From NCBI GenBank assembly GCA_022843845.1, contig JALHMW010000013.1, positions 1 through 64,000 of the forward strand: a stretch of 64,000 nucleotides of DNA. The letters run 5' to 3'. Within the stretch, counting starts at the first letter, position 1. Every line of letters begins with the position of its first letter. This document shows, piece after piece, positions 1-64,000 of the stretch. A program made the position numbers and the translations under genes. Source of the DNA: Archangium sp. (GTDB lineage Bacteria; Myxococcota; Myxococcia; Myxococcales; Myxococcaceae). The notes below the pieces were generated by a model. The model saw only the letters and a program-made list of their open reading frames with translations, was not told the origin of the DNA and did no database searches.

Positions 1-333
1 GCCAGCCGCTGCCCCGCCAGCCGAGCTCCCGCCAGCCGAGCCGCCGGCCGTGGAGCCACCACCCGTCGAGCCACCACCCGTGGCCGAACCGCCGCCCGTG
101 CCACTGCCACCCATGCACACGCCCGCCACGCAGCTCCCCGTGAGCGAGCACGCCACGCACGCATTGCCCTGAGATCCACACGCCATGCCCGTGGTGCCAG
201 CCTGACAGGTGCCGTCCGTCGAGCAGCAGCCCGCACACGAAGCCACCGAACACTTCGGCGCAGGAGAACCACACGCGAAACCAACCACCGACCCGACCGC
301 GAGGGCGGCCACGAACCAGAGCATCTTGCGCAT
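1..333 (-). CDS. Cys-rich lipoprotein with Gly/Ser/Ala-rich linker (partial, C-terminus beyond window)
   Basis: Manual translation of the reverse strand from CAT at 331-333: MRKMLWFVAALAVGSVVGFACGSPAPKCSVASCAGCCSTDGTCQAGTTGMACGSQGNACVACSLTGSCVAGVCMGGSGTGGGSATGGGSTGGG...; signal peptide/lipobox-like, open to the window edge. Confidence 0.75.
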   Translation of the reverse strand, partial: MRKMLWFVAALAVGSVVGFACGSPAPKCSVASCAGCCSTDGTCQAGTTGMACGSQGNACVACSLTGSCVAGVCMGGSGTGGGSATGGGSTGGGSTAGGSAGGSSAGGAAAG

Positions 334-451
334 CGAGAGACTCCTCCAGGAATTGAAGCGCGAACCCTATTCGTCTCGAAGACCTGAGTCGACCGACACG
401 CGTGAGCACGGCGCGAATGCCGGGACCCGCAGCTTGCGGTACACCGCGCCC

Positions 452-2656
452 ATGGCCTCGACCCTGAACCTCGGACCGTCGACCGACGGCACCATGCTCG
501 CCCTCGATCCAAAAGCGCTGACGACGCACGGCTTCGTGCTGGGCATGACGGGCTCGGGGAAGACGGGGCTCTGCGTGGTGCTGATCGAAGAGCTGCTCGC
601 GCAGGGCGTGCCGGTGATCGCCATCGACAGCAAGGGTGATCTCGGCTCGCTGCTGCTGCGCTTCGACGCGATGGACTCGACCTCGCTGGCCCAGTGGACG
701 CCCGACGCAGGCGCCGCCGCTGCGCAGCTGGCGACCGCCCTCACGCAGACCGGCCGCTCGCTCGACGAAGACGCTGCCATTCGTGCGGGCTACGAGGCGC
801 GCCTGTACACGCCGGGCTCGACGATCGGCCTGCCGCTCGACCTGCTCGGCACGCTCGCGCCGCCCACCGACGTGAGCCCTGACTCGATGGCGTCAGCAGC
901 TGATGGCGTCACGCGCAGCCTGCTCGGGCTGCTCGGCATCGAGGTCGATCCCGTCACCTCGAGGGAATACCTGCTCCTCGTCCAGCTGCTGACCCATGCA
1001 TGGGCCCAGGGCCAGACCCCGACGCTGGTCGATCTGGTGCGCGGGGTGAACCAGCCGCCCTTCAACGTCGTGGGAGCGCTGCCGCTCGACGACTTCTTCC
1101 CGCAGCGAGAACGCCAGGGGCTGATGATTCGCCTCAACGGGTTGATCGCGTCTCCGAAGTTCCAGGCGTGGAGGACGGGCGAAGCGCTCGATCCGGCCGT
1201 CCTGCTCCGCGCGCCCGATGGAAGGCCCCGGCTGTCGATCTACTCGGTGGCGCACCTGCCCGACGAAGAGCGCGTCAGTGTGGTCGCCCTGCTCCTCGAG
1301 CGCGTACAGGGGTGGATGCGCAAGCAGGGCGGCTCGAACACGCTGCGGGCGGTGGTGCTGATCGACGAGATCTTCGGCTACTTCCCGCCGAGCCCCGCGA
1401 ACCCGCCGACGAAGGCGCCGTTGATCGGCCTGCTCAAGCAGGCGCGCGCGTTCGGCGTCTCGATCGTGCTCGCGACGCAGAACCCAATCGATCTCGACTA
1501 CCGGGGCCTGAGCAACATCGGAACGTGGGTGGTGGGCCGGCTTCAGACCGAGCAGGACAAGGCGCGCATTCGTGACGCGCTGGTGGCGGCGGCCTCGGCG
1601 ACGGGCGTCACGCCAGCTCAGTTGGATGACAGCATCGCCACGCTCCAGAAGCGGCAGTTCCTGCTGCACTCGGTGCACCGCCCGAAGCCCACGATCTTCA
1701 CGAGCAGAGACGCGCTGACGGTGCTCCATGGTCCGTTCAGCGAGGAGCAGCTTCGCGCCGTCACCGCGCCGATGAAGGCGTCGACGCCGGCTCCAGTTGC
1801 AGCGGCTGCCGTCGCAGGCGCCTCCGTTGCGGCAGGGGCCGCAGCTCCGACGGTGAGCGCAGCGCCTCCGCTGATGGGCCTCGAGCCCGAGCTGGGGCCG
1901 ATCTACGAGGTCGATCAAGGCGTCGCGCAGCTGTTCCTGATGCTGAAGTTCGGCGTGCGGTACCGCGTGGGCACGGCCTCGAGTGAAGAGACGGTGCACG
2001 AGCTCGCCTTCCCCGTCGAGCAGGCGCTGACGCCCGGAGAGCTGCTCGAGCACGCGCCGTTCTCGGTGAAGGGCGTGCCCTTTCAGAACGCGCCGCCGTC
2101 GGGTGTCACCTTCGCCACGGTGCCTTCGTGGGTGCAGAGCCTCAAGCTCGCGAAGCTGCAGGCGGCCATCAAGGAGCGCCTGCCCTCGAAGCTCGAGACG
2201 AAGCTGCTGGTGGATCCAACGACGAAGCTGGTGGCAGGGCCCACCGAGACGCCCGACGCCTTCGCCAGCCGCGTCGTCGAGAAGGAAGGCATCTCGCGCG
2301 ACTCGCAGGGCCTGATGCGAAAGCTCGAGAAGCGCCGCGCCGACCTCGCGCAGATGGAGCGGGAGATCACCGCGCGAAAGGCCCAGAAGTGGCTTGATGT
2401 CGGAGCAGGCGTGATGGGGCTCTTTGGCGGGCGGCGCAGCACCCTGACGGCCGCGAGCCGGGCGATGTCGTCTCACCGCATGCAGGGCGGCGCCGAGGCG
2501 AAGCTCGAAGACGTGCAGCTCGAGGTGCAGCAGCTCGAGGCCGAGCTCGCCGGGAAGAAGGAGATCGACCCCGCGCGCTTCACCGAGCAGGTCGTCGTGC
2601 CGCGCGCGAGTGACGTTCAGATCCTGAGGCTGTGCTGGGCCTTCATCGTGCCGTGA
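452..2656 (+). CDS. HerA/DUF853-like ATP-binding protein (putative DNA translocase/helicase)
   Basis: Walker A GMTGSGKTGL, Walker B-like VVLIDEIFGYFPP, LATQNPIDLDYRGLSNIGTWVVGRLQTEQDKARI; start chosen at MASTLNLGPS (ATG 452) inside the ORF. Confidence 0.85.
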   Translation: MASTLNLGPSTDGTMLALDPKALTTHGFVLGMTGSGKTGLCVVLIEELLAQGVPVIAIDSKGDLGSLLLRFDAMDSTSLAQWTPDAGAAAAQLATALTQTGRSLDEDAAIRAGYEARLYTPGSTIGLPLDLLGTLAPPTDVSPDSMASAADGVTRSLLGLLGIEVDPVTSREYLLLVQLLTHAWAQGQTPTLVDLVRGVNQPPFNVVGALPLDDFFPQRERQGLMIRLNGLIASPKFQAWRTGEALDPAVLLRAPDGRPRLSIYSVAHLPDEERVSVVALLLERVQGWMRKQGGSNTLRAVVLIDEIFGYFPPSPANPPTKAPLIGLLKQARAFGVSIVLATQNPIDLDYRGLSNIGTWVVGRLQTEQDKARIRDALVAAASATGVTPAQLDDSIATLQKRQFLLHSVHRPKPTIFTSRDALTVLHGPFSEEQLRAVTAPMKASTPAPVAAAAVAGASVAAGAAAPTVSAAPPLMGLEPELGPIYEVDQGVAQLFLMLKFGVRYRVGTASSEETVHELAFPVEQALTPGELLEHAPFSVKGVPFQNAPPSGVTFATVPSWVQSLKLAKLQAAIKERLPSKLETKLLVDPTTKLVAGPTETPDAFASRVVEKEGISRDSQGLMRKLEKRRADLAQMEREITARKAQKWLDVGAGVMGLFGGRRSTLTAASRAMSSHRMQGGAEAKLEDVQLEVQQLEAELAGKKEIDPARFTEQVVVPRASDVQILRLCWAFIVP

Positions 2657-2659
2657 CGA

Positions 2660-3112
2660 TCACTTCTTCTTGTAGGCGAGGCAGATGATGTCGGCGGAGC
2701 AGTCGGGCGCGGCGCCCGTGCTCGAAGCCGGTCCGGTCTGAAGCACGACGACGCCTGAGCCCATCGGGCAGTCGGCGCGCACCAGCGGCGCGTCGATGAG
2801 GAGCTCTCCGAGCTGGATGTTCGGCGCGTCGAGCGTGCGGGTGTCTTGCGGCATCGAGCCGAAGTTGCCCGGACAGCCCGGGGTGATCGTCGAGGCCTGC
2901 GACAGGACGAACCTGCGGGTCGCCCCGCCGATGGTGAGCTTCACCTCACGCGTCAGCACGTCGAGCTCGAGCGTCGAGCCCGTCACGGTGGCCGAGGGCG
3001 TCAGGTCGCGGCCACGGACGGAATCGAAGGCGTACGTCGCGGTGGTGAGGCCGATCGTCTGCGGCCCACAGCCGGCGATGACGAAGGCGATGACGACGAG
3101 GAGCGCGCGCAT
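2660..3112 (-). CDS. hypothetical lipoprotein
   Basis: 150-aa ORF with signal peptide and lipobox (VIAGCG). Confidence 0.6.
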   Translation of the reverse strand: MRALLVVIAFVIAGCGPQTIGLTTATYAFDSVRGRDLTPSATVTGSTLELDVLTREVKLTIGGATRRFVLSQASTITPGCPGNFGSMPQDTRTLDAPNIQLGELLIDAPLVRADCPMGSGVVVLQTGPASSTGAAPDCSADIICLAYKKK

Positions 3113-3292
3113 GGCCCGTTCTTCGCGCGCACCGGGCCGGCGCGCAAGCCAGGTGATCGATGCCGCAGACCTCGGAGCGCTCGTCGAGGAGCTCCCGCGG
3201 CCAGGCGCCTGGAGTCGGCTCGAGCTCAGCAGGCGACGCTGCTGGCGAGAGGCCCTGCTTTGGCGACCAGACGGTGCGACACCAGCCGCGGC

Positions 3293-4213
3293 TCAGCGAG
3301 CCTGGAACCACGCCACCGTGTTCGCGAGCCCCTTCGCGATGTCGAACGAGGGCGACCAGCCGAGCACGTCCTTCGCCTTGCGGTTGTCGAGCACGCTCTT
3401 GCGCTGCTCTCCGAGCTTGCCCTCTGCGTGCAGCGCTGGCGTCGACACACCCGCCGCCTGCGCGAGGTGCCGATAGACGGTGTTCACGTCGGTCTCGACG
3501 CCAGTGCCGATGTTGACGCCGCCGCAGAACGACGTGTCGAGCGCGCGAACGTTGGCCGCGGTGACGTCGGCGACGTGTACGAAGTCGCGCGTCTGCCCGC
3601 CGTCGCCGTTGATGGTGCACGGCTTCCCCTGCACCAGGCGCTCGGTGAAGATCGCGACGACGCCGGCCTCTCCGTGCGGGTTCTGCCGTGGGCCGTAGAC
3701 GTTCGCGTAGCGCAGGGCGACGTAGTGCAGGCCGTAGATGCCTCGCCACGCCTGCAGGTACAGCTCGCACGCGTGCTTCGAGACGCCGTACGGAGACACG
3801 GCGCCGCAGCCGTGCGTCTCGGGCGTGGGGATCTGAAGCGTGTCGCCGTACATCGAGCCACCCGAGGCGGCGTAGATGGCGCGCTTGAGCTTGCCGGCGC
3901 GACGGGCGGCCTCGAGCACGTTGAGCAGGCCGCCCACGTTCACGTCGGCGTCGAAGCGAGGGTCGGTGACGCTTCGCCGCACGTCGATCTGCGCGGCGTG
4001 CAGGTTGAGCACCTCGGGCGCGAACGCCTCGACGGCCTTCGCCGCCTGCTCGCTGCGGAGGTCGGCGTGCACCAGCTCGGCCTTCGGGTTGAGGTTCGCG
4101 CGCTGGCCGGTCGAGAGATCGTCGACGACCAACACCTGGTGCCCGAGCGCGACGTAGGCATCGACGACGTTCGAGCCGATGAAGCCGGCTCCGCCAGTGA
4201 CGACGATCTTCAT
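3293..4213 (-). CDS. NAD-dependent epimerase/dehydratase (UDP-glucose 4-epimerase-like SDR)
   Basis: MKIVVTGGAGFIGSNVVDAY Rossmann motif, YGVSKHACELY active-site motif. Confidence 0.9.
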   Translation of the reverse strand: MKIVVTGGAGFIGSNVVDAYVALGHQVLVVDDLSTGQRANLNPKAELVHADLRSEQAAKAVEAFAPEVLNLHAAQIDVRRSVTDPRFDADVNVGGLLNVLEAARRAGKLKRAIYAASGGSMYGDTLQIPTPETHGCGAVSPYGVSKHACELYLQAWRGIYGLHYVALRYANVYGPRQNPHGEAGVVAIFTERLVQGKPCTINGDGGQTRDFVHVADVTAANVRALDTSFCGGVNIGTGVETDVNTVYRHLAQAAGVSTPALHAEGKLGEQRKSVLDNRKAKDVLGWSPSFDIAKGLANTVAWFQAR

Positions 4214-5228
4214 GAGGTGGCTCCAGGCAGGACGGTGAGCTCGAGGCCCTGCGCGATGGTGTGAGTCGGTGCGTAGCCGAGACGCTCACGGGCGCGCGAG
4301 GTGTCGGCCTGGGAATCCTTGATGTCGCCGGGCCGGAACGGCTGGTGACGGGGCGGCAGGTCCTTCACGTTGGGGCGCATCTTGGCGACTCTCTCGCGAA
4401 TGAGCGCGTAGAGCTGGCTGAGGCTGGTGCGATCGCCGACCGCGACGTTGTAGACGGTGTCGCTGACGTCATCGCCCTGCGCGAGTGCGCCGCGAAGGTT
4501 CGCCTGCACCGCGTTCAAGACGAAACAGAAGTCGCGGCTCGTGGTGCCGTCTCCGTTGAGCTCGGGCGCTTCGCCGGCGTACAGCGACGCCATCCACCTG
4601 GGGATGACGGCGGCGTAGGGGCCGTTCGGATCCTGGCGTGGGCCGAAGACGTTGAAGTAGCGCAGCCCGACCGTCTGCAGGCCGTAGGTGCGCTCGAACA
4701 CCGAGGCGTAGATCTCGTTCACCAGCTTGGTGGCCGCGTAGGGCGACAACACCCGGCCCATTCGAGTCTCGACCTTCGGGAGCGTCGGATCGTCGCCGTA
4801 CACCGACGACGAGGACGCATAGACGAAGCGCTTCACCTTCGCGTCGCGCGCAGCCACCAGCATGTTCGTGAAGCCGTCGACGTTGGAGCGATGCGAGGCG
4901 AGCGGATCCTTGATGCTCCGGGGCACGCTGCCGAGCGCCGCCTGATGCAGCACGAAGTCGACGCCCGCACACGCGCGCTGACAGGTCTCGAGCGAGGTGA
5001 TGTCGCCTTCGATGAACGAGAACCGGCTCGCAGCGCCCTGCCCCGCCTTCGCCACGGCGTCATCGAGGTTCGCCTGCTTGCCGGTCGCGAAGTTGTCGAG
5101 CCCGACGACGTGCTGCCCCGCTTTCAAGAGCTGCTCCAGCAGGTGCGAGCCGATGAAGCCGGCGGCGCCCGTCACCAACCACCGGTGCGCGTTCGCCTTC
5201 AGCGCGGCGTCGAGATCGAAGCCGGACA

Positions 5229-5238
<10 letters not shown>
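4210..5238 (-). CDS. NAD-dependent epimerase, WbpP/TviC-like (UDP-GlcNAc(A) 4-epimerase)
   Basis: WLVTGAAGFIGSHLLEQLLKAGQHVVGLDNFATGKQANLDD; YAATKLVNEIY; 4-bp overlap with the downstream gene. Confidence 0.88.
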
Positions 5239-6509
<1,271 letters not shown>

Positions 6510-6600
6510 GGTGATCTCCTGAAAGACTTGAACGTGAGAGGGCTAGCTCAACCCCGAGCGTTTTTCGACGGTTGTGCGTACCCGAGGCGGGCGGCGCGAT

Positions 6601-7188
6601 TCACGCCGACGGCGGCGGATCTTCTGGAGGCGGTAGACCACCCGGCGGCCCCGGCAGGCGCGCGACCGACGCGGAGAGATCGATCGCGGCCAGCGCGCGC
6701 GCAGCGAACCGCTTCGAGACGAGGTCGTGCAGGCGCTTCTCGGTCTCTTTGCCCGGCTCCTTCGTCCACTCATCCACCTCGAGGGTCGGCGCGAGCATCG
6801 TGTTCAGCAGAAAGAAGACGAGCGCAGGCGCGAGGGCCATCAGGAGCGTGAGATCGGTTCGAAGCAGCGCCTGCACGGCGAAGACCGGCACCAAGAGCAA
6901 GATGGCGAGCGCCGTCCCCCGGAGCATGCGGCTCCACTCTCTGGCGACGATGGGCTGCGAGTAGAAGAAGGGGTACCGATCGAACCACGCCCGCGCGTCA
7001 GGCTCGAGGCCATCGCGGACCACCACGTGCTCGGGGCCGAGGTTCGTGCGGGCCTTCATGGTGCGTTGCCAGATGCCCAGCAGCATCGACACCTCCATCG
7101 CGGCGAAGATGACGCCGCCCCACAGCGGCATGCAGGCCCATGCCGACCAACTGATGACGAACAGCATCTGCAGCATTCGCAGGCTCAT
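6601..7188 (-). CDS. membrane protein of unknown function
   Basis: MSLRMLQMLFVISWSAWACMPLWGGVIF... hydrophobic segments; start CAT 7186-7188 overlaps the stop of the upstream gene (ATGA). Confidence 0.6.
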   Translation of the reverse strand: MSLRMLQMLFVISWSAWACMPLWGGVIFAAMEVSMLLGIWQRTMKARTNLGPEHVVVRDGLEPDARAWFDRYPFFYSQPIVAREWSRMLRGTALAILLLVPVFAVQALLRTDLTLLMALAPALVFFLLNTMLAPTLEVDEWTKEPGKETEKRLHDLVSKRFAARALAAIDLSASVARLPGPPGGLPPPEDPPPSA

Positions 7189-8387
7189 CGGCCTTCCCTG
7201 GCATGCGCTGGAGCCAGCGCGTCGGTCGCGCGCCCTTCGAGTGCAGCCCGCGTCACCGACACCGTCGCCTCGAGCCGCCGCACCGCACGACCCCTGCCTT
7301 CCGGGAGCGCGATGCCAAGCCGGCCGGCGCACGCCTCGACCGATCCCGGCCGGCCCGCGTGGAGCTGACAGAGCGACGCCCGGACGTCGATGAAGGCGTC
7401 GACCGCGTGCCCTTCGAGCGCGAGCAGATCGTGGCAGTACCGGCCCCAGCCGACGAAGACGTCCCCGGGCTTCACGAACGTGCGCCAACGCGCGAAGACC
7501 GCCTCGCGGGCATCGGCCTGCATCAACGTCTGGGCGGGGAGATCGAGGTGCATCGGCACGTTCGGCGCGAGCGGGCGGGTCGGCCTCAACGTCGCCTCGA
7601 AGCGCTCGCCCGTCGACAGGCGCTGGGCGACCAGCTGCAGCAGCTCGGGCTCTCCGGCTGGCGCGTTCAGCGCGTCCATCGGCCAGGCGTTCGACTCACC
7701 GAAAACGGCGACCAGCGAGCCGCTCGCCGCCTTGAGCCCCGCGAGCGGATCGACGCGCACCGAGTTGCGCTTCTTCGCGCGCACGTGGCGGGTCTGGTGC
7801 TCGTTCGAGTTGGCGTAGTCGAGCTGGCGCTCGACCATCGCGTCGAAGGCGGTGAGGATGGGGCGAAACCGGCCGGGCGCGCGCTCGAGCTTCTCGAGGA
7901 CGATCGCGGTGGCTTCGATGGTCGAGACGAACGCGTCGTCAGGCTCGGCGCGAATGCGGTAGCGGCTGGGCGCATCAGGGCGAAACGCGACGCGCGGCAG
8001 CTTCGAGAGTAGCGGGCAATTGATGACCACCTTGCGCGCGTTCGACCAGGTGCCGTCGATGACGACGAGCGTCTCGGGAGGCACCTCGATGGAGTCGGCG
8101 TCGAGCGCGTCTTCGGTGGGGAACAACACGGCGGTCCCCGGGCGGGCGCAGACGGCCTCGAGGGCCGGTGTGCCCGTGGCGGTGAGCGCGACGTGCAGCT
8201 CGGAGTTCGGCAACGAGAGGTGCGCCATGCGACAGGTGCTGACCGGCACGCGGAACTCGCGCGGGTGCTGGATGAAGACGACGTGCGTCTTGCTCGGCAC
8301 CTTCGTGACGGCGTCACACCAGCAGACGAGCCTCGGCCTCCGGCACGTGAGGCAGAGCTCGCGGTGTTCGGTGACGGGGGCTTCCAT
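7185..8387 (-). CDS. DTW-domain protein (tRNA aminocarboxypropyltransferase-like) with C-terminal exonuclease-like extension
   Basis: MEAPVTEHRELCLTCRRPRLVCWCD Cys motif; VVIDGTWSNARKVV (DTW region); C-terminal ~170 aa resemble an RNase T/DEDD fold. Confidence 0.82.
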   Translation of the reverse strand: MEAPVTEHRELCLTCRRPRLVCWCDAVTKVPSKTHVVFIQHPREFRVPVSTCRMAHLSLPNSELHVALTATGTPALEAVCARPGTAVLFPTEDALDADSIEVPPETLVVIDGTWSNARKVVINCPLLSKLPRVAFRPDAPSRYRIRAEPDDAFVSTIEATAIVLEKLERAPGRFRPILTAFDAMVERQLDYANSNEHQTRHVRAKKRNSVRVDPLAGLKAASGSLVAVFGESNAWPMDALNAPAGEPELLQLVAQRLSTGERFEATLRPTRPLAPNVPMHLDLPAQTLMQADAREAVFARWRTFVKPGDVFVGWGRYCHDLLALEGHAVDAFIDVRASLCQLHAGRPGSVEACAGRLGIALPEGRGRAVRRLEATVSVTRAALEGRATDALAPAHAREGR

Positions 8388-8462
8388 CGAGCGGGCCTTG
8401 TGCCGTGAGCGAGGAATCGGTGCAAGGAGCGTCGGGGCCCCGCATAGACTCGGGGTCTCTTC

Positions 8463-11201
8463 GTGGGGGTGCGTGTGAAGGCACAGTGGCTGCTGTTCAT
8501 CGGAGTCGGTGCACTCGTGTCGGGGTGCCCGCAACAGATTGGCGACTCGTGCGGGCCAGCGCTGCCGCCGTGCCCGAGCGGGCAGTCGTGCGTCGATGAG
8601 AAGTGCGTGATGTCGGCGGCCGGTGGCGGTGCCGCGACGGGCGGTGGCGCATCAGGTGGCCGGGCCGGCGGCGCGGCTGGAGGAACATCGGGCGGCCTCG
8701 TCGCTGGAGGAACGGCGGGCGGCGCGGCGGGTGGGAGCGGAGGAGGCGACGCGGGCGGGAGCGCTGGAGGCGACGCGGGCGGGAGCGCTGGAGGCGACGC
8801 GGGTGGCAGCGCTGGAGGCGACGCGGGTGGCAGCGCTGGAGGCGACGCGGGTGGGAGCTCCGGAGGCGCCGCGGGTGGGAGCGCTGGAGGCGACGCGGGT
8901 GGCAGCGCTGGAGGCGACGCGGGTGGGAGCGCGGGAGGCTCCGCGGGCGGAAGCAGCGGCGGAACGGCGGGCGGGAGTTCGGGAGGAAGCAGTGGCGGCG
9001 CGGCAGGCGGCTCCGTGGTTCAGGTGTGCCCATCGAATTGCCCCGTCTACGCCCCGTGCGAGCCGAGCCTCGATGGTGGCCGATGCGTGAACGTGACGCT
9101 GAGCTTCGCCGCCCCGCCGAGCCTTGGGGTGTACGACGCAGGCGCATCGGTGCCCGTGCAGGTGAACGCGCGGCTCGGCGACGGCGGCGCGTACGTGGTG
9201 ATGGTGCCACTGACGAGCAGCTTCGGCACGAACACGACGGTGACGTCGGGCGTGGCGAGCTCCCTGTCCATCCCGACGGTCGCGGGCCAGCATCGACTCA
9301 CCGCGGGTTGGGACGGCGGACCGTTCGAGAGTGTGTCAGTGGTAGGGACATCGTGTGTGGCGTCGTGTCAGCCGTGGCAGACCTGCCGGGCCACGATCGA
9401 CGGCGGGGCCTGCGACTCGCTCAACCTGACGCTGACGTGGACGTCTCCGGACGCGGGCCTGCCGTTCAACACGGCGAGCGTGCCGGCGCGCTTGAGCGTG
9501 ACGCGCAGTGGGCCGGTGCCAGCGTCGTTGACGTCGGTGCCGCTGTTCGGACCGCTCGGACCTGCAAGCCCGTTGAGTGGTGGCAGCGGTGTCTTCACGG
9601 GCTCGTTGCCGATGGCGGCGCCCGAAGGGAACAAGACGTTCATCGCAGGCTGGCCCGATGGAGGGCCGACAGCGAGCGTGACCATCGAGCGTGACACCGT
9701 CGCGCCGGGCGTCGTGTTGACGGTTCTGCGTCGAGATGACTTCGGCCTGCCTGATCCGGACCCCCGCTCCGGAGCCATCTGGAAGAAGAACGAAACGGCG
9801 ATCGTCCGAGCCGTCGTCGATGGTGGGCGAGCGGTGACGGTGGCCGACCTGAACATCGTCGATTCAGGCGTGATCATCGCGCCAGCGCCGTCCACTTCGT
9901 GCGGTTGCTCGTCGGGCACGTGCTCCTGTTTTCAAGTGCCGCTCCTGAGCGCCAACGAGGGCCTCGTGCGGCCCAGCGTCGTCGCGGCGCTGATCCGCGC
10001 GGCGCCCATCTCCGACCAGGCCGGCAACCTGAGCGAGCCGGTCGTCGGCGAGATTCTCGTGTCGCGGTTCCTCTGGTCGCGCCAGCCGCCGGGAACGGCT
10101 CCGAAGCTCGCCCTCTCGGAGTCCGGCCTGCTCCTCGTGAATTCGTGGTTCGGCAATGCCAGCACGCTGCAGGCCATCGCGCCCGACGGCGGCACCTTGT
10201 GGTCCTGGTCGAGTCCGAGCGGGAGCGTGTCGCGGCCGGTCGTCGGGTCGTCGCTTGTGTACGTGACGGTGCAAGAGTCCGACGGCACCTCGAGCATCAA
10301 GGCCGTGAGTCTTGCCACTGGAACCCTGAGCACGACCCTATGCGAAGCCAATGTCGATTCGCCCTTTCGCGAACCCATCGCGCTGGCGACGACGATCACT
10401 GGCACCGAGATCCCCCTCGCGTTCCGTAAGGGCGTCATCGTGGCGGCCACTGGCTCGTGCCCTTCGTCGGAGCAGTTCGATGCGTTTGCCTTTGGAGGCA
10501 TCGCGACCCAGCGCGAGGGCGGTGGCGAGCTCGGCGCGTATTTCATCGGTAGCACCGCACTTCGCAAGCTCGTCTTCAGCGGCTTCGGCTTCGAGGATGG
10601 TGGTGTCGGGGCGGCGAACGCGGACGACCTGTGGATGGCACCGGGAGTCGTTGGGTGGTCGGCGAATGGCGCGTCGATTCTGAACGTCGCGAGCGCCACC
10701 CAGCTCAGCGCACCGTTCTCAATGGTCGGGACGCAAGCGTCGGCGCGGGCGCCGCTGATTGGCTCGGACGCAGCCTGGTTCATTCGCGCTTCGGGGATCG
10801 AGCGTTGCGGCTTTGACACCTCCTTCATCTTCAACCCGAACTGCGTCGTCAGCCCCTTCCCCTTCGTCGCGACCCCTCAGGAGAGCGTGAAGACCGTGGG
10901 TGGCTTCATCACGGGCCGAGACCCTGGCCTCTTCGAAGCGAACGAAGTCGGAGGCATCAGCTATTCGTACGGACAGGCCGGCACCGAGCTGCTGGTCGAC
11001 GTCCCGCGCGGCCCGACGGGCGCCAAGGCGTGTGGAGCCGCGCTCGGGATTGCCTACATGGTCGACACCACTGGGGCAGTCGTCGCCACGCTCGTCAACG
11101 CACAAGGCCTCGATGGAACCGCGTTCTGGCCGAGAGCCCGGCACGACAACGCGAACTCGAGCAACTTCAACCGCTCGCTAGCCCCATGGTCGTGCCCGTA
11201 A
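8463..11201 (+). CDS. large secreted lipoprotein with Gly/Ala/Asp/Ser repeat stalk and beta-propeller-like C-terminal region
   Basis: 912-aa ORF; alternative start GTG 8475 (VKAQWLLFIGVGALVSGCPQQ) gives a good lipobox; (GGDAGGSA)n repeats; later part contains PQQ/WD-like blades (ALSESGLLLVNSWFGNASTLQAIAPDGGTLWSWSSPSG). Confidence 0.8.
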   Translation: MGVRVKAQWLLFIGVGALVSGCPQQIGDSCGPALPPCPSGQSCVDEKCVMSAAGGGAATGGGASGGRAGGAAGGTSGGLVAGGTAGGAAGGSGGGDAGGSAGGDAGGSAGGDAGGSAGGDAGGSAGGDAGGSSGGAAGGSAGGDAGGSAGGDAGGSAGGSAGGSSGGTAGGSSGGSSGGAAGGSVVQVCPSNCPVYAPCEPSLDGGRCVNVTLSFAAPPSLGVYDAGASVPVQVNARLGDGGAYVVMVPLTSSFGTNTTVTSGVASSLSIPTVAGQHRLTAGWDGGPFESVSVVGTSCVASCQPWQTCRATIDGGACDSLNLTLTWTSPDAGLPFNTASVPARLSVTRSGPVPASLTSVPLFGPLGPASPLSGGSGVFTGSLPMAAPEGNKTFIAGWPDGGPTASVTIERDTVAPGVVLTVLRRDDFGLPDPDPRSGAIWKKNETAIVRAVVDGGRAVTVADLNIVDSGVIIAPAPSTSCGCSSGTCSCFQVPLLSANEGLVRPSVVAALIRAAPISDQAGNLSEPVVGEILVSRFLWSRQPPGTAPKLALSESGLLLVNSWFGNASTLQAIAPDGGTLWSWSSPSGSVSRPVVGSSLVYVTVQESDGTSSIKAVSLATGTLSTTLCEANVDSPFREPIALATTITGTEIPLAFRKGVIVAATGSCPSSEQFDAFAFGGIATQREGGGELGAYFIGSTALRKLVFSGFGFEDGGVGAANADDLWMAPGVVGWSANGASILNVASATQLSAPFSMVGTQASARAPLIGSDAAWFIRASGIERCGFDTSFIFNPNCVVSPFPFVATPQESVKTVGGFITGRDPGLFEANEVGGISYSYGQAGTELLVDVPRGPTGAKACGAALGIAYMVDTTGAVVATLVNAQGLDGTAFWPRARHDNANSSNFNRSLAPWSCP
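8745..8960 (+). repeat. 24-bp in-frame tandem repeat (about 9 copies) encoding GDAGGSAG
   Basis: Unit ggcgacgcgggygggagcgctgga starts at 8745, 8769, 8793, 8817, 8841, 8865, 8889, 8913, 8937 with small changes. Confidence 0.9.
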
Positions 11202-11202
11202 C

Positions 11203-11937
11203 GTGAACCTGCTGCTCCTCACGCCCGGCGAGCTGGGCGCCGACTCGCTCGTCACCTTGCGCGATCGCCGCCTCGTGCACGCGCGTGAAGTCCTTCGCGT
11301 CAACCCGGGCGACGCGGTGCGCGTCGGGGTGCGCGGTGGCCGGCTCGGCACGGGAACCGTCCTGGAGCAGACGGCCGACAGCCTCACCCTTCGCGTCACG
11401 CTCACCGACGAGCCCCCCGCGCGACCCGGCATCGATCTCATCCTCGCGATCCCCCGGCCCAAGGCCCTCAAGCGCGTGATCCCCGCGATCGCCTCGCTCG
11501 GCGTCGATCGGGTCGTGCTCATCAACGCGGCGCGCGTTGAGAAGAGCTACTTCGACGCGAAGGTGCTGACGACCGAGGCGCTCGACGCGCTGATCGATCT
11601 TGGCCTGGAGCAGGCCAAAGACACCGTGCCGCCGCGCATCGAGATCCGCGAGCGCTTCAAGCCCTTCATCGAAGACGAGCTCGACACCTGGGCGCCGGCC
11701 GACGCGCTCCGCTTCGTGCCCCACCCGGCCGCCGTCGAGGTCGCGCGCGCCATGCCCACCGAACGCCGCCTCGTCATCGCCATCGGGCCGGACGGAGGCT
11801 GGGTGCCGTACGAGGTCGACCTGCTCGCGCGCCACGGCTTCGCGCCGATCTCCCTGGGCGATCGGGTGCTCCGTGGCGAGGTCGCCGTGCCAGCCGTCAT
11901 CGCCGCGCTGCGCCCTGCCCTCACCCTGCTCCCGTGA
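11203..11937 (+). CDS. rsmE: 16S rRNA (uracil1498-N3)-methyltransferase RsmE
   Basis: DLILAIPRPKALKRVIPAIASLGVDRVVLINAARVEKSYF; LVIAIGPDGGWVPYEVDLLARHGFAPISLGDRVLRGEVAVPAVIAAL. Confidence 0.88.
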   Translation: MNLLLLTPGELGADSLVTLRDRRLVHAREVLRVNPGDAVRVGVRGGRLGTGTVLEQTADSLTLRVTLTDEPPARPGIDLILAIPRPKALKRVIPAIASLGVDRVVLINAARVEKSYFDAKVLTTEALDALIDLGLEQAKDTVPPRIEIRERFKPFIEDELDTWAPADALRFVPHPAAVEVARAMPTERRLVIAIGPDGGWVPYEVDLLARHGFAPISLGDRVLRGEVAVPAVIAALRPALTLLP

Positions 11938-11962
11938 GGAGTGGCATAACCACCCCGCCCTC

Positions 11963-13405
11963 ATGACCTTCCAGAACGAGAAGCCCGCCGAGAAGCCGAA
12001 GGATCCGAACAACCCCGAAGCGCTGGTGCGCTTCATGATGACGCAGTGGAGACCGCAGGCGAAGCCGCTCCCGAAGCCGGTCTCGGCGGCGCAGTTTCAC
12101 GCTCGTCGTCGCGACGCGCTGTCCCAGCGCTTCCCCGGTGAGGTCCTCGTCGTCCCCACCGGCCACGAGAAGACCCGCGCGAACGACACATTCTACCGCT
12201 TCCGTCCGGGCTCAGACTTCTTCTACCTGACGGGCAACACCGAGGCTGACTGCGTGCTGGTGCTGACGCCACGCGCGGGAGGTGCCGGTCACGACAGCCA
12301 CCTCTTCGTCGAGCCGAACCCGGGGCGCGCGAGCGAGACGTTCTACACGGACCGCAAAAAGGGCGAGCTGTGGGTCGGCGCGCGCCTCGGAGTCGAACAG
12401 AGCCGCGCGCACTTCGGCGTCGACTTCGCGCACCCGCTCGGCGAGCTGAAGCGCTTCTTCGAGTTGCACCCGACCGCGCGCGTGCTGCGCGGCTACTCGG
12501 CGGGCGTCGACGGCGCGATTGTGAAGCGTGACGACGGCAAACCCGACGACGAGCTCGCCACCGCCCTCTCGGAGCAACGCCTGCTGAAGGACCCGCTCGA
12601 GATCCGCGAGCTCAAGAAGGTCATCGACGCCACCCAGCGCGGCTTCGAAGACATCATCCGCGCGCTGCCGAAGGCGAAGAGTGAGCGCGACGTCGAGGGC
12701 ACGTTCAACCTGCGCGCGCGCGTCGAAGGGCAAGACGTCGGCTACGGCACCATCGCGGCCAGCGGCGCGAACGCGTGCATCCTCCACTGGACGAGGAACC
12801 ACGGCGCGCTGAAGAAGAAGGACCTGATCCTCGTGGACGCCGGCGTCGAAGGCCACGCGCTCTACACGGCCGACATCACCCGCACGCTGCCGATCTCGGG
12901 GCGCTTCTCGAAGGAGCAGCGCGCCGTCTACGAGCTCGTCTGGCACGCCCAGCAGGCCGGCCTTCGCGCGGTGAAGCCCGGCAACGACTTCATGGCGCCC
13001 AACGTCGCGGCCTCGAAGGTGCTGGCGCAGGGGCTGTTCGATCTCGGCATCCTGCCCATGCCCGTCGACGAGGCGCTCAAGCCAGAGCACCTCTTCTTCA
13101 AGCGCTACTCGCTCCACAACGTGAGCCACATGCTGGGGCTCGATGTGCACGACTGCGCGAAGGCGCGCGAAGAGGTGTACCGCTACGGAAAGCTGCAGCC
13201 CGGCATGGTGCTCACCGTCGAGCCCGGCCTGTACTTCCAGCTCGACGATCTCACCGTGCCAGCGAAGTACCGCGGCATCGGCGTGCGCATCGAAGACGAC
13301 GTGCTCGTCACCGAGAAGGGCATGAAGAACCTGTCGGCGTCGATCCCCAGCGAGGCCAGCGCGGTGGAGGCGTGGATGAAGTTGGTGTGGAAGAAGGCGC
13401 GCTGA
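11963..13405 (+). CDS. pepP: Xaa-Pro aminopeptidase (M24B)
   Basis: MTFQNEKPAEKPKDPNNPEAL start; FRPGSDFFYLTGNTEADCVLVL; LVDAGVEGHALYTADITRTLPISGRF; HNVSHMLGLDVHD; VLTVEPGLYF. Confidence 0.9.
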   Translation: MTFQNEKPAEKPKDPNNPEALVRFMMTQWRPQAKPLPKPVSAAQFHARRRDALSQRFPGEVLVVPTGHEKTRANDTFYRFRPGSDFFYLTGNTEADCVLVLTPRAGGAGHDSHLFVEPNPGRASETFYTDRKKGELWVGARLGVEQSRAHFGVDFAHPLGELKRFFELHPTARVLRGYSAGVDGAIVKRDDGKPDDELATALSEQRLLKDPLEIRELKKVIDATQRGFEDIIRALPKAKSERDVEGTFNLRARVEGQDVGYGTIAASGANACILHWTRNHGALKKKDLILVDAGVEGHALYTADITRTLPISGRFSKEQRAVYELVWHAQQAGLRAVKPGNDFMAPNVAASKVLAQGLFDLGILPMPVDEALKPEHLFFKRYSLHNVSHMLGLDVHDCAKAREEVYRYGKLQPGMVLTVEPGLYFQLDDLTVPAKYRGIGVRIEDDVLVTEKGMKNLSASIPSEASAVEAWMKLVWKKAR

Positions 13406-13408
13406 CGA

Positions 13409-14659
13409 TCAGTCGATCTCAAGCTCGGGCGTCGGCTGCTCGCCCACCCGCGCATCGAAGGTGAGCCGGCCGATCTCGCGATCGTCCTTCGAGAGCACCC
13501 GCACCCGGTAGGTGGTGGCTTCGCTGATCGTCGAGTAGGCGAAGGTGTGAAAGCCCTCTTCGTTGCCGCCGCTCAGGCGTGTCTCGAAGGGCTTGTTGCG
13601 CGGCACCCAGCCCTTCTTCGGGTCGTCCATCTCCCAGGCGAACTTGACCGAGTCTTCGAACTTCGTCGGCGCGAACAGCCGCACGAACGTCCACACGCGC
13701 TTCGCCGAGCAGAGCGAGCCTCTCGGCAGCCCCTCACACGGCTTGTCGTCTTCACAGGCGATGTCGGTGCGCGCGTAGCCCTCGCCGCGGTTGAGGCAGA
13801 CGCCGGTGGGCGCGGCGACGTACTCCGAGGCGGTCTTGCGCCAAAATTGCCAGAACGGCGCTGGCTGGTACTCGAGGAGGTACTGCGCCTTCTTGTCGGT
13901 CTTCTCGGCCAGCACGTGGGCGTAGACGTCGATGTGCTTGAGCGAGAGCGGCACCGGAGGGATCGCGCCGAAGAGATAGAAGACGAACAGCGCCGCCTGC
14001 ACGACAAGGCCGGGCACCACGGCACGCTTGAAGGTCCAGTTCGGGTCCTTGTTGAAGCGGGTGAAGACCTTCCACAACCCGAAGGTGACGCACGAGCCGA
14101 TCACGATCGACAGGTAGTACTGCCACGGCGCCAGCTTCCCCGCGATCACCGGCAAGAGGTACGCGAGGAACGACGTCGTCGCGAACGAGAGCATCGCGAT
14201 GCGAACGACAGGCCCCTGCTTCCGAAAGCGAGGCAGCTCATTGGCGATGATCAGCCCCGCGAGGGCGAGGAGGAAGATGAACGACAACAGGCCGCTCGAC
14301 GCGCGGAAGTAGAACACCATGAAGGCGTTGAGCAGCGTGCCGAGGAAGAAGTGCATCACCCAGAGCCGGAAGCTCGCGATGCGGCCGAGCAGGCCCTCGG
14401 GCTCCTTGCCCACCACGTGCAGCCGGTGGTCGGCGAAGATCAGCAACGCTGACAGCACCAGGTACACGCCCTGGTGAATCAACAGCGGCGTCGAGTCGAT
14501 GCGGTGGAGCAGCACCACGTCGAACAAGAAGCCGGCGAAGAAGAACGCGACCTCGAACGCGATGTGGTTCTTCTCTTTGAAGGCCTTGAAGCGCGCCCAG
14601 GGACCAGTGTCCTCGGGCGCGGCAGGAGACGTCGGCTCAGCAGGCGTCACGGGATCCAC
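13409..14659 (-). CDS. membrane protein with C-terminal DUF2914-like domain
   Basis: Multiple TM segments then RLFAPTKFEDSVKFAWEMDDPKKGWVPRNKPFETRLSGGNEEGFHTFAYSTISEATTYRVRVLSKDDREIGRLTF. Confidence 0.75.
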   Translation of the reverse strand: MDPVTPAEPTSPAAPEDTGPWARFKAFKEKNHIAFEVAFFFAGFLFDVVLLHRIDSTPLLIHQGVYLVLSALLIFADHRLHVVGKEPEGLLGRIASFRLWVMHFFLGTLLNAFMVFYFRASSGLLSFIFLLALAGLIIANELPRFRKQGPVVRIAMLSFATTSFLAYLLPVIAGKLAPWQYYLSIVIGSCVTFGLWKVFTRFNKDPNWTFKRAVVPGLVVQAALFVFYLFGAIPPVPLSLKHIDVYAHVLAEKTDKKAQYLLEYQPAPFWQFWRKTASEYVAAPTGVCLNRGEGYARTDIACEDDKPCEGLPRGSLCSAKRVWTFVRLFAPTKFEDSVKFAWEMDDPKKGWVPRNKPFETRLSGGNEEGFHTFAYSTISEATTYRVRVLSKDDREIGRLTFDARVGEQPTPELEID

Positions 14660-14806
14660 GGGTCACTCACAATCCCAGCTTGGGTTGATTCGGCAACCCG
14701 TTTCAGCGCCTGGAAAGCCTCGTTGGTTCCGGCACTTGCCGCCTCCGCAACCTTTCGGGGCGAGTCGGGTTTCTTCATCGAACCCGCTGTTCGAAGGAGA
14801 ACGACA

Positions 14807-15103
14807 ATGAAGACGCTGGTCGCGATGGTGGTGCTGGTTTCGGTTTCGGTGTTTGCGGCTCCCGTGGGTGTGCGTTCGGCCTCGCAGCAGGCGCGCATCA
14901 ACCAGGGCGTGCAGTCCGGGCAGCTCAACGGGCGTGAAGCCGCTCGCCTGCAGGCGCAGCAGCACCGCATCGAGCGGCACATCGTGCGAGACAGCATCGA
15001 CGGCGGCGGCATGACGGCCCGTGAAGCGTCGCGTATTCAAGCCAAACAGAACCAGCTCAACCGCCGCATCGCCGTGCAGAAGCACGACGGGCAGGTCCGC
15101 TAA
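14807..15103 (+). CDS. small secreted protein of unknown function
   Basis: 98-aa ORF: MKTLVAMVVLVSVSVFAAPVGVRSASQQARINQGVQSGQLNGREAARLQAQQHRIERHIVRDSIDGGGMTAREASRIQAKQNQLNRRIA; RBS gaaggagaacgac; internal duplication (GREAARLQAQQ / AREASRIQAKQ). Confidence 0.75.
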   Translation: MKTLVAMVVLVSVSVFAAPVGVRSASQQARINQGVQSGQLNGREAARLQAQQHRIERHIVRDSIDGGGMTAREASRIQAKQNQLNRRIAVQKHDGQVR

Positions 15104-15140
15104 CCGTATCGATCATCTCTCCAGGGATGGGCCCTGTCGG
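15101..15140. repeat. direct repeat copy 1
   Basis: taaccgtatcgatcatctctccagggatgggccctgtcgg; 1 mismatch to 16391-16430. Confidence 0.95.
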
Positions 15141-15215
15141 AAGATGGAGGTCCGGCCGGGCGCGCTGCCAGCCTGCTACCCTTGAATACAGTGGCCTCGC
15201 TTGCGTTGAGTTGCC

Positions 15216-16334
15216 ATGCGGTTTGCGCCCCGGACGATCGCGATATGTGGCCTCATCGGCGTCGCGTGTTTTCAGCCGACCTTCGAGCGCATGAGAGACT
15301 CGGTGGGCCTCGAGGAGTGGTGCTCCGTCGTGGTGGCGGAGGAGGCGATGTGCCGGTCCCAGATCGCCTGCGGGCTCGCAGACCCCGACGCTGGGTGCGC
15401 CACCATCGGGGCGAACTCGCGGTTGGCGCGAACGATCGACCCGTGTCCTGAGGCGCTCATCGCAGCGCTCGACGCCGGCTCTGTTCGATATGACGGCCAG
15501 GCCGCCGCCCGGTGCCTCGAGGACCAACAGACCCTGTGTGAAGTGCGGCTCGAGGCGTGCCCGGGTGCCGCGGTCTTCGTCGGCACGAGAGCCGAGGGCG
15601 CGTCCTGCGCCCTCGACCAGGAGTGCTCCGCAGGGCTCTGGTGTTCCTTCTCTGGCACGACTTGCCCTGGGACGTGCCAAAAGCACGCTGCACTCGGAGA
15701 CGTGACGACAGAGCCGTCGGCGTGCGCGACCGAGACCGTGTTGCAGCTGGATGGCGGCTCGTTTCGCTGCATCAACCGGTTGGGAGCCGGGCAGCCGTGC
15801 GATCCGCAGTCCGGAGCGATCTGCTCCGAGGGACTGTCTTGCGAGGAACGGGCCTGCGTTCCCGTCGCCGAGTTGGGAGCCGCCTGCAGTGCCACTCGCC
15901 GATGCAGGTACGGCCTGGTCTGCGTCGCCGACCGCTGCGCAACGTTCGCACGCCGCGGCGAACCGTGCTCCCGTCTCTTCGCTTCCAACCCCAGCACCAG
16001 TCCGTGTCAGCTCGGACTGGCCTGTCGCGGCGGCAGATGTGGTGAGGCCTTTCGGGCTGGAGAACGATGCGCAGAAGACCCGAACCTCTGTACGCCTGAC
16101 TCGCGTTGCACTTCTGACACCTGGGTGTGCACCCCTCGAGCAGCCGCAGGCGCAGCCTGTGAGAGTGACTTCGACTGCCTGGCTCCGCTCGCGTGCGCGG
16201 CCAGCTCCGCGGGCGGTGGGACCTGCCAAGCGGTGGCTGCTGTCGGCGAATCATGTGATGCCACCATCCGCTGTGGGCCCTTCGGTCAATGTCTCAACAA
16301 CCGATGCGTGACGACTGCTCGCGTGTGCCGCTGA
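15216..16334 (+). CDS. Cys-rich secreted lipoprotein (Dickkopf/EGF-like cysteine repeats)
   Basis: MRFAPRTIAICGLIGVACFQPTF lipobox; repeated G-x-x-C-x(5-8)-C-x-x-G-L-x-C units. Confidence 0.75.
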   Translation: MRFAPRTIAICGLIGVACFQPTFERMRDSVGLEEWCSVVVAEEAMCRSQIACGLADPDAGCATIGANSRLARTIDPCPEALIAALDAGSVRYDGQAAARCLEDQQTLCEVRLEACPGAAVFVGTRAEGASCALDQECSAGLWCSFSGTTCPGTCQKHAALGDVTTEPSACATETVLQLDGGSFRCINRLGAGQPCDPQSGAICSEGLSCEERACVPVAELGAACSATRRCRYGLVCVADRCATFARRGEPCSRLFASNPSTSPCQLGLACRGGRCGEAFRAGERCAEDPNLCTPDSRCTSDTWVCTPRAAAGAACESDFDCLAPLACAASSAGGGTCQAVAAVGESCDATIRCGPFGQCLNNRCVTTARVCR

Positions 16335-16389
16335 GGTCGACGCTTGTGGCCGACGACGATGACCAACCCGTACGGAGGTCGTCCTCGCC

Positions 16390-17082
16390 CTAACCGTATC
16401 GATCATCTCTCCAGGGATGGGCCGTGTCGGAGTACCCACGGTCCTCCCAGAAGCCCCGCTGGTTCTTCTCGAGCAGCTCGATGCGGCTGATCCACTTCGG
16501 GCCCTTCCACGCGTAGAGCTGCGGCGTGATGAGGCGCACCGGCCCGCCGTGATCTCTCGGCAGCGGCTGGTCGTTCCACGTGTGCACGAGCAGCACGTCG
16601 TCCTTGAGCAGCTCGAACAACTCGAGGTTGGTCGTGTACTCGTCGGAGGCGTGGAGCAGCGCGTACTGCGCAGACTCCCGCGGCCGGGCCAGCGCGATCA
16701 CCGTCGCGGCCGAGACGCCCTTCCACTTCGAGTCCATCAGGCTCCACGTCGTCACGCAGTGAAAGTCGGAGACGTCTTCCACCTGCGGCAGCGCCATGAA
16801 GGCCGCCCAGTCGAGCCTCACCGGCGCTTCGACCGCGCCATCGACCGTGAGCGACCACTGCGCCGTCGAGATGTTCGGCTTCACGCCCAGATCGAGCACC
16901 GGCCACGACTTCGTCACGTGCTGGCCCGGGGGCACCTTCGGCATGCCGTGGCGATTGGGCGCGCCGCTGCCCATTGGCCGAGGGTCGCTCATCGACGCTG
17001 AGCCCTGAATCTTCGCCAGGTGCCGCTCGCGCAGCTTGAGCCGCGCCTCGACGATGCGCTGCTGCTTCTCGTCGTCCGACAT
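16390..17082 (-). CDS. sulfite oxidase-like molybdopterin-dependent oxidoreductase
   Basis: WSLTVDGAVEAPVRLDWAAFMALPQVEDVSDFHCVTTWSLMDSKWKGVS; DHGGPVRLITPQLYAWKGPKWISRIELL. Confidence 0.88.
   Translation of the reverse strand: MSDDEKQQRIVEARLKLRERHLAKIQGSASMSDPRPMGSGAPNRHGMPKVPPGQHVTKSWPVLDLGVKPNISTAQWSLTVDGAVEAPVRLDWAAFMALPQVEDVSDFHCVTTWSLMDSKWKGVSAATVIALARPRESAQYALLHASDEYTTNLELFELLKDDVLLVHTWNDQPLPRDHGGPVRLITPQLYAWKGPKWISRIELLEKNQRGFWEDRGYSDTAHPWRDDRYG
16391..16430. repeat. direct repeat copy 2 (encodes C-terminus of the oxidoreductase)
   Basis: taaccgtatcgatcatctctccagggatgggccgtgtcgg; reverse strand reads SDTAHPWRDDRYG*. Confidence 0.95.
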
Positions 17083-17084
17083 CG

Positions 17085-17396
17085 TCAGCCTTTGATCATC
17101 GCTTCGAGCTCACCGCGTTCGGCCAGCTCCGTGACGATGTCGCAGCCACCGACGAACTTCCCGCGAATGAACACCTGGGGAATCGTCGGCCAGTTCGAGT
17201 ACGCCTTGATGCCGTCGCGCACGTCGGGCTCGGCGAGCACGTTCACGGTGTACAGCTTGCCGAGCGGCTGGAGCAGCGAGACCGTCTTCGCCGAGAAGCC
17301 ACACTGCGGGAAGAGCGCGCTGCCCTTCATGTAGATGACGATCGGGTTCTCGGAGATCTCTTTGTCGAATCGGGCCTTCAACGCGTCGTTGATCAT
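17085..17396 (-). CDS. monothiol glutaredoxin (Grx4/GrxD family)
   Basis: MKGSALFPQCGFSAKTVSLL (CGFS); NWPTIPQVFIRGKFVGGCDIVTEL; start overlaps the bolA stop (ATGA). Confidence 0.9.
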   Translation of the reverse strand: MINDALKARFDKEISENPIVIYMKGSALFPQCGFSAKTVSLLQPLGKLYTVNVLAEPDVRDGIKAYSNWPTIPQVFIRGKFVGGCDIVTELAERGELEAMIKG

Positions 17397-17647
17397 CGCT
17401 TCACCTTGCTCCACTGCTCGGGGGTGTACGTCTTGAGGGCGAGGGCGTGCAGCTCGCCGGTCTGCAGCACGTCCTTCAAGGGCGCATAGACCTGCTGGTG
17501 CTGCTCCACCATCGACAGGCCAACGAACGTCGGACTCACCACGCGGGCCTCGAAGTGATCGCCGGTGCCGGTGGTGTCGCGCAGCTCGACCTGCGCTCCG
17601 GGGAGCGCCTGCTCGAGGCGGGCTTTGAGGACGTCTGGGTTCAACAT
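17393..17647 (-). CDS. BolA family protein
   Basis: 84 aa: GTGDHFEARVVSPTFVGLSMVEQHQQVYAPLKDVLQTGELHALALKTYTPEQW. Confidence 0.9.
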   Translation of the reverse strand: MLNPDVLKARLEQALPGAQVELRDTTGTGDHFEARVVSPTFVGLSMVEQHQQVYAPLKDVLQTGELHALALKTYTPEQWSKVKR

Positions 17648-18192
17648 CAGTTGATGCCTCCGGTGGAGACCAGCATGGCGGGGTCGACGCCCATGCTCTT
17701 AATGACTTCGTTCCAGATGTGCTCGGGCTCGGTGACCAGCACTGGCGCCAGCTCGGCCTCGGTGAACAGCCAGCTGCCCTCCGAGATCTCCTTCTCGAGC
17801 TGACCGGGCCCCCAGCCCGAATAGCCGAGGCAGAAACGAAGACGGGTCGTCGGGTCGCGCAAGAGCGGCTCGAGCGCATCGGTGGTGACCGACAGGAAGA
17901 GCCCGGGGAGCAGCGGCGCGCGCTCCTCGATGGACTCCCGATCGTGCAGCACGAAGCCCCGGAACGGCTCGACGGGCCCACCGACGAAGATCGGGTCGTC
18001 TTCACGAATGACGGCCACCTCGAGCTGCTGTGACTTCGCCAGATCGGCGAAGGTCAGCTCGGCCGAGCGGTTGATGATGAGGCCCATCGCTCCCTCGTCG
18101 TTGTGCTCGAGCATCAGCACGACCGTCTTCGCGAAGTTGGGATCCTGCATCTGCGGCATGGCGATGAGAAACCCGGGGGCGAGCGCCTTCAC
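17647..18192 (-). CDS. yqgE: YqgE/AlgH family protein
   Basis: VKALAPGFLIAMPQMQDPNFAKTVVLMLEHNDEGAMGLIINRSAELTFADL; FCLGYSGWGPGQLEKEISEGSWL; GTG start at 18192 inferred. Confidence 0.88.
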   Translation of the reverse strand: MKALAPGFLIAMPQMQDPNFAKTVVLMLEHNDEGAMGLIINRSAELTFADLAKSQQLEVAVIREDDPIFVGGPVEPFRGFVLHDRESIEERAPLLPGLFLSVTTDALEPLLRDPTTRLRFCLGYSGWGPGQLEKEISEGSWLFTEAELAPVLVTEPEHIWNEVIKSMGVDPAMLVSTGGIN

Positions 18193-18213
18193 GCTTTCCA
18201 GTATAGGGGGTCG

Positions 18214-19239
18214 ATGCGCGCACTGGTGAATCGGAAGGCTGGCGGACCCGAAGTTCTCGTCGTCGAGGAGCGCCCCGATCTCACCCCGAAGGCCGGTGAG
18301 GTGCGGATTCGGGTCAAGCGAGCGGGGCTGAACTTCGCCGACATCTCGGCGCGCGTGGGCCTGTACCCCGACGCGCCGAAGTTCCCCATGGTGATGGGCT
18401 ACGAGGTCGGCGGCGTCGTCGACGGCGTCGGCGCTGGCGTCACGACCCTGAAAGATGGCGACCGCGTCACCTCGCTGTGCCGGTTCGGTGGCCAGGCGAC
18501 CATGGTCTGCGTGCCGGCGACCCAGGTCGCGAAGATTCCCGACGCGATGAGCTTCGACGAGGCCGCCGCCCTGCCCGTCAACTACCTCACCGCGTACCAG
18601 ATGCTGTTCTGGACGGCGCCCGTGCTCCCCGGAATGACGGTGCTGATTCACATGGCGGCCGGCGGCGTCGGGCTCGCGGCGATTCAGCTGTGCAAGACGG
18701 TGCCGAACGTCACGATGCTCGGAACGTCGTCGGCGGCCAAGCATGACTTCCTGCGCGCGCAGGGGCTGCACCACCCGATCGACTACCGCACCCAGGACTA
18801 CGTCGCCGAGGTGAAGCGGCTGACCGACGGGCGCGGCGCCGATCGCATCCTCGACGCGCTCGGCGGCAAAGACTGGGAGCGCGGCGTCTCGGCGCTGAGG
18901 TCGGGCGGAACGCTCTTCGCGTTCGGCTGGGCGAACATGATCGACGGCGAGAAGCGCAGCCTGCTGCACGTCGCGAAGGAGTTCCTCTCGATGAAGAAGT
19001 GGAGCCCGATGCAGTTGATGGACCTGAACAAGGGCATCGTCGGCATCAACCTCGGCCACCTGTGGCACGAGGGGCCGCTCATGTTCTCGCACCTCGCCGC
19101 GCTGCTGCAGCTGTTCGAGCGCGGGCAGGTGAAGCCCCACGTCGACAAGGTGTTCGCGCTGTCGAAGGCCGGCGACGCGCATGCGTACGTGCAGGCGAGG
19201 AAGAACGTCGGGAAGGTGCTGTTCGACGTCGAGGCGTGA
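18214..19239 (+). CDS. medium-chain zinc-type alcohol dehydrogenase / quinone oxidoreductase (VAT-1-like)
   Basis: MRALVNRKAGGPEVLVVEERPDLTPKAGEVRIRVKRAGLNFADISARVGLYPDAPKFPMVMGYEVGGVV. Confidence 0.88.
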   Translation: MRALVNRKAGGPEVLVVEERPDLTPKAGEVRIRVKRAGLNFADISARVGLYPDAPKFPMVMGYEVGGVVDGVGAGVTTLKDGDRVTSLCRFGGQATMVCVPATQVAKIPDAMSFDEAAALPVNYLTAYQMLFWTAPVLPGMTVLIHMAAGGVGLAAIQLCKTVPNVTMLGTSSAAKHDFLRAQGLHHPIDYRTQDYVAEVKRLTDGRGADRILDALGGKDWERGVSALRSGGTLFAFGWANMIDGEKRSLLHVAKEFLSMKKWSPMQLMDLNKGIVGINLGHLWHEGPLMFSHLAALLQLFERGQVKPHVDKVFALSKAGDAHAYVQARKNVGKVLFDVEA

Positions 19240-19604
19240 GCCTCACCAGAGGCCGCCCGTCTGGGTGACCGCACCCCGCTCTGTTTCAGCGGCCACCAGC
19301 TCCGCTGGAGCTCCCATCACCAGCGCGCTCATTGGCACGGGAGTCGCGGCCGCTCCGCCGATGACCGACGTGACTTCAGTCATGGCCAACGGCATTCAGC
19401 TCCGCAGAAGGTGCGACGGCGCCGCATTCCCTTCGTTGCCGCTCCCACGCCCAACCCCTGACGACGCACTGGCTTCGCGCCGCCGCCCGATCGCCCTTGC
19501 CGACCTGCAACACATGCAGATGCCGCGACAGAGCCTTGCGCACCCTCAATTGGCAGCAGCGATGCACTTCACCGCGCGCTGGTCCCTCTCGATCGGAGTT
19601 CGTC

Positions 19605-21341
19605 ATGTTTCGACTACGGCAGTTGATGGTGCTGATGGCGTTGGCCGGGGTGGGCTGCGGTCCGGTCCAGCCTCCTGCAGATGCTGGCGTGGATGCCGGC
19701 CCGGGCGTGCTCTGCGCGAACTTTCCCGAGCGCCTCGACGCGAACTACACGGCCGCGAAGGGCTGCTGGCTCGTGCTCAAGACGCCGACGATCGCGGCGG
19801 GCGTCACGCTCACCCTCGCGCCCGGCGCGAAGCTGGTGTTCTCGAGCGAGACCGCCCTGCTGATCGCGGCCGCGCAGTCGCTGCAGGCCATCGGCACCCA
19901 GGACGAGCCGATCATCCTGACGGGCGCGCTCCCGGTGCGCGGCTTCTGGAAAGGCCTCACCCTCACCGGCACGACTGTCGCGAGCCAGCTCGACTACGTG
20001 ATCGTCGAGTATGGCGGTGACACGAAGGCTGACACCGCAGCTGCGGGCATCAAGCTGACCGCCGATAGTCGAGGGGTTCGCGCGAGTATCTCGCACACCA
20101 CGATGCGCGAGAGCGAAGGCTACGGGCTCTTCCTTGCTGGGTCGGCCGTGGTGCCCACGTTCGTCGGCAACGTCATGACGAAGAACACGCTGGGACCGGC
20201 GAACGTCGACGCTGAGCTCGTCGGCCGGCTCGACTCGACCTCGACCTTCACGGGCAACGACAAAGACGAGATCGTGGTGCGCGCGTCTCGGCTCGAGACC
20301 TCCGCCACCTGGGACAACCTCGGAGTCCCGTACCATCTGAAGTCCGATCTCGCCTCGATCGGGAGCGCCACGCTGACCCTGAAGCCGGGCGTGCGCCTCA
20401 TCATGGCGCCAGAGGCGGCGCTCACCATCTCGGGCACTGCAGCGCTCATCGCCGAGGGCACCGCCGAGAAGCCCGTCGTCTTCACTGGCGAGACGCAGAC
20501 CCGCGGGGCGTGGGAGGGCATCACCATCGACACGAACAACGCCAGCAACCTGCTGCGGCACACCATCGTCGAGTACGCCGGCAACACCTCGTCTGACGTC
20601 AACGCGGCAGCGGTCAAGGCGATGGCCGACAGCAGAGGCGTGCAGCTGAAGCTCGATCACCTGACGGTGCGGCAGAGTCAGGGCTGGGGCCTGAGGCTCG
20701 GCGGCAGCGCGATCGTGCCCGTCTTCACCAGCAACGTGTTCACCCAGAACGCGCTGGGGCCTGCGATGATCGACTCGAACGTCGCCCACGTGCTCTCGCT
20801 CGACTCGACCTACACGGGCAACGACGTCGACAAGGTGCTGGTCGACGCGCAGTGGGTGTCCTCGACGGTCACCTGGCGCGCCATTCCGGTGCCCTACGTC
20901 ATCAACGACCCCGTCCGGCCCCAGGCGGTCTGGACGCTCGAGCCGGGCGTCACGCTCGAGATGATGCCGATGACCTCGATTCGGGTCGACGGCGACGCCG
21001 CGGGCTTTCGCGCGGTAGGCACAGCCGCAAAGCCCATCACCATCACCGGCACGAACAAGACCCGCGGCTCGTGGGACGGCATCGACTTCGACACCACCCT
21101 CAACTCGGCGAACGCGCTCGAGCACTGCGTCATCAAGTACGGCGGCGGCGGCTCCCGGTTGGGCTGGAGCGGCATGATCTTCGCCCATGCCGACAGCCAC
21201 GGCGTGCGGGTGTCCGTCACCAACAGCACCATCCAGCACAGCGGCGTCTGGGGCATCTACATGGGCAGCTCGCAGACCGGCGCCGTCATGGGCAACACCT
21301 ACGCCGACAACGCGATGGGCGACTTCTTCCACGAGCCGTAG
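19605..21341 (+). CDS. lipoprotein with three ~185-aa repeats, right-handed beta-helix-like
   Basis: MFRLRQLMVLMALAGVGCGP lipobox; repeated LTLxPGxxLxxxxxxAlxxxGtxxxPIxxTGxxxxRGxWxGixxd... blocks. Confidence 0.75.
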   Translation: MFRLRQLMVLMALAGVGCGPVQPPADAGVDAGPGVLCANFPERLDANYTAAKGCWLVLKTPTIAAGVTLTLAPGAKLVFSSETALLIAAAQSLQAIGTQDEPIILTGALPVRGFWKGLTLTGTTVASQLDYVIVEYGGDTKADTAAAGIKLTADSRGVRASISHTTMRESEGYGLFLAGSAVVPTFVGNVMTKNTLGPANVDAELVGRLDSTSTFTGNDKDEIVVRASRLETSATWDNLGVPYHLKSDLASIGSATLTLKPGVRLIMAPEAALTISGTAALIAEGTAEKPVVFTGETQTRGAWEGITIDTNNASNLLRHTIVEYAGNTSSDVNAAAVKAMADSRGVQLKLDHLTVRQSQGWGLRLGGSAIVPVFTSNVFTQNALGPAMIDSNVAHVLSLDSTYTGNDVDKVLVDAQWVSSTVTWRAIPVPYVINDPVRPQAVWTLEPGVTLEMMPMTSIRVDGDAAGFRAVGTAAKPITITGTNKTRGSWDGIDFDTTLNSANALEHCVIKYGGGGSRLGWSGMIFAHADSHGVRVSVTNSTIQHSGVWGIYMGSSQTGAVMGNTYADNAMGDFFHEP

Positions 21342-21377
21342 CGTGCACGGTGCGTCGGGCTGTGGCATCTGCATGGA

Positions 21378-21617
21378 GTGACGGACCCCGCTCCGAAGCC
21401 GGCCGCAGCCCGAGTCGCCACCGTCGTCTGGGCCCTCGTCGTCGTCGCCGTGCTGGCCTGCACCGCGACCGGCGTCGTCACCCTGTTCGGCTCGAAGATC
21501 GGCCCCGCGTTTCCGAGGAGCGCAGACGCGCTCTCGGGTGACGAGCCCTCCACGCCACCCGGGAGCGCCAGCCGTCGCACCGTTCATGACTTCGCGACCG
21601 ACGCCGGTGAGCCGTAG
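21378..21617 (+). CDS. small single-TM hypothetical protein
   Basis: 79-aa ORF with one hydrophobic segment VATVVWALVVVAVLACTATGVVTLF. Confidence 0.5.
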   Translation: MTDPAPKPAAARVATVVWALVVVAVLACTATGVVTLFGSKIGPAFPRSADALSGDEPSTPPGSASRRTVHDFATDAGEP

Positions 21618-21659
21618 GGCCATGGAACCGAAGGCGTGGCTCGTGCTTTCAATGGCTCC

Positions 21660-21896
21660 ATGAGACGAGGCCTGAGAATCGCGGCGGTGGTGATGGCCCT
21701 GTCGTTCGTCTGCGCGGCGGCCCTGGCCCAGCCCAACGCGGCGCCGAAGAAGGCCGGCAAAGCTGACGCCGGCACGCCGGTGAAGATCGACTACCTGCGA
21801 GCCACCAAGGCCCCTTCGATGGACTTCCGTCACGAGGAGCCCGCCCCGCCCGCGCCCGCACAACAGGCCCCGCAGGCGCCAATCCAGAAGAAATGA
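21660..21896 (+). CDS. small secreted hypothetical protein
   Basis: MRRGLRIAAVVMALSFVCAAALAQPNAAPKKAGKADAGTPVKIDYLRATKAPSMDFRHEE...; overlaps the next start (ATGA). Confidence 0.55.
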   Translation: MRRGLRIAAVVMALSFVCAAALAQPNAAPKKAGKADAGTPVKIDYLRATKAPSMDFRHEEPAPPAPAQQAPQAPIQKK

Positions 21897-22765
21897 ACGC
21901 CGTCACGGGCTGGCTCATCTCGGTCGTCGTGCTCGCCGCGGTCTACTGGCCGCTGGAGTGGGCCTGGCCTGCGCGCGCGGGCCAGCGATGGCTGCGTGCC
22001 CGTGTCGGCACCGACTTTCTGTTCCTCACCGGGCAGTACCTCGTGTGGAACGCGCTGGCCGTGGCGATCCTGGTGTGGGTGCGGGCTCACGTCGACGTGG
22101 CCGGAACCTTCGAGAGCGTGCGCGGCGTGCTGCAGCGACAACCGTTCGTGATCCAGGCGATCGAGGCGCTGCTCCTCGGAGACCTGAGCGTCTATTGGTT
22201 CCACCGCGCGTCACACCGCTTCGAGTTTCTCTGGCGGTTTCACGCCGTGCATCACACCGCCGAGCAGCTCGACTGGCTCGCCGCGCATCGTGAGCACCCC
22301 GTCGACGGCATCCTGACGCAGCTCTTCATCAACCTGCCCGGCATCATGATGGGCTTCGACTTCGCGACGCTCTCGTCGTTCATCGTCTTCCGCGGCCTGT
22401 GGGCGATCTTCATCCATTCCAACGCTCGGCTGCCGCTGGGCCCGCTCGGCTCCCTCTTCGGCTCGCCGCAGTGGCACCGCTGGCACCACGCGAAGCACCC
22501 TGGCGTGGTGGCGAACTTCGCCAACCTCTCGCCGTGGTGTGACTTCCTGTTCCGCACGCACCACCGCGGCGTCGAAGGCAACGAGACCTTCGAGATGGGC
22601 GTGCCCGAGGCGTGGCCGACGTCGTACCCGGGTCACCTGCTCGCGCCGTTCGTGCCCCGCGCACTCTGGCCGAAGCTCTTCCCGTCGCTCAGCGGCCCAG
22701 CTCGCGATCGATCGCCCGCCGAAACGCTTCCTCCGGTTGCGCTCCCGCCATCGGCAAGCCGTTGA
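21893..22765 (+). CDS. sterol desaturase / fatty acid hydroxylase family protein
   Basis: His clusters HRASHRFEFLWRFHAVHHTAEQLDW, HSNARLPLG, HRWHHAKHPGV. Confidence 0.88.
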   Translation: MNAVTGWLISVVVLAAVYWPLEWAWPARAGQRWLRARVGTDFLFLTGQYLVWNALAVAILVWVRAHVDVAGTFESVRGVLQRQPFVIQAIEALLLGDLSVYWFHRASHRFEFLWRFHAVHHTAEQLDWLAAHREHPVDGILTQLFINLPGIMMGFDFATLSSFIVFRGLWAIFIHSNARLPLGPLGSLFGSPQWHRWHHAKHPGVVANFANLSPWCDFLFRTHHRGVEGNETFEMGVPEAWPTSYPGHLLAPFVPRALWPKLFPSLSGPARDRSPAETLPPVALPPSASR

Positions 22766-23711
22766 CGAAGAAGGCCGGCGTGCCGTTGACGCCCAGCGCT
22801 TCGCCGTCCTTCTTGTCCTTGTCGACCACCGCCTTCATGCGCCCTGACTCGAGGCAGTCGACGAAGGGCTTCACGTCGAGCCCGAGCGTCACGGCATGCG
22901 CCTTGAGCGCCGTCTCTTCGAGTTCACGCGGGTTCGCGAAGAGGTGATCGTGGTACTCCCAGAACTTGCCCTGCTCGTTGGCGCACGCGCTGGCCTCGGC
23001 GGCGCGGGGCGCGAGCGGGTGATTCGCCAGCGGGAAGTGGCGGAACACGATGCGCACCTGGCCCGGGTACTCGGCGGCGACCTTCTTCACGACGTCAGAG
23101 GCCTTCGAGCAGTACGGGCACTGGAAGTCGGCGAACTCGACGATCGTGACGCGCGCGTTGGCAGGGCCTCGGCCGGGGCCTGAGGCGTCGATGATCTTCC
23201 GCGGACGATCGGGCGGCGTGAGCAACACCTGGTAGCCGGCGCGGCGCTTGAGCTCGTCGAACATCTCTCGCGCGCGCTTCACCTTCACCTCGCGCAGCAG
23301 GGCGCGGCGCAGCTGTGGCTTCACGTCGGCGAAGGTCGCCTCCTCGGGCAGGTTCTTCTTCACCTTCGCGAAGAGCTCCTGCAGCTCGCCCTCGGTCGGC
23401 TCTCGCAGCCCCGTCTCGAGGCGGGCCTCGACCCAGGCGTCTTCCGTCAGGCCGTCCTTCTTCGCTTCCTGCTCGACGAGGATCTCGATGGCGATGCGCT
23501 CCGCCGAGTCGACGCGCAGCTCGTAGAGCTGGTCCTGGAGCTTGTGGAAGTCCTCGCCTGCGCGCTTGTCAGCCTCGGACTGGAGGATGAGCCGCTCGCC
23601 CACCTTCAAGACGGGAGGATCGCCGACGGGCACAGCAGCGTGCACCTCGGCCGGTTTCGGAGTGGTCGCGCAGCCGAAGGTCAGCGCGAAGACGACGAGA
23701 GAGAAACGCAT
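22689..23711 (-). CDS. DsbA-family thioredoxin-fold lipoprotein
   Basis: VTIVEFADFQCPYCSKASDVVKKVAAEYPGQVRIVFRHFPLANHPLAPRAAEASACANEQGKFWEYHDHLFANP; GVNGTPAFFVNG. Confidence 0.87.
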   Translation of the reverse strand: MRFSLVVFALTFGCATTPKPAEVHAAVPVGDPPVLKVGERLILQSEADKRAGEDFHKLQDQLYELRVDSAERIAIEILVEQEAKKDGLTEDAWVEARLETGLREPTEGELQELFAKVKKNLPEEATFADVKPQLRRALLREVKVKRAREMFDELKRRAGYQVLLTPPDRPRKIIDASGPGRGPANARVTIVEFADFQCPYCSKASDVVKKVAAEYPGQVRIVFRHFPLANHPLAPRAAEASACANEQGKFWEYHDHLFANPRELEETALKAHAVTLGLDVKPFVDCLESGRMKAVVDKDKKDGEALGVNGTPAFFVNGLPMAGAQPEEAFRRAIDRELGR

Positions 23712-23744
23712 GAGGGTCGGCAGCGTCGCACACTTCGGCCCGCG

Positions 23745-24089
23745 TCAACCCACCTCGTCACGCACTCCGGGCAGGCAGGCCCCGACGGCTGGGGTGCGGC
23801 CCTTCGCCCCTGGCGTCGTCCAGTACTGGCCGGCCTCGAACAGGGGCGCACAGCGCTGCTGGGTGGGGCACTGCAGGTCGTCCGTACAGGGGTCGACGCA
23901 CTCGCCTGCGGTGGCGAACCCATCGGCGGCGGGCTTCACGAGGCACCGCTCCGACGAGTGACAGTCGCCGTGCACGAGGCAGGGCCCGTGACTGCGCTTC
24001 ACCTTCGAGGGCGTCAACACCCACGTGAGCAAGGTCACGACGATCAGCGCCGGAAGAATGAAGCGGCCGTACCGCTGGAGCGCGTTCAT
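23745..24089 (-). CDS. membrane-anchored Cys-rich small protein
   Basis: N-terminal TM (FILPALIVVTLLTWVL) then CLVHGDCHSSERCLV...CVDPCTDDLQCPTQQRCAPLF; start overlaps the lon stop (TGATG). Confidence 0.65.
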   Translation of the reverse strand: MNALQRYGRFILPALIVVTLLTWVLTPSKVKRSHGPCLVHGDCHSSERCLVKPAADGFATAGECVDPCTDDLQCPTQQRCAPLFEAGQYWTTPGAKGRTPAVGACLPGVRDEVG

Positions 24090-26485
24090 CAGGACGGCGT
24101 CGGCGACACCTCAGGCGAGGTGCGGAAGAAGTCTTCGGGGTGCTCGAGCTTGAGGGCCTCTCGGAGCACCTCGTCGACCGTGTCCACCATCACGATGCGC
24201 AGCACCGAGCGGATGTTCTTCGGCACGTCGCGCAGGTCCTTCTTGTTCTCGCGCGGGATGATGACGGTGGTGATGCCGAGGCGGTGCGCGGCGAGGCACT
24301 TCTCCTTGAGGCCACCGATCGGCGTGACTCGCCCACGCAGGGTGATCTCGCCCGTCATCGCGACGTCGCGCCGCACGGGGATGCGGGTGATCGCCGAGAC
24401 CAGCGCGGTCGCCATCGTCACGCCCGCCGACGGCCCGTCTTTCGGGAACGCGCCGGGGAAGTGAATGTGCATGTCGTTCTTCTCGAAGAACGCGTCCTCG
24501 ATGCCGAGCCGGCGCGCGCGGGTGCGCACCCAGGTGACCGCGGCCTGCGCCGACTCCTTCATCACGTCGCGCAAGACGCCGGTGACGATCAGCTTGCCCT
24601 TGCCGGGCATGGTGGTGGCTTCGGTATGCAGCACCTCGCCGCCGAACTCGGTCCACGCGAGCCCGTTGACCATGCCGATCTGATCGACGTTCTCGTTCTT
24701 GTCCTTCGGCACCCGCGGCACGCCGAGCAGCTTCTTGGTGCGGCGCCGGTCGACGACGATCGGCCCCTTGTCGCCGGCGATCACCTCACGCGCCACCTTG
24801 CGGAACACCGAGGCCAGCTCGCGCTCGAGGCTGCGCACGCCCGACTCGCGCGTGTAGCGCCGAATGATCGTCTTCACGCCGAGGGTGGTGAGCCGAACCT
24901 TGATGTCTTTGAGCCCGTTCGCCTCCTGCTGCTTGGGGATGAGGTACTTGCGCGCGATGCTGAGCTTCTCGTCTTCGGTGTACCCAGCGATGCGGATGAT
25001 CTCCATGCGGTCCTGCAGCGGCTGGGGGATCGAGTGCATCGAGTTCGCGGTGCAGATGAACATCACCTTCGAGAGATCGAAGTCGAGATCGAGGTAGTGA
25101 TCGTTGAAGGTCGAGTTCTGCTCCGGGTCGAGCACCTCGAGCAGCGCGGCCGACGGGTCGCCCCGGAAGTCGCTCGACATCTTGTCGATCTCGTCGAGGA
25201 GGATGACGGGGTTCGCCGACTCGGCCTTCTTGAGCGACTGAATGATCTTCCCCGGCATCGCGCCGATGTACGTGCGGCGGTGGCCACGAATCTCGGCCTC
25301 GTCACGCACCCCGCCCAGCGACATGCGCACGAACTTCCGGCCGAGCGACTTGGCGACCGAGCGGCCCAGCGACGTCTTGCCGACGCCCGGAGGCCCCACG
25401 AAGCACAGAATCGGGCCCTTCAGCTTCCCGACCAGCTGCTGCACGGCCAGGTACTCGAGGATGCGCTCCTTCACCTTCTCGAGGCCGAAGTGATCGTCGT
25501 CGAGCACCTTCTGCGCTTCTTCGACGTCGATCTTATCCTTCGTCTCTTCGCCCCAGGGCAGCGAGAGCACCCAGTCGATGTAGTTGCGCACGACGGTCGC
25601 TTCCGCGCTCATCGGGCCCATCATCTTCAGCTTCTTGATCTCCTTCTTCATGCGGGCGTGAGCTTCTTTCGAGAGCTTCTTCGCCTTGAGCTTGTCTTCG
25701 AGCTCCTGGATCTCGGTCTTGCCGTCGTCGCCCTTGTCGCCCAGCTCACGCTGGATCGCCTGCATCTGCTCGTTGAGGTAATATTCCTTCTGGGTGCGCT
25801 CCATCTGCTTCTTCACGCGGGAGCGGATCTTCTTCTCGACCTTGAGGATCTCGATCTCACCCTGCATCAGCTCGTAGAGCTTCTCGAGGCGCTTGGCGGG
25901 TGACTCGGTCTCGAGCAGGGCCTGCTTGTCGGGCAGCTTCAGCGCGAGGTGCACGCCGATGGTGTCGGCGAGGCGCGACGGGTCTTCGATGAGCGCGACC
26001 TGCTGCATCAGCTCCGGAGCGATGCGCTTGTTGAGCTCGACGAAGGCCTTGAAGGTGGCCTGCACGGCGCGCATCAGCGCCTCGAACTCGGCGGGCGTCG
26101 AGGGCGGCTCCGACACCGGCTCGTAGTCACACTCGAAGTACGGCTCGGTCGGGAGGAAGCCGATCAGGCGCGCGCGCGACAGGCCCTCGACGAGAACCTT
26201 CACCGTGCCGTCGGGCAGCGGCAGCAACTGCACGACCTGCCCGAGCGTGGCGAAGTGGAAGACCTCGTCGGGGGTCGGGTCGTTCGTCTTGGCCTTCTTC
26301 TGGGCCGAGAGGAGCAACAGCGCCTTCCCGTCAGCGCCCTTGCGGGCCATGGCTTCTTTGAGCGCAGCGATCGACTTCTCGCGTCCGACGTAGAGCGGGC
26401 GCACCTCGTGCGGGAACAGGACGATGTCACGCAGGGGCAAAAGCGGAAGAGGCTTCAAGGGCTGTTTCTCCAGGTGACTCGACAA
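24089..26485 (-). CDS. lon: ATP-dependent protease La (Lon)
   Basis: [68 protein letters not shown] catalytic Ser. Confidence 0.98.
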
Positions 26486-26529
26486 CGACGCATTCCTAGC
26501 GTCAGGGAACCGGGCTGACGAGTTTCCAT

Positions 26530-26952
26530 CTATCCAGCTACGGCGAGTTCCTTGGGCTTCAGCATCGCCGCGATCTTGGCGTTCTCGAGCATGTCCCCGA
26601 GCGCGCCCTCAAGATCCTCGACTGTTCGGCACCAGACCACCTGATCGGCGTAGACAAGTTCCACAGGGAATCCGTCGACGGACCTGGTGATGACGCAGAG
26701 AAGCGAAGCGTTGGGCCGATTGCCGAGAATGAACTCATCGGTTTCGATGGCCCAGCTGGGAACGACGGTTCGCCGAGGGTCAATTGACGGGACGCCAACT
26801 CTGTCGACGCGCTGCCCCTTCTGACGAGAAAGCGGCAGGTCGGACTGAACCTCATCGCGGAACATCTGGAGAACGCCGTCGATGGCCTCGTTCACCACTC
26901 GTGCGGCACGGGCCTTCTCGAGGCCACGTTTCTGGTGCTCACTGAATGTCAT
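26530..26952 (-). CDS. hypothetical protein
   Basis: 140-aa ORF starting [24 protein letters not shown]; 14-bp overlap with the upstream EEP gene. Confidence 0.55.
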
Positions 26953-27745
26953 TCGAGTGCTCCTTCGATTCGCCGAGCTGGAGGATGACGGGCAAGTGGT
27001 CACTTGTCATCTCGCCCACACTCACCACCTCGCCACTCGGCTCGTACGGCAGCAAGGCTCCGTTCACCACCCCGAAGTCCACCATCTTCCATTCACTCAA
27101 TTGGACTGGGTCCCACTCCCTCAGCCGCAGGGTCGCCCAACTCGAACCTGTCGCGTGCCAAAAGGGGTTGAAGAAGGCAGCCCGGCCAGCCGCGACCATG
27201 CGCACGTCGCGAGTCGCCCCGAGGTGACGTGTCACGACTTCATCGAACGGCTCGCAGTTGAAATCACCGAGAAGAACTGTTGGCGTGTCAGGCGCTTCCT
27301 TCAAGACCGCCTGAAGGTGACGGCCACAGTCTTCGCGAGCGATCGCGCCGTTGAACAAATCTGTTCGCCAGTGGAGCAGTACGAGACGAAGCAGTGCTCC
27401 CGAGTCGATCGTCCGACAACTGATGACCCACCCCGCGTGAACATGGCGGTTGGCACTCTGAACGATTCTCGAGGCCTCAGAGCGCGGACTCCAATGCGAT
27501 GAATCAAACAGCAGCCCCAGATTCCGCTGTTCGCAGTGCAAGCTTCTCCATGCTCCATGAGCGCCCCGCCTCAACGAACCTTCGAGTTCGGCGAGCCCGG
27601 CTGGAGAGATCTCCGACAGGCCAATCAGCGAACAGCCCTCGTCAATCAACAAGAAGATGGTGGGCATCGAAGCGGCGAGTGACGCATCGCTCGCCTCGCT
27701 CCTCGGCGGGGGCGCGATCTTCGTGTTCCACCACCCGAGCTTCAT
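26939..27745 (-). CDS. endonuclease/exonuclease/phosphatase (EEP) family protein
   Basis: MKLGWWNTKIAPP; TPTVLLGDFNCEPFDEVV; VVSVGEMTSDHLPVILQL. Confidence 0.75.
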   Translation of the reverse strand: MKLGWWNTKIAPPPRSEASDASLAASMPTIFLLIDEGCSLIGLSEISPAGLAELEGSLRRGAHGAWRSLHCEQRNLGLLFDSSHWSPRSEASRIVQSANRHVHAGWVISCRTIDSGALLRLVLLHWRTDLFNGAIAREDCGRHLQAVLKEAPDTPTVLLGDFNCEPFDEVVTRHLGATRDVRMVAAGRAAFFNPFWHATGSSWATLRLREWDPVQLSEWKMVDFGVVNGALLPYEPSGEVVSVGEMTSDHLPVILQLGESKEHSNDIQ

Positions 27746-29925
27746 GGCCGCGGCGGGGTGACACCGAGCGTCGAGAACAGGAAGGCGAGCTGGTCGACGG
27801 ACGACTCGATCGACTTGGCCACCTGATCGGCGCCACCGTGGCCGGCGTTCATCTCGATGCGCAGCCACGAGGTGCCCTGCCCCTTCGTCATGCCCTGCAC
27901 CATCGCGACGAACTTGCGCGCGTGGAACGGGTCGACGCGATCGTCGTGATCGGCCGACATCATCAGCAACGCCGGGTACGAGCCGTGCTCGGTGACGTGG
28001 TGGTAGGGCGAGTACGCCGCGAGCACCTTCAGCTCCTCGGCCTTCTCGGGATCGCCATACTCGGGGATCCACGTCTTGCCAGAGCCGTAGAGGTGGTACC
28101 GCACCATGTCGAGCAGCGGCACCGCGCAGATGACGGCGCCATAGAGCTCCGGGCGTTGGGTCATCGCGGTGCCGACCAGCAAGCCGCCGTTGGAGCCGCC
28201 ACGAATCGCCAGCCGCTTCGGCGTCGTCCACTTCTCCTTCACCAGGTACTCGGCCGCGCCGGCGAAGTCGTCGAACACGTTCTGCTTGTTCGCGCCCTTC
28301 CCTGCGTCGTGCCACGCCTTCCCGTACTCGCCGCCGCCGCGCAGGTTGGGCACGGCGTACACCCCGCCCGCCTCGAGCCATGGGTAGATGAACGAGGTGA
28401 ACGCGCTGGTGAGGCTGATGTCGAAGCCGCCGTACCCGTAGAGGAGCACCGGGTTGTTGCCGTCGAGCACGACATCTTTCCGCGCGACGATGAACATCGA
28501 GATCTGCGTGCCATCTTTCGACGGGTAGAAGACCTGGCGCACCTCGAACTTCGTCGGGTCGACGGGCACCTCGACCGACGCCCACAGCTCGCTCTTGCCG
28601 CTCTTCACGCTCGTCTTGAACACCTGCCGCGGCATCGTGAAGCTCGAGAACGCGTAGTAGGCCTCGTCGTCGTCTTCGTTGCCGACGATGTTCGACGCGG
28701 TGCCGAGGCCGGGGAGCTCGACCGTGCGCACCTTCTTGCCCTTGAAGTCGAACACCTCGACCACGCTGACGGCCTTCTTGAGCGCGGCGATGGCGAAGTG
28801 GCCTCCGACGATGGCGAACGACTCACGCGCCGCGTCCTTGTCTTCGGCGATCAGCTCCTTCCAGTTCGCGCGCTCGGGCTTCTTCGGGTCGACGGCGAAG
28901 AGGCGCTTGTTGGGCGCGCCCTCGTCCGTGAAGACGTAGAAGACGTCCTTCCACGCGTCGACGCCGTACTTCGCGTCCTTGCCCTTCACGAGCAGGCGCC
29001 ACTCCTTGTCGACGCCGGCCTTCTTGAAGAAGACGTCGTTCTCGTTCCAGCCGCGCATGATCGAGACGAAGAGCCACTTGCCGTCGCGAGACGCCTGACC
29101 ACCGATGAACGTCTTGGCGTCGCCAGTGCGCGGGTGGAGCTGCTCGTCCTTCGCGGGATCTTGCCCGAGCACGTGCTTGCGCACCTCGCAGTAGCCGGGG
29201 CGCTCCGAGACGGGGATCTTCTCGTCGGTCGGCAGCCACTCGTAGATGAACGACTTCGAGTCAGGCAGCCACGAGGGGCTCGCGTACTTGCCACCGGGGA
29301 TGACGTCGATCTTCGAGCGTTCACCCGAGTCGACGTCGAGCACGTGCAGCGTCGCTTCGTCGGCCGCGTTGGGCTTCTCGGCGAAGACGACCTTCTTGCC
29401 GTCCCACGAGGGCGACCAGGTGCCGAGCGAGACCGTGTTGTCGTTGGACCACGCGTTCGGGTCGAGCAGCACGTGCTCCTCGCCCTTCGCGTCGCGCCAG
29501 TAGACGACGGCCTTCTCTTTGTCCTTCTTCTGCCGCGTGTAGAACATGCGGCCGCCGCGCTTGATGGGGATGCTGATCGCGTCGAGGTAGTAGAGTTCGG
29601 TGTAGCGCTGCTTGAGCCACTCGAGCCCCGGCAGCGCGCGCAGGTTGGTGCGGGCGTAGTCGTCCTGAGCCTTCATCCACGCCTGCACCTCGGGCGCCTT
29701 CTCGTCCTCGAGCCAGCGGTACGGGTCCTTGAGCGTCAGGCCGTGGACCATGTCGTTGATGACCTGCGTACGAGTCGGCGGCACCATGGGCTTCTTCGGC
29801 TCCGGGGGAGTGGGAACGCCTGCGTCGCGCTGCATCGCCACACCCACGATGGGCTCGGGCTTCACTGCGTCTTGCGTCGAGGCACAGCTGAGGGAAAAAA
29901 GGCTGACAACGAGCAGTCGTCGCAT
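27742..29925 (-). CDS. prolyl oligopeptidase family (S9) lipoprotein
   Basis: YRWLEDEKAPEVQAWMKAQDDYART; AIRGGSNGGLLVGTAMTQRPELYGAVI; GHGGADQV. Confidence 0.93.
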   Translation of the reverse strand: MRRLLVVSLFSLSCASTQDAVKPEPIVGVAMQRDAGVPTPPEPKKPMVPPTRTQVINDMVHGLTLKDPYRWLEDEKAPEVQAWMKAQDDYARTNLRALPGLEWLKQRYTELYYLDAISIPIKRGGRMFYTRQKKDKEKAVVYWRDAKGEEHVLLDPNAWSNDNTVSLGTWSPSWDGKKVVFAEKPNAADEATLHVLDVDSGERSKIDVIPGGKYASPSWLPDSKSFIYEWLPTDEKIPVSERPGYCEVRKHVLGQDPAKDEQLHPRTGDAKTFIGGQASRDGKWLFVSIMRGWNENDVFFKKAGVDKEWRLLVKGKDAKYGVDAWKDVFYVFTDEGAPNKRLFAVDPKKPERANWKELIAEDKDAARESFAIVGGHFAIAALKKAVSVVEVFDFKGKKVRTVELPGLGTASNIVGNEDDDEAYYAFSSFTMPRQVFKTSVKSGKSELWASVEVPVDPTKFEVRQVFYPSKDGTQISMFIVARKDVVLDGNNPVLLYGYGGFDISLTSAFTSFIYPWLEAGGVYAVPNLRGGGEYGKAWHDAGKGANKQNVFDDFAGAAEYLVKEKWTTPKRLAIRGGSNGGLLVGTAMTQRPELYGAVICAVPLLDMVRYHLYGSGKTWIPEYGDPEKAEELKVLAAYSPYHHVTEHGSYPALLMMSADHDDRVDPFHARKFVAMVQGMTKGQGTSWLRIEMNAGHGGADQVAKSIESSVDQLAFLFSTLGVTPPRP

Positions 29926-29972
29926 GGGCGGGGGGTGTAACGCCCGCAGATGGGGCGGGTCGAGAAAACACG

Positions 29973-30317
29973 TCAGGGCGTGACGCACGATGGGAGCGCA
30001 TGCGCCGCCAGCCACGATCGTGCTGCCTGATCGAACGCCTCGACCGACGTCACCGTCTCGAACCGCACCTGCTCGAGGAACGCGTGCGTGTGGCGCTGCA
30101 CCTCGTCACCGCAGCGCTGTCCCATCGGCGTCATCAGCACCTGGCGCGCATCGACCACCGACTTCCACGCGGAATCGGCTCCCGTCAGCGCGGAGTCACG
30201 GACCGATTCCTTTGCGAACTCGGGGCCGCGGCCTGGAGATGGTGCGTACAGAACCGCTCGTACCCACCGCCCTGCCCGTCCTTCGTCGCGTCCGAGACGA
30301 ACATCAGGCCCCACCAA
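29973..30317 (-). CDS. hypothetical protein
   Basis: ORF in the gap between clpX and the S9 peptidase; no recognised domain. Confidence 0.3.
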
Positions 30318-30324
30318 CGCGACC

Positions 30325-31605
<1,281 letters not shown>

Positions 31606-31687
31606 GACTTCATCCACCCTAACCGGGGTTTCCTTGATGTGCGAGCGATGCACCGAGCCGGCTGAGCAGGCGTCAGCAACCTGACGG

Positions 31688-33247
31688 CTACCCGCAGGTG
31701 CCGACACCCGGGAAGCCACCGAGCGGTTGGCAGGTCCCGCTCGAACAGGTCGGCGCGTTCGGGTCGCAGAGATCCTGGCAGGCGAAGTTCATCGAGCCAC
31801 TCGGCGCCACGCAGGTGAGCCCCGCCGAGCAGCTGTTGGCGGCGGTGCAGGTGATGCCGACCGATTGCCAGCCCTCGGGGGCGCACACCGCACCGTTCGT
31901 CGTCGCGTAACAGGCAGCCACGCAGTCCTGCTTGAGCAGATCGCAGGCCTGACCGTTCAGCTTCAGACACACCTGAGCGCCGCTGCTCCACTGACAGCTC
32001 TCACCCGCGCCACAGGTCGACGAGGAGCCGCAGAGCCGTGCACAGAAGCCGATGGAGCTTCCGGTGCGTTGCTCACAGCGCGTTCCCTGGCTGCAGTCGG
32101 CGTTGGTGGCGCAGATCTCACCCGCGAGGCCCACGCCCGGCCTCTCGCAGACGCCAGCAGACGCCAGCGGGCTCGGGTAGCAGGCCAGCGAAGGATCGCT
32201 GCAGGCCCCTTGAAACGAGCAGGTCGGCGAACACGTGCGCCCATCGCCAGCCAGGTCGAACGGGCACTCACACGACACCTGCGAGGCCGTGAACTGATCG
32301 CACCTCGCGCGAGGATGACAGCCTCCGTTGTTCGTCGCGCACGCATCGACCACACACTGCGAGCCGACCCGCCTGAAGCCGGTCGCACAGTCACACGTCG
32401 CACCGGGCCTCTCGTTGCGGCACACCTCGTTGGCGCCGCAGCGCAGCGTCCCCCGGGCACACTCGTCGACGTCGACGCAGCCGAGCGTGGGGTGGCCTTC
32501 GGAGCCGCTCGGGCACGAACACGACGGGCCCGAGAAGCACGCGCTTCCGCACGTCGTCCCACCGCTGGAGCATCGACAGGTTCCTGACTGACACGTCGAA
32601 CCACTCGCGCGGCAGTCGGCGTTCGAGAAGCACCGGCGGGTGCAGGCGCGCGTCTCGGGATCGCAGCCAAAGTCGGCCGGGCACTGCGTCGCCAGGCAGT
32701 CGGTCGGCAGCGCTTCACAGCGCCCGGAGTTGCACACCAGGCCGGCCCCACACTGGTTGCCACATCGGCCGCAGTGGCTCTCGTCAGTGGCGAGATCGAC
32801 ACAGGCGTTGTTGCACTCGGTCGTCGTTCCCGCACAGCGCGAGCCCATCGCGGCCACGCCACCTCCCGCGCCGCCTGCACGCCCACCAGCAGCGCCTCCG
32901 GCCATCGACGTAGGGGCGGCACCTCCCGCTGACCCGCCACCGAGTCCGCCAGCCGTTGGCGCCGGCCCGGGGGTTCCCCGCCCTGCGCAGACGCCCACGG
33001 TGCACGTCTGATCGCTCTGACACGTCGAGCACGCCTGACCCGCGATGCCGCACGCTTCGCGGAACGTGCCGACCTGACACCGATCCATCGCGTCACAGCA
33101 GCCCGAGCACGTGGCCTGACACGAGTCGCGGAACGAGGGTCCACATCCGCTCGAGAGGAACAACGCGATGAAGAGCAGGACGACGGGGGCGCGCAGGCCC
33201 GACACGAGGGCACCGCACACCAGGTTCTTCGGGGTTTCGACGTTCAT
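31688..33247 (-). CDS. Cys-rich lipoprotein with EGF-like domains and Gly/Ala linker
   Basis: [101 protein letters not shown] (EGF-like). Confidence 0.8.
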
Positions 33248-33289
33248 GCCCGGTGAGTGGGAGCACCCACCGGGCATTTTGAAACGGAC

Positions 33290-33907
33290 TTATTTCTTCT
33301 CGGCCGTCGGCGGGGCGGGCTTCTTCTTCTCCATCACCTCGTCGATGAGGCCGTACTGCTTGGCCTCGAGCCCGCTCATGAAGAAGTCGCGATCGCAGTC
33401 CTGCTCGATGCGCTCGTAGGTGTGGCCCGTCGCCTTCCCGAGGATGTCGTAGAGCGCCTTGCGCAGGCGGACCATCTCGGCGACCTGAATCTCCATGTCC
33501 TTCGACTGACCGCGCGCACCACCGAGGGGCTGGTGAATCATCACGCGCGCGTTGGGCAGGGCGAACCGCTTGCCCTTCGCGCCCGCGCCGAGGAGCACCG
33601 CGCCCATCGACGCCGCCTGCCCGATGCAGATCGTCGACACCTGCGGCTTCACGTATTGCATGGTGTCGTAGATCGCGAGGCCGGCCGTCACCGAGCCGCC
33701 GGGCGAGTTGATGTAGATGCTGATGTCCTTGTCCGGGTCCTCCGACTCGAGGAACAGCAGCTGCGCGATGATGACGTTCGCTACGTCGTCATCGATCTCC
33801 GTGCCCATCATGATGATCCGGTCCTTCAGCAGGCGGCTGTAGATGTCGTACGACCGCTCGCCACGGTGGGTCTGCTCGACGACGTAGGGGACAGGCATGT
33901 AGGGCAT
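33290..33907 (-). CDS. clpP: ATP-dependent Clp protease proteolytic subunit
   Basis: [66 protein letters not shown]. Confidence 0.98.
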
Positions 33908-33933
33908 GGCGTTCCTCGGGGTGGACTGCGGGG

Positions 33934-35209
33934 TCAGCTCCAGCTGGCGTGCTGGCGAACGAGCGCCATCGCCTTCTCTTCGATGATGCGCGTCTTGAGG
34001 CTGTCCTGCGCCTCGGGCGCGACGTAGCGGGCCTTCACCTGCGCGGCGGGCATGCCGGTCTCTTTCGAGATCTCTTCGTACTTCGCCTCGAGCTCGGCCT
34101 CGCCAGCGCTCAGGTTCTCGGTCTTGCCGAGCGCCTCGAGCAGCATCGAGCCACGCACTTCGACCTCGGCGCGCGGGCGCATCTCACTGCGCAGCTTGCC
34201 CCAGTCCAGGTTGAGCATTCGCGGGTCGACGCCCGAGCGCATCAGCGACTGAAGCGCGCCGTCGAGCATGAAGTCGACACCACGATCGATCATCGACGCC
34301 GGGCACTCGAACGGGTTCTTCTCGATGAGCGCCTTGAGCAGCTCTTCACGCGCCTCGGTCTCGACGCGGTTCTTCGCGCCGCGCTCGAGGTCGGCCTTCA
34401 CCTTGGCCTTCAGCGCGTCGAGCGTGTCCGAGCCCTGGCTCCTGGCGAACTCGTCGTTGAGCTCAGGCAGCTTGCGCTCCTTGAGCTCCTTCAGCGTGGC
34501 GGTGAAGCTGGCCGTCTGGCCCTTCACTTCCGCGACGCGGTAATCGGCGGGGAACGCGTAGTCGAACGTCTTCTGCTCGCCGACCTTCATGCCGTCGAGC
34601 TGCGGCAGGTTGCCCTCGACGAGCTCGCCAGCAGCGACCTCGACGGTGACGTTGCGGCCGGTGTTGCCGGGGAACGCCTCGCCGCCCTTCGTCGCGTCGA
34701 AGTCGATCACCGCCATGTCGCCGAGCTTCGCCACGTCACGGCCGGCGACGGTCTCGAGCGTCGAGCGCGACTCGCGCAGGCGATCGATCTGCTCCGTCAC
34801 CTTCGCGTCGTCGATCGTCGCGTCCTGCTTCTTGAGCGAGAGGCCCTTGAACTCCTTCACCGTGAGCTCGGGCTTGACCTCGAAGCGCGCGGTGAACGCG
34901 TACGTCTCGTTCGGCACCAGCTTGCCCCCAGCGTAGTGCGGCTCGCCCACGGCCTTCACGTCGTTGGCCTTGATGGCGTCGACGGTGGCCTGCGCCTGCA
35001 CGCGGCGAACGACGTCGGCTTCGACCTCGTTCTTGTACTTCTGCTCGAGGATTCGACGCGGCACGCGACCCGGGCGGAAGCCGGGGATCTTCACCTGCTG
35101 CGCAAGCGTGGCGTAGGCCTGCGTGAGCTCGCGGTTGACGACCTGTGCGTCGACTTCGATCGACAGCCGCTTCTCGATGGATGACACCGACTCGACCTGA
35201 ACCTTCATG
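33934..35209 (-). CDS. tig: trigger factor
   Basis: [58 protein letters not shown]. Confidence 0.95.
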
Positions 35210-35378
35210 CGTGCTTCCTCGGGGAAAAGTGATTCGAACCCGCCGCCTTTAGGGGACCGGGTGGAGCGGGTCAACGAAGAGGAAGCAGACGCACCGGGCA
35301 CCGGCGGAACCATCGCGCGCCGCGCGGCACTGCACATCGCGCAAATGGGTGGGGACTCGCCGTCGAGGGAGTGCGACT

Positions 35379-35460
35379 TGGGCAAGGGGGGACTTGAACC
35401 CCCACTCCTTTCGGAACCGGATTCTAAGCCCGGCGCGGCTACCAGTTACGCCACCTGCCC
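35379..35460 (-). tRNA. tRNA-Leu (anticodon TAG)
   Basis: Reverse strand GGGCAGGTGGCGTAACTGGTAGCCGCGCCGGGCTTAGAATCCGG...GGGGGTTCAAGTCCCCCCTTGCCC; acceptor and T arms pair; loop CTTAGAA; long variable arm. Confidence 0.92.
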
Positions 35461-35495
35461 GTGATGCCGCTCGACACTACCAGCGCTGGAAAAGC

Positions 35496-35530
35496 AGAAG
35501 GCCGGCGTCTCTTTCGAGGGCCGGCCTTCT
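35496..35530. terminator. strong hairpin between tRNA genes
   Basis: AGAAGGCCGGC-gtctctttcgagg-GCCGGCCTTCT, 11-bp perfect stem. Confidence 0.7.
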
Positions 35531-35534
35531 GGTG

Positions 35535-35607
35535 TGAAAGCGGTCGGAATCGAACCGACAACCTATGGATTAAGAGTCCATTGCTCTGCCAATTGAGCTA
35601 CGCTTCC
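35535..35607 (-). tRNA. tRNA-Lys (anticodon CTT)
   Basis: Reverse strand GGAAGCGTAGCTCAATTGGCAGAGCAATGGACTCTTAATCCATAGGTTGTCGGTTCGATTCCGACCGCTTTC; loop CTCTTAA. Confidence 0.93.
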
Positions 35608-35675
35608 TTGAGGCGGGCGGCGAATACGTCACTCCATCGCAGCCTGTCAATCATGTTCGCGTCGGCCGGTTGCCT

Positions 35676-36479
35676 TCAAACCGGAGCAGGTTCCGGCGGA
35701 ACGACGATCTCATTCCGCTGCACCTCGGGCGCCGGTCTCGTCACCAGCCAGACCCCCACCGCGAACAGCCCCACGACGATGTACTGCGCCGGCGTGAGAC
35801 CGAGATAGCGACGGTCGACGAAGCTCATGTCTGACGCGCGCAGGAAATCGAGGAAGAACCGGCTCACCGAGTAGCCCATCGCGAGGATGCCCATGAGCCG
35901 GCCCTGTCGCGGGCGAAAGCGCGCGGCGACGTTGAGCACCACCGTCAACACGATCAGCGCCACCATGTCGTAGAGCCCGAGATCGTGCCGCGCTCCGCCG
36001 GGGAAGTTCACCGCGAAGACGAAGTCGGTCTTCACGCCCGGGTGATCGTGCACGAAGAAGCAGCCCAGGCGCGCGATGGCCCAGCCGGGAGCGGTGCCGA
36101 GCGCGAGTGCGTCGAGGTACGGCCCGACCGGCGTCTTGATGCGACGGAAGTAGATGAAGATGCCGAGCAGCGCGCCGAGCACGCCGCCCATCGACGACAG
36201 CCCTTCCCAGAAGCGCAACACCAACCACGGGTCCGAGGCCTTCAGCAGCTCCGGGTGGTAGGCGAAGACGTGCATGAAGTGGCCGCCGTAGAGGCCGAAC
36301 ATGACGGCCCAGGTGACGACGCCACGGAGCGGCTCGTCGTCTCCCGGCCCGTACTTTCGCGCGGCGCGCGCGGCGATCATCGCACCGACGCCGACGCCGA
36401 CCGTCGAGAGCACACCGAAGATGTCGACCTTCTGGCCGAAAGGCAGCGAGAGCTGCGGCAGCTCGAAGTACGGGAGCAT
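35676..36479 (-). CDS. prolipoprotein diacylglyceryl transferase-like (Lgt)
   Basis: Multi-TM; LRFWEGLSSMGGVLGALLGIFIYFRRIKTPVGPYLDALALGTAPGWAIARLGCFFVHDHPG; LMGILAMGYSVSRFFLDFLR. Confidence 0.78.
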   Translation of the reverse strand: MLPYFELPQLSLPFGQKVDIFGVLSTVGVGVGAMIAARAARKYGPGDDEPLRGVVTWAVMFGLYGGHFMHVFAYHPELLKASDPWLVLRFWEGLSSMGGVLGALLGIFIYFRRIKTPVGPYLDALALGTAPGWAIARLGCFFVHDHPGVKTDFVFAVNFPGGARHDLGLYDMVALIVLTVVLNVAARFRPRQGRLMGILAMGYSVSRFFLDFLRASDMSFVDRRYLGLTPAQYIVVGLFAVGVWLVTRPAPEVQRNEIVVPPEPAPV

Positions 36480-36552
36480 GGAAGGTCCCCTTAGCGCCCT
36501 TGTTCCGCTCCAGCGCCAGTTTCAATTCGTCCAGCCAGACGAAATAGTCAGA

Positions 36553-36581
36553 TTGACTCTATTGTTAGCGTCGCTAGAGTC
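36553..36581 (+). promoter_or_regulatory. sigma70-like promoter overlapped by an inverted repeat (candidate operator)
   Basis: TTGACT-N16-TAGAGT with GACTCTA/TAGAGTC arms, ~26-50 bp upstream of ATG 36607; additional AGTC/GACT half-sites nearby. Confidence 0.5.
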
Positions 36582-36606
36582 ATATCGACTCCAACGGAGG
36601 TCACAC

Positions 36607-37572
36607 ATGGTCAGGTACCTGAAAGCAGCGCCGACGACGTGGGTCATGCAGTTCAAGTCCGGGAAGCTGAAGCGTGAGGGCGCCGGCCTGTCGTTCTTCT
36701 TCTGGGAGCCCTCCACGACGCTGGTGCAGGTGCCGATGTCCAGCCTCGACGTGCCGTTCGCGTTCACCGAGGTGACGGCTGATTTTCAACAGGTGACCGT
36801 GCAGGGCCAGCTCACCTTCCGCGTCGCCGACCCGAAGAAGCTCGCCGCGCTGATGGACTACTCGGTGACGGCGGCCGGCGCGTACCGCTCCGAAGATCCC
36901 CAGAAGCTCACCGAGCGGCTCGTCTACGCGGCGCAGATCCTCACCCGCACGTCGCTGCAGCAGTGGGCGTTGCGAGAGGGCCTGACGCGCTCCGAGCAGC
37001 TCGAGAAGTCGGTGCTCTCGGGCCTGCGCTCGACCGAAGCGGTGCAGATGCTCGGCGTCGAGGTGATGGCGGTCGCGGTGCTCTCGGTGCGTCCGACGCC
37101 TGAGATGGCGCGCGCGCTCGAGGCTGAAGCACGTGAAGGCCTGCAGCGACAGAGCGATGAGGCCATCTACGAGCGCCGCAACGCCGCCGTCGAGCAGGAG
37201 CGCCGCGTGAAACAGAGCGAGCTCGAGACCGAGATCATGGTCGAGACCAAGCGCCGCAACATCCGAGAGACGAAGATGGCCGCCGACATCGCGATGGAGA
37301 AGGAGCGCGAGACGCTGCTCGTCCAGAAGGTCGCCAACGAGCGCACGCTGGCCGACGCGCAGGCGTACACGCTCGAGAAGACGCTCGCGCCGATTCGTCA
37401 GCTCGACTGGAAGACGCTCCAGGCGCTGTCGAGCGCACGGATGGATCCTGCGTCGTTGATCGCCGTCGCCTTCCGCGAGCTGGCCGAGAACGCGAACAAG
37501 ATCGGCGAACTCAACATGAGCCCCGATCTGCTCCGCTCGCTGATGCAGCCCGCCCTGCCGCATGGAAAGTGA
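36607..37572 (+). CDS. SPFH/band-7 domain protein
   Basis: TADFQQVTVQGQLTFRVADPKKLAALMDYSV...; long charged helix EAEAREGLQRQSDEAIYERRNAAVEQERRVKQSELETEIMVETKRRNIRE; GGAGG RBS. Confidence 0.8.
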   Translation: MVRYLKAAPTTWVMQFKSGKLKREGAGLSFFFWEPSTTLVQVPMSSLDVPFAFTEVTADFQQVTVQGQLTFRVADPKKLAALMDYSVTAAGAYRSEDPQKLTERLVYAAQILTRTSLQQWALREGLTRSEQLEKSVLSGLRSTEAVQMLGVEVMAVAVLSVRPTPEMARALEAEAREGLQRQSDEAIYERRNAAVEQERRVKQSELETEIMVETKRRNIRETKMAADIAMEKERETLLVQKVANERTLADAQAYTLEKTLAPIRQLDWKTLQALSSARMDPASLIAVAFRELAENANKIGELNMSPDLLRSLMQPALPHGK

Positions 37573-37581
37573 GGAACCGTC

Positions 37582-38604
37582 ATGTTCGAGAAGCTCATCC
37601 TCGTCACCCGCAAGACGCGCCTGCAGGGCCTCATCGAGCGCTTCAACACGCGCGCTCAGGCGAAGTTCTACCTGGAGCACGCGGGCCTCGACTTTGGCGA
37701 CTACGCGAAAGAGGACGACACGTATCGTCAGGCCGTCGACTTGCTCGAGGCGCAGCTCGAGGTCGGCCTGCCGGTGCAGCGCCTGGAGCGCTCGCTCCTG
37801 TCGACCTACCGCTTCGGCCCCGGCGATCTCGTCGTCGCCGCGGGCCAGGACGGGCTGGTCGCGAACACCGCCAAGTACATCGGCTCGCAGCCGCTCATCG
37901 GCGTGAACCCTGACCCGTCACGCTTCGACGGCAAGCTGCTCCCGTTCTCGGTCACGCAGGCCCGTGCCACCGTGACGCGAACGCTCGAAGGGAAGATGCC
38001 GCTCGCCGAGGTGACGCTCGCGCGCGCCCAGACGAGCGATGGTCAGACCTTGCTCGCCTTCAACGATCTCTTCATCGGCGAGGCGACCCACCAGTCGGCG
38101 CACTACCGCCTGCATGTGACTGAGGCCGCGAAGCCCGCGTCAGTCGAACGGCAGTCGTCCAGTGGCGTGATCGTCTCGACGGGCGCTGGCTCCACGGGCT
38201 GGCTGTCGTCGGTGCGCACGATGGCTGATCGCGTCGGCGCGTTCTTCGGAGGGCGGGCGATCTCTCCGCTGCAGATGCCGTGGAACGACCCGCGGCTCTT
38301 CTACGTGGTGCGCGAGCCGTTCGTGTCGAAGCACTCGCAGGCGACCAACGTGGTGGGCTGGCTGGAGGACTCGGCCCAGCTGCACATCGAGTCGCTGATG
38401 CCGCAATCGGGCACGATCTTCTCCGACGGGATGGAGGCCGACTGCCTGCGCTTCACCTCGGGAATGACGGTTCGGGTCGGGCCGGCGCCTCAGCGCGCAC
38501 GGCTCGTGGTGAGGCAGCCGCAGCTCCCTTTTGACGATCGCGTCGATCCACACACCGGACGGCTTCGACCAAAGGCCGTCTCCGTGGTTCAGTTCGGAGC
38601 ATGA
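37582..38604 (+). CDS. NAD kinase-like protein
   Basis: DLVVAAGQDGLVANTAKYIGSQPLIGVNPDPSRFDG; FNDLFIGEATHQSAHYRL; SSGVIVSTGAGSTGWLSS. Confidence 0.72.
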   Translation: MFEKLILVTRKTRLQGLIERFNTRAQAKFYLEHAGLDFGDYAKEDDTYRQAVDLLEAQLEVGLPVQRLERSLLSTYRFGPGDLVVAAGQDGLVANTAKYIGSQPLIGVNPDPSRFDGKLLPFSVTQARATVTRTLEGKMPLAEVTLARAQTSDGQTLLAFNDLFIGEATHQSAHYRLHVTEAAKPASVERQSSSGVIVSTGAGSTGWLSSVRTMADRVGAFFGGRAISPLQMPWNDPRLFYVVREPFVSKHSQATNVVGWLEDSAQLHIESLMPQSGTIFSDGMEADCLRFTSGMTVRVGPAPQRARLVVRQPQLPFDDRVDPHTGRLRPKAVSVVQFGA

Positions 38605-39713
38605 CCCGGTTCGCGATCGTCTCCCTGGCGGCAGTGCTCCTCAGCGCGTGCGGTACTCGCGGCACGTGCACCCAGGCCACCTGCATGGGCTGCTGCTCGA
38701 GAGACGATCGCTGCGTCACCGCGACCGACGCGACGGCGTGTGGACGAAATGGCTCGAGCTGCAACAGCTGCGCGGCTGGCCAGACGTGCAACGGCGGCGC
38801 GTGCAGCATCCCCGGGTCGACGGGCGGCGGCAGTGGAAACGGCGGTGGCGCCGCGATGGGTGGAGGCGCAGCGGTGGGCGGCGGAAACGCGGCAGGCGGC
38901 GGGAGCACCGCGGGCGGCACCGCGCAGGCCGGTGGCTCCGGAGGGGGAATGGCTGACCCCTGCTCCGACGACGCCAAGCTCGTCTACGTCGTCGACAGCA
39001 ACGGCACCTTCTCGAGCTTCAACCCGCGCCTCGCTGGCATGCCCGGAGCGTTCACCGACAAGGGCCGCCTCAACTGCCCTGCGAGCGGCGGCGCGCAGCC
39101 GTTCTCCATGGGCGTCGATCGCGACGCGAAGGCGTGGGTCGTCTACGGCAACGGAGAGCTCTTCCGGGTCGACGTGAACACCCTCGCCTGCTCCCGCATC
39201 GCAGTGATGAGCCCGAACGCCGCGAAGGTGTACGGCATGGGCTTCGTCACCGACACCGCGGGCGGCACCACCGACACGCTCTACATCGCGGGCAACGCGG
39301 TGAACTCGACGTTCACCAACAGCCAGTTCGGCACGCTCTCCACCACATCACCGTTCAACGTGACGCTCCGCGCGCAGCTCACCGGAGCGCCCGAGCTGAC
39401 CGGCACCGGAGACGCTCATCTGTGGGCGTTCTTCCCGAACCTCTCGCCACCGCTCGTGAGCGAGCTGAACAAGCAGAACGGCATGACGCTCCGCAGCTTC
39501 CAGGCGCCGACGTTGATGGGCCAACCGACCGCCTGGGCCTTCGCCTTCTGGGGTGGCGACTTCTGGATCTTCCTGCAGCGGCAGAACGAGACCTCGACGA
39601 CCGTCTACCGGATGAACGGAACGACCGGCGCGGTGACGACGCCGATTCCCAGCAGCGGCAGACGGATCGTGGGCGCGGGCGTGTCGACCTGCGCGCCCAT
39701 CATGATCGAGTGA
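38601..39713 (+). CDS. Cys-rich lipoprotein with Gly-rich linker and C-terminal beta-rich domain
   Basis: MTRFAIVSLAAVLLSACGTRGTCTQATCMGCCSRDDRCVTATDATACGRNGSSCNSCAAGQTCNGGACSIPGSTGGGSGNGGGAAMGGG; start overlaps the upstream stop (ATGA). Confidence 0.78.
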   Translation: MTRFAIVSLAAVLLSACGTRGTCTQATCMGCCSRDDRCVTATDATACGRNGSSCNSCAAGQTCNGGACSIPGSTGGGSGNGGGAAMGGGAAVGGGNAAGGGSTAGGTAQAGGSGGGMADPCSDDAKLVYVVDSNGTFSSFNPRLAGMPGAFTDKGRLNCPASGGAQPFSMGVDRDAKAWVVYGNGELFRVDVNTLACSRIAVMSPNAAKVYGMGFVTDTAGGTTDTLYIAGNAVNSTFTNSQFGTLSTTSPFNVTLRAQLTGAPELTGTGDAHLWAFFPNLSPPLVSELNKQNGMTLRSFQAPTLMGQPTAWAFAFWGGDFWIFLQRQNETSTTVYRMNGTTGAVTTPIPSSGRRIVGAGVSTCAPIMIE

Positions 39714-39782
39714 TGCCGCTTGTCATGTTGACGGGGCGAGCCACGTCCGGTAGGTGCGCGTCCGATTTTGTCGTTCGTTTCT

Positions 39783-39857
39783 GGCGGTGGTAGCTCAACT
39801 GGTAGAGCACAGGACTGTGACTCCTGGGGTTGCCGGTTCAAGCCCGGTCCATCGCCC
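39783..39857 (+). tRNA. tRNA-His (anticodon GTG)
   Basis: GGCGGTGGTAGCTCAACTGGTAGAGCACAGGACTGTGACTCCTGGGGTTGCCGGTTCAAGCCCGGTCCATCGCCC; loop CTGTGAC. Confidence 0.93.
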
Positions 39858-39883
39858 TCGTATCAACCTGCAGTCGACGACAA

Positions 39884-39957
39884 GCGCCTATAGCTCAGCT
39901 GGATAGAGCATCGGCCTTCGAAGCCGAGGGTCGGGGGTTCGAATCCCTCTGGGCGCA
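39884..39957 (+). tRNA. tRNA-Arg (anticodon TCG)
   Basis: GCGCCTATAGCTCAGCTGGATAGAGCATCGGCCTTCGAAGCCGAGGGTCGGGGGTTCGAATCCCTCTGGGCGCA; loop CTTCGAA. Confidence 0.93.
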
Positions 39958-39958
39958 C

Positions 39959-41773
39959 TTGGCGAACCCCGAACTGGAGTGGCTCGAGAAGACGTACCGT
40001 CCGAATGAGCCCCAGCTCACGGTGCGCGCCGTGCTGCTCGGCATGGGCATCGGCGCAGTGATGTGCCTGTCGAACCTGTACGTGGTGCTCAAGACAGGCT
40101 GGAGCATCGGCGTCACGGTCGTGGCCTGCATCATCGCGTGGGCCGCGATGGCTGGCGTCAAGGCGGTCGGGCTCACCAAACGGCCGCTCGGCCAGCTCGA
40201 GAACAACGCGATGGGCAGCGCTGCGTCGGCGGCGGGCTACATGACGGGCGGCGGCAACATGGCGGCGCTCCCGGCGCTGGTGATGCTGACCGGCACCCGG
40301 CCCGACGCGTGGATTCTGATTCTCTGGTTCGCGGGCATCGCGGCGCTCGGCGTGTTCGCGGCGATCCCCATCAAGCGCCAGCTCATCAACCAGGAGCAGC
40401 TCCCCTTCCCCACCGGCACCGCGACCGCCGAGACGATTCGTGCGCTCCACGCGCAAGACGAGGGAGGCGCGAAGCAGGCGCGTTGGCTCGGCATCGCAGG
40501 GTTGAGCGGCGCGATCATCGCGTGGTTCCGCGACGCCAACCTCTCGTGGATGCCGTTTCGCATTCCCAGCACCTTCAGCCTGCCGCTGACGCTCAAGGGC
40601 AAGCCGTTGTCGGAGTGGACGCTCGCCCTCGAAGGCAGCGCGCTGATGCTCGGCGCCGGCGCGTTGATGTCGTTCCGCACTGGCTGGTCACTGCTGCTCG
40701 GCGCGGGGCTGACGTTCGGCGTGATCGCTCCGGCGATGTACGAGGCGGGGGTCATCACCGAGGTCGGCTACAAGCCCATCGTCGGCTGGACGGTGTGGAT
40801 GGGCGCCGCCGTGCTCGTCTCGTCGGGGCTCACCTCGTTCGCGTTTCAGTGGAAGAGCGTCGTGAAGAGCGTGACCGAGCTGATGAAGCTCCTGCGCCCG
40901 AAGAAGGCCACCGACGCCGCTGATCCACTCGCGGACATCGAAGCGCCTGCGTCGTGGTTTCCGATCGGGTTCCTGATCTTCGGACCGCCGGTCGTCTTCC
41001 TCGGCTGGTACGCCTTCGACATTCCGCTCTGGGCCGGCGCGATCGCCTTGCCGCTGTCGGTGTTGATGGGCGTCATCGCGGCGCGCGTCACCGGAGAGAC
41101 CGACGTCACGCCGACCAAGGCCCTCGGCCCCGTCACCCAGCTGATCTTCGCCATCCTCCTCCCGAAGGCGCTCGTGCCGAACATCATGAGCGCGAACATC
41201 ACCGGCGGCGTCGGCCTGCACGCGGCCGATCTGCTCACCGATCTCAAGAGCGGCTACCTGCTCGGCGCGCGGCCGCGGCAACAGCTGTTCGCCCAGCTCT
41301 TCGGCGTCGTCGCGGGCTCGCTGGCGGTGGTGCCGGCCTTCATGATCCTGGTGCCGACGCCCGACGTGCTCGGCTCGAAGGAGTTCCCGGCGCCCGGCGC
41401 CCTCGTGTGGGCGAACGTGTCGAAGATGCTCGTCGCGGGCATCGACGCGCTTCACCCCTCGGCGCGGTGGGCGGCGCTCATCGGGGCGCTCGTGGGAACG
41501 ACGCTCGCGATCCTCGAGGTGAAGGTGCCGAAGAAGGCCAAGGCGTGGGTGCCATCTCCCTCGGGCCTCGGCATCGCGATGGTCATCCCCGCGTACAACT
41601 CGATCATGATGTTCATCGGGTCGGCCGTCGCCGAGTGGTACCGCCGCAAGAAGGGCGACAAGGAGTCCGCCGCGGTGACGGTGCCGGTGGCGTCAGGCTT
41701 CATCGCCGGCGAGTCGTTGCTGGGCATTCTGGTGAAGATGCTGGTGGCGTTCGGCGTGATGCCGAAGGGCTGA
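39959..41773 (+). CDS. oligopeptide transporter (OPT) family protein
   Basis: LGMGIGAVMCLSNLYVVLKTGWSIGVTVVACIIAWAAMAG; NNAMGSAASAAGYMTGGGNMAALPALVML; QEQLPFPTGTATAETIRAL; TTG start at 39959 inferred. Confidence 0.88.
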   Translation: MANPELEWLEKTYRPNEPQLTVRAVLLGMGIGAVMCLSNLYVVLKTGWSIGVTVVACIIAWAAMAGVKAVGLTKRPLGQLENNAMGSAASAAGYMTGGGNMAALPALVMLTGTRPDAWILILWFAGIAALGVFAAIPIKRQLINQEQLPFPTGTATAETIRALHAQDEGGAKQARWLGIAGLSGAIIAWFRDANLSWMPFRIPSTFSLPLTLKGKPLSEWTLALEGSALMLGAGALMSFRTGWSLLLGAGLTFGVIAPAMYEAGVITEVGYKPIVGWTVWMGAAVLVSSGLTSFAFQWKSVVKSVTELMKLLRPKKATDAADPLADIEAPASWFPIGFLIFGPPVVFLGWYAFDIPLWAGAIALPLSVLMGVIAARVTGETDVTPTKALGPVTQLIFAILLPKALVPNIMSANITGGVGLHAADLLTDLKSGYLLGARPRQQLFAQLFGVVAGSLAVVPAFMILVPTPDVLGSKEFPAPGALVWANVSKMLVAGIDALHPSARWAALIGALVGTTLAILEVKVPKKAKAWVPSPSGLGIAMVIPAYNSIMMFIGSAVAEWYRRKKGDKESAAVTVPVASGFIAGESLLGILVKMLVAFGVMPKG

Positions 41774-41807
41774 AACCCGGTCGCGACTGCGTTACACGCG
41801 CTCTCCG

Positions 41808-43085
41808 ATGAGTCACCGCGTCAGGCCGATCGATCGCCCCGTCACCTTCGAGCTCGACGGAGAGTCGATCACCGCGCAGGCCGATGACACCGTCGCGGTG
41901 GCCTTCGTCGCCGCAGGTCGCGCCACCTTGTCGCGCTCCATCAAGTACCACCGGCCTCGCGGTCCGTTCTGCTTCTCGGGCGCCTGCTCGCAGTGCCTGG
42001 TGCGCATCGACGGCGCGCCGAACCAGTACGCCTGTCAGACCGAGGTGAAGCCGGGCATGCGCGTCGAGCGCCAGAACGCGTTCCCCGACGCGAGCCTCGA
42101 CGTGCTCCAGGCGACCGACTTCGTGTTCGCGAAGTGGTTCAACCATCACGAGTTCATGGCGGGCGTGCCGCTCGTCGAGAAGGTGATGCTCCAGGTCGCG
42201 CGAAAGCTCGCGGGCCTGGGCACGCTGCCAGAGAAGGCTGCCCCGTCCCGAGCGTCGCCGATCGTCGAGACGGTTCCGGTGGCCATCGTCGGTGGCGGCG
42301 CGGCGGGCCTGAGCGCGGCACGGAGACTGACCGAACGTGGCGTCGGGTTCTCCCTCTTCGAGCGCGAGCGCGCGTGCGGCGGGCGGTTGCTCATTGGCAG
42401 TGAGGAAGGCGCGCCGGCGATCGTCGTTCCTGCCGGACCTTCCATTCGCCCTGGCGCGACGGTGGTCGGCGTCTTCGCAGACGATGGAAAGCCGTTCCTC
42501 GTCGCGCTCCAGAACGAGCGCATGCACTTCGTCTTCTATGAGCGCCTGCTGCTCACCAATGGCGGCCAGCCCACCCTGCTGACGTTCCCGAACAACGATC
42601 TGCCCGGCATCTTCGCGGGCCGCGCGGTCAGCCGAACGATCCGTCAGCACGGCGTCGTTCCGGGCGAGCGCATCGCGGTCGTCGGTGAGCCCGATGAAGC
42701 CCGCAGCCTCGCGAAGCTGATCGTCGCCAGTGGCTCGAAGGCGGTGGCCGTTGGTGGAGTCCCCGAGCGCGCGCATGGGCTCCGCTCCGTGACGGCGATG
42801 ACGGTGACGCTCGGAGGAACGAGCGAGAAGCACGAGTGTGATGCGGTCGCGGTGTGCGCGCCGCTGAGCCCTGCGTTCGAGCTCGCGCGCGCCGCTGGTG
42901 CACGCGTTGGCTGGGACGCGCGGAGCAGGCTCTTCACGGTCGAGGCCGACGCCGTAGGGAAAGCCGCCGCGAACGTCTGGGCCGCGGGCGAGCTGAGAGG
43001 CCCGATGAGCGCCGCAGCGGCCACAGAACAAGGGCTCGTCGCCGCCGAAGCCATCGCGACCGCCGTCAAAGGAGCCACGCCATGA
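41808..43085 (+). CDS. FAD-dependent oxidoreductase with N-terminal [2Fe-2S] domain (sarcosine oxidase alpha / HcnAB-like)
   Basis: KYHRPRGPFCFSGACSQCLVRIDGAPNQYACQTEV; VAIVGGGAAGLSAARRLTERGVGFSLFERE. Confidence 0.82.
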   Translation: MSHRVRPIDRPVTFELDGESITAQADDTVAVAFVAAGRATLSRSIKYHRPRGPFCFSGACSQCLVRIDGAPNQYACQTEVKPGMRVERQNAFPDASLDVLQATDFVFAKWFNHHEFMAGVPLVEKVMLQVARKLAGLGTLPEKAAPSRASPIVETVPVAIVGGGAAGLSAARRLTERGVGFSLFERERACGGRLLIGSEEGAPAIVVPAGPSIRPGATVVGVFADDGKPFLVALQNERMHFVFYERLLLTNGGQPTLLTFPNNDLPGIFAGRAVSRTIRQHGVVPGERIAVVGEPDEARSLAKLIVASGSKAVAVGGVPERAHGLRSVTAMTVTLGGTSEKHECDAVAVCAPLSPAFELARAAGARVGWDARSRLFTVEADAVGKAAANVWAAGELRGPMSAAAATEQGLVAAEAIATAVKGATP

Positions 43086-44575
43086 GCAAAGCGCTCCTGT
43101 GTCCCTGCGAAGACGTGACGGCCTCTGAGGTCGAGCACGCGATCGCGAAGGGCTACTGCGATATCGAGTCGGTGAAGCGCTTCACGGGCTTCGGCACGGG
43201 CATGTGCCAGGGGAAGCAGTGCCTCACGGCCGTCGCGCGCTTCCTCGAAGACACCACGAAGCCGAAGCCGACCGCGGCGCAGTTGATGCCGTTCACGCCA
43301 CGGCCTCCCCTCTTCCCGACCGAGCTGTCCCAGTGGGCCGCGGCGTCCTTCGACCCGATGGTGGCGCCTGCTGGCGGCGTGCCTCAGTCACTCGGCCTGA
43401 CCGAGAACGCGCTCAAGCCTGAAGGTCCGGTGCCCACGAAGGCGAAGATCGTCATCATCGGCGGCGGCATCATGGGCCTCGCGCTGGCGTGGAACCTCGC
43501 GGAGCGCGGAGAGACCGACATCGTCGTGCTCGAGCGTGGCTATCTCCTCGCGGGCGCGTCGGGCCGAAACGGTGGCGGCGTGCGCATGCAGTGGGGCACG
43601 CCGACGCTCATCGAGCTCGCCCGTCGCTCCATCGACCTGATGGACCGGTTCGCCCGCGATCTCGGCATCAACGTCTGGTTCCGTCGCGGCGGGTACCTGT
43701 TCCTCGCGAAGTCCGACGAGGTGGTCGCGAAGATCGAGCGCGCGGCGAAGCTGCACAACGCACACGGCGTGCCGACGCAGATCCTCACCGCAGACGGAGC
43801 GCGAGACATCGTGCCGCACCTGACGATGACCGGCGTGAAGGCTGCCGCCTGGAATCCGCGTGACGCCGTCATCTTCCCGTGGCCGTTCCTCTGGGGCTAC
43901 GCGCACGCCGCGCAGAAGAAGGGCGTGAAGGTCGAGACGTTCACCAAGGTGATCGGCTTCGAGCAGAGCGACGGTCGGCTCAAGAAGGTCATCACCGATC
44001 GCGGAGACATCGCGTGCGAGACGGTGGTGCTGGCTGCCGGCGCGTGGAGCCCCCAGGTCGCCTCACTCGCGGGCATCGATCTGCCGAACGAGCCGCATCG
44101 TCATGAGATCTGCTCCACCGAGCCGCTCAAGCCGTTCCTCGGACCGCTCGTCTCGGTGCTCGACTCAGGGCTCTACTTCTCGCAGTCGATGCGCGGAGAG
44201 ATCGTCGGCGGCATGGGCGATCCACGCGAGCCGGCGGGCATGAACCTGGGCTCCACGCAGCGGTTCCTCACCCGCTACTCGCAGGCACTGACGGAGCAGC
44301 TGCCGCAGCTCGGGCGCGTGAAGATTCTGAGGCAGTGGTCGGGGCCATACGACGTCACGCCCGACAACTCGCCCATCCTGGGCCGAACGCCGGGCTTGCC
44401 GAACCTGCTCCACCTCAGCGGCTTCGTCGGGCACGGCTTCATGATGGCGCCGGCCGTCGCGGAACGAATGGCGGCGTGGATGGCGACGGGTGAGTCAGAC
44501 GAGCTGTTCGAGCGCTTCACGCTGGGCCGCTTCGCCGAGGGCCGCATGGAACGCGAAGACATGATCATCGGCTGA
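43082..44575 (+). CDS. BFD-like [2Fe-2S] domain fused to DAO-family (sarcosine oxidase beta-like) oxidoreductase
   Basis: MSKALLCPCEDVTASEVEHAIAKGYCDIESVKRFTGFGTGMCQGKQC; KIVIIGGGIMGLALAWNLAERGETDIVVLERGYLLAGASGRNGGGVRMQW. Confidence 0.85.
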   Translation: MSKALLCPCEDVTASEVEHAIAKGYCDIESVKRFTGFGTGMCQGKQCLTAVARFLEDTTKPKPTAAQLMPFTPRPPLFPTELSQWAAASFDPMVAPAGGVPQSLGLTENALKPEGPVPTKAKIVIIGGGIMGLALAWNLAERGETDIVVLERGYLLAGASGRNGGGVRMQWGTPTLIELARRSIDLMDRFARDLGINVWFRRGGYLFLAKSDEVVAKIERAAKLHNAHGVPTQILTADGARDIVPHLTMTGVKAAAWNPRDAVIFPWPFLWGYAHAAQKKGVKVETFTKVIGFEQSDGRLKKVITDRGDIACETVVLAAGAWSPQVASLAGIDLPNEPHRHEICSTEPLKPFLGPLVSVLDSGLYFSQSMRGEIVGGMGDPREPAGMNLGSTQRFLTRYSQALTEQLPQLGRVKILRQWSGPYDVTPDNSPILGRTPGLPNLLHLSGFVGHGFMMAPAVAERMAAWMATGESDELFERFTLGRFAEGRMEREDMIIG

Positions 44576-45308
44576 GTTCGACCAGCTCGGCCCACCGGGT
44601 GCGGAGCACGTCGACATAGACCTCTGGCCCACAGCCGTAGCGACCGAGCGAGTAGCCGTCGTTCACTTCCAGCAGAACCGTTCGACCATCGCGGAGCACG
44701 CCGAAGTCGATGGCGTACGCAGAAGCGGCAGTCCCAGCCTGCGTCAGTCGATCGACACAGTCTCGAATGACTTCGCCGTCAGCAACGCGATCGTCTCCGC
44801 CGTACTGTTGGACGCACTTCACCTCGCTCCGAATGACGAAGGCACGGTGCTCAGACGCGAACGAGACGATCTCGCCACACCAGACCGGCATCGACGCCGA
44901 GTGGTGCATCAACGAACCGACGTCGGACGCGTCGACCATGCGGCCAGTGAAGGCCTTGATGCGCCCACGTGGCTTGACGAAGAGCTCGGACATCGCGCCC
45001 GTGAGCAGGGCCGCCGTGACCTCTCGCATCGTCGAGGCCCACACTTTGCGGCCGAGAAATGAGCGCAGGGCCTCGGGGTAACACTGCTCTTGCGGCGGTT
45101 CGATGCCGAGCTGCTTCAGCGCAGCCTCGACGACGTGAACCTATCCGACGACGAGCGCGTCGCGCGTGAGCGGAACGGTGCCACGCAGCAGGTGTTTGGC
45201 GTGAAAGCGCGTGACGAGAACGCCGCGGCGCTCGAGCTCGGTCGCCGCATCCTGCATCTCTGGGATTCTGGAGACATCGGCGTGCTGAACCAACGCCGAC
45301 GTCATCAT
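44565..45308 (-). pseudogene. ATP-grasp (DUF4343/R2K-like) gene interrupted by one in-frame TAG (45141-45143)
   Basis: Manual translation: MMTSALVQHADVSRIPEMQDAATELERRGVLVTRFHAKHLLRGTVPLTRDALVVG*VHVVEAALKQLGIEPPQEQCYPEALRSFLGRKVWASTMREVTAALL...AYAIDFGVLRDGRTVLLEVNDGYSLGRYGCGPEVY; same frame either side of the stop. Confidence 0.75.
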
Positions 45309-45481
45309 CGCTGCTCTCGAGTCGGGAGCGGCCCGAGAGCAAGCGCCTTCCGGTTCGCGTTCAGACGAGAGGTGTCACCCACCGCGCCGTTGCCCATGAG
45401 CTCGACCATCGCCTTTGCGTCATCTGGCGTCGTGGAACGGTCAACGGCCGAGGTCTGGCCCATGCGACCAATCGTGGTCAT
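45305..45481 (-). CDS. 58-aa small ORF translationally coupled to the ATP-grasp gene
   Basis: MTTIGRMGQTSAVDRSTTPDDAKAMVELMGNGAVGDTSRLNANRKALALGPLPTREQR; GGGGAG RBS upstream; stop TGA overlaps the downstream ATG (ATGA). Confidence 0.55.
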   Translation of the reverse strand: MTTIGRMGQTSAVDRSTTPDDAKAMVELMGNGAVGDTSRLNANRKALALGPLPTREQR

Positions 45482-45720
45482 GTGGAGTCTCCCCGAGTGC
45501 TGCGAGACGTTTGATGGATAGCACGGCACCCGAGCGGTCCTTGGAGCGGAGCGGCCCAGCGCAAGCCCACTGTCGCCTTCGCGTGACGTCTGGAAACGCG
45601 ACAAAACTGGAGACGCGAGGTGGCACCCAGGCGCTCCACAAACAGAAACCGAATGGTCATGCCTTTTCGCGTCGCAACGCAAGCGGCTGTTATTCCTGGC
45701 TTAATTCGACAACCTTAAGA

Positions 45721-45734
45721 TGACCGAACGGTCA
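45721..45734. promoter_or_regulatory. inverted repeat TGACCG-AA-CGGTCA upstream of the M23 gene
   Basis: Perfect 6-bp arms, 35 bp upstream of ATG 45769; followed by a weak sigma54-like TTGGCACG...GCGCA at 45741-45757. Confidence 0.4.
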
Positions 45735-45768
45735 CGATGTTGGCACGCGGCGCGCACAGCCGCTCGCC

Positions 45769-46767
45769 ATGCTCCGATCCTCCATTGTGCTGATGACGAT
45801 GTTCGCGGTGGGCTGCGCTGAAGGCGTGATCACCGACGGCAACGACTTCGAGTCCCTCGATCCCGAGACCAACGAGACCGCCTCGGTGACGCAGGAGGTC
45901 CGCTGCTCGCCGCGCATGAACGTGTTCCCGGTCGCCGCGCCACACAACATCGGGTACGACCGCGCCTCGTGCGGCACCGGCACCTGCCGCACCTCGTGCC
46001 CCGATCAGAACGCGAACTCCGACTGGAACCCGGCGGCCACGCACAACGGCATCGACGTGTTCGCCTACCAGCGCGCGCCGATGGTCGCAGTGGCCAACGG
46101 CACCATCGTTCGTGTCGGCACGCCAAGCAGCACCTCGGGGCTCCGCGTTCGCCTGCGCGATGAGTGCGGCTGGGAGTACTACTACGGCCACATGGATCAG
46201 GCGGTCGTGCGCGAAGGCCAGACCGTCACCGCGGGCCAGCTCATCGGGTACATGGGCCGCACGGGCACCGGCTCGACACACCTGCACTTCAACGTCTCGC
46301 CCGACGGCGCCTACAAGCGAGACATCAACCCCTTCGAGCTGCTCCGAACGACGTCTCCGACCGCGTGCCGGGCCGCGCCAACGCCGACGCCGACTCCCAC
46401 GCCGACTCCAACCCCTGCTCCCGTCACCGGGTGTGGGCGGCTGATGCCCGGACAGGCGCTCGGCATTGGCCAGAGCAAGGCCTCGTGTGACGGTCGCTTC
46501 GTGCTGGTGATGCAGGGCGATGGAAACCTGGTGCTCTACCAGGCGGGCCGCGCGCTCTGGGCGACGATGACCAACGGCCGCGGAGGTGCGCTCGCGGCGA
46601 TGCAGGGCGACGGCAACTTCGTGGTCTACACGGCTGGCGGCTTCCCCCTGTTCAACACCGGCACGTCACGCTTCGCCGGCGCCTGGCTCGCGATTCAGAA
46701 CGACGGAAATCTCGTCGTGTACCAGGGCACCACGCCGCGCTGGGCGTCGAACACCGGCGGAAGGTGA
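45769..46767 (+). CDS. M23 family metallopeptidase lipoprotein with C-terminal bulb-type lectin domain
   Basis: THNGIDVFAYQRAPMVAVANGTIVRV; GYMGRTGTGSTHLHFNVSPDG; (PT)n linker; QGDGNLVLY, QGDGNFVVY, QNDGNLVVY lectin motifs. Confidence 0.9.
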   Translation: MLRSSIVLMTMFAVGCAEGVITDGNDFESLDPETNETASVTQEVRCSPRMNVFPVAAPHNIGYDRASCGTGTCRTSCPDQNANSDWNPAATHNGIDVFAYQRAPMVAVANGTIVRVGTPSSTSGLRVRLRDECGWEYYYGHMDQAVVREGQTVTAGQLIGYMGRTGTGSTHLHFNVSPDGAYKRDINPFELLRTTSPTACRAAPTPTPTPTPTPTPAPVTGCGRLMPGQALGIGQSKASCDGRFVLVMQGDGNLVLYQAGRALWATMTNGRGGALAAMQGDGNFVVYTAGGFPLFNTGTSRFAGAWLAIQNDGNLVVYQGTTPRWASNTGGR

Positions 46768-46838
46768 CGGCTCAGAGCCCAGCAGCAGGAGACGGCCCAG
46801 GCGTTCGACACGTCTGGCTCCACGCTGAGCTTCAGCCG

Positions 46839-47678
46839 CTAGAAGCGCCAGTCGATCAACGACACGTTCGCGCCGACCGCGAAGCCTGCGCTGGTCGGCC
46901 CGATGAGCGGCGTGGGCGTCGGAATGCCAAGAGCCAGCGCTCCGGTCTTCGGGTCGCGGCTCGCCATCGCGGGGCGGAAGCGGGGCTGCTTGGTGAGGTT
47001 GAGCACCACCATCTGAATCAGCGGCACTGCGACGATGGAGCCGACGAGGAGCACGACGTCGTTCCCGCACCCTGACGGAATCGAGCTGCCCCCGGTCGGC
47101 GTCCCGACAGGACAGGTGTTGTTGTTGCGAACGATCGCGCCGCCACCGGTCAGGTACGTCAGCCCCAGCACGGCCGCTTGCGCTGCGAGGCCAGCGAGCG
47201 CCGCTGGCCACATCTCAGAGGTGTAGTTGCGGCTCCCGTTCGCGATCGAGACCTGCGTCTGGGCGATCGCCAGAGGCGCGCTGCCGAAGAGGAGCGCAGC
47301 GATCACCGTGCCGACCACCGGGTCCGAGCTGAGCAGGCCGCCATTCGAGAAGCCCAGGAGGAAGAACGGAAGCACCAGAATACCGGCCGCCGTCAGCATG
47401 CCGAACAGCGACTCGCTCACCATCAACCCGACCTCGGGGCCGGGCGGCTCCTTCGGCGTCTGCGGCCCGTAGGGAAGATACGGCTTCGCGTTCGGCATGT
47501 TGCTCGGCGGCGTCGGCGTGCCGTACTGCCCATCGATCGGCGGCGGAGCGGGCGGCGCGTTCGGATCAGTCACCTGCTCCGGCGCAGGCACCAGGGGCGG
47601 CGGCGACCAGCCGGGGGTCTGCGCGCGCGCCAACATGGGCACCAGCAGCACAACCAGCAGGTAGCTCATCCACTTCAT
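46839..47678 (-). CDS. Pro-rich secreted/membrane protein of unknown function
   Basis: MKWMSYLLVVLLVPMLARAQTPGWSPPPLVPAPEQ..., several hydrophobic segments. Confidence 0.65.
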   Translation of the reverse strand: MKWMSYLLVVLLVPMLARAQTPGWSPPPLVPAPEQVTDPNAPPAPPPIDGQYGTPTPPSNMPNAKPYLPYGPQTPKEPPGPEVGLMVSESLFGMLTAAGILVLPFFLLGFSNGGLLSSDPVVGTVIAALLFGSAPLAIAQTQVSIANGSRNYTSEMWPAALAGLAAQAAVLGLTYLTGGGAIVRNNNTCPVGTPTGGSSIPSGCGNDVVLLVGSIVAVPLIQMVVLNLTKQPRFRPAMASRDPKTGALALGIPTPTPLIGPTSAGFAVGANVSLIDWRF

Positions 47679-47711
47679 GACACGCTCCGTGAGAGGCAAT
47701 GACGCCGGCCT

Positions 47712-48098
47712 TCAGATCACCGCCACCGCATCAATCTCGACTTGAGCCCCTCTTGGCAAGGCGCTGACCTGAACGGTCGCCCGAGCGGGTGGGTTCGCCG
47801 GGAACGACCTGGCGTACACCTCGTTCACCTTCCCGAAGTCATTCAAATCGACCAGGAAGATGCCGCACCGCACGACGTTCGCGAACGACGCGCCCGCCTT
47901 CTGCAGCACCGCCTCGAGGTTCTTCATCACGCGCTCGGTCTGCGCGGTGATGTCGCCGTCGACCAGCTTCCCCGTCACCGGATCGAGCGGAATCTGACCC
48001 GAGAGGAACACCATTCGGCCCGACGGCACCGAGACGGCCTGCGAGTACGGCCCGATCGCCGCGGGAGCCCCATCGGTCTGAATCGTTTCACGCGTCAT
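47712..48098 (-). CDS. ridA: RidA family protein
   Basis: IGPYSQAVSVPSGRMVFLSGQIPLDPVTGKLV; NPPARATVQVSALPRGAQVEIDAVAV. Confidence 0.93.
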   Translation of the reverse strand: MTRETIQTDGAPAAIGPYSQAVSVPSGRMVFLSGQIPLDPVTGKLVDGDITAQTERVMKNLEAVLQKAGASFANVVRCGIFLVDLNDFGKVNEVYARSFPANPPARATVQVSALPRGAQVEIDAVAVI

Positions 48099-48113
48099 GT
48101 GAACTCCGTCTTG

Positions 48114-50300
48114 TCACACCCGCTCGACCGAGTGCACTCCGGTGAGCTTCTCGATGCTGCGGATGAGATCGTTGAGCTGCTTGAGGTCCGAGATCACGCA
48201 CTCGAAGGTGTTCACCGCGCGATCGTCGCCGGTCACCCGGCAGTTCGCCTGCGAGATGTTGACGCCCTTCTTCGAGAAGATCTGCGACATGTCGGCGAGC
48301 AACCCCGGGCGATCGACCGTCATCACGCGCAAGGTGACGGCCCGCTTGAAGGCGCCCTTCACGTCCCACGCGACGTCGACTTTGCGCTCGGGATCGGTCG
48401 CGCGCGCCTTCTCGCAGCCGGCCTGATGAACGGTGACGCCGCGGCCGCGGGTGATGAAGCCGACGATCGCGTCTCCGGGCACCGGGTTGCAGCAGCGCCC
48501 GAAGCGCACCAGCACGTCGTCGATGCCGCCGATGGTGACGCCGCCGCTCGCCTTGCGGCCGATCGCGCGCTTGGCGAGATCGGTCATCTGAGAGAACAGC
48601 CCTGACGGGCTCGAGGTCGACGGCGCTGGCTGTTCGCGCACCTCGGCGACCTTCTCGGCGGGCAACAGCAGCTCGACCAGCTGGCTCGGCTGAATCTTTC
48701 CGTACCCGACCGCCACCAGCACGTCTTCTTCGGTCTTGAGCCCGTAGCCCTCGAGGTGCGGCTTCAGCTCGCCGTTCTTGATCACCTTGTTGAGGTTCAA
48801 GCTGAAGCGCTTGAACTCGCGCTCGACCAGCTCGCGGCCCAGCGCCATCGACTTCTCGCGCTGCTGCTCCTTGATGAACGCGCGGATCTTCTGCTGCGCG
48901 CGGCTCGTCTTGACGAAGGTGAGCCAGTCTTTCGACGGGTGCGCCTGCGGGCTGGTCAGCACCTCGATCTGATCGCCGTTCTTCAGCTTGTACCGGAGCG
49001 GAACGATCTTGCCGTTCACCTTCGCGCCGACGCACTTCTCGCCGACGGCCGAGTGCACCGAGTAGGCGAAGTCGACCGGCGTGGCGTCGCGCGGCAGGCT
49101 CTTGACGTCACCACGCGGCGTGAAGACGAAGACCTCGTCGGTGAAGAGATCGACCTTCACCGTGTCGAGGAACTCCTTCGGGTCCTTCAGATCCTGCTGC
49201 CACTCGAGCAGCTGCCGCAGCCACGCGAACTTCTCGTCGTCGGTCGCGAGCGCGGTCTTGCCTTCCTTGTAGGCCCAGTGCGCGGCGATGCCTTCTTCGG
49301 CGACCCGGTGCATCTCTTCGGTGCGGATCTGAATCTCGATGCGCTCCGAGAGCGGGCCGATCACCGTCGTGTGCAACGACTGGTACATGTTCGCCTTGGG
49401 AATGGCGATGAAGTCCTTGAAGCGGCCGGGCACCGGCTTCCACTGCTGGTGCATCAGGCCGAGCGCGCCGTAGCACTGCCCCACGTCGTGGGTGATCACC
49501 CGGAAGGCGATCACGTCGGGCACCTGATCGAAGTCGATGCCCTGCGAGCGCATCTTCTTGTGAATCGAATACATGTGCTTGAAGCGGCCGGTGACCTGCG
49601 CGGTGATGCCCGACTCCTTGAGCCTGCCGGTGATCAGCGCCACCACGTCGTCGATGTACTTCTCGCGGTCCTTCTTCTTGCGATTGATGCGCGCGTCGAG
49701 CTCGAAGAAGTCCTTCGGGCGCGTGTAGCGGAACGAGAGATCTTCAAGCTCCGTCTTGATCCACGAGATGCCGAGCCGATTGGCCAGGGGCGCGTAGATG
49801 TCGAGCGTCTCTTGAGCGATGCGCGCCTGCTTCTCTTCGCTCATGTGCTCGAGCGTGCGCATGTTGTGGGTGCGGTCGGCGAGCTTCACCAGGATGACAC
49901 GAATGTCCTGGGCCATCGCGACCAGCATCTTGCGGAAGTTCTCGGCCTGCTTCTCTTCCTGCGACAGCTGCTGAGACGCCGAGAACTTCGAGAGCTTGGT
50001 GACGCCGTCGACGATCGCCGCGATCTCGGCGCCGAACAGCTCGCGAATCTCTTCGACCGTCGCGAGCGTGTCTTCGACGGTGTCGTGCAGCAGGCCTGCG
50101 ACGATCGAAGCCTCATCGAGGCGCAGCTGCGCCAACAGGCCGGCGACCTCGAGCGGATGAATCAGATAGGGCTCGCCAGACTTGCGAACCTGACCCTGAT
50201 GCACCTTCGCCGAATAGACGTAGGCCTTCTTGATGATGTCGAGGTCGGGTGCCGGGTGGTACGACGACACCCTCGTCAAAATGTCGTTCAGCCGAATCAA
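48114..50300 (-). CDS. bifunctional RelA/SpoT (p)ppGpp synthetase/hydrolase
   Basis: HD (VAGLLHDTVEDTLATVEEI), synthetase (YQSLHTTVIGPLSERIEIQIRTEEMHRVAEEGIAAHW), TGS and ACT domains; TTG start at 50300 inferred. Confidence 0.95.
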   Translation of the reverse strand: MIRLNDILTRVSSYHPAPDLDIIKKAYVYSAKVHQGQVRKSGEPYLIHPLEVAGLLAQLRLDEASIVAGLLHDTVEDTLATVEEIRELFGAEIAAIVDGVTKLSKFSASQQLSQEEKQAENFRKMLVAMAQDIRVILVKLADRTHNMRTLEHMSEEKQARIAQETLDIYAPLANRLGISWIKTELEDLSFRYTRPKDFFELDARINRKKKDREKYIDDVVALITGRLKESGITAQVTGRFKHMYSIHKKMRSQGIDFDQVPDVIAFRVITHDVGQCYGALGLMHQQWKPVPGRFKDFIAIPKANMYQSLHTTVIGPLSERIEIQIRTEEMHRVAEEGIAAHWAYKEGKTALATDDEKFAWLRQLLEWQQDLKDPKEFLDTVKVDLFTDEVFVFTPRGDVKSLPRDATPVDFAYSVHSAVGEKCVGAKVNGKIVPLRYKLKNGDQIEVLTSPQAHPSKDWLTFVKTSRAQQKIRAFIKEQQREKSMALGRELVEREFKRFSLNLNKVIKNGELKPHLEGYGLKTEEDVLVAVGYGKIQPSQLVELLLPAEKVAEVREQPAPSTSSPSGLFSQMTDLAKRAIGRKASGGVTIGGIDDVLVRFGRCCNPVPGDAIVGFITRGRGVTVHQAGCEKARATDPERKVDVAWDVKGAFKRAVTLRVMTVDRPGLLADMSQIFSKKGVNISQANCRVTGDDRAVNTFECVISDLKQLNDLIRSIEKLTGVHSVERV

Positions 50301-50399
50301 ACGCTGTGATGCTAACACCCTGCTGCGGTGCTGCAATGCGTCAGCACGCACGAATCTGTTGCGCAAACACCCGGAAAGTCTGACTATCGACACCCCGTC

Positions 50400-51410
50400 A
50401 TGACGGCGTTCCTCACCAAATCGCTTGGAGTCGTCTGCCCGAGCTGTGACTTGCTCAACGTCGTGGGCGCCGTGCGCTGCATGTCGTGCGGGACTGGCAC
50501 CGACGGCGCCGCGAAGACGGATCAGTCGCCGAAGCTCGTGCCTCAGCAACCGCAGTCGATGAACGAGGGCTCGGACAAGACACCGACCGGCTCGACGCCG
50601 GTGCCGCTGAAGCCGGCCGAAGCGCCTCCGGGGTTGCGCCGCAGCGGGCCGAACCCCGTTCCTCAAGAGCTCGCGAGCGCTCCAGTCGCGCCCTCCTCGG
50701 GTCGCGGCGTTCCGGCGCGGCCGACGTTCCAGTCATCGGCAACGCCGCCTCCCCAGACGACGCCGGGCCCGAAGTTCGGCCTCACGGTGCTCGCCGGCCC
50801 CGCGCGGGGTCAACGCTTCCGGCTCGGCGCGACGGGCGCCCAGATCGGCCGGGCTCGCGGCGTCATCCTCTTCCCCGAAGATCCGTTCGTCTCTCCGCTC
50901 CACGCGACGCTCACGGTGCGCGACGGGAAGCTCTTCGTTCGTGACGAGAACAGCACCTCGGGCATCTACGCCAGCATCGCAGGGCAAGAGACGCTGCCCT
51001 CAGGCGGCTTGTTCTGCACGGGCCTGCGGCTGTTCCGTTACGTCGGCGCGATCGAGCCTGCACCGCCGTGGAACCGCGTCGACGTGCTGGTCTACGGCGC
51101 GCCCGTGCCGAACAGCGTGGTGCACTACGCGATCGAAGAGGTGCTCCTCGGCGATCGCCCCGGCCGGTGCATCATCACGCCTGGCCCGGTGCTCACCATC
51201 GGCCAGGGCCGCTGCGACTTCAGCTTCCCCAGCGACGAAGGCCTCGCGCCCCGTCACTGCGAGGTGGCGCCGCTGCCCACGGGCGCGATGATTCGCGATC
51301 TCTCGGGCGGGCTGGGCACCTTCGTTCGCATCGCAGGAGAGCGCCCGCTCAAGGCCGGCGATCGCGTTCGGGTCGGCCAGCAGACGCTTCAGGTCGAGCT
51401 GCTGAGCTGA
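50400..51410 (+). CDS. zinc-ribbon protein with two FHA domains
   Basis: VCPSCDLLNVVGAVRCMSCG; QIGRARGVILFPEDPFVSPLHATLTVRDGKLFVRDENSTSGIY; second FHA CDFSFPSDEGLAPRHCEVAPLPTGAMIRDLSGGLGTFVRI. Confidence 0.85.
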   Translation: MTAFLTKSLGVVCPSCDLLNVVGAVRCMSCGTGTDGAAKTDQSPKLVPQQPQSMNEGSDKTPTGSTPVPLKPAEAPPGLRRSGPNPVPQELASAPVAPSSGRGVPARPTFQSSATPPPQTTPGPKFGLTVLAGPARGQRFRLGATGAQIGRARGVILFPEDPFVSPLHATLTVRDGKLFVRDENSTSGIYASIAGQETLPSGGLFCTGLRLFRYVGAIEPAPPWNRVDVLVYGAPVPNSVVHYAIEEVLLGDRPGRCIITPGPVLTIGQGRCDFSFPSDEGLAPRHCEVAPLPTGAMIRDLSGGLGTFVRIAGERPLKAGDRVRVGQQTLQVELLS

Positions 51411-51413
51411 GCT

Positions 51414-51530
51414 GAGTTGCGTGGCGCCTGGATCGAGTCGCGCAGACTGGTTGAGCTGCGTGGCGGCCGGTTCGAGTCGAGCAGTCCGGCTGAGCTGCGT
51501 GGCGACGGAGCGAGTCGAGCAGCTGAGCGC
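51414..51530. repeat. 39-bp tandem repeat, three copies, intergenic
   Basis: gagytgcgtggcg...tcgagtcgmgcag... units start at 51414, 51453, 51492. Confidence 0.85.
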
Positions 51531-51575
51531 GTCGAGCGAACCGTTCGACCTCGACCCAGACAGACGACGCCGAGC

Positions 51576-53198
51576 CTAGGGCCCGAGCCGCTCGTCGATG
51601 TACTCGCGAACGACCTCGGCACCACCGGGGTTCATCTCGCGGTAGCGCCCCCACCACCCGCTCGTCTCGGTGCTCGCGCTCTCGAGTCGCGCGACCTCTC
51701 CGAGGCGGAGCGCTATCTCAGGCCGGGGATCCAGGCGCCAGGCCCGTTCGTATTCGCTGCTGGCCCTGCGGAAGTCGCCGCGAACGAACAGCTCGTCACC
51801 GGACGCGAGCGCCCTCTGCGCGTCGTCCTTTCGGCGTTCGATCTTCGGGATGTCCTGGTCCCAGAGGTTGCGCCTCGAGCCCCCGGGAATGGGAGCGTTG
51901 GAAGGCGGCTCAGCGGGCTCGCCCGGCACGAAGTGATCCTTCGACTGGTTGAGCACCTGGACTGCGTAGGCACCCGCGAGCAGCAGCGCGAGCAGCACCA
52001 GCACGACGGTGGCCACCTTGAAGACGAGCGCGCCGGTCCCTTCGACGGTGGTGCGCGCGACGTTGTGCGGCACCGAGGTCGGCATCGTCGACTGGCCCGG
52101 AGACGTCATGGGCTCGGGCGCGTGCTTGACCGTTTCATCGCGCTGCGACCACGGCGACGAGGGCATGCCCGGCGGCGGGCCGCTGACCTTCGTCTCCTGC
52201 TGATCGAGCGGCGTCACCTTGCGCGAGATCGGCGCGAGTGACGGCGCAGAGTGCGGGCCGGAGCGGCGACCCACGGCAGCCCGACGTTCCTTGTCGATGG
52301 CGAGCAGCTCGGCGCGGAACTGCTCTGCCGTCTGGGGGCGCTCGTCGGGGTTCTTCGACAGCGCCTTCATGATCAGGCGCTCCATCGCAGGGCTGATCCG
52401 CGCGTCTGGGCGGCGCCTGGTGGGCGGCGGTGGAATCTCGGTGAGGTGCTTGGTCGCGAAGCCGACGGCCGAGTCAGAGTCGAACGGCAACATGCCGCTG
52501 ACCAGCTGGTAGAGGATGACGCCGACGGCGTAGAGATCGGAGCGGTGGTCGAGCTTCGCGCCGCGCGCCTGCTCGGGAGACATGTACTCGGGCGTGCCGC
52601 AGACGAAGCCCGCACGGGTCAGGGCTGGCCCTTCTTCGTCGCTGCCGTCGACGATCTTCGCGATGCCGAAGTCGAGCACCTTCACGAAGTCGGGCTCGCT
52701 GCGGCCCTGCGACACCATGATGTTCTCTGGCTTCAGATCGCGGTGAATGACGCCGACGGAGTGTGCATCGGCGAGCGCCGAGAGCACCTGGCTCATCAAC
52801 CGCATCACGCGCGACTCGGGCAGCGGCCATTCACGCGAGAGAATCTGGTGCAGGTCCTTGCCCTGGACGTACTCCATGGCGATGTACATCGCGCCGTCGT
52901 CGGCCTGCCCGAAGTCGAGCACCGAGATGGAGTTGGGGTGGTTGAGCCGGCTGGCGGCTTTCGCCTCGCGCTGAAAACGAGCCACCGTCCGCTCGTCACC
53001 GAGCAGCGCCTGGCGAAGCACCTTGAGGACGACCGGTTTATCGAGGGCGAGCTGGGTGGCCTTGTAGACCTTGCCCATGCCTCCCTCGCCGATCATCTGC
53101 TCGACGCGGTACTTGCCGGCGAAGGTCCTTCCGATGGTGTCATCCGGTGGAGGCACGGCTGAGTGAATGCTTCCACCTTTGAGCCCCAATCGCCACAC
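51576..53198 (-). CDS. Ser/Thr protein kinase with C-terminal TM segment and TPR-like tail
   Basis: YRVEQMIGEGGMGKVYKATQLALDKPVVLKVLR; VIHRDLKPENIMV; DFGIAKIVDG; TM VFKVATVVLVLLALLLAGAYAV. Confidence 0.93.
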   Translation of the reverse strand: MWRLGLKGGSIHSAVPPPDDTIGRTFAGKYRVEQMIGEGGMGKVYKATQLALDKPVVLKVLRQALLGDERTVARFQREAKAASRLNHPNSISVLDFGQADDGAMYIAMEYVQGKDLHQILSREWPLPESRVMRLMSQVLSALADAHSVGVIHRDLKPENIMVSQGRSEPDFVKVLDFGIAKIVDGSDEEGPALTRAGFVCGTPEYMSPEQARGAKLDHRSDLYAVGVILYQLVSGMLPFDSDSAVGFATKHLTEIPPPPTRRRPDARISPAMERLIMKALSKNPDERPQTAEQFRAELLAIDKERRAAVGRRSGPHSAPSLAPISRKVTPLDQQETKVSGPPPGMPSSPWSQRDETVKHAPEPMTSPGQSTMPTSVPHNVARTTVEGTGALVFKVATVVLVLLALLLAGAYAVQVLNQSKDHFVPGEPAEPPSNAPIPGGSRRNLWDQDIPKIERRKDDAQRALASGDELFVRGDFRRASSEYERAWRLDPRPEIALRLGEVARLESASTETSGWWGRYREMNPGGAEVVREYIDERLGP

Positions 53199-53238
53199 GA
53201 TTCACAGGGGTGGAACTGTCGTGCTACGCAGTGTCGCG

Positions 53239-53895
53239 ATGGCGAATCGTCCGCGAGTGGCTGTGCGAGTGGTGCGTGCCGATGGTGGGCCCGAGTCCGT
53301 CATTCCCTTGCGGGGCGACGTGATGTTGTGTGGGCGCAACGGCGATCTCTCTCTGACCGACGACCCGTTCGTCGCCGACACCCAGATGCGCCTGTTCTTC
53401 TCGGGCAACCGGCTGGCCGTCGAAGACGTGGGCGGGGGCAACGGGGTGTTCGCGCGGCTGGCTCCCGGCATCGAGCGCGAGGTGGCGAGCGGCGGTGAGG
53501 TTCGGCTGGGGCGTCAGCGCCTGGTGATCGAGCCGGTGCCGGTGTTGAGCCCGGGCGACGATGGCGCGACGGCGTGGGGATCTCCGGACTCGGGTTTCCG
53601 CTTCCGCATGGTGCAGTTGATGGAAGGCGGCACCCGTGGCGCCTCGTACCCGCTCAAAGACGGCGACAACCTCGTCGGCCGTGAGGCGGGCGACATCGTG
53701 TTCCCCACCGACGGCTTCGTCTCGTCGAGCCACGCCACCCTGCACGTGGCGACCGATCGCGTGCTGATTCGCGACGGCATTCGCGACAAGCACTCGTCCA
53801 ATGGCACCTTCCTGCGCCTGACCGCGCCTGCGTTCGTCGAGAACGGCGATCAGTTCCTCATCGGCCGGCAGCTCGTGCGCGTCGAGATGAACTGA
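53239..53895 (+). CDS. double FHA domain protein
   Basis: VMLCGRNGDLSLTDDPFVADTQMRLFF; NLVGREAGDIVFPTDGFVSSSHATLHVATDRVLIRDGIRDKHSSNGTFLRL. Confidence 0.88.
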   Translation: MANRPRVAVRVVRADGGPESVIPLRGDVMLCGRNGDLSLTDDPFVADTQMRLFFSGNRLAVEDVGGGNGVFARLAPGIEREVASGGEVRLGRQRLVIEPVPVLSPGDDGATAWGSPDSGFRFRMVQLMEGGTRGASYPLKDGDNLVGREAGDIVFPTDGFVSSSHATLHVATDRVLIRDGIRDKHSSNGTFLRLTAPAFVENGDQFLIGRQLVRVEMN

Positions 53896-53912
53896 AGCTT
53901 CGCCTGCGCTGG

Positions 53913-53948
53913 GGCACCGCCGGGAGCCAGGAGCTCCTCGACGGTGCC
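53913..53948. terminator. hairpin between convergent FHA and dksA-like genes
   Basis: GGCACCG...CGGTGCC with an inner stem; no clear U-tract. Confidence 0.4.
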
Positions 53949-53976
53949 GCGCTTCAAAGGCCCAGCCGCACAGCCG

Positions 53977-54357
53977 TCAGCCGTACGACTTTTCCTTCTT
54001 CTCCTGCTCTTCCTTGCAGCGAATGCAGAGCGTCGTCACTGGCCGCGCCTCGAGGCGCTTGACGCTGATGGGCTCTTCGCAGCGCTCGCACAGCCCAAAC
54101 GAGCCGTCAGTGATGCGCTGAAGCGCCTTGTTGATCTTCGCGAGCAACAGCTTCTCGCGATCGAGCAGGCGGAACGCCATCGACTGCGCGTACTCGCTCG
54201 AGGCCTGATCGATCTCGTCAGGCAGATCGTCGGTATCGAAGTTCGACTCCTCCTCCATCGTCTTGCGTGCCTTGGCGAGGATCGCCGTGCGGCTATCCTC
54301 GAGCATCTTCTTGAAGCGCTTCAGGTCCTTCGCGCCCAGCGTTCCTCGTTCAGACAT
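53977..54357 (-). CDS. DksA/TraR C4 zinc-finger family protein
   Basis: MSERGTLGAKDLKRFKKMLEDSRTAILAKARKTMEEE; GLCERCEEPISVKRLEARPVTTLCIRCKEEQEKKEK. Confidence 0.92.
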   Translation of the reverse strand: MSERGTLGAKDLKRFKKMLEDSRTAILAKARKTMEEESNFDTDDLPDEIDQASSEYAQSMAFRLLDREKLLLAKINKALQRITDGSFGLCERCEEPISVKRLEARPVTTLCIRCKEEQEKKEKSYG

Positions 54358-54479
54358 GGGTCGAAAAGTTCTCCGGCTGCGGGAAAAAAGGCGCGGAACT
54401 GTGTGGCAGGCGCTCCGCAGTGTCAAGCAATGTCGAATTAACCCTTTGAAATCACGCCTATCGAGTAGACTCCGCTCCA

Positions 54480-55361
54480 ATGTCGGACTTGGCACGCTTC
54501 GATCGGGAGTTCCTCAAGGCAGCGCTGGCCCTCGCGAACAGCTCGGAGGTCAACCACGTGCTGCACATCAGCGACGTGCTGCTGGCCCCTGCTGACCTGC
54601 GTGGGCGAAAGGCGCGAAAGAAGCTGCTCTACGCGGTGAGCTCCGAGGCGCTGGCGGCCGAGCTGACGGCCAAAAAAGAGCGCGTCGTCGTCATTCCCTC
54701 GTACGACTACTCGCGCACCGAGCGCGTGAAGATGGCGGTCGTCTCTGCGCTGAGCCAGGGCTTCTTCAAAGAGGGCGACCTGGTGCTGTGCATGACGGGC
54801 CGCATCGGCCGCCACATCGACACGCTCATGCAGATGCGCATCGGTGGCAGCCTCGACGATCGGGTCGCCATCGAGGGCGTGAAGCTGGGCGACGAGTTCA
54901 ACTCGCAGGTCGTCGACGCGCTCATTCAGCTGGCCCTGCAGATCGGCCAGGAGGGGTTCGAGGGCCACCCCATCGGCACCATCATCTGCATCGGCGATCA
55001 CACCACGGTGCTCGAGACCAGCCGGCAGCTCACCATCAACCCGTTTCAGGGGCTCTCGGAGGCCGAGCGCAACGTGCTCGACCCGAAGATCCGCGAGGCC
55101 ATCAAGAACTTCTCGGTGCTCGACGGAGCCTTCATCATTCGTGAAGACGGCGTGGTGCTGGCCGCGGGCCGGTACCTCTCGTCGAAGGACGACGACGTGA
55201 AGATTCCCCTGGGGCTCGGCGCCAGACACGCCGCAGCCGCAGGCATCACGGCGACGACCAAGTGCATCTCGCTCGTGGTCAGCCAGACCTCGGGCGCGGT
55301 GCGGCTGTTCAAGGACGGCTCCATCGTGCTCGAGCTGCACCAGACGGCGCGCCGCAACTAG
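54480..55361 (+). CDS. DacZ-like diadenylate cyclase (N-terminal pyruvate-kinase-C-like domain plus DAC domain)
   Basis: VVVIPSYDYSRTERVKMAVVSALSQGFFKEGDLVLCMTGRIG; DGAFIIREDGVVLAAGRYLSSKDDDVKIPLGLGARHAAAAGITATTKCISLVVSQTSGAVRLFKDG. Confidence 0.8.
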   Translation: MSDLARFDREFLKAALALANSSEVNHVLHISDVLLAPADLRGRKARKKLLYAVSSEALAAELTAKKERVVVIPSYDYSRTERVKMAVVSALSQGFFKEGDLVLCMTGRIGRHIDTLMQMRIGGSLDDRVAIEGVKLGDEFNSQVVDALIQLALQIGQEGFEGHPIGTIICIGDHTTVLETSRQLTINPFQGLSEAERNVLDPKIREAIKNFSVLDGAFIIREDGVVLAAGRYLSSKDDDVKIPLGLGARHAAAAGITATTKCISLVVSQTSGAVRLFKDGSIVLELHQTARRN

Positions 55362-55395
55362 GCCTCTTCTCCTTCCCCTCAACAAGGACCTCCAC

Positions 55396-55716
55396 ATGGG
55401 AATGATCAAGTTCGAAGTGCCCTCGACGGTGCCAGTGGAAGACTCGAAGAAGCGCGTCGAAGCACTGCTCTCGTACTGGAACCGCAAGTACGGCATCACC
55501 TCGTCGTGGAACGGCATGAAGGCGACGATGAAGGGCAAGGCCGTCGGCGTCACCATCGACGGCAACCTCGAGGTGCTCGCGAACAAGATCTCGGGAGAGG
55601 CGAGCGACCCCGGCATGTTGCTGCGCGGGCAGGCCCAGAAGTACCTGACGCGAAAGTTCTCGGAGTACCTCGACGGCTCCCGTTCGCTCGATGACATTCG
55701 TGGGAAGGAAGACTGA
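55396..55716 (+). CDS. polyhydroxyalkanoic acid system family protein
   Basis: 106 aa; KRVEALLSYWNRKYGITSSWNGMKATMKGKAVGVTIDGNLEVLANKI. Confidence 0.7.
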   Translation: MGMIKFEVPSTVPVEDSKKRVEALLSYWNRKYGITSSWNGMKATMKGKAVGVTIDGNLEVLANKISGEASDPGMLLRGQAQKYLTRKFSEYLDGSRSLDDIRGKED

Positions 55717-55783
55717 GCTACAGTCTTCGTGCCTGCGGTTCGCTCGTTGAATCTGGCAACCCCGCCCATCTCGAGGTTCACAC

Positions 55784-58747
<2,964 letters not shown>

Positions 58748-58783
58748 ACACCGCGGCGCCGAGGGCGCCCGTCTCGTTTCAAC

Positions 58784-59791
58784 GTGGGGAGTGGGATGAC
58801 GCTTCAGCGATGGGCAGTGACGGTGATCGTGGTGGCGCTGAGCTCGACGGCGATCGCTCAGGGCGCGGAGCAGGAGCGTCCGTGGGCCAGGGGAGTCGCT
58901 CCGTCGGCGCAGAAGCAGGCGCTCGAGATCTTCCGGCTCGGCAACGCCGCCCTGAAGGAGTCGCAGTGGCGCGCCGCGAGTGAGCGTTACCGTGAGGCGC
59001 TCGCCCTCTGGGACCACCCGGCCATCAGCTACAACCTCGCGCTCGCGCTGCTGCAGCTCGATCAACCCATCGAGACGTACCAACGGCTCGAGGCCGCGCT
59101 GAAGTACGGCGCGGCGCCGCTCGACGCCGACAAGTACGAGCAGGCGCAGCGGTACCGCGCGCTCATCGACAAGCAGGTGGCGCGGGTCGAGCTGCGGTGT
59201 GACGTCGAGGGGGCCGTCGTGAAGCTCAACGGCCAGCAGGTGCTGATCGGGCCGGGCGCGTACAAGGGCATGGTGCGGGCGGGAGCGATCACCGTCATCG
59301 CCTCGAAAGAGGGCTTCCTCACCAACGAGCAGAACCCGACGCTGCTCGGCGGCGAGACGCGCACCATCGAGCTGGCGCTGAGCGCGGCCGAGCAGGCCGT
59401 GGAGTATCGTCGGCTCTTTGCCGCGTGGATTCCCTTCGCGGTGCTCGGCGCAGGCGCGGCACTCGCGGCTGGTGGCGTCGGGCTGCACCTGTCGGCCCGG
59501 AACCAGTTCGCGGCGTACGATCGCGGCGTCGAAGGCTGCGTCGACGTCTCCACCGGCGGCTGCGTGCCCTCGCTCGATCTCGCGGCGCTCCGATCGCAAG
59601 GCCAGGGCCAGCAGGCGGGCGCCATGGTGCTCTACGGCATCGGTGGCGCGGCCATCGCTGCCGGCGCGGTGTTGCTCTACGTGAACCGTCCGCAGCCGTA
59701 CCGCGCCGACGTGAAAGTGGAGTCTGCGCTCCTCCTCGTGCCCTCTGTCGGCCCCAACGGCGCCGGCGCCACGCTCCTCCTGAGCTTCTGA
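58784..59791 (+). CDS. TPR/PEGA-like membrane protein
   Basis: Signal peptide; NAALKESQWRAASERYREALALWDHPAISYNLALALLQL; PEGA-like VEGAVVKLNGQQVLIGPGAYKGMVRAGAITVIASKEGFL; two C-terminal TM. Confidence 0.7.
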   Translation: MGSGMTLQRWAVTVIVVALSSTAIAQGAEQERPWARGVAPSAQKQALEIFRLGNAALKESQWRAASERYREALALWDHPAISYNLALALLQLDQPIETYQRLEAALKYGAAPLDADKYEQAQRYRALIDKQVARVELRCDVEGAVVKLNGQQVLIGPGAYKGMVRAGAITVIASKEGFLTNEQNPTLLGGETRTIELALSAAEQAVEYRRLFAAWIPFAVLGAGAALAAGGVGLHLSARNQFAAYDRGVEGCVDVSTGGCVPSLDLAALRSQGQGQQAGAMVLYGIGGAAIAAGAVLLYVNRPQPYRADVKVESALLLVPSVGPNGAGATLLLSF

Positions 59792-59795
59792 CACC

Positions 59796-63503
<3,708 letters not shown>

Positions 63504-63571
63504 AGGGCCGAATCTCCTCGACTCGCAGGCGCGGGGATCGATTCCTCGCGCCGCGCGTTCCAAGGGGTACC

Positions 63572-64000
63572 TTGCGTTGGTTGCTCACCCTGCCCCTGCG
63601 GCTCTTCTGGAAGTTGTCCTTCGGCAAGAAGCTGGTGGTGATGGGGTGCGCGCCGCTGCTGGCGATCAACGGCGCGGTCGCCTTCTTCGGCAGCTCGGTG
63701 GTGTTCCCGCTGTCGCCCTTCTTCCTCGAGTCGAAAGCGCAGGCGTTGTCGGCGTACGCGAAGCACCGGCCGCTGTGTTTGCTCACGGGCCACGGCGATC
63801 TCGAGGAGCTGGCGACGGCAGCGGAGCGTCGACACGGGCTCCCCCGAGGCCTGATGTGGGCGATCGTGCAGACCGAGTCGGGCGGGCGCGCGCACCGCAT
63901 CTCGTTCGCCGGCGCGATGGGCCCCGCGCAGTTGATGCCTGGCACCGCTGCCCTGCTCGGCGTGAGAGATCCCTTCGATCCCCGACAGGCCATCGACGCC
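63572..64000 (+). CDS. lytic transglycosylase SLT-domain protein (partial)
   Basis: Manual translation of the + strand: LRWLLTLPLRLFWKLSFGKKLVVMGCAPLL...AAERRHGLPRGLMWAIVQTESGGRAHRISFAGAMGPAQLMPGTAALLGVRDPFDPRQAIDA; start uncertain. Confidence 0.8.
   Translation, partial: MRWLLTLPLRLFWKLSFGKKLVVMGCAPLLAINGAVAFFGSSVVFPLSPFFLESKAQALSAYAKHRPLCLLTGHGDLEELATAAERRHGLPRGLMWAIVQTESGGRAHRISFAGAMGPAQLMPGTAALLGVRDPFDPRQAIDA

Follow-up and report, generated by a model that had tools for sequence, protein, structure and literature searches.

A circularised fragment that enters Escherichia coli by conjugation and shares partial homology with the end of a gene integrates by a single crossover and thereby duplicates that gene end, as observed in 56 of 60 clones, with duplications of 109-950 bp in the 14 clones sequenced (PMC3240628). 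A related process, homology-facilitated illegitimate recombination (HFIR), is described in S. pneumoniae, A. baylyi and P. stutzeri (reviewed in PMC3240628), and HFIR has also been proposed for the T6SS effector genes of Vibrio cholerae and for Rhs C-termini, where old 3' ends have been displaced (PMC5361080). In nature, the entry of single orphan genes into compact neighbourhoods without mobile-element machinery is poorly documented. In plants (rice), patch-mediated insertions with tandem duplications reportedly place stray DNA between long, variable direct duplications. Here, we describe a locus of this general kind in the draft genome of an Archangium sp. (referred to as G000), situated in a stretch of 64,000 nucleotides of contig C13 that we call the window.

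A direct repeat made of a gene end, and the segment it flanks

A repeat search of the window returned a direct repeat of 42 nucleotides, at 15100-15141 and 16390-16431, with a single mismatch (41/42 matching) and a spacing of 1290, in agreement with the near-identical repeat of about 42 bp described in the original prediction. Since about 1e-12 such pairs are expected in 64 kb, chance cannot produce it. Copy 2 (16390-16431, minus strand) had been read as the C-terminus of a sulfite-oxidase-like gene, and it is exactly that: the last 14 codons, stop included, of the intact oxidoreductase gene (gene A; 16390-17082, minus strand; PF00174, molybdopterin-binding), with the insert junction exactly at the stop codon. 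Copy 1 (15100-15141, minus strand), which we call A', is a displaced duplicate of this 3' end joined to the original downstream sequence. It had been placed at the TAA of a small gene with the oxidoreductase stop retained in antisense; both features are seen, copy 1 starting one base 5' of the TAA (15101-15103). The small gene itself (14807-15103, plus strand) encodes a secreted-type protein, is common to G003 only, and has its stop codon supplied by the oxidoreductase end, the TAA overlapping the oxidoreductase stop. It is followed outwards by a membrane-protein gene with no Pfam match (13409-14659, minus strand), which in relatives comes directly after the oxidoreductase gene. With up to 3 mismatches allowed, the 30-mer core of the repeat is found at only 2 places in the 4.95-Mb assembly. 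A dispersed repeat is thus ruled out. Among other species records, a degenerate 27-mer of the repeat has a single match, on a Myxococcales MAG contig that is probably G003 itself.

The segment between the copies (15142-16389, 1248 bp) contains one plausible gene, as predicted, at 15216-16334 on the plus strand. It encodes a protein of 372 amino acids, 42 of them Cys, for which Pfam gives matches to EB, DUF7107 and Dickkopf_N, all sub-threshold. By eye, the N-terminus resembles a signal peptide with a weak lipobox (GVAC), and the protein is probably secreted. At the protein level, relatives of the gene are limited to distant Cys-rich proteins (31-44% over parts), and a scan of genomes from 85,462 species found no relative of the insert protein. 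At the nucleotide level, no extended relative was found in the genome itself or in 60 relatives, where matches amount to patches of 28-66 bases. The search for the insert elsewhere in the genome, suggested in the original prediction, thus gave no second nucleotide copy, which rules out copying from another place in this genome. The insert has no terminal repeats, its termini share no similarity above that of shuffled sequences, and neither the open reading frames nor Pfam reveal a transposase in the segment; a transposon, insertion sequence or MITE is ruled out on these grounds. Elsewhere in the window, short, imperfect repeats of the type GAGGTCTGCGACGACGGCAACA are numerous at 59970-62980, which apparently contains one or more genes for Cys-rich repeat proteins.

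Empty sites in relatives and further scars in the genome

In the closest relative, G003, the oxidoreductase is 98% identical. The G003 alignment covers the window up to 15141 and resumes at 16390, and the two matches overlap on G003 by a single 42-mer, which there joins the small gene to the oxidoreductase gene, the insert being missing. The decisive prediction of the insertion reading therefore held, and the other relatives examined lack the insert as well. In G005, G002, G024 and G008, both the insert and the small gene are absent, and the oxidoreductase stop adjoins the membrane-protein gene. Three bases common to both window copies differ from G003, and G005 has the G003 base at the 2 sites that can be compared. 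Because both copies carry the same three non-G003 bases, the duplication is recent and local, having arisen in the G000 lineage after the split. Alignment of these genomes shows that, once the G000 and G003 lineages had parted, a segment of 1248 bp was inserted between gene A and the gene next to it. Precise excision in G003 was considered and ruled out, since the insert is missing from the other relatives too and the G000-specific bases are common to both copies.

The convergent pair with overlapping stops that had been proposed as ancestral stands as the immediate pre-insertion state but not as the ancestral one, the small gene being missing from G005, G002, G024 and G008. For the same reason the small gene (14807-15103) looks like an earlier insertion, probably at the same point. 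In G004 (C123; 410-1504 of locus L005), an AlkZ-like DNA glycosylase gene (PF06224) is inserted at the same oxidoreductase stop, and the oxidoreductase end supplies its last codons and its own stop. With a different newcomer at the same point, the gap after the oxidoreductase gene is thus a repeated landing place. Two other places in the window also differ between relatives. Firstly, at 26460-27750, lon and a prolyl oligopeptidase gene are separated by another G000-only insertion, of ~1.29 kb; it is absent in G003, G005 and G002, has no flanking repeat, replaces ~60-80 bp and alters the last codons of the oligopeptidase. Secondly, at the gene boundary at 13406, G003 has ~1.7 kb and G005 ~0.5 kb extra relative to the window.

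A census of direct repeats 0.3-6 kb apart was made over 2.44 Mb of G000 (about half of the assembly), and candidates were compared with relatives and sorted by inspection rather than by a blind rule. Many of the other repeats are gene-internal repeats, tandem paralogues or tRNA ends. The layout seen in the window is repeated at four other places, three of them confirmed and one probable. In all five cases the order is intact gene A, insert, second 3' end of A, original downstream neighbour; in the window and three other cases, the duplicated sequence is one end of a chromosomal gene that is single-copy in relatives. The repeats measure 42, ~79, 150, ~256 and 268 bp and derive from a different gene each time. 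This variation speaks against the "att-like" integration put forward in the original prediction, as does the contig: the segment was said to encode no recombinase, and there is no recombinase gene on the whole of C13 either.

In case 2 (C2, 6120-6269 and 7576-7725; 138/150 identical), all six genus relatives have a one-copy empty site. The insert matches, at 80% identity, the 5' part of a longer HYDIN/ASH-domain gene located elsewhere in G003, and this match goes no further than the insertion junction. What entered here is a truncated gene fragment, and the term "cassette" used in the original prediction is too strong. As to a possible movement of this gene within G000, the flanks of its old locus were looked for in G000 and not found. 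In case 3 (C8, from 115314 and from 117026; ~256 bp), the sequence is single-copy in G001, G005 and G004, and the two copies in G000 are 16% apart, as much as different species. Replacement of this gene A over its whole length was considered and dropped, G003 itself being the odd one out in the middle of the gene. Case 4, the probable one (C5, 50216 and 54431), has a repeat of ~79 bp around 4.1 kb, and its flanks lie close together in relatives. In case 5 (C1, 48329-48596 and 49395-49662; 250/268 identical), five relatives have a single copy, with the start codon of the next gene overlapping the stop that is duplicated in G000; the insert retains a piece like the 5' end of A, as if the displaced A had eroded. 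Past the stop codon, the junction between intact A and insert lies at 0 bp in the window, 7 bp in case 2, 0 bp in case 3, 1 bp in case 4 and 3-4 bp in case 5. No duplicated 5' gene ends were seen in the 2.44-Mb census, which would have listed them.

Possible routes of entry

The explanation that we tentatively favour, giving it close to an even chance, is that foreign DNA was integrated in a one-sided, homology-assisted manner, with a homologous join at the 3' end of A and an illegitimate one on the other side. The incoming DNA would have carried the 3' end of A followed by the insert (X); homology within this 3' end would join it to the chromosome, and the far end of X would be joined illegitimately inside A, either because the fragment had circularised and undergone one crossover or through one-sided recombination. 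Thanks to the far copy of A's end, the gene originally next to A would retain its stop or start signals, and the event would therefore be tolerated in a compact gene order. The A/X junction would fall at the stop codon because the shared sequence ends where A ends. The single crossovers of circularised fragments observed in E. coli yield precisely this arrangement (PMC3240628).

Alternatively, nicks on opposite strands, 42 bp apart in the window, may have been filled in and a stray fragment ligated between the ends by end joining, leaving a long duplication of variable length, much as in the patch-mediated insertions of plants. We regard such a capture at a staggered break as the main rival, possible though less likely. 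It suits the window case well: the copies are derived from the local sequence, they are identical bar one base and share the G000-specific bases, and there is no clear microhomology at the junctions. The insert of case 2, an arbitrary gene fragment, is also what this route would pick up. The genome encodes Ku; under both models, the illegitimate join can thus probably be made by end joining. A random staggered break followed by fill-in would, however, place the junction anywhere past the stop, and the five flush junctions (at most 7 bp from the stop of the intact gene in 5/5 cases, which were picked by inspection) call for a reason that nothing in this model provides. Nor does it account for the duplicated ends being all 3' and never, by inspection, 5'. 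In case 3, moreover, the copies are as divergent as different species, so they did not arise in one recent local duplication, which favours import.

Homology-assisted integration makes a prediction about hybrid copies: near the stop, the intact copy should be donor-like and the remnant native, and at the opposite end of the repeat the roles should be exchanged. Donor-like differences show this tendency in cases 2, 3 and 5, where they are found more towards the stop within the intact copy and more towards the far junction within the remnant (combined P = 0.001). The informative half of this test, sites where the intact copy has changed and the remnant is like G003, is not significant alone (P = 0.15), however, and constraint on the remnant could account for the other half. 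For the window case, the copies offer only one differing site for such a test. Two features of the window weigh against the homology-assisted route there. The copies share the G000-specific bases, which would require a conspecific donor, and RecA-type pairing would have only a short stretch, 42 bp, to act on. Together, the shared bases and the very short repeat fit either a same-species donor or a true staggered-break duplication. An A-X donor arrangement was not found in the six genus relatives or in the collection scans, both of which sample other species.

The remaining explanations carry far less weight. An assembly chimera, in which the assembler would have joined contigs from strains with A-X and A-D arrangements, is unlikely. 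G000 is a draft, 86% complete and in 54 contigs, and such an error would produce a junction at a gene end together with a remnant of any length; against this, both junctions are continuous and without Ns, ordinary reads are longer than the 42-bp repeat, which has different sequence on its two flanks, the same polarity is found at five independent loci, and completeness and contamination (1.2%) are unremarkable. Slightly less probable still is an undescribed capture route in this lineage that targets gene 3' ends as such: at stop codons or immediately beyond them, DNA would be opened or synthesis primed, and stray fragments would be incorporated there; if it existed, single orphan genes would pile up flush with stops beside variable duplications of the upstream gene end.

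Site-specific integration of a tiny non-autonomous element, one that would use gene 3' ends as attachment sites and depend on an integrase acting in trans, is the most improbable of the routes we graded. Elements of this type do regenerate gene 3' ends, and eight Phage_integrase proteins score over the cut-off in the genome, one of them encoded on C3 beside a repeat made of a tRNA end. Repeat length and target gene nevertheless vary from case to case, C13 has no Phage_integrase match, and no viral contig carried the oxidoreductase gene end. A phage or att source of the repeat was rejected on the same basis, the five viral matches to the degenerate gene end including none that encodes the gene. 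The C3 repeat, which lies in the region 212733-215121, is 46 bp long and resembles a tRNA 3' end, has its copies 822 bp apart next to a Phage_integrase gene with an arm-binding domain, and is a probable classical att site. C27 carries a Phage_integrase-family cluster at 30752-35408, where ~4 kb contain five matches over the cut-off, distributed over both strands. An integron gene cassette is argued against by the repeat being coding sequence of the host gene.

Relation to described systems

In this compact genome, the gain of single foreign genes seems to follow a repeatable route for which they need no transposase of their own. The scars are legible in a single genome and the empty sites in its relatives, and the common layout of the scars leaves both neighbours intact; the route can therefore be counted in other genomes and tested by a simple transformation assay.

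Integrase attachment sites at gene 3' ends resemble these scars in that the direct repeat corresponds to the end of the target gene and the gene is regenerated. There, site and repeat are fixed for each integrase, whereas here lengths vary, the target is new each time and the insert encodes no integrase. The patch-mediated insertions reported for plants also have stray DNA between long, variable direct duplications; they are eukaryotic, and their junctions are not known to be tied to stop codons. HFIR resembles our cases in having homology at one end, an illegitimate join at the other and a gain of ~1 kb of foreign DNA. Classical events, however, delete recipient DNA and often involve 3-10 bp of microhomology, while in the window case recipient DNA is duplicated and no microhomology is evident; HFIR in its classical form was rejected because of this duplication. 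In the T6SS and Rhs displacements, as here, the incoming module is attached behind an upstream anchor that is conserved, and the old 3' end is pushed downstream (PMC5361080), but those are modular toxin/immunity loci, whereas the genes described here are of housekeeping type and keep their function, and the newcomers are unrelated. The E. coli single-crossover integrations were obtained with an engineered plasmid and a lacZ target, whereas the present scars are natural, affect several genes, have shorter repeats and come with no known donor; what both have in common is an insert flanked by a duplication, variable in length, of the end of the target gene (PMC3240628).

Follow-up and report, generated by a model that had tools for sequence, protein, structure and literature searches.

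In the M. xanthus receptor TraA, repeats of the TIGR04201 family (Myxo_Cys_RPT) have been proposed to form a rigid stalk that presents a PA14 domain (PMC3325183). Like the module described here, these are extracellular cysteine-rich repeats of myxobacteria. However, the TIGR04201 model has 22 positions and three invariant cysteines, in contrast to the ten cysteines of the module, and TraA has a type I signal and a MYXO-CTERM, whereas the module carriers have an N-terminal lipid; in NCBIfam, no module matched TIGR04201 at E values up to 10. Two further families, the STIG1-like repeats (PF04885) and the MXAN_6577-like family (NF041328), resemble the C-terminal half of the module (CG..G..C...C.....C..G.C), but are without its N-terminal C-x4-C-xG-CC part. 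None of 38 modules matched PF04885 in Pfam at E up to 10, and none matched NF041328 in NCBIfam. Similarly, knottins and heveins are small and disulfide-rich, with a cysteine order that includes a central CC, and knottins have the Cys1-Cys4 pairing that is proposed below for the module. The module differs from both in having ten cysteines, an extra C-terminal four-cysteine part, and a second loop of only 2-3 residues, and it differs from hevein in having no aromatic platform. No module matched hevein or chitin-binding type 1 domains in Pfam (E up to 10), and no solved knottin in the PDB was matched by Foldseek at E up to 10, which is a weak test for so small a fold. Cysteine-rich extracellular spacer modules are known already as a kind, and this probable member stands out by its unusual expansion within a lineage.

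The window, which is the whole stretch of 64,000 nucleotides that was analysed, contains three lipoprotein genes with such a module. A preliminary description had placed a ten-cysteine module in these three genes; it is present in each, in the frame and with the cysteine pattern given there. The features are:

38601-39713, + strand: module lipoprotein gene (the focal gene; open reading frame)
38601..38651, + strand: lipoprotein signal peptide up to the lipidated cysteine (LLSAC), with Gly at +2 (open reading frame; the HMM match starts at the lipid cysteine, 38649)
38667..38804, + strand: ten-cysteine module of the focal gene, Cys1-Cys10, 46 aa (HMM, alignment, AlphaFold2)
38805..38954, + strand: Gly/Ala/Ser-rich linker of the focal gene, 50 aa (sequence)
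38955..39710, + strand: C-terminal beta-propeller-like domain of the focal gene, 252 aa (AlphaFold2 and Foldseek)
31688..33277, - strand: second module lipoprotein, with module, Gly-rich linker, and STIG1-like and EGF domains
32987..33121, - strand: second ten-cysteine module, Cys1-Cys10, 45 aa (lipid cysteine at 33143-33145)
1..333, - strand: third module lipoprotein, truncated by the contig end
115..252, - strand: third ten-cysteine module, Cys1-Cys10, 46 aa (lipid cysteine at 271-273)

The gene at 1-333 is incomplete because the window begins at base 1 of the contig. In all three genes, the lipobox cysteine lies 6-8 residues ahead of the module (LLSAC, LSSGC, and GFAC) and a Gly/Ala/Ser-rich stretch follows it, and the parts further downstream differ. 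When the three modules are aligned with the lipid cysteine included, 20 of 59 columns are invariant, and all three fit the spacing of the wider family and have its glycines ahead of CC, following Cys6, and in CGxxG. The C-terminal domain of the focal gene was modelled by AlphaFold2 with a pLDDT of 87 and a pTM of 0.88, and its best Foldseek matches are beta-propellers (E about 1e-6, TM about 0.5).

These three modules are members of a large domain family, whose copies are far more numerous than chance would give. The Myxococcaceae genome from which the window comes (4.95 Mb, 86% complete) has about 70 copies: an HMM built from the three modules found 66 places in roughly 40 open frames, and a profile of 38 modules from the same genome found 74 matches there, while the six other genomes of the genus have 103-149 apiece. 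With the latter profile, 93 of the 195 Myxococcota genomes searched had at least one module. Several further genera of the same family have at least 30 modules per genome (35 candidates were scored per genome), and genera with genomes of 9-13 Mb, often in a single contig, have only 1-4. The named contigs that bear the motif are mostly from uncultured Myxococcaceae and Archangium-labelled metagenome assemblies. In controls, the family HMM found 386 domains in the fetched loci but none when those proteins were reversed, and of 2200 composition-shuffled modules not one reached 25 bits. When only the non-cysteine positions were shuffled, 19 of 2200 sequences scored at least 25 bits, compared with 372 of 440 real modules; therefore, glycines and other non-cysteine positions carry signal too.

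The spacing is thus conserved far beyond three genes, and the impression in the preliminary description that no named family was involved also held, as Pfam, NCBIfam, and PDB sequence searches with the module found no family. Foldseek searches of the module model against the PDB and a viral library gave no match, and no description of the module was found by literature searches. The family, unnamed in the libraries searched, is found in roughly one of every two Myxococcota genomes sampled and has expanded in one uncultured genus to more than 100 copies per genome. A weak PDB match (E 0.47), which fell on the hinge of a CAP protein, was taken as chance, and pattern matches in contigs of Prevotellaceae (L135) and Clostridiales (L104) were rejected, as they arise where repeats rich in proline and glutamine are read in another frame. 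One Chloroflexi-labelled locus (L101) is a lone weak member, and 1 of 151 genomes drawn from that phylum matches; this locus has two module-like units behind the leader MDADRFDGLLRALAASPSRR plus a lysine run.

Across 275 ten-cysteine copies, the consensus is C-x4-C-x(2,3)-CC-x(4,5)-C-x8-CG-x5-C-x2-C-x5-C-x4-C. The CG-x5-C-x2-C part is identical in all 275, even though the search pattern permitted x5-6 and x1-3 there, and the other loops are nearly as constant (x8 between Cys5 and Cys6 in 242 copies, x5 between Cys8 and Cys9 in 238, and x4 between Cys1 and Cys2 in 245). The core is 21.8% Cys, 0.0% Trp, 0.1% Tyr, and 0.1% His. Glycines are the only strongly conserved non-cysteine positions (99% before CC, 99% after Cys6, 93% at CGxxG, 83% at x2-G-x-C, and 78% after Cys5), and position-wise conservation revealed no conserved charged cluster in the module. 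From a 70-sequence alignment, the module was predicted by AlphaFold2 to be compact and beta-rich, with a mean pLDDT of 83.7 and a pTM of 0.61. It is probably an independently folding, disulfide-rich domain of 45-50 residues with oxidised cysteines. Comparison of the focal gene with its relative in another genome (L160) gave dN/dS values of 0.19 for the module and 0.20 for the propeller, and purifying selection on the two is therefore equal.

Variation among the cysteines is informative about their pairing. In some copies, nearly all in tandem arrays, Cys4 is replaced by Val, Leu, Ile, or another residue, and all of these copies are also without their own Cys1. Overall, 320 copies have both cysteines, 34 have neither, none has Cys1 only, and three have Cys4 without Cys1, each of these three having a cysteine slightly further upstream than the distance tested. 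Within tandem arrays there is no exception (73:0:0:30; Fisher p 1.2e-26, a value inflated by kinship between sequences), and clustering at 62% identity divides the copies without Cys4 into 26 groups. Array copies that lack Cys1 and Cys4 lie 3-6 residues behind the preceding module, compared with 7-15 for the others. Cys2, Cys3, Cys5, and Cys6 almost never vary. Because the two cysteines are lost together, the simple reading is that Cys1 and Cys4 are probably bonded to each other, as in inhibitor cystine knots; the remaining cysteines are presumably paired as well.

A lipobox is recognisable in 125 module-bearing open reading frames, and in 108 of these Cys1 lies 4-12 residues past the lipid cysteine (median 7 residues). 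The +2 residue is Gly in 71, Ser in 21, and Lys in 3. In M. xanthus, Lys at +2 marks inner-membrane lipoproteins (PMC3222651), and, because it is rare here, the carriers are likely to be outer-membrane lipoproteins, presumably at the cell surface, as far as can be judged from their signals. In the usual order, the lipobox is followed by about 7 residues, the module, a Gly/Ala/Ser/Thr linker, and varied domains; the first 40 residues past the first module have a median of 75% G/A/S/T, compared with 42.5% further downstream. Attached domains match EGF, CAP, VWA, FG-GAP, RCC1, kelch, C2, pre-peptidase C-terminal, and the CglB and CglD gliding lipoprotein types, as well as several enzyme families, including pectin acetylesterase and GHL10. 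STIG1-like repeats also share proteins with the module, for example downstream of it in the gene at 31688-33277. This layout of signal, linker, and variable C-terminus is common, but there are exceptions: many copies form tandem arrays of 2-22 modules, and some are located mid-protein or at the C-terminus. Two loci (L130 and L173) have long arrays, with as many as 22 modules, in which a shorter unit of four cysteines, CGxGxxCxxGQRCxxGxCV, alternates with the full module; this unit resembles the C-terminal half of the module.

Two of the attached domains are also found without the module. CglB (NF033757), a surface adhesin with a VWA domain, is a gliding lipoprotein of M. xanthus, and its VWA type is shared by paralogues in this genus that have the module. 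A CglB match above the family cut-off was present in 13 of 13 genomes checked. As in canonical CglB (CQTYDFEPV), the top-scoring copies run from the lipid cysteine directly into the VWA domain, with neither module nor Gly linker, whereas the CglB-type paralogues in this genus have both between lipid and VWA; one of these module-bearing paralogues exceeds the CglB equivalog cut-off (212 versus 200 bits). Similarly, the propeller of the focal gene is also seen with a diverged module (L097), and a more distant propeller relative sits on lipoproteins that have no module but a long linker of DAG/DAGR repeats (L232 and L233). This repeat linker looks like an alternative stalk in place of the module and Gly linker. 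Because the same VWA and propeller domains exist with and without it, the module is a plug-in part, and it is dispensable for carrying either domain. It is also a ready marker for surface lipoproteins of undescribed role, including paralogues of a gliding adhesin.

Since the module is compact, membrane-adjacent, devoid of an aromatic or charged patch, joined to many different heads, and stackable, it is best read as a rigid foot or stalk element. On balance, we lean towards a disulfide-locked rigid foot of outer-membrane lipoproteins, with the linker as tether, the C-terminal domain as the working part, and arrays as stalk. Placed directly on the lipid anchor, the module would form a rigid and probably protease-resistant foot; the Gly/Ala/Ser/Thr-rich linker would act as a flexible tether after it; and the variable C-terminal domain would perform adhesion, ligand binding, or hydrolysis. 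Where more reach is needed, stacked modules could serve as a stalk. As a spacer, the foot would set a distance between the cell surface and the varied domains that do the work, some of which resemble gliding adhesins. Such a role next to the anchor does not apply throughout the family, however, because some copies are mid-protein or C-terminal.

The main rival of the foot model is a folded export or sorting tag, which an outer-membrane translocon or surface-retention system would read so as to flip the lipoprotein to the surface. The nearly fixed distance to the lipid cysteine with Gly dominant at +2, the unrelated cargo domains that have the module in common, and the huge copy number in one genus all fit such a tag, but a receptor would find little to recognise, given the weak conservation of positions other than Cys and Gly, an address would not be expected to occur in tandem or internal copies, and canonical CglB is without the module although it is a reported surface lipoprotein (PMC12282271). 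We therefore regard a tag as unlikely, and its more specific form, a disulfide-dependent N-terminal address for surface flipping or retention that would be the counterpart of MYXO-CTERM, as rather unlikely. If true, a single genus would use one address tag for at least a hundred different cargoes.

The preliminary description had instead suggested a reusable surface-anchoring or adhesive cap. That the module is reusable, disulfide-rich, and linked to surface lipoproteins stands; that it anchors or adheres is not supported, as the lipidated cysteine does the anchoring and it is some of the attached domains that have an adhesin-like function. Hevein-type sugar binding relies on aromatic residues. 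A hevein- or lectin-like cap that binds carbohydrate, chitin, or protein would agree with the CC-x(4,5)-C motif and with the recognition or adhesin domains on many carriers, but it is disfavoured because the module is without aromatic or conserved charged surface residues; its position at the membrane end rather than the tip and the lack of a Pfam hevein match also speak against it, and we consider it quite improbable. The missing obvious binding surface is in itself compatible with binding partners. Very improbable is the binding of a metal or an iron-sulfur cluster in place of disulfides: CxxC and CC motifs are present, but the module is extracytoplasmic, after a lipobox, its ten near-invariant cysteines are accompanied by almost no His, and the loss of exactly two cysteines as a pair fits a disulfide. 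A question of ancestry, which fits the spacer role, is whether the module is a divergent branch of myxobacterial STIG1-like or other cysteine-rich stalk repeats. The C-G-x2-G-x2-C ... C-x5-C-x2-G-x-C pattern is common to its C-terminal half and the STIG1-like repeats, and hhalign aligned the two over 23 columns with 46% probability, but that alignment covers the C-terminal half only and the score is uncalibrated for cysteine-rich sequence, and the STIG1, TIGR04201, and MXAN_6577 models match no module. Such a descent is possible but doubtful.

A tractable test gene for the role of the module is offered by two Myxococcus-type genomes (L185 and L187; the genus label is probable), each of which has only one copy, fused to a C2-like domain in a lipoprotein. 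The match to C2 is firm for a distant relative (L077, E 1.9e-7), but that of the Myxococcus-type copy is weak (E 0.096). This single-copy lipoprotein has relatives in neighbouring genera.

In the window, the gene at 31688-33277 lies between clpP (33290-33907) and clpX (30325-31719), all on the - strand, and a further genome of the genus (L245) has this gene order too. clpP and clpX are often neighbours. The ATG of the focal gene (38601) overlaps the stop codon of a NAD-kinase-like gene at 37582-38604 (ATGA). A related genome within the genus has kept this pair (L231 and L160; the kinase is 83% identical), which suggests that the two genes are co-expressed.
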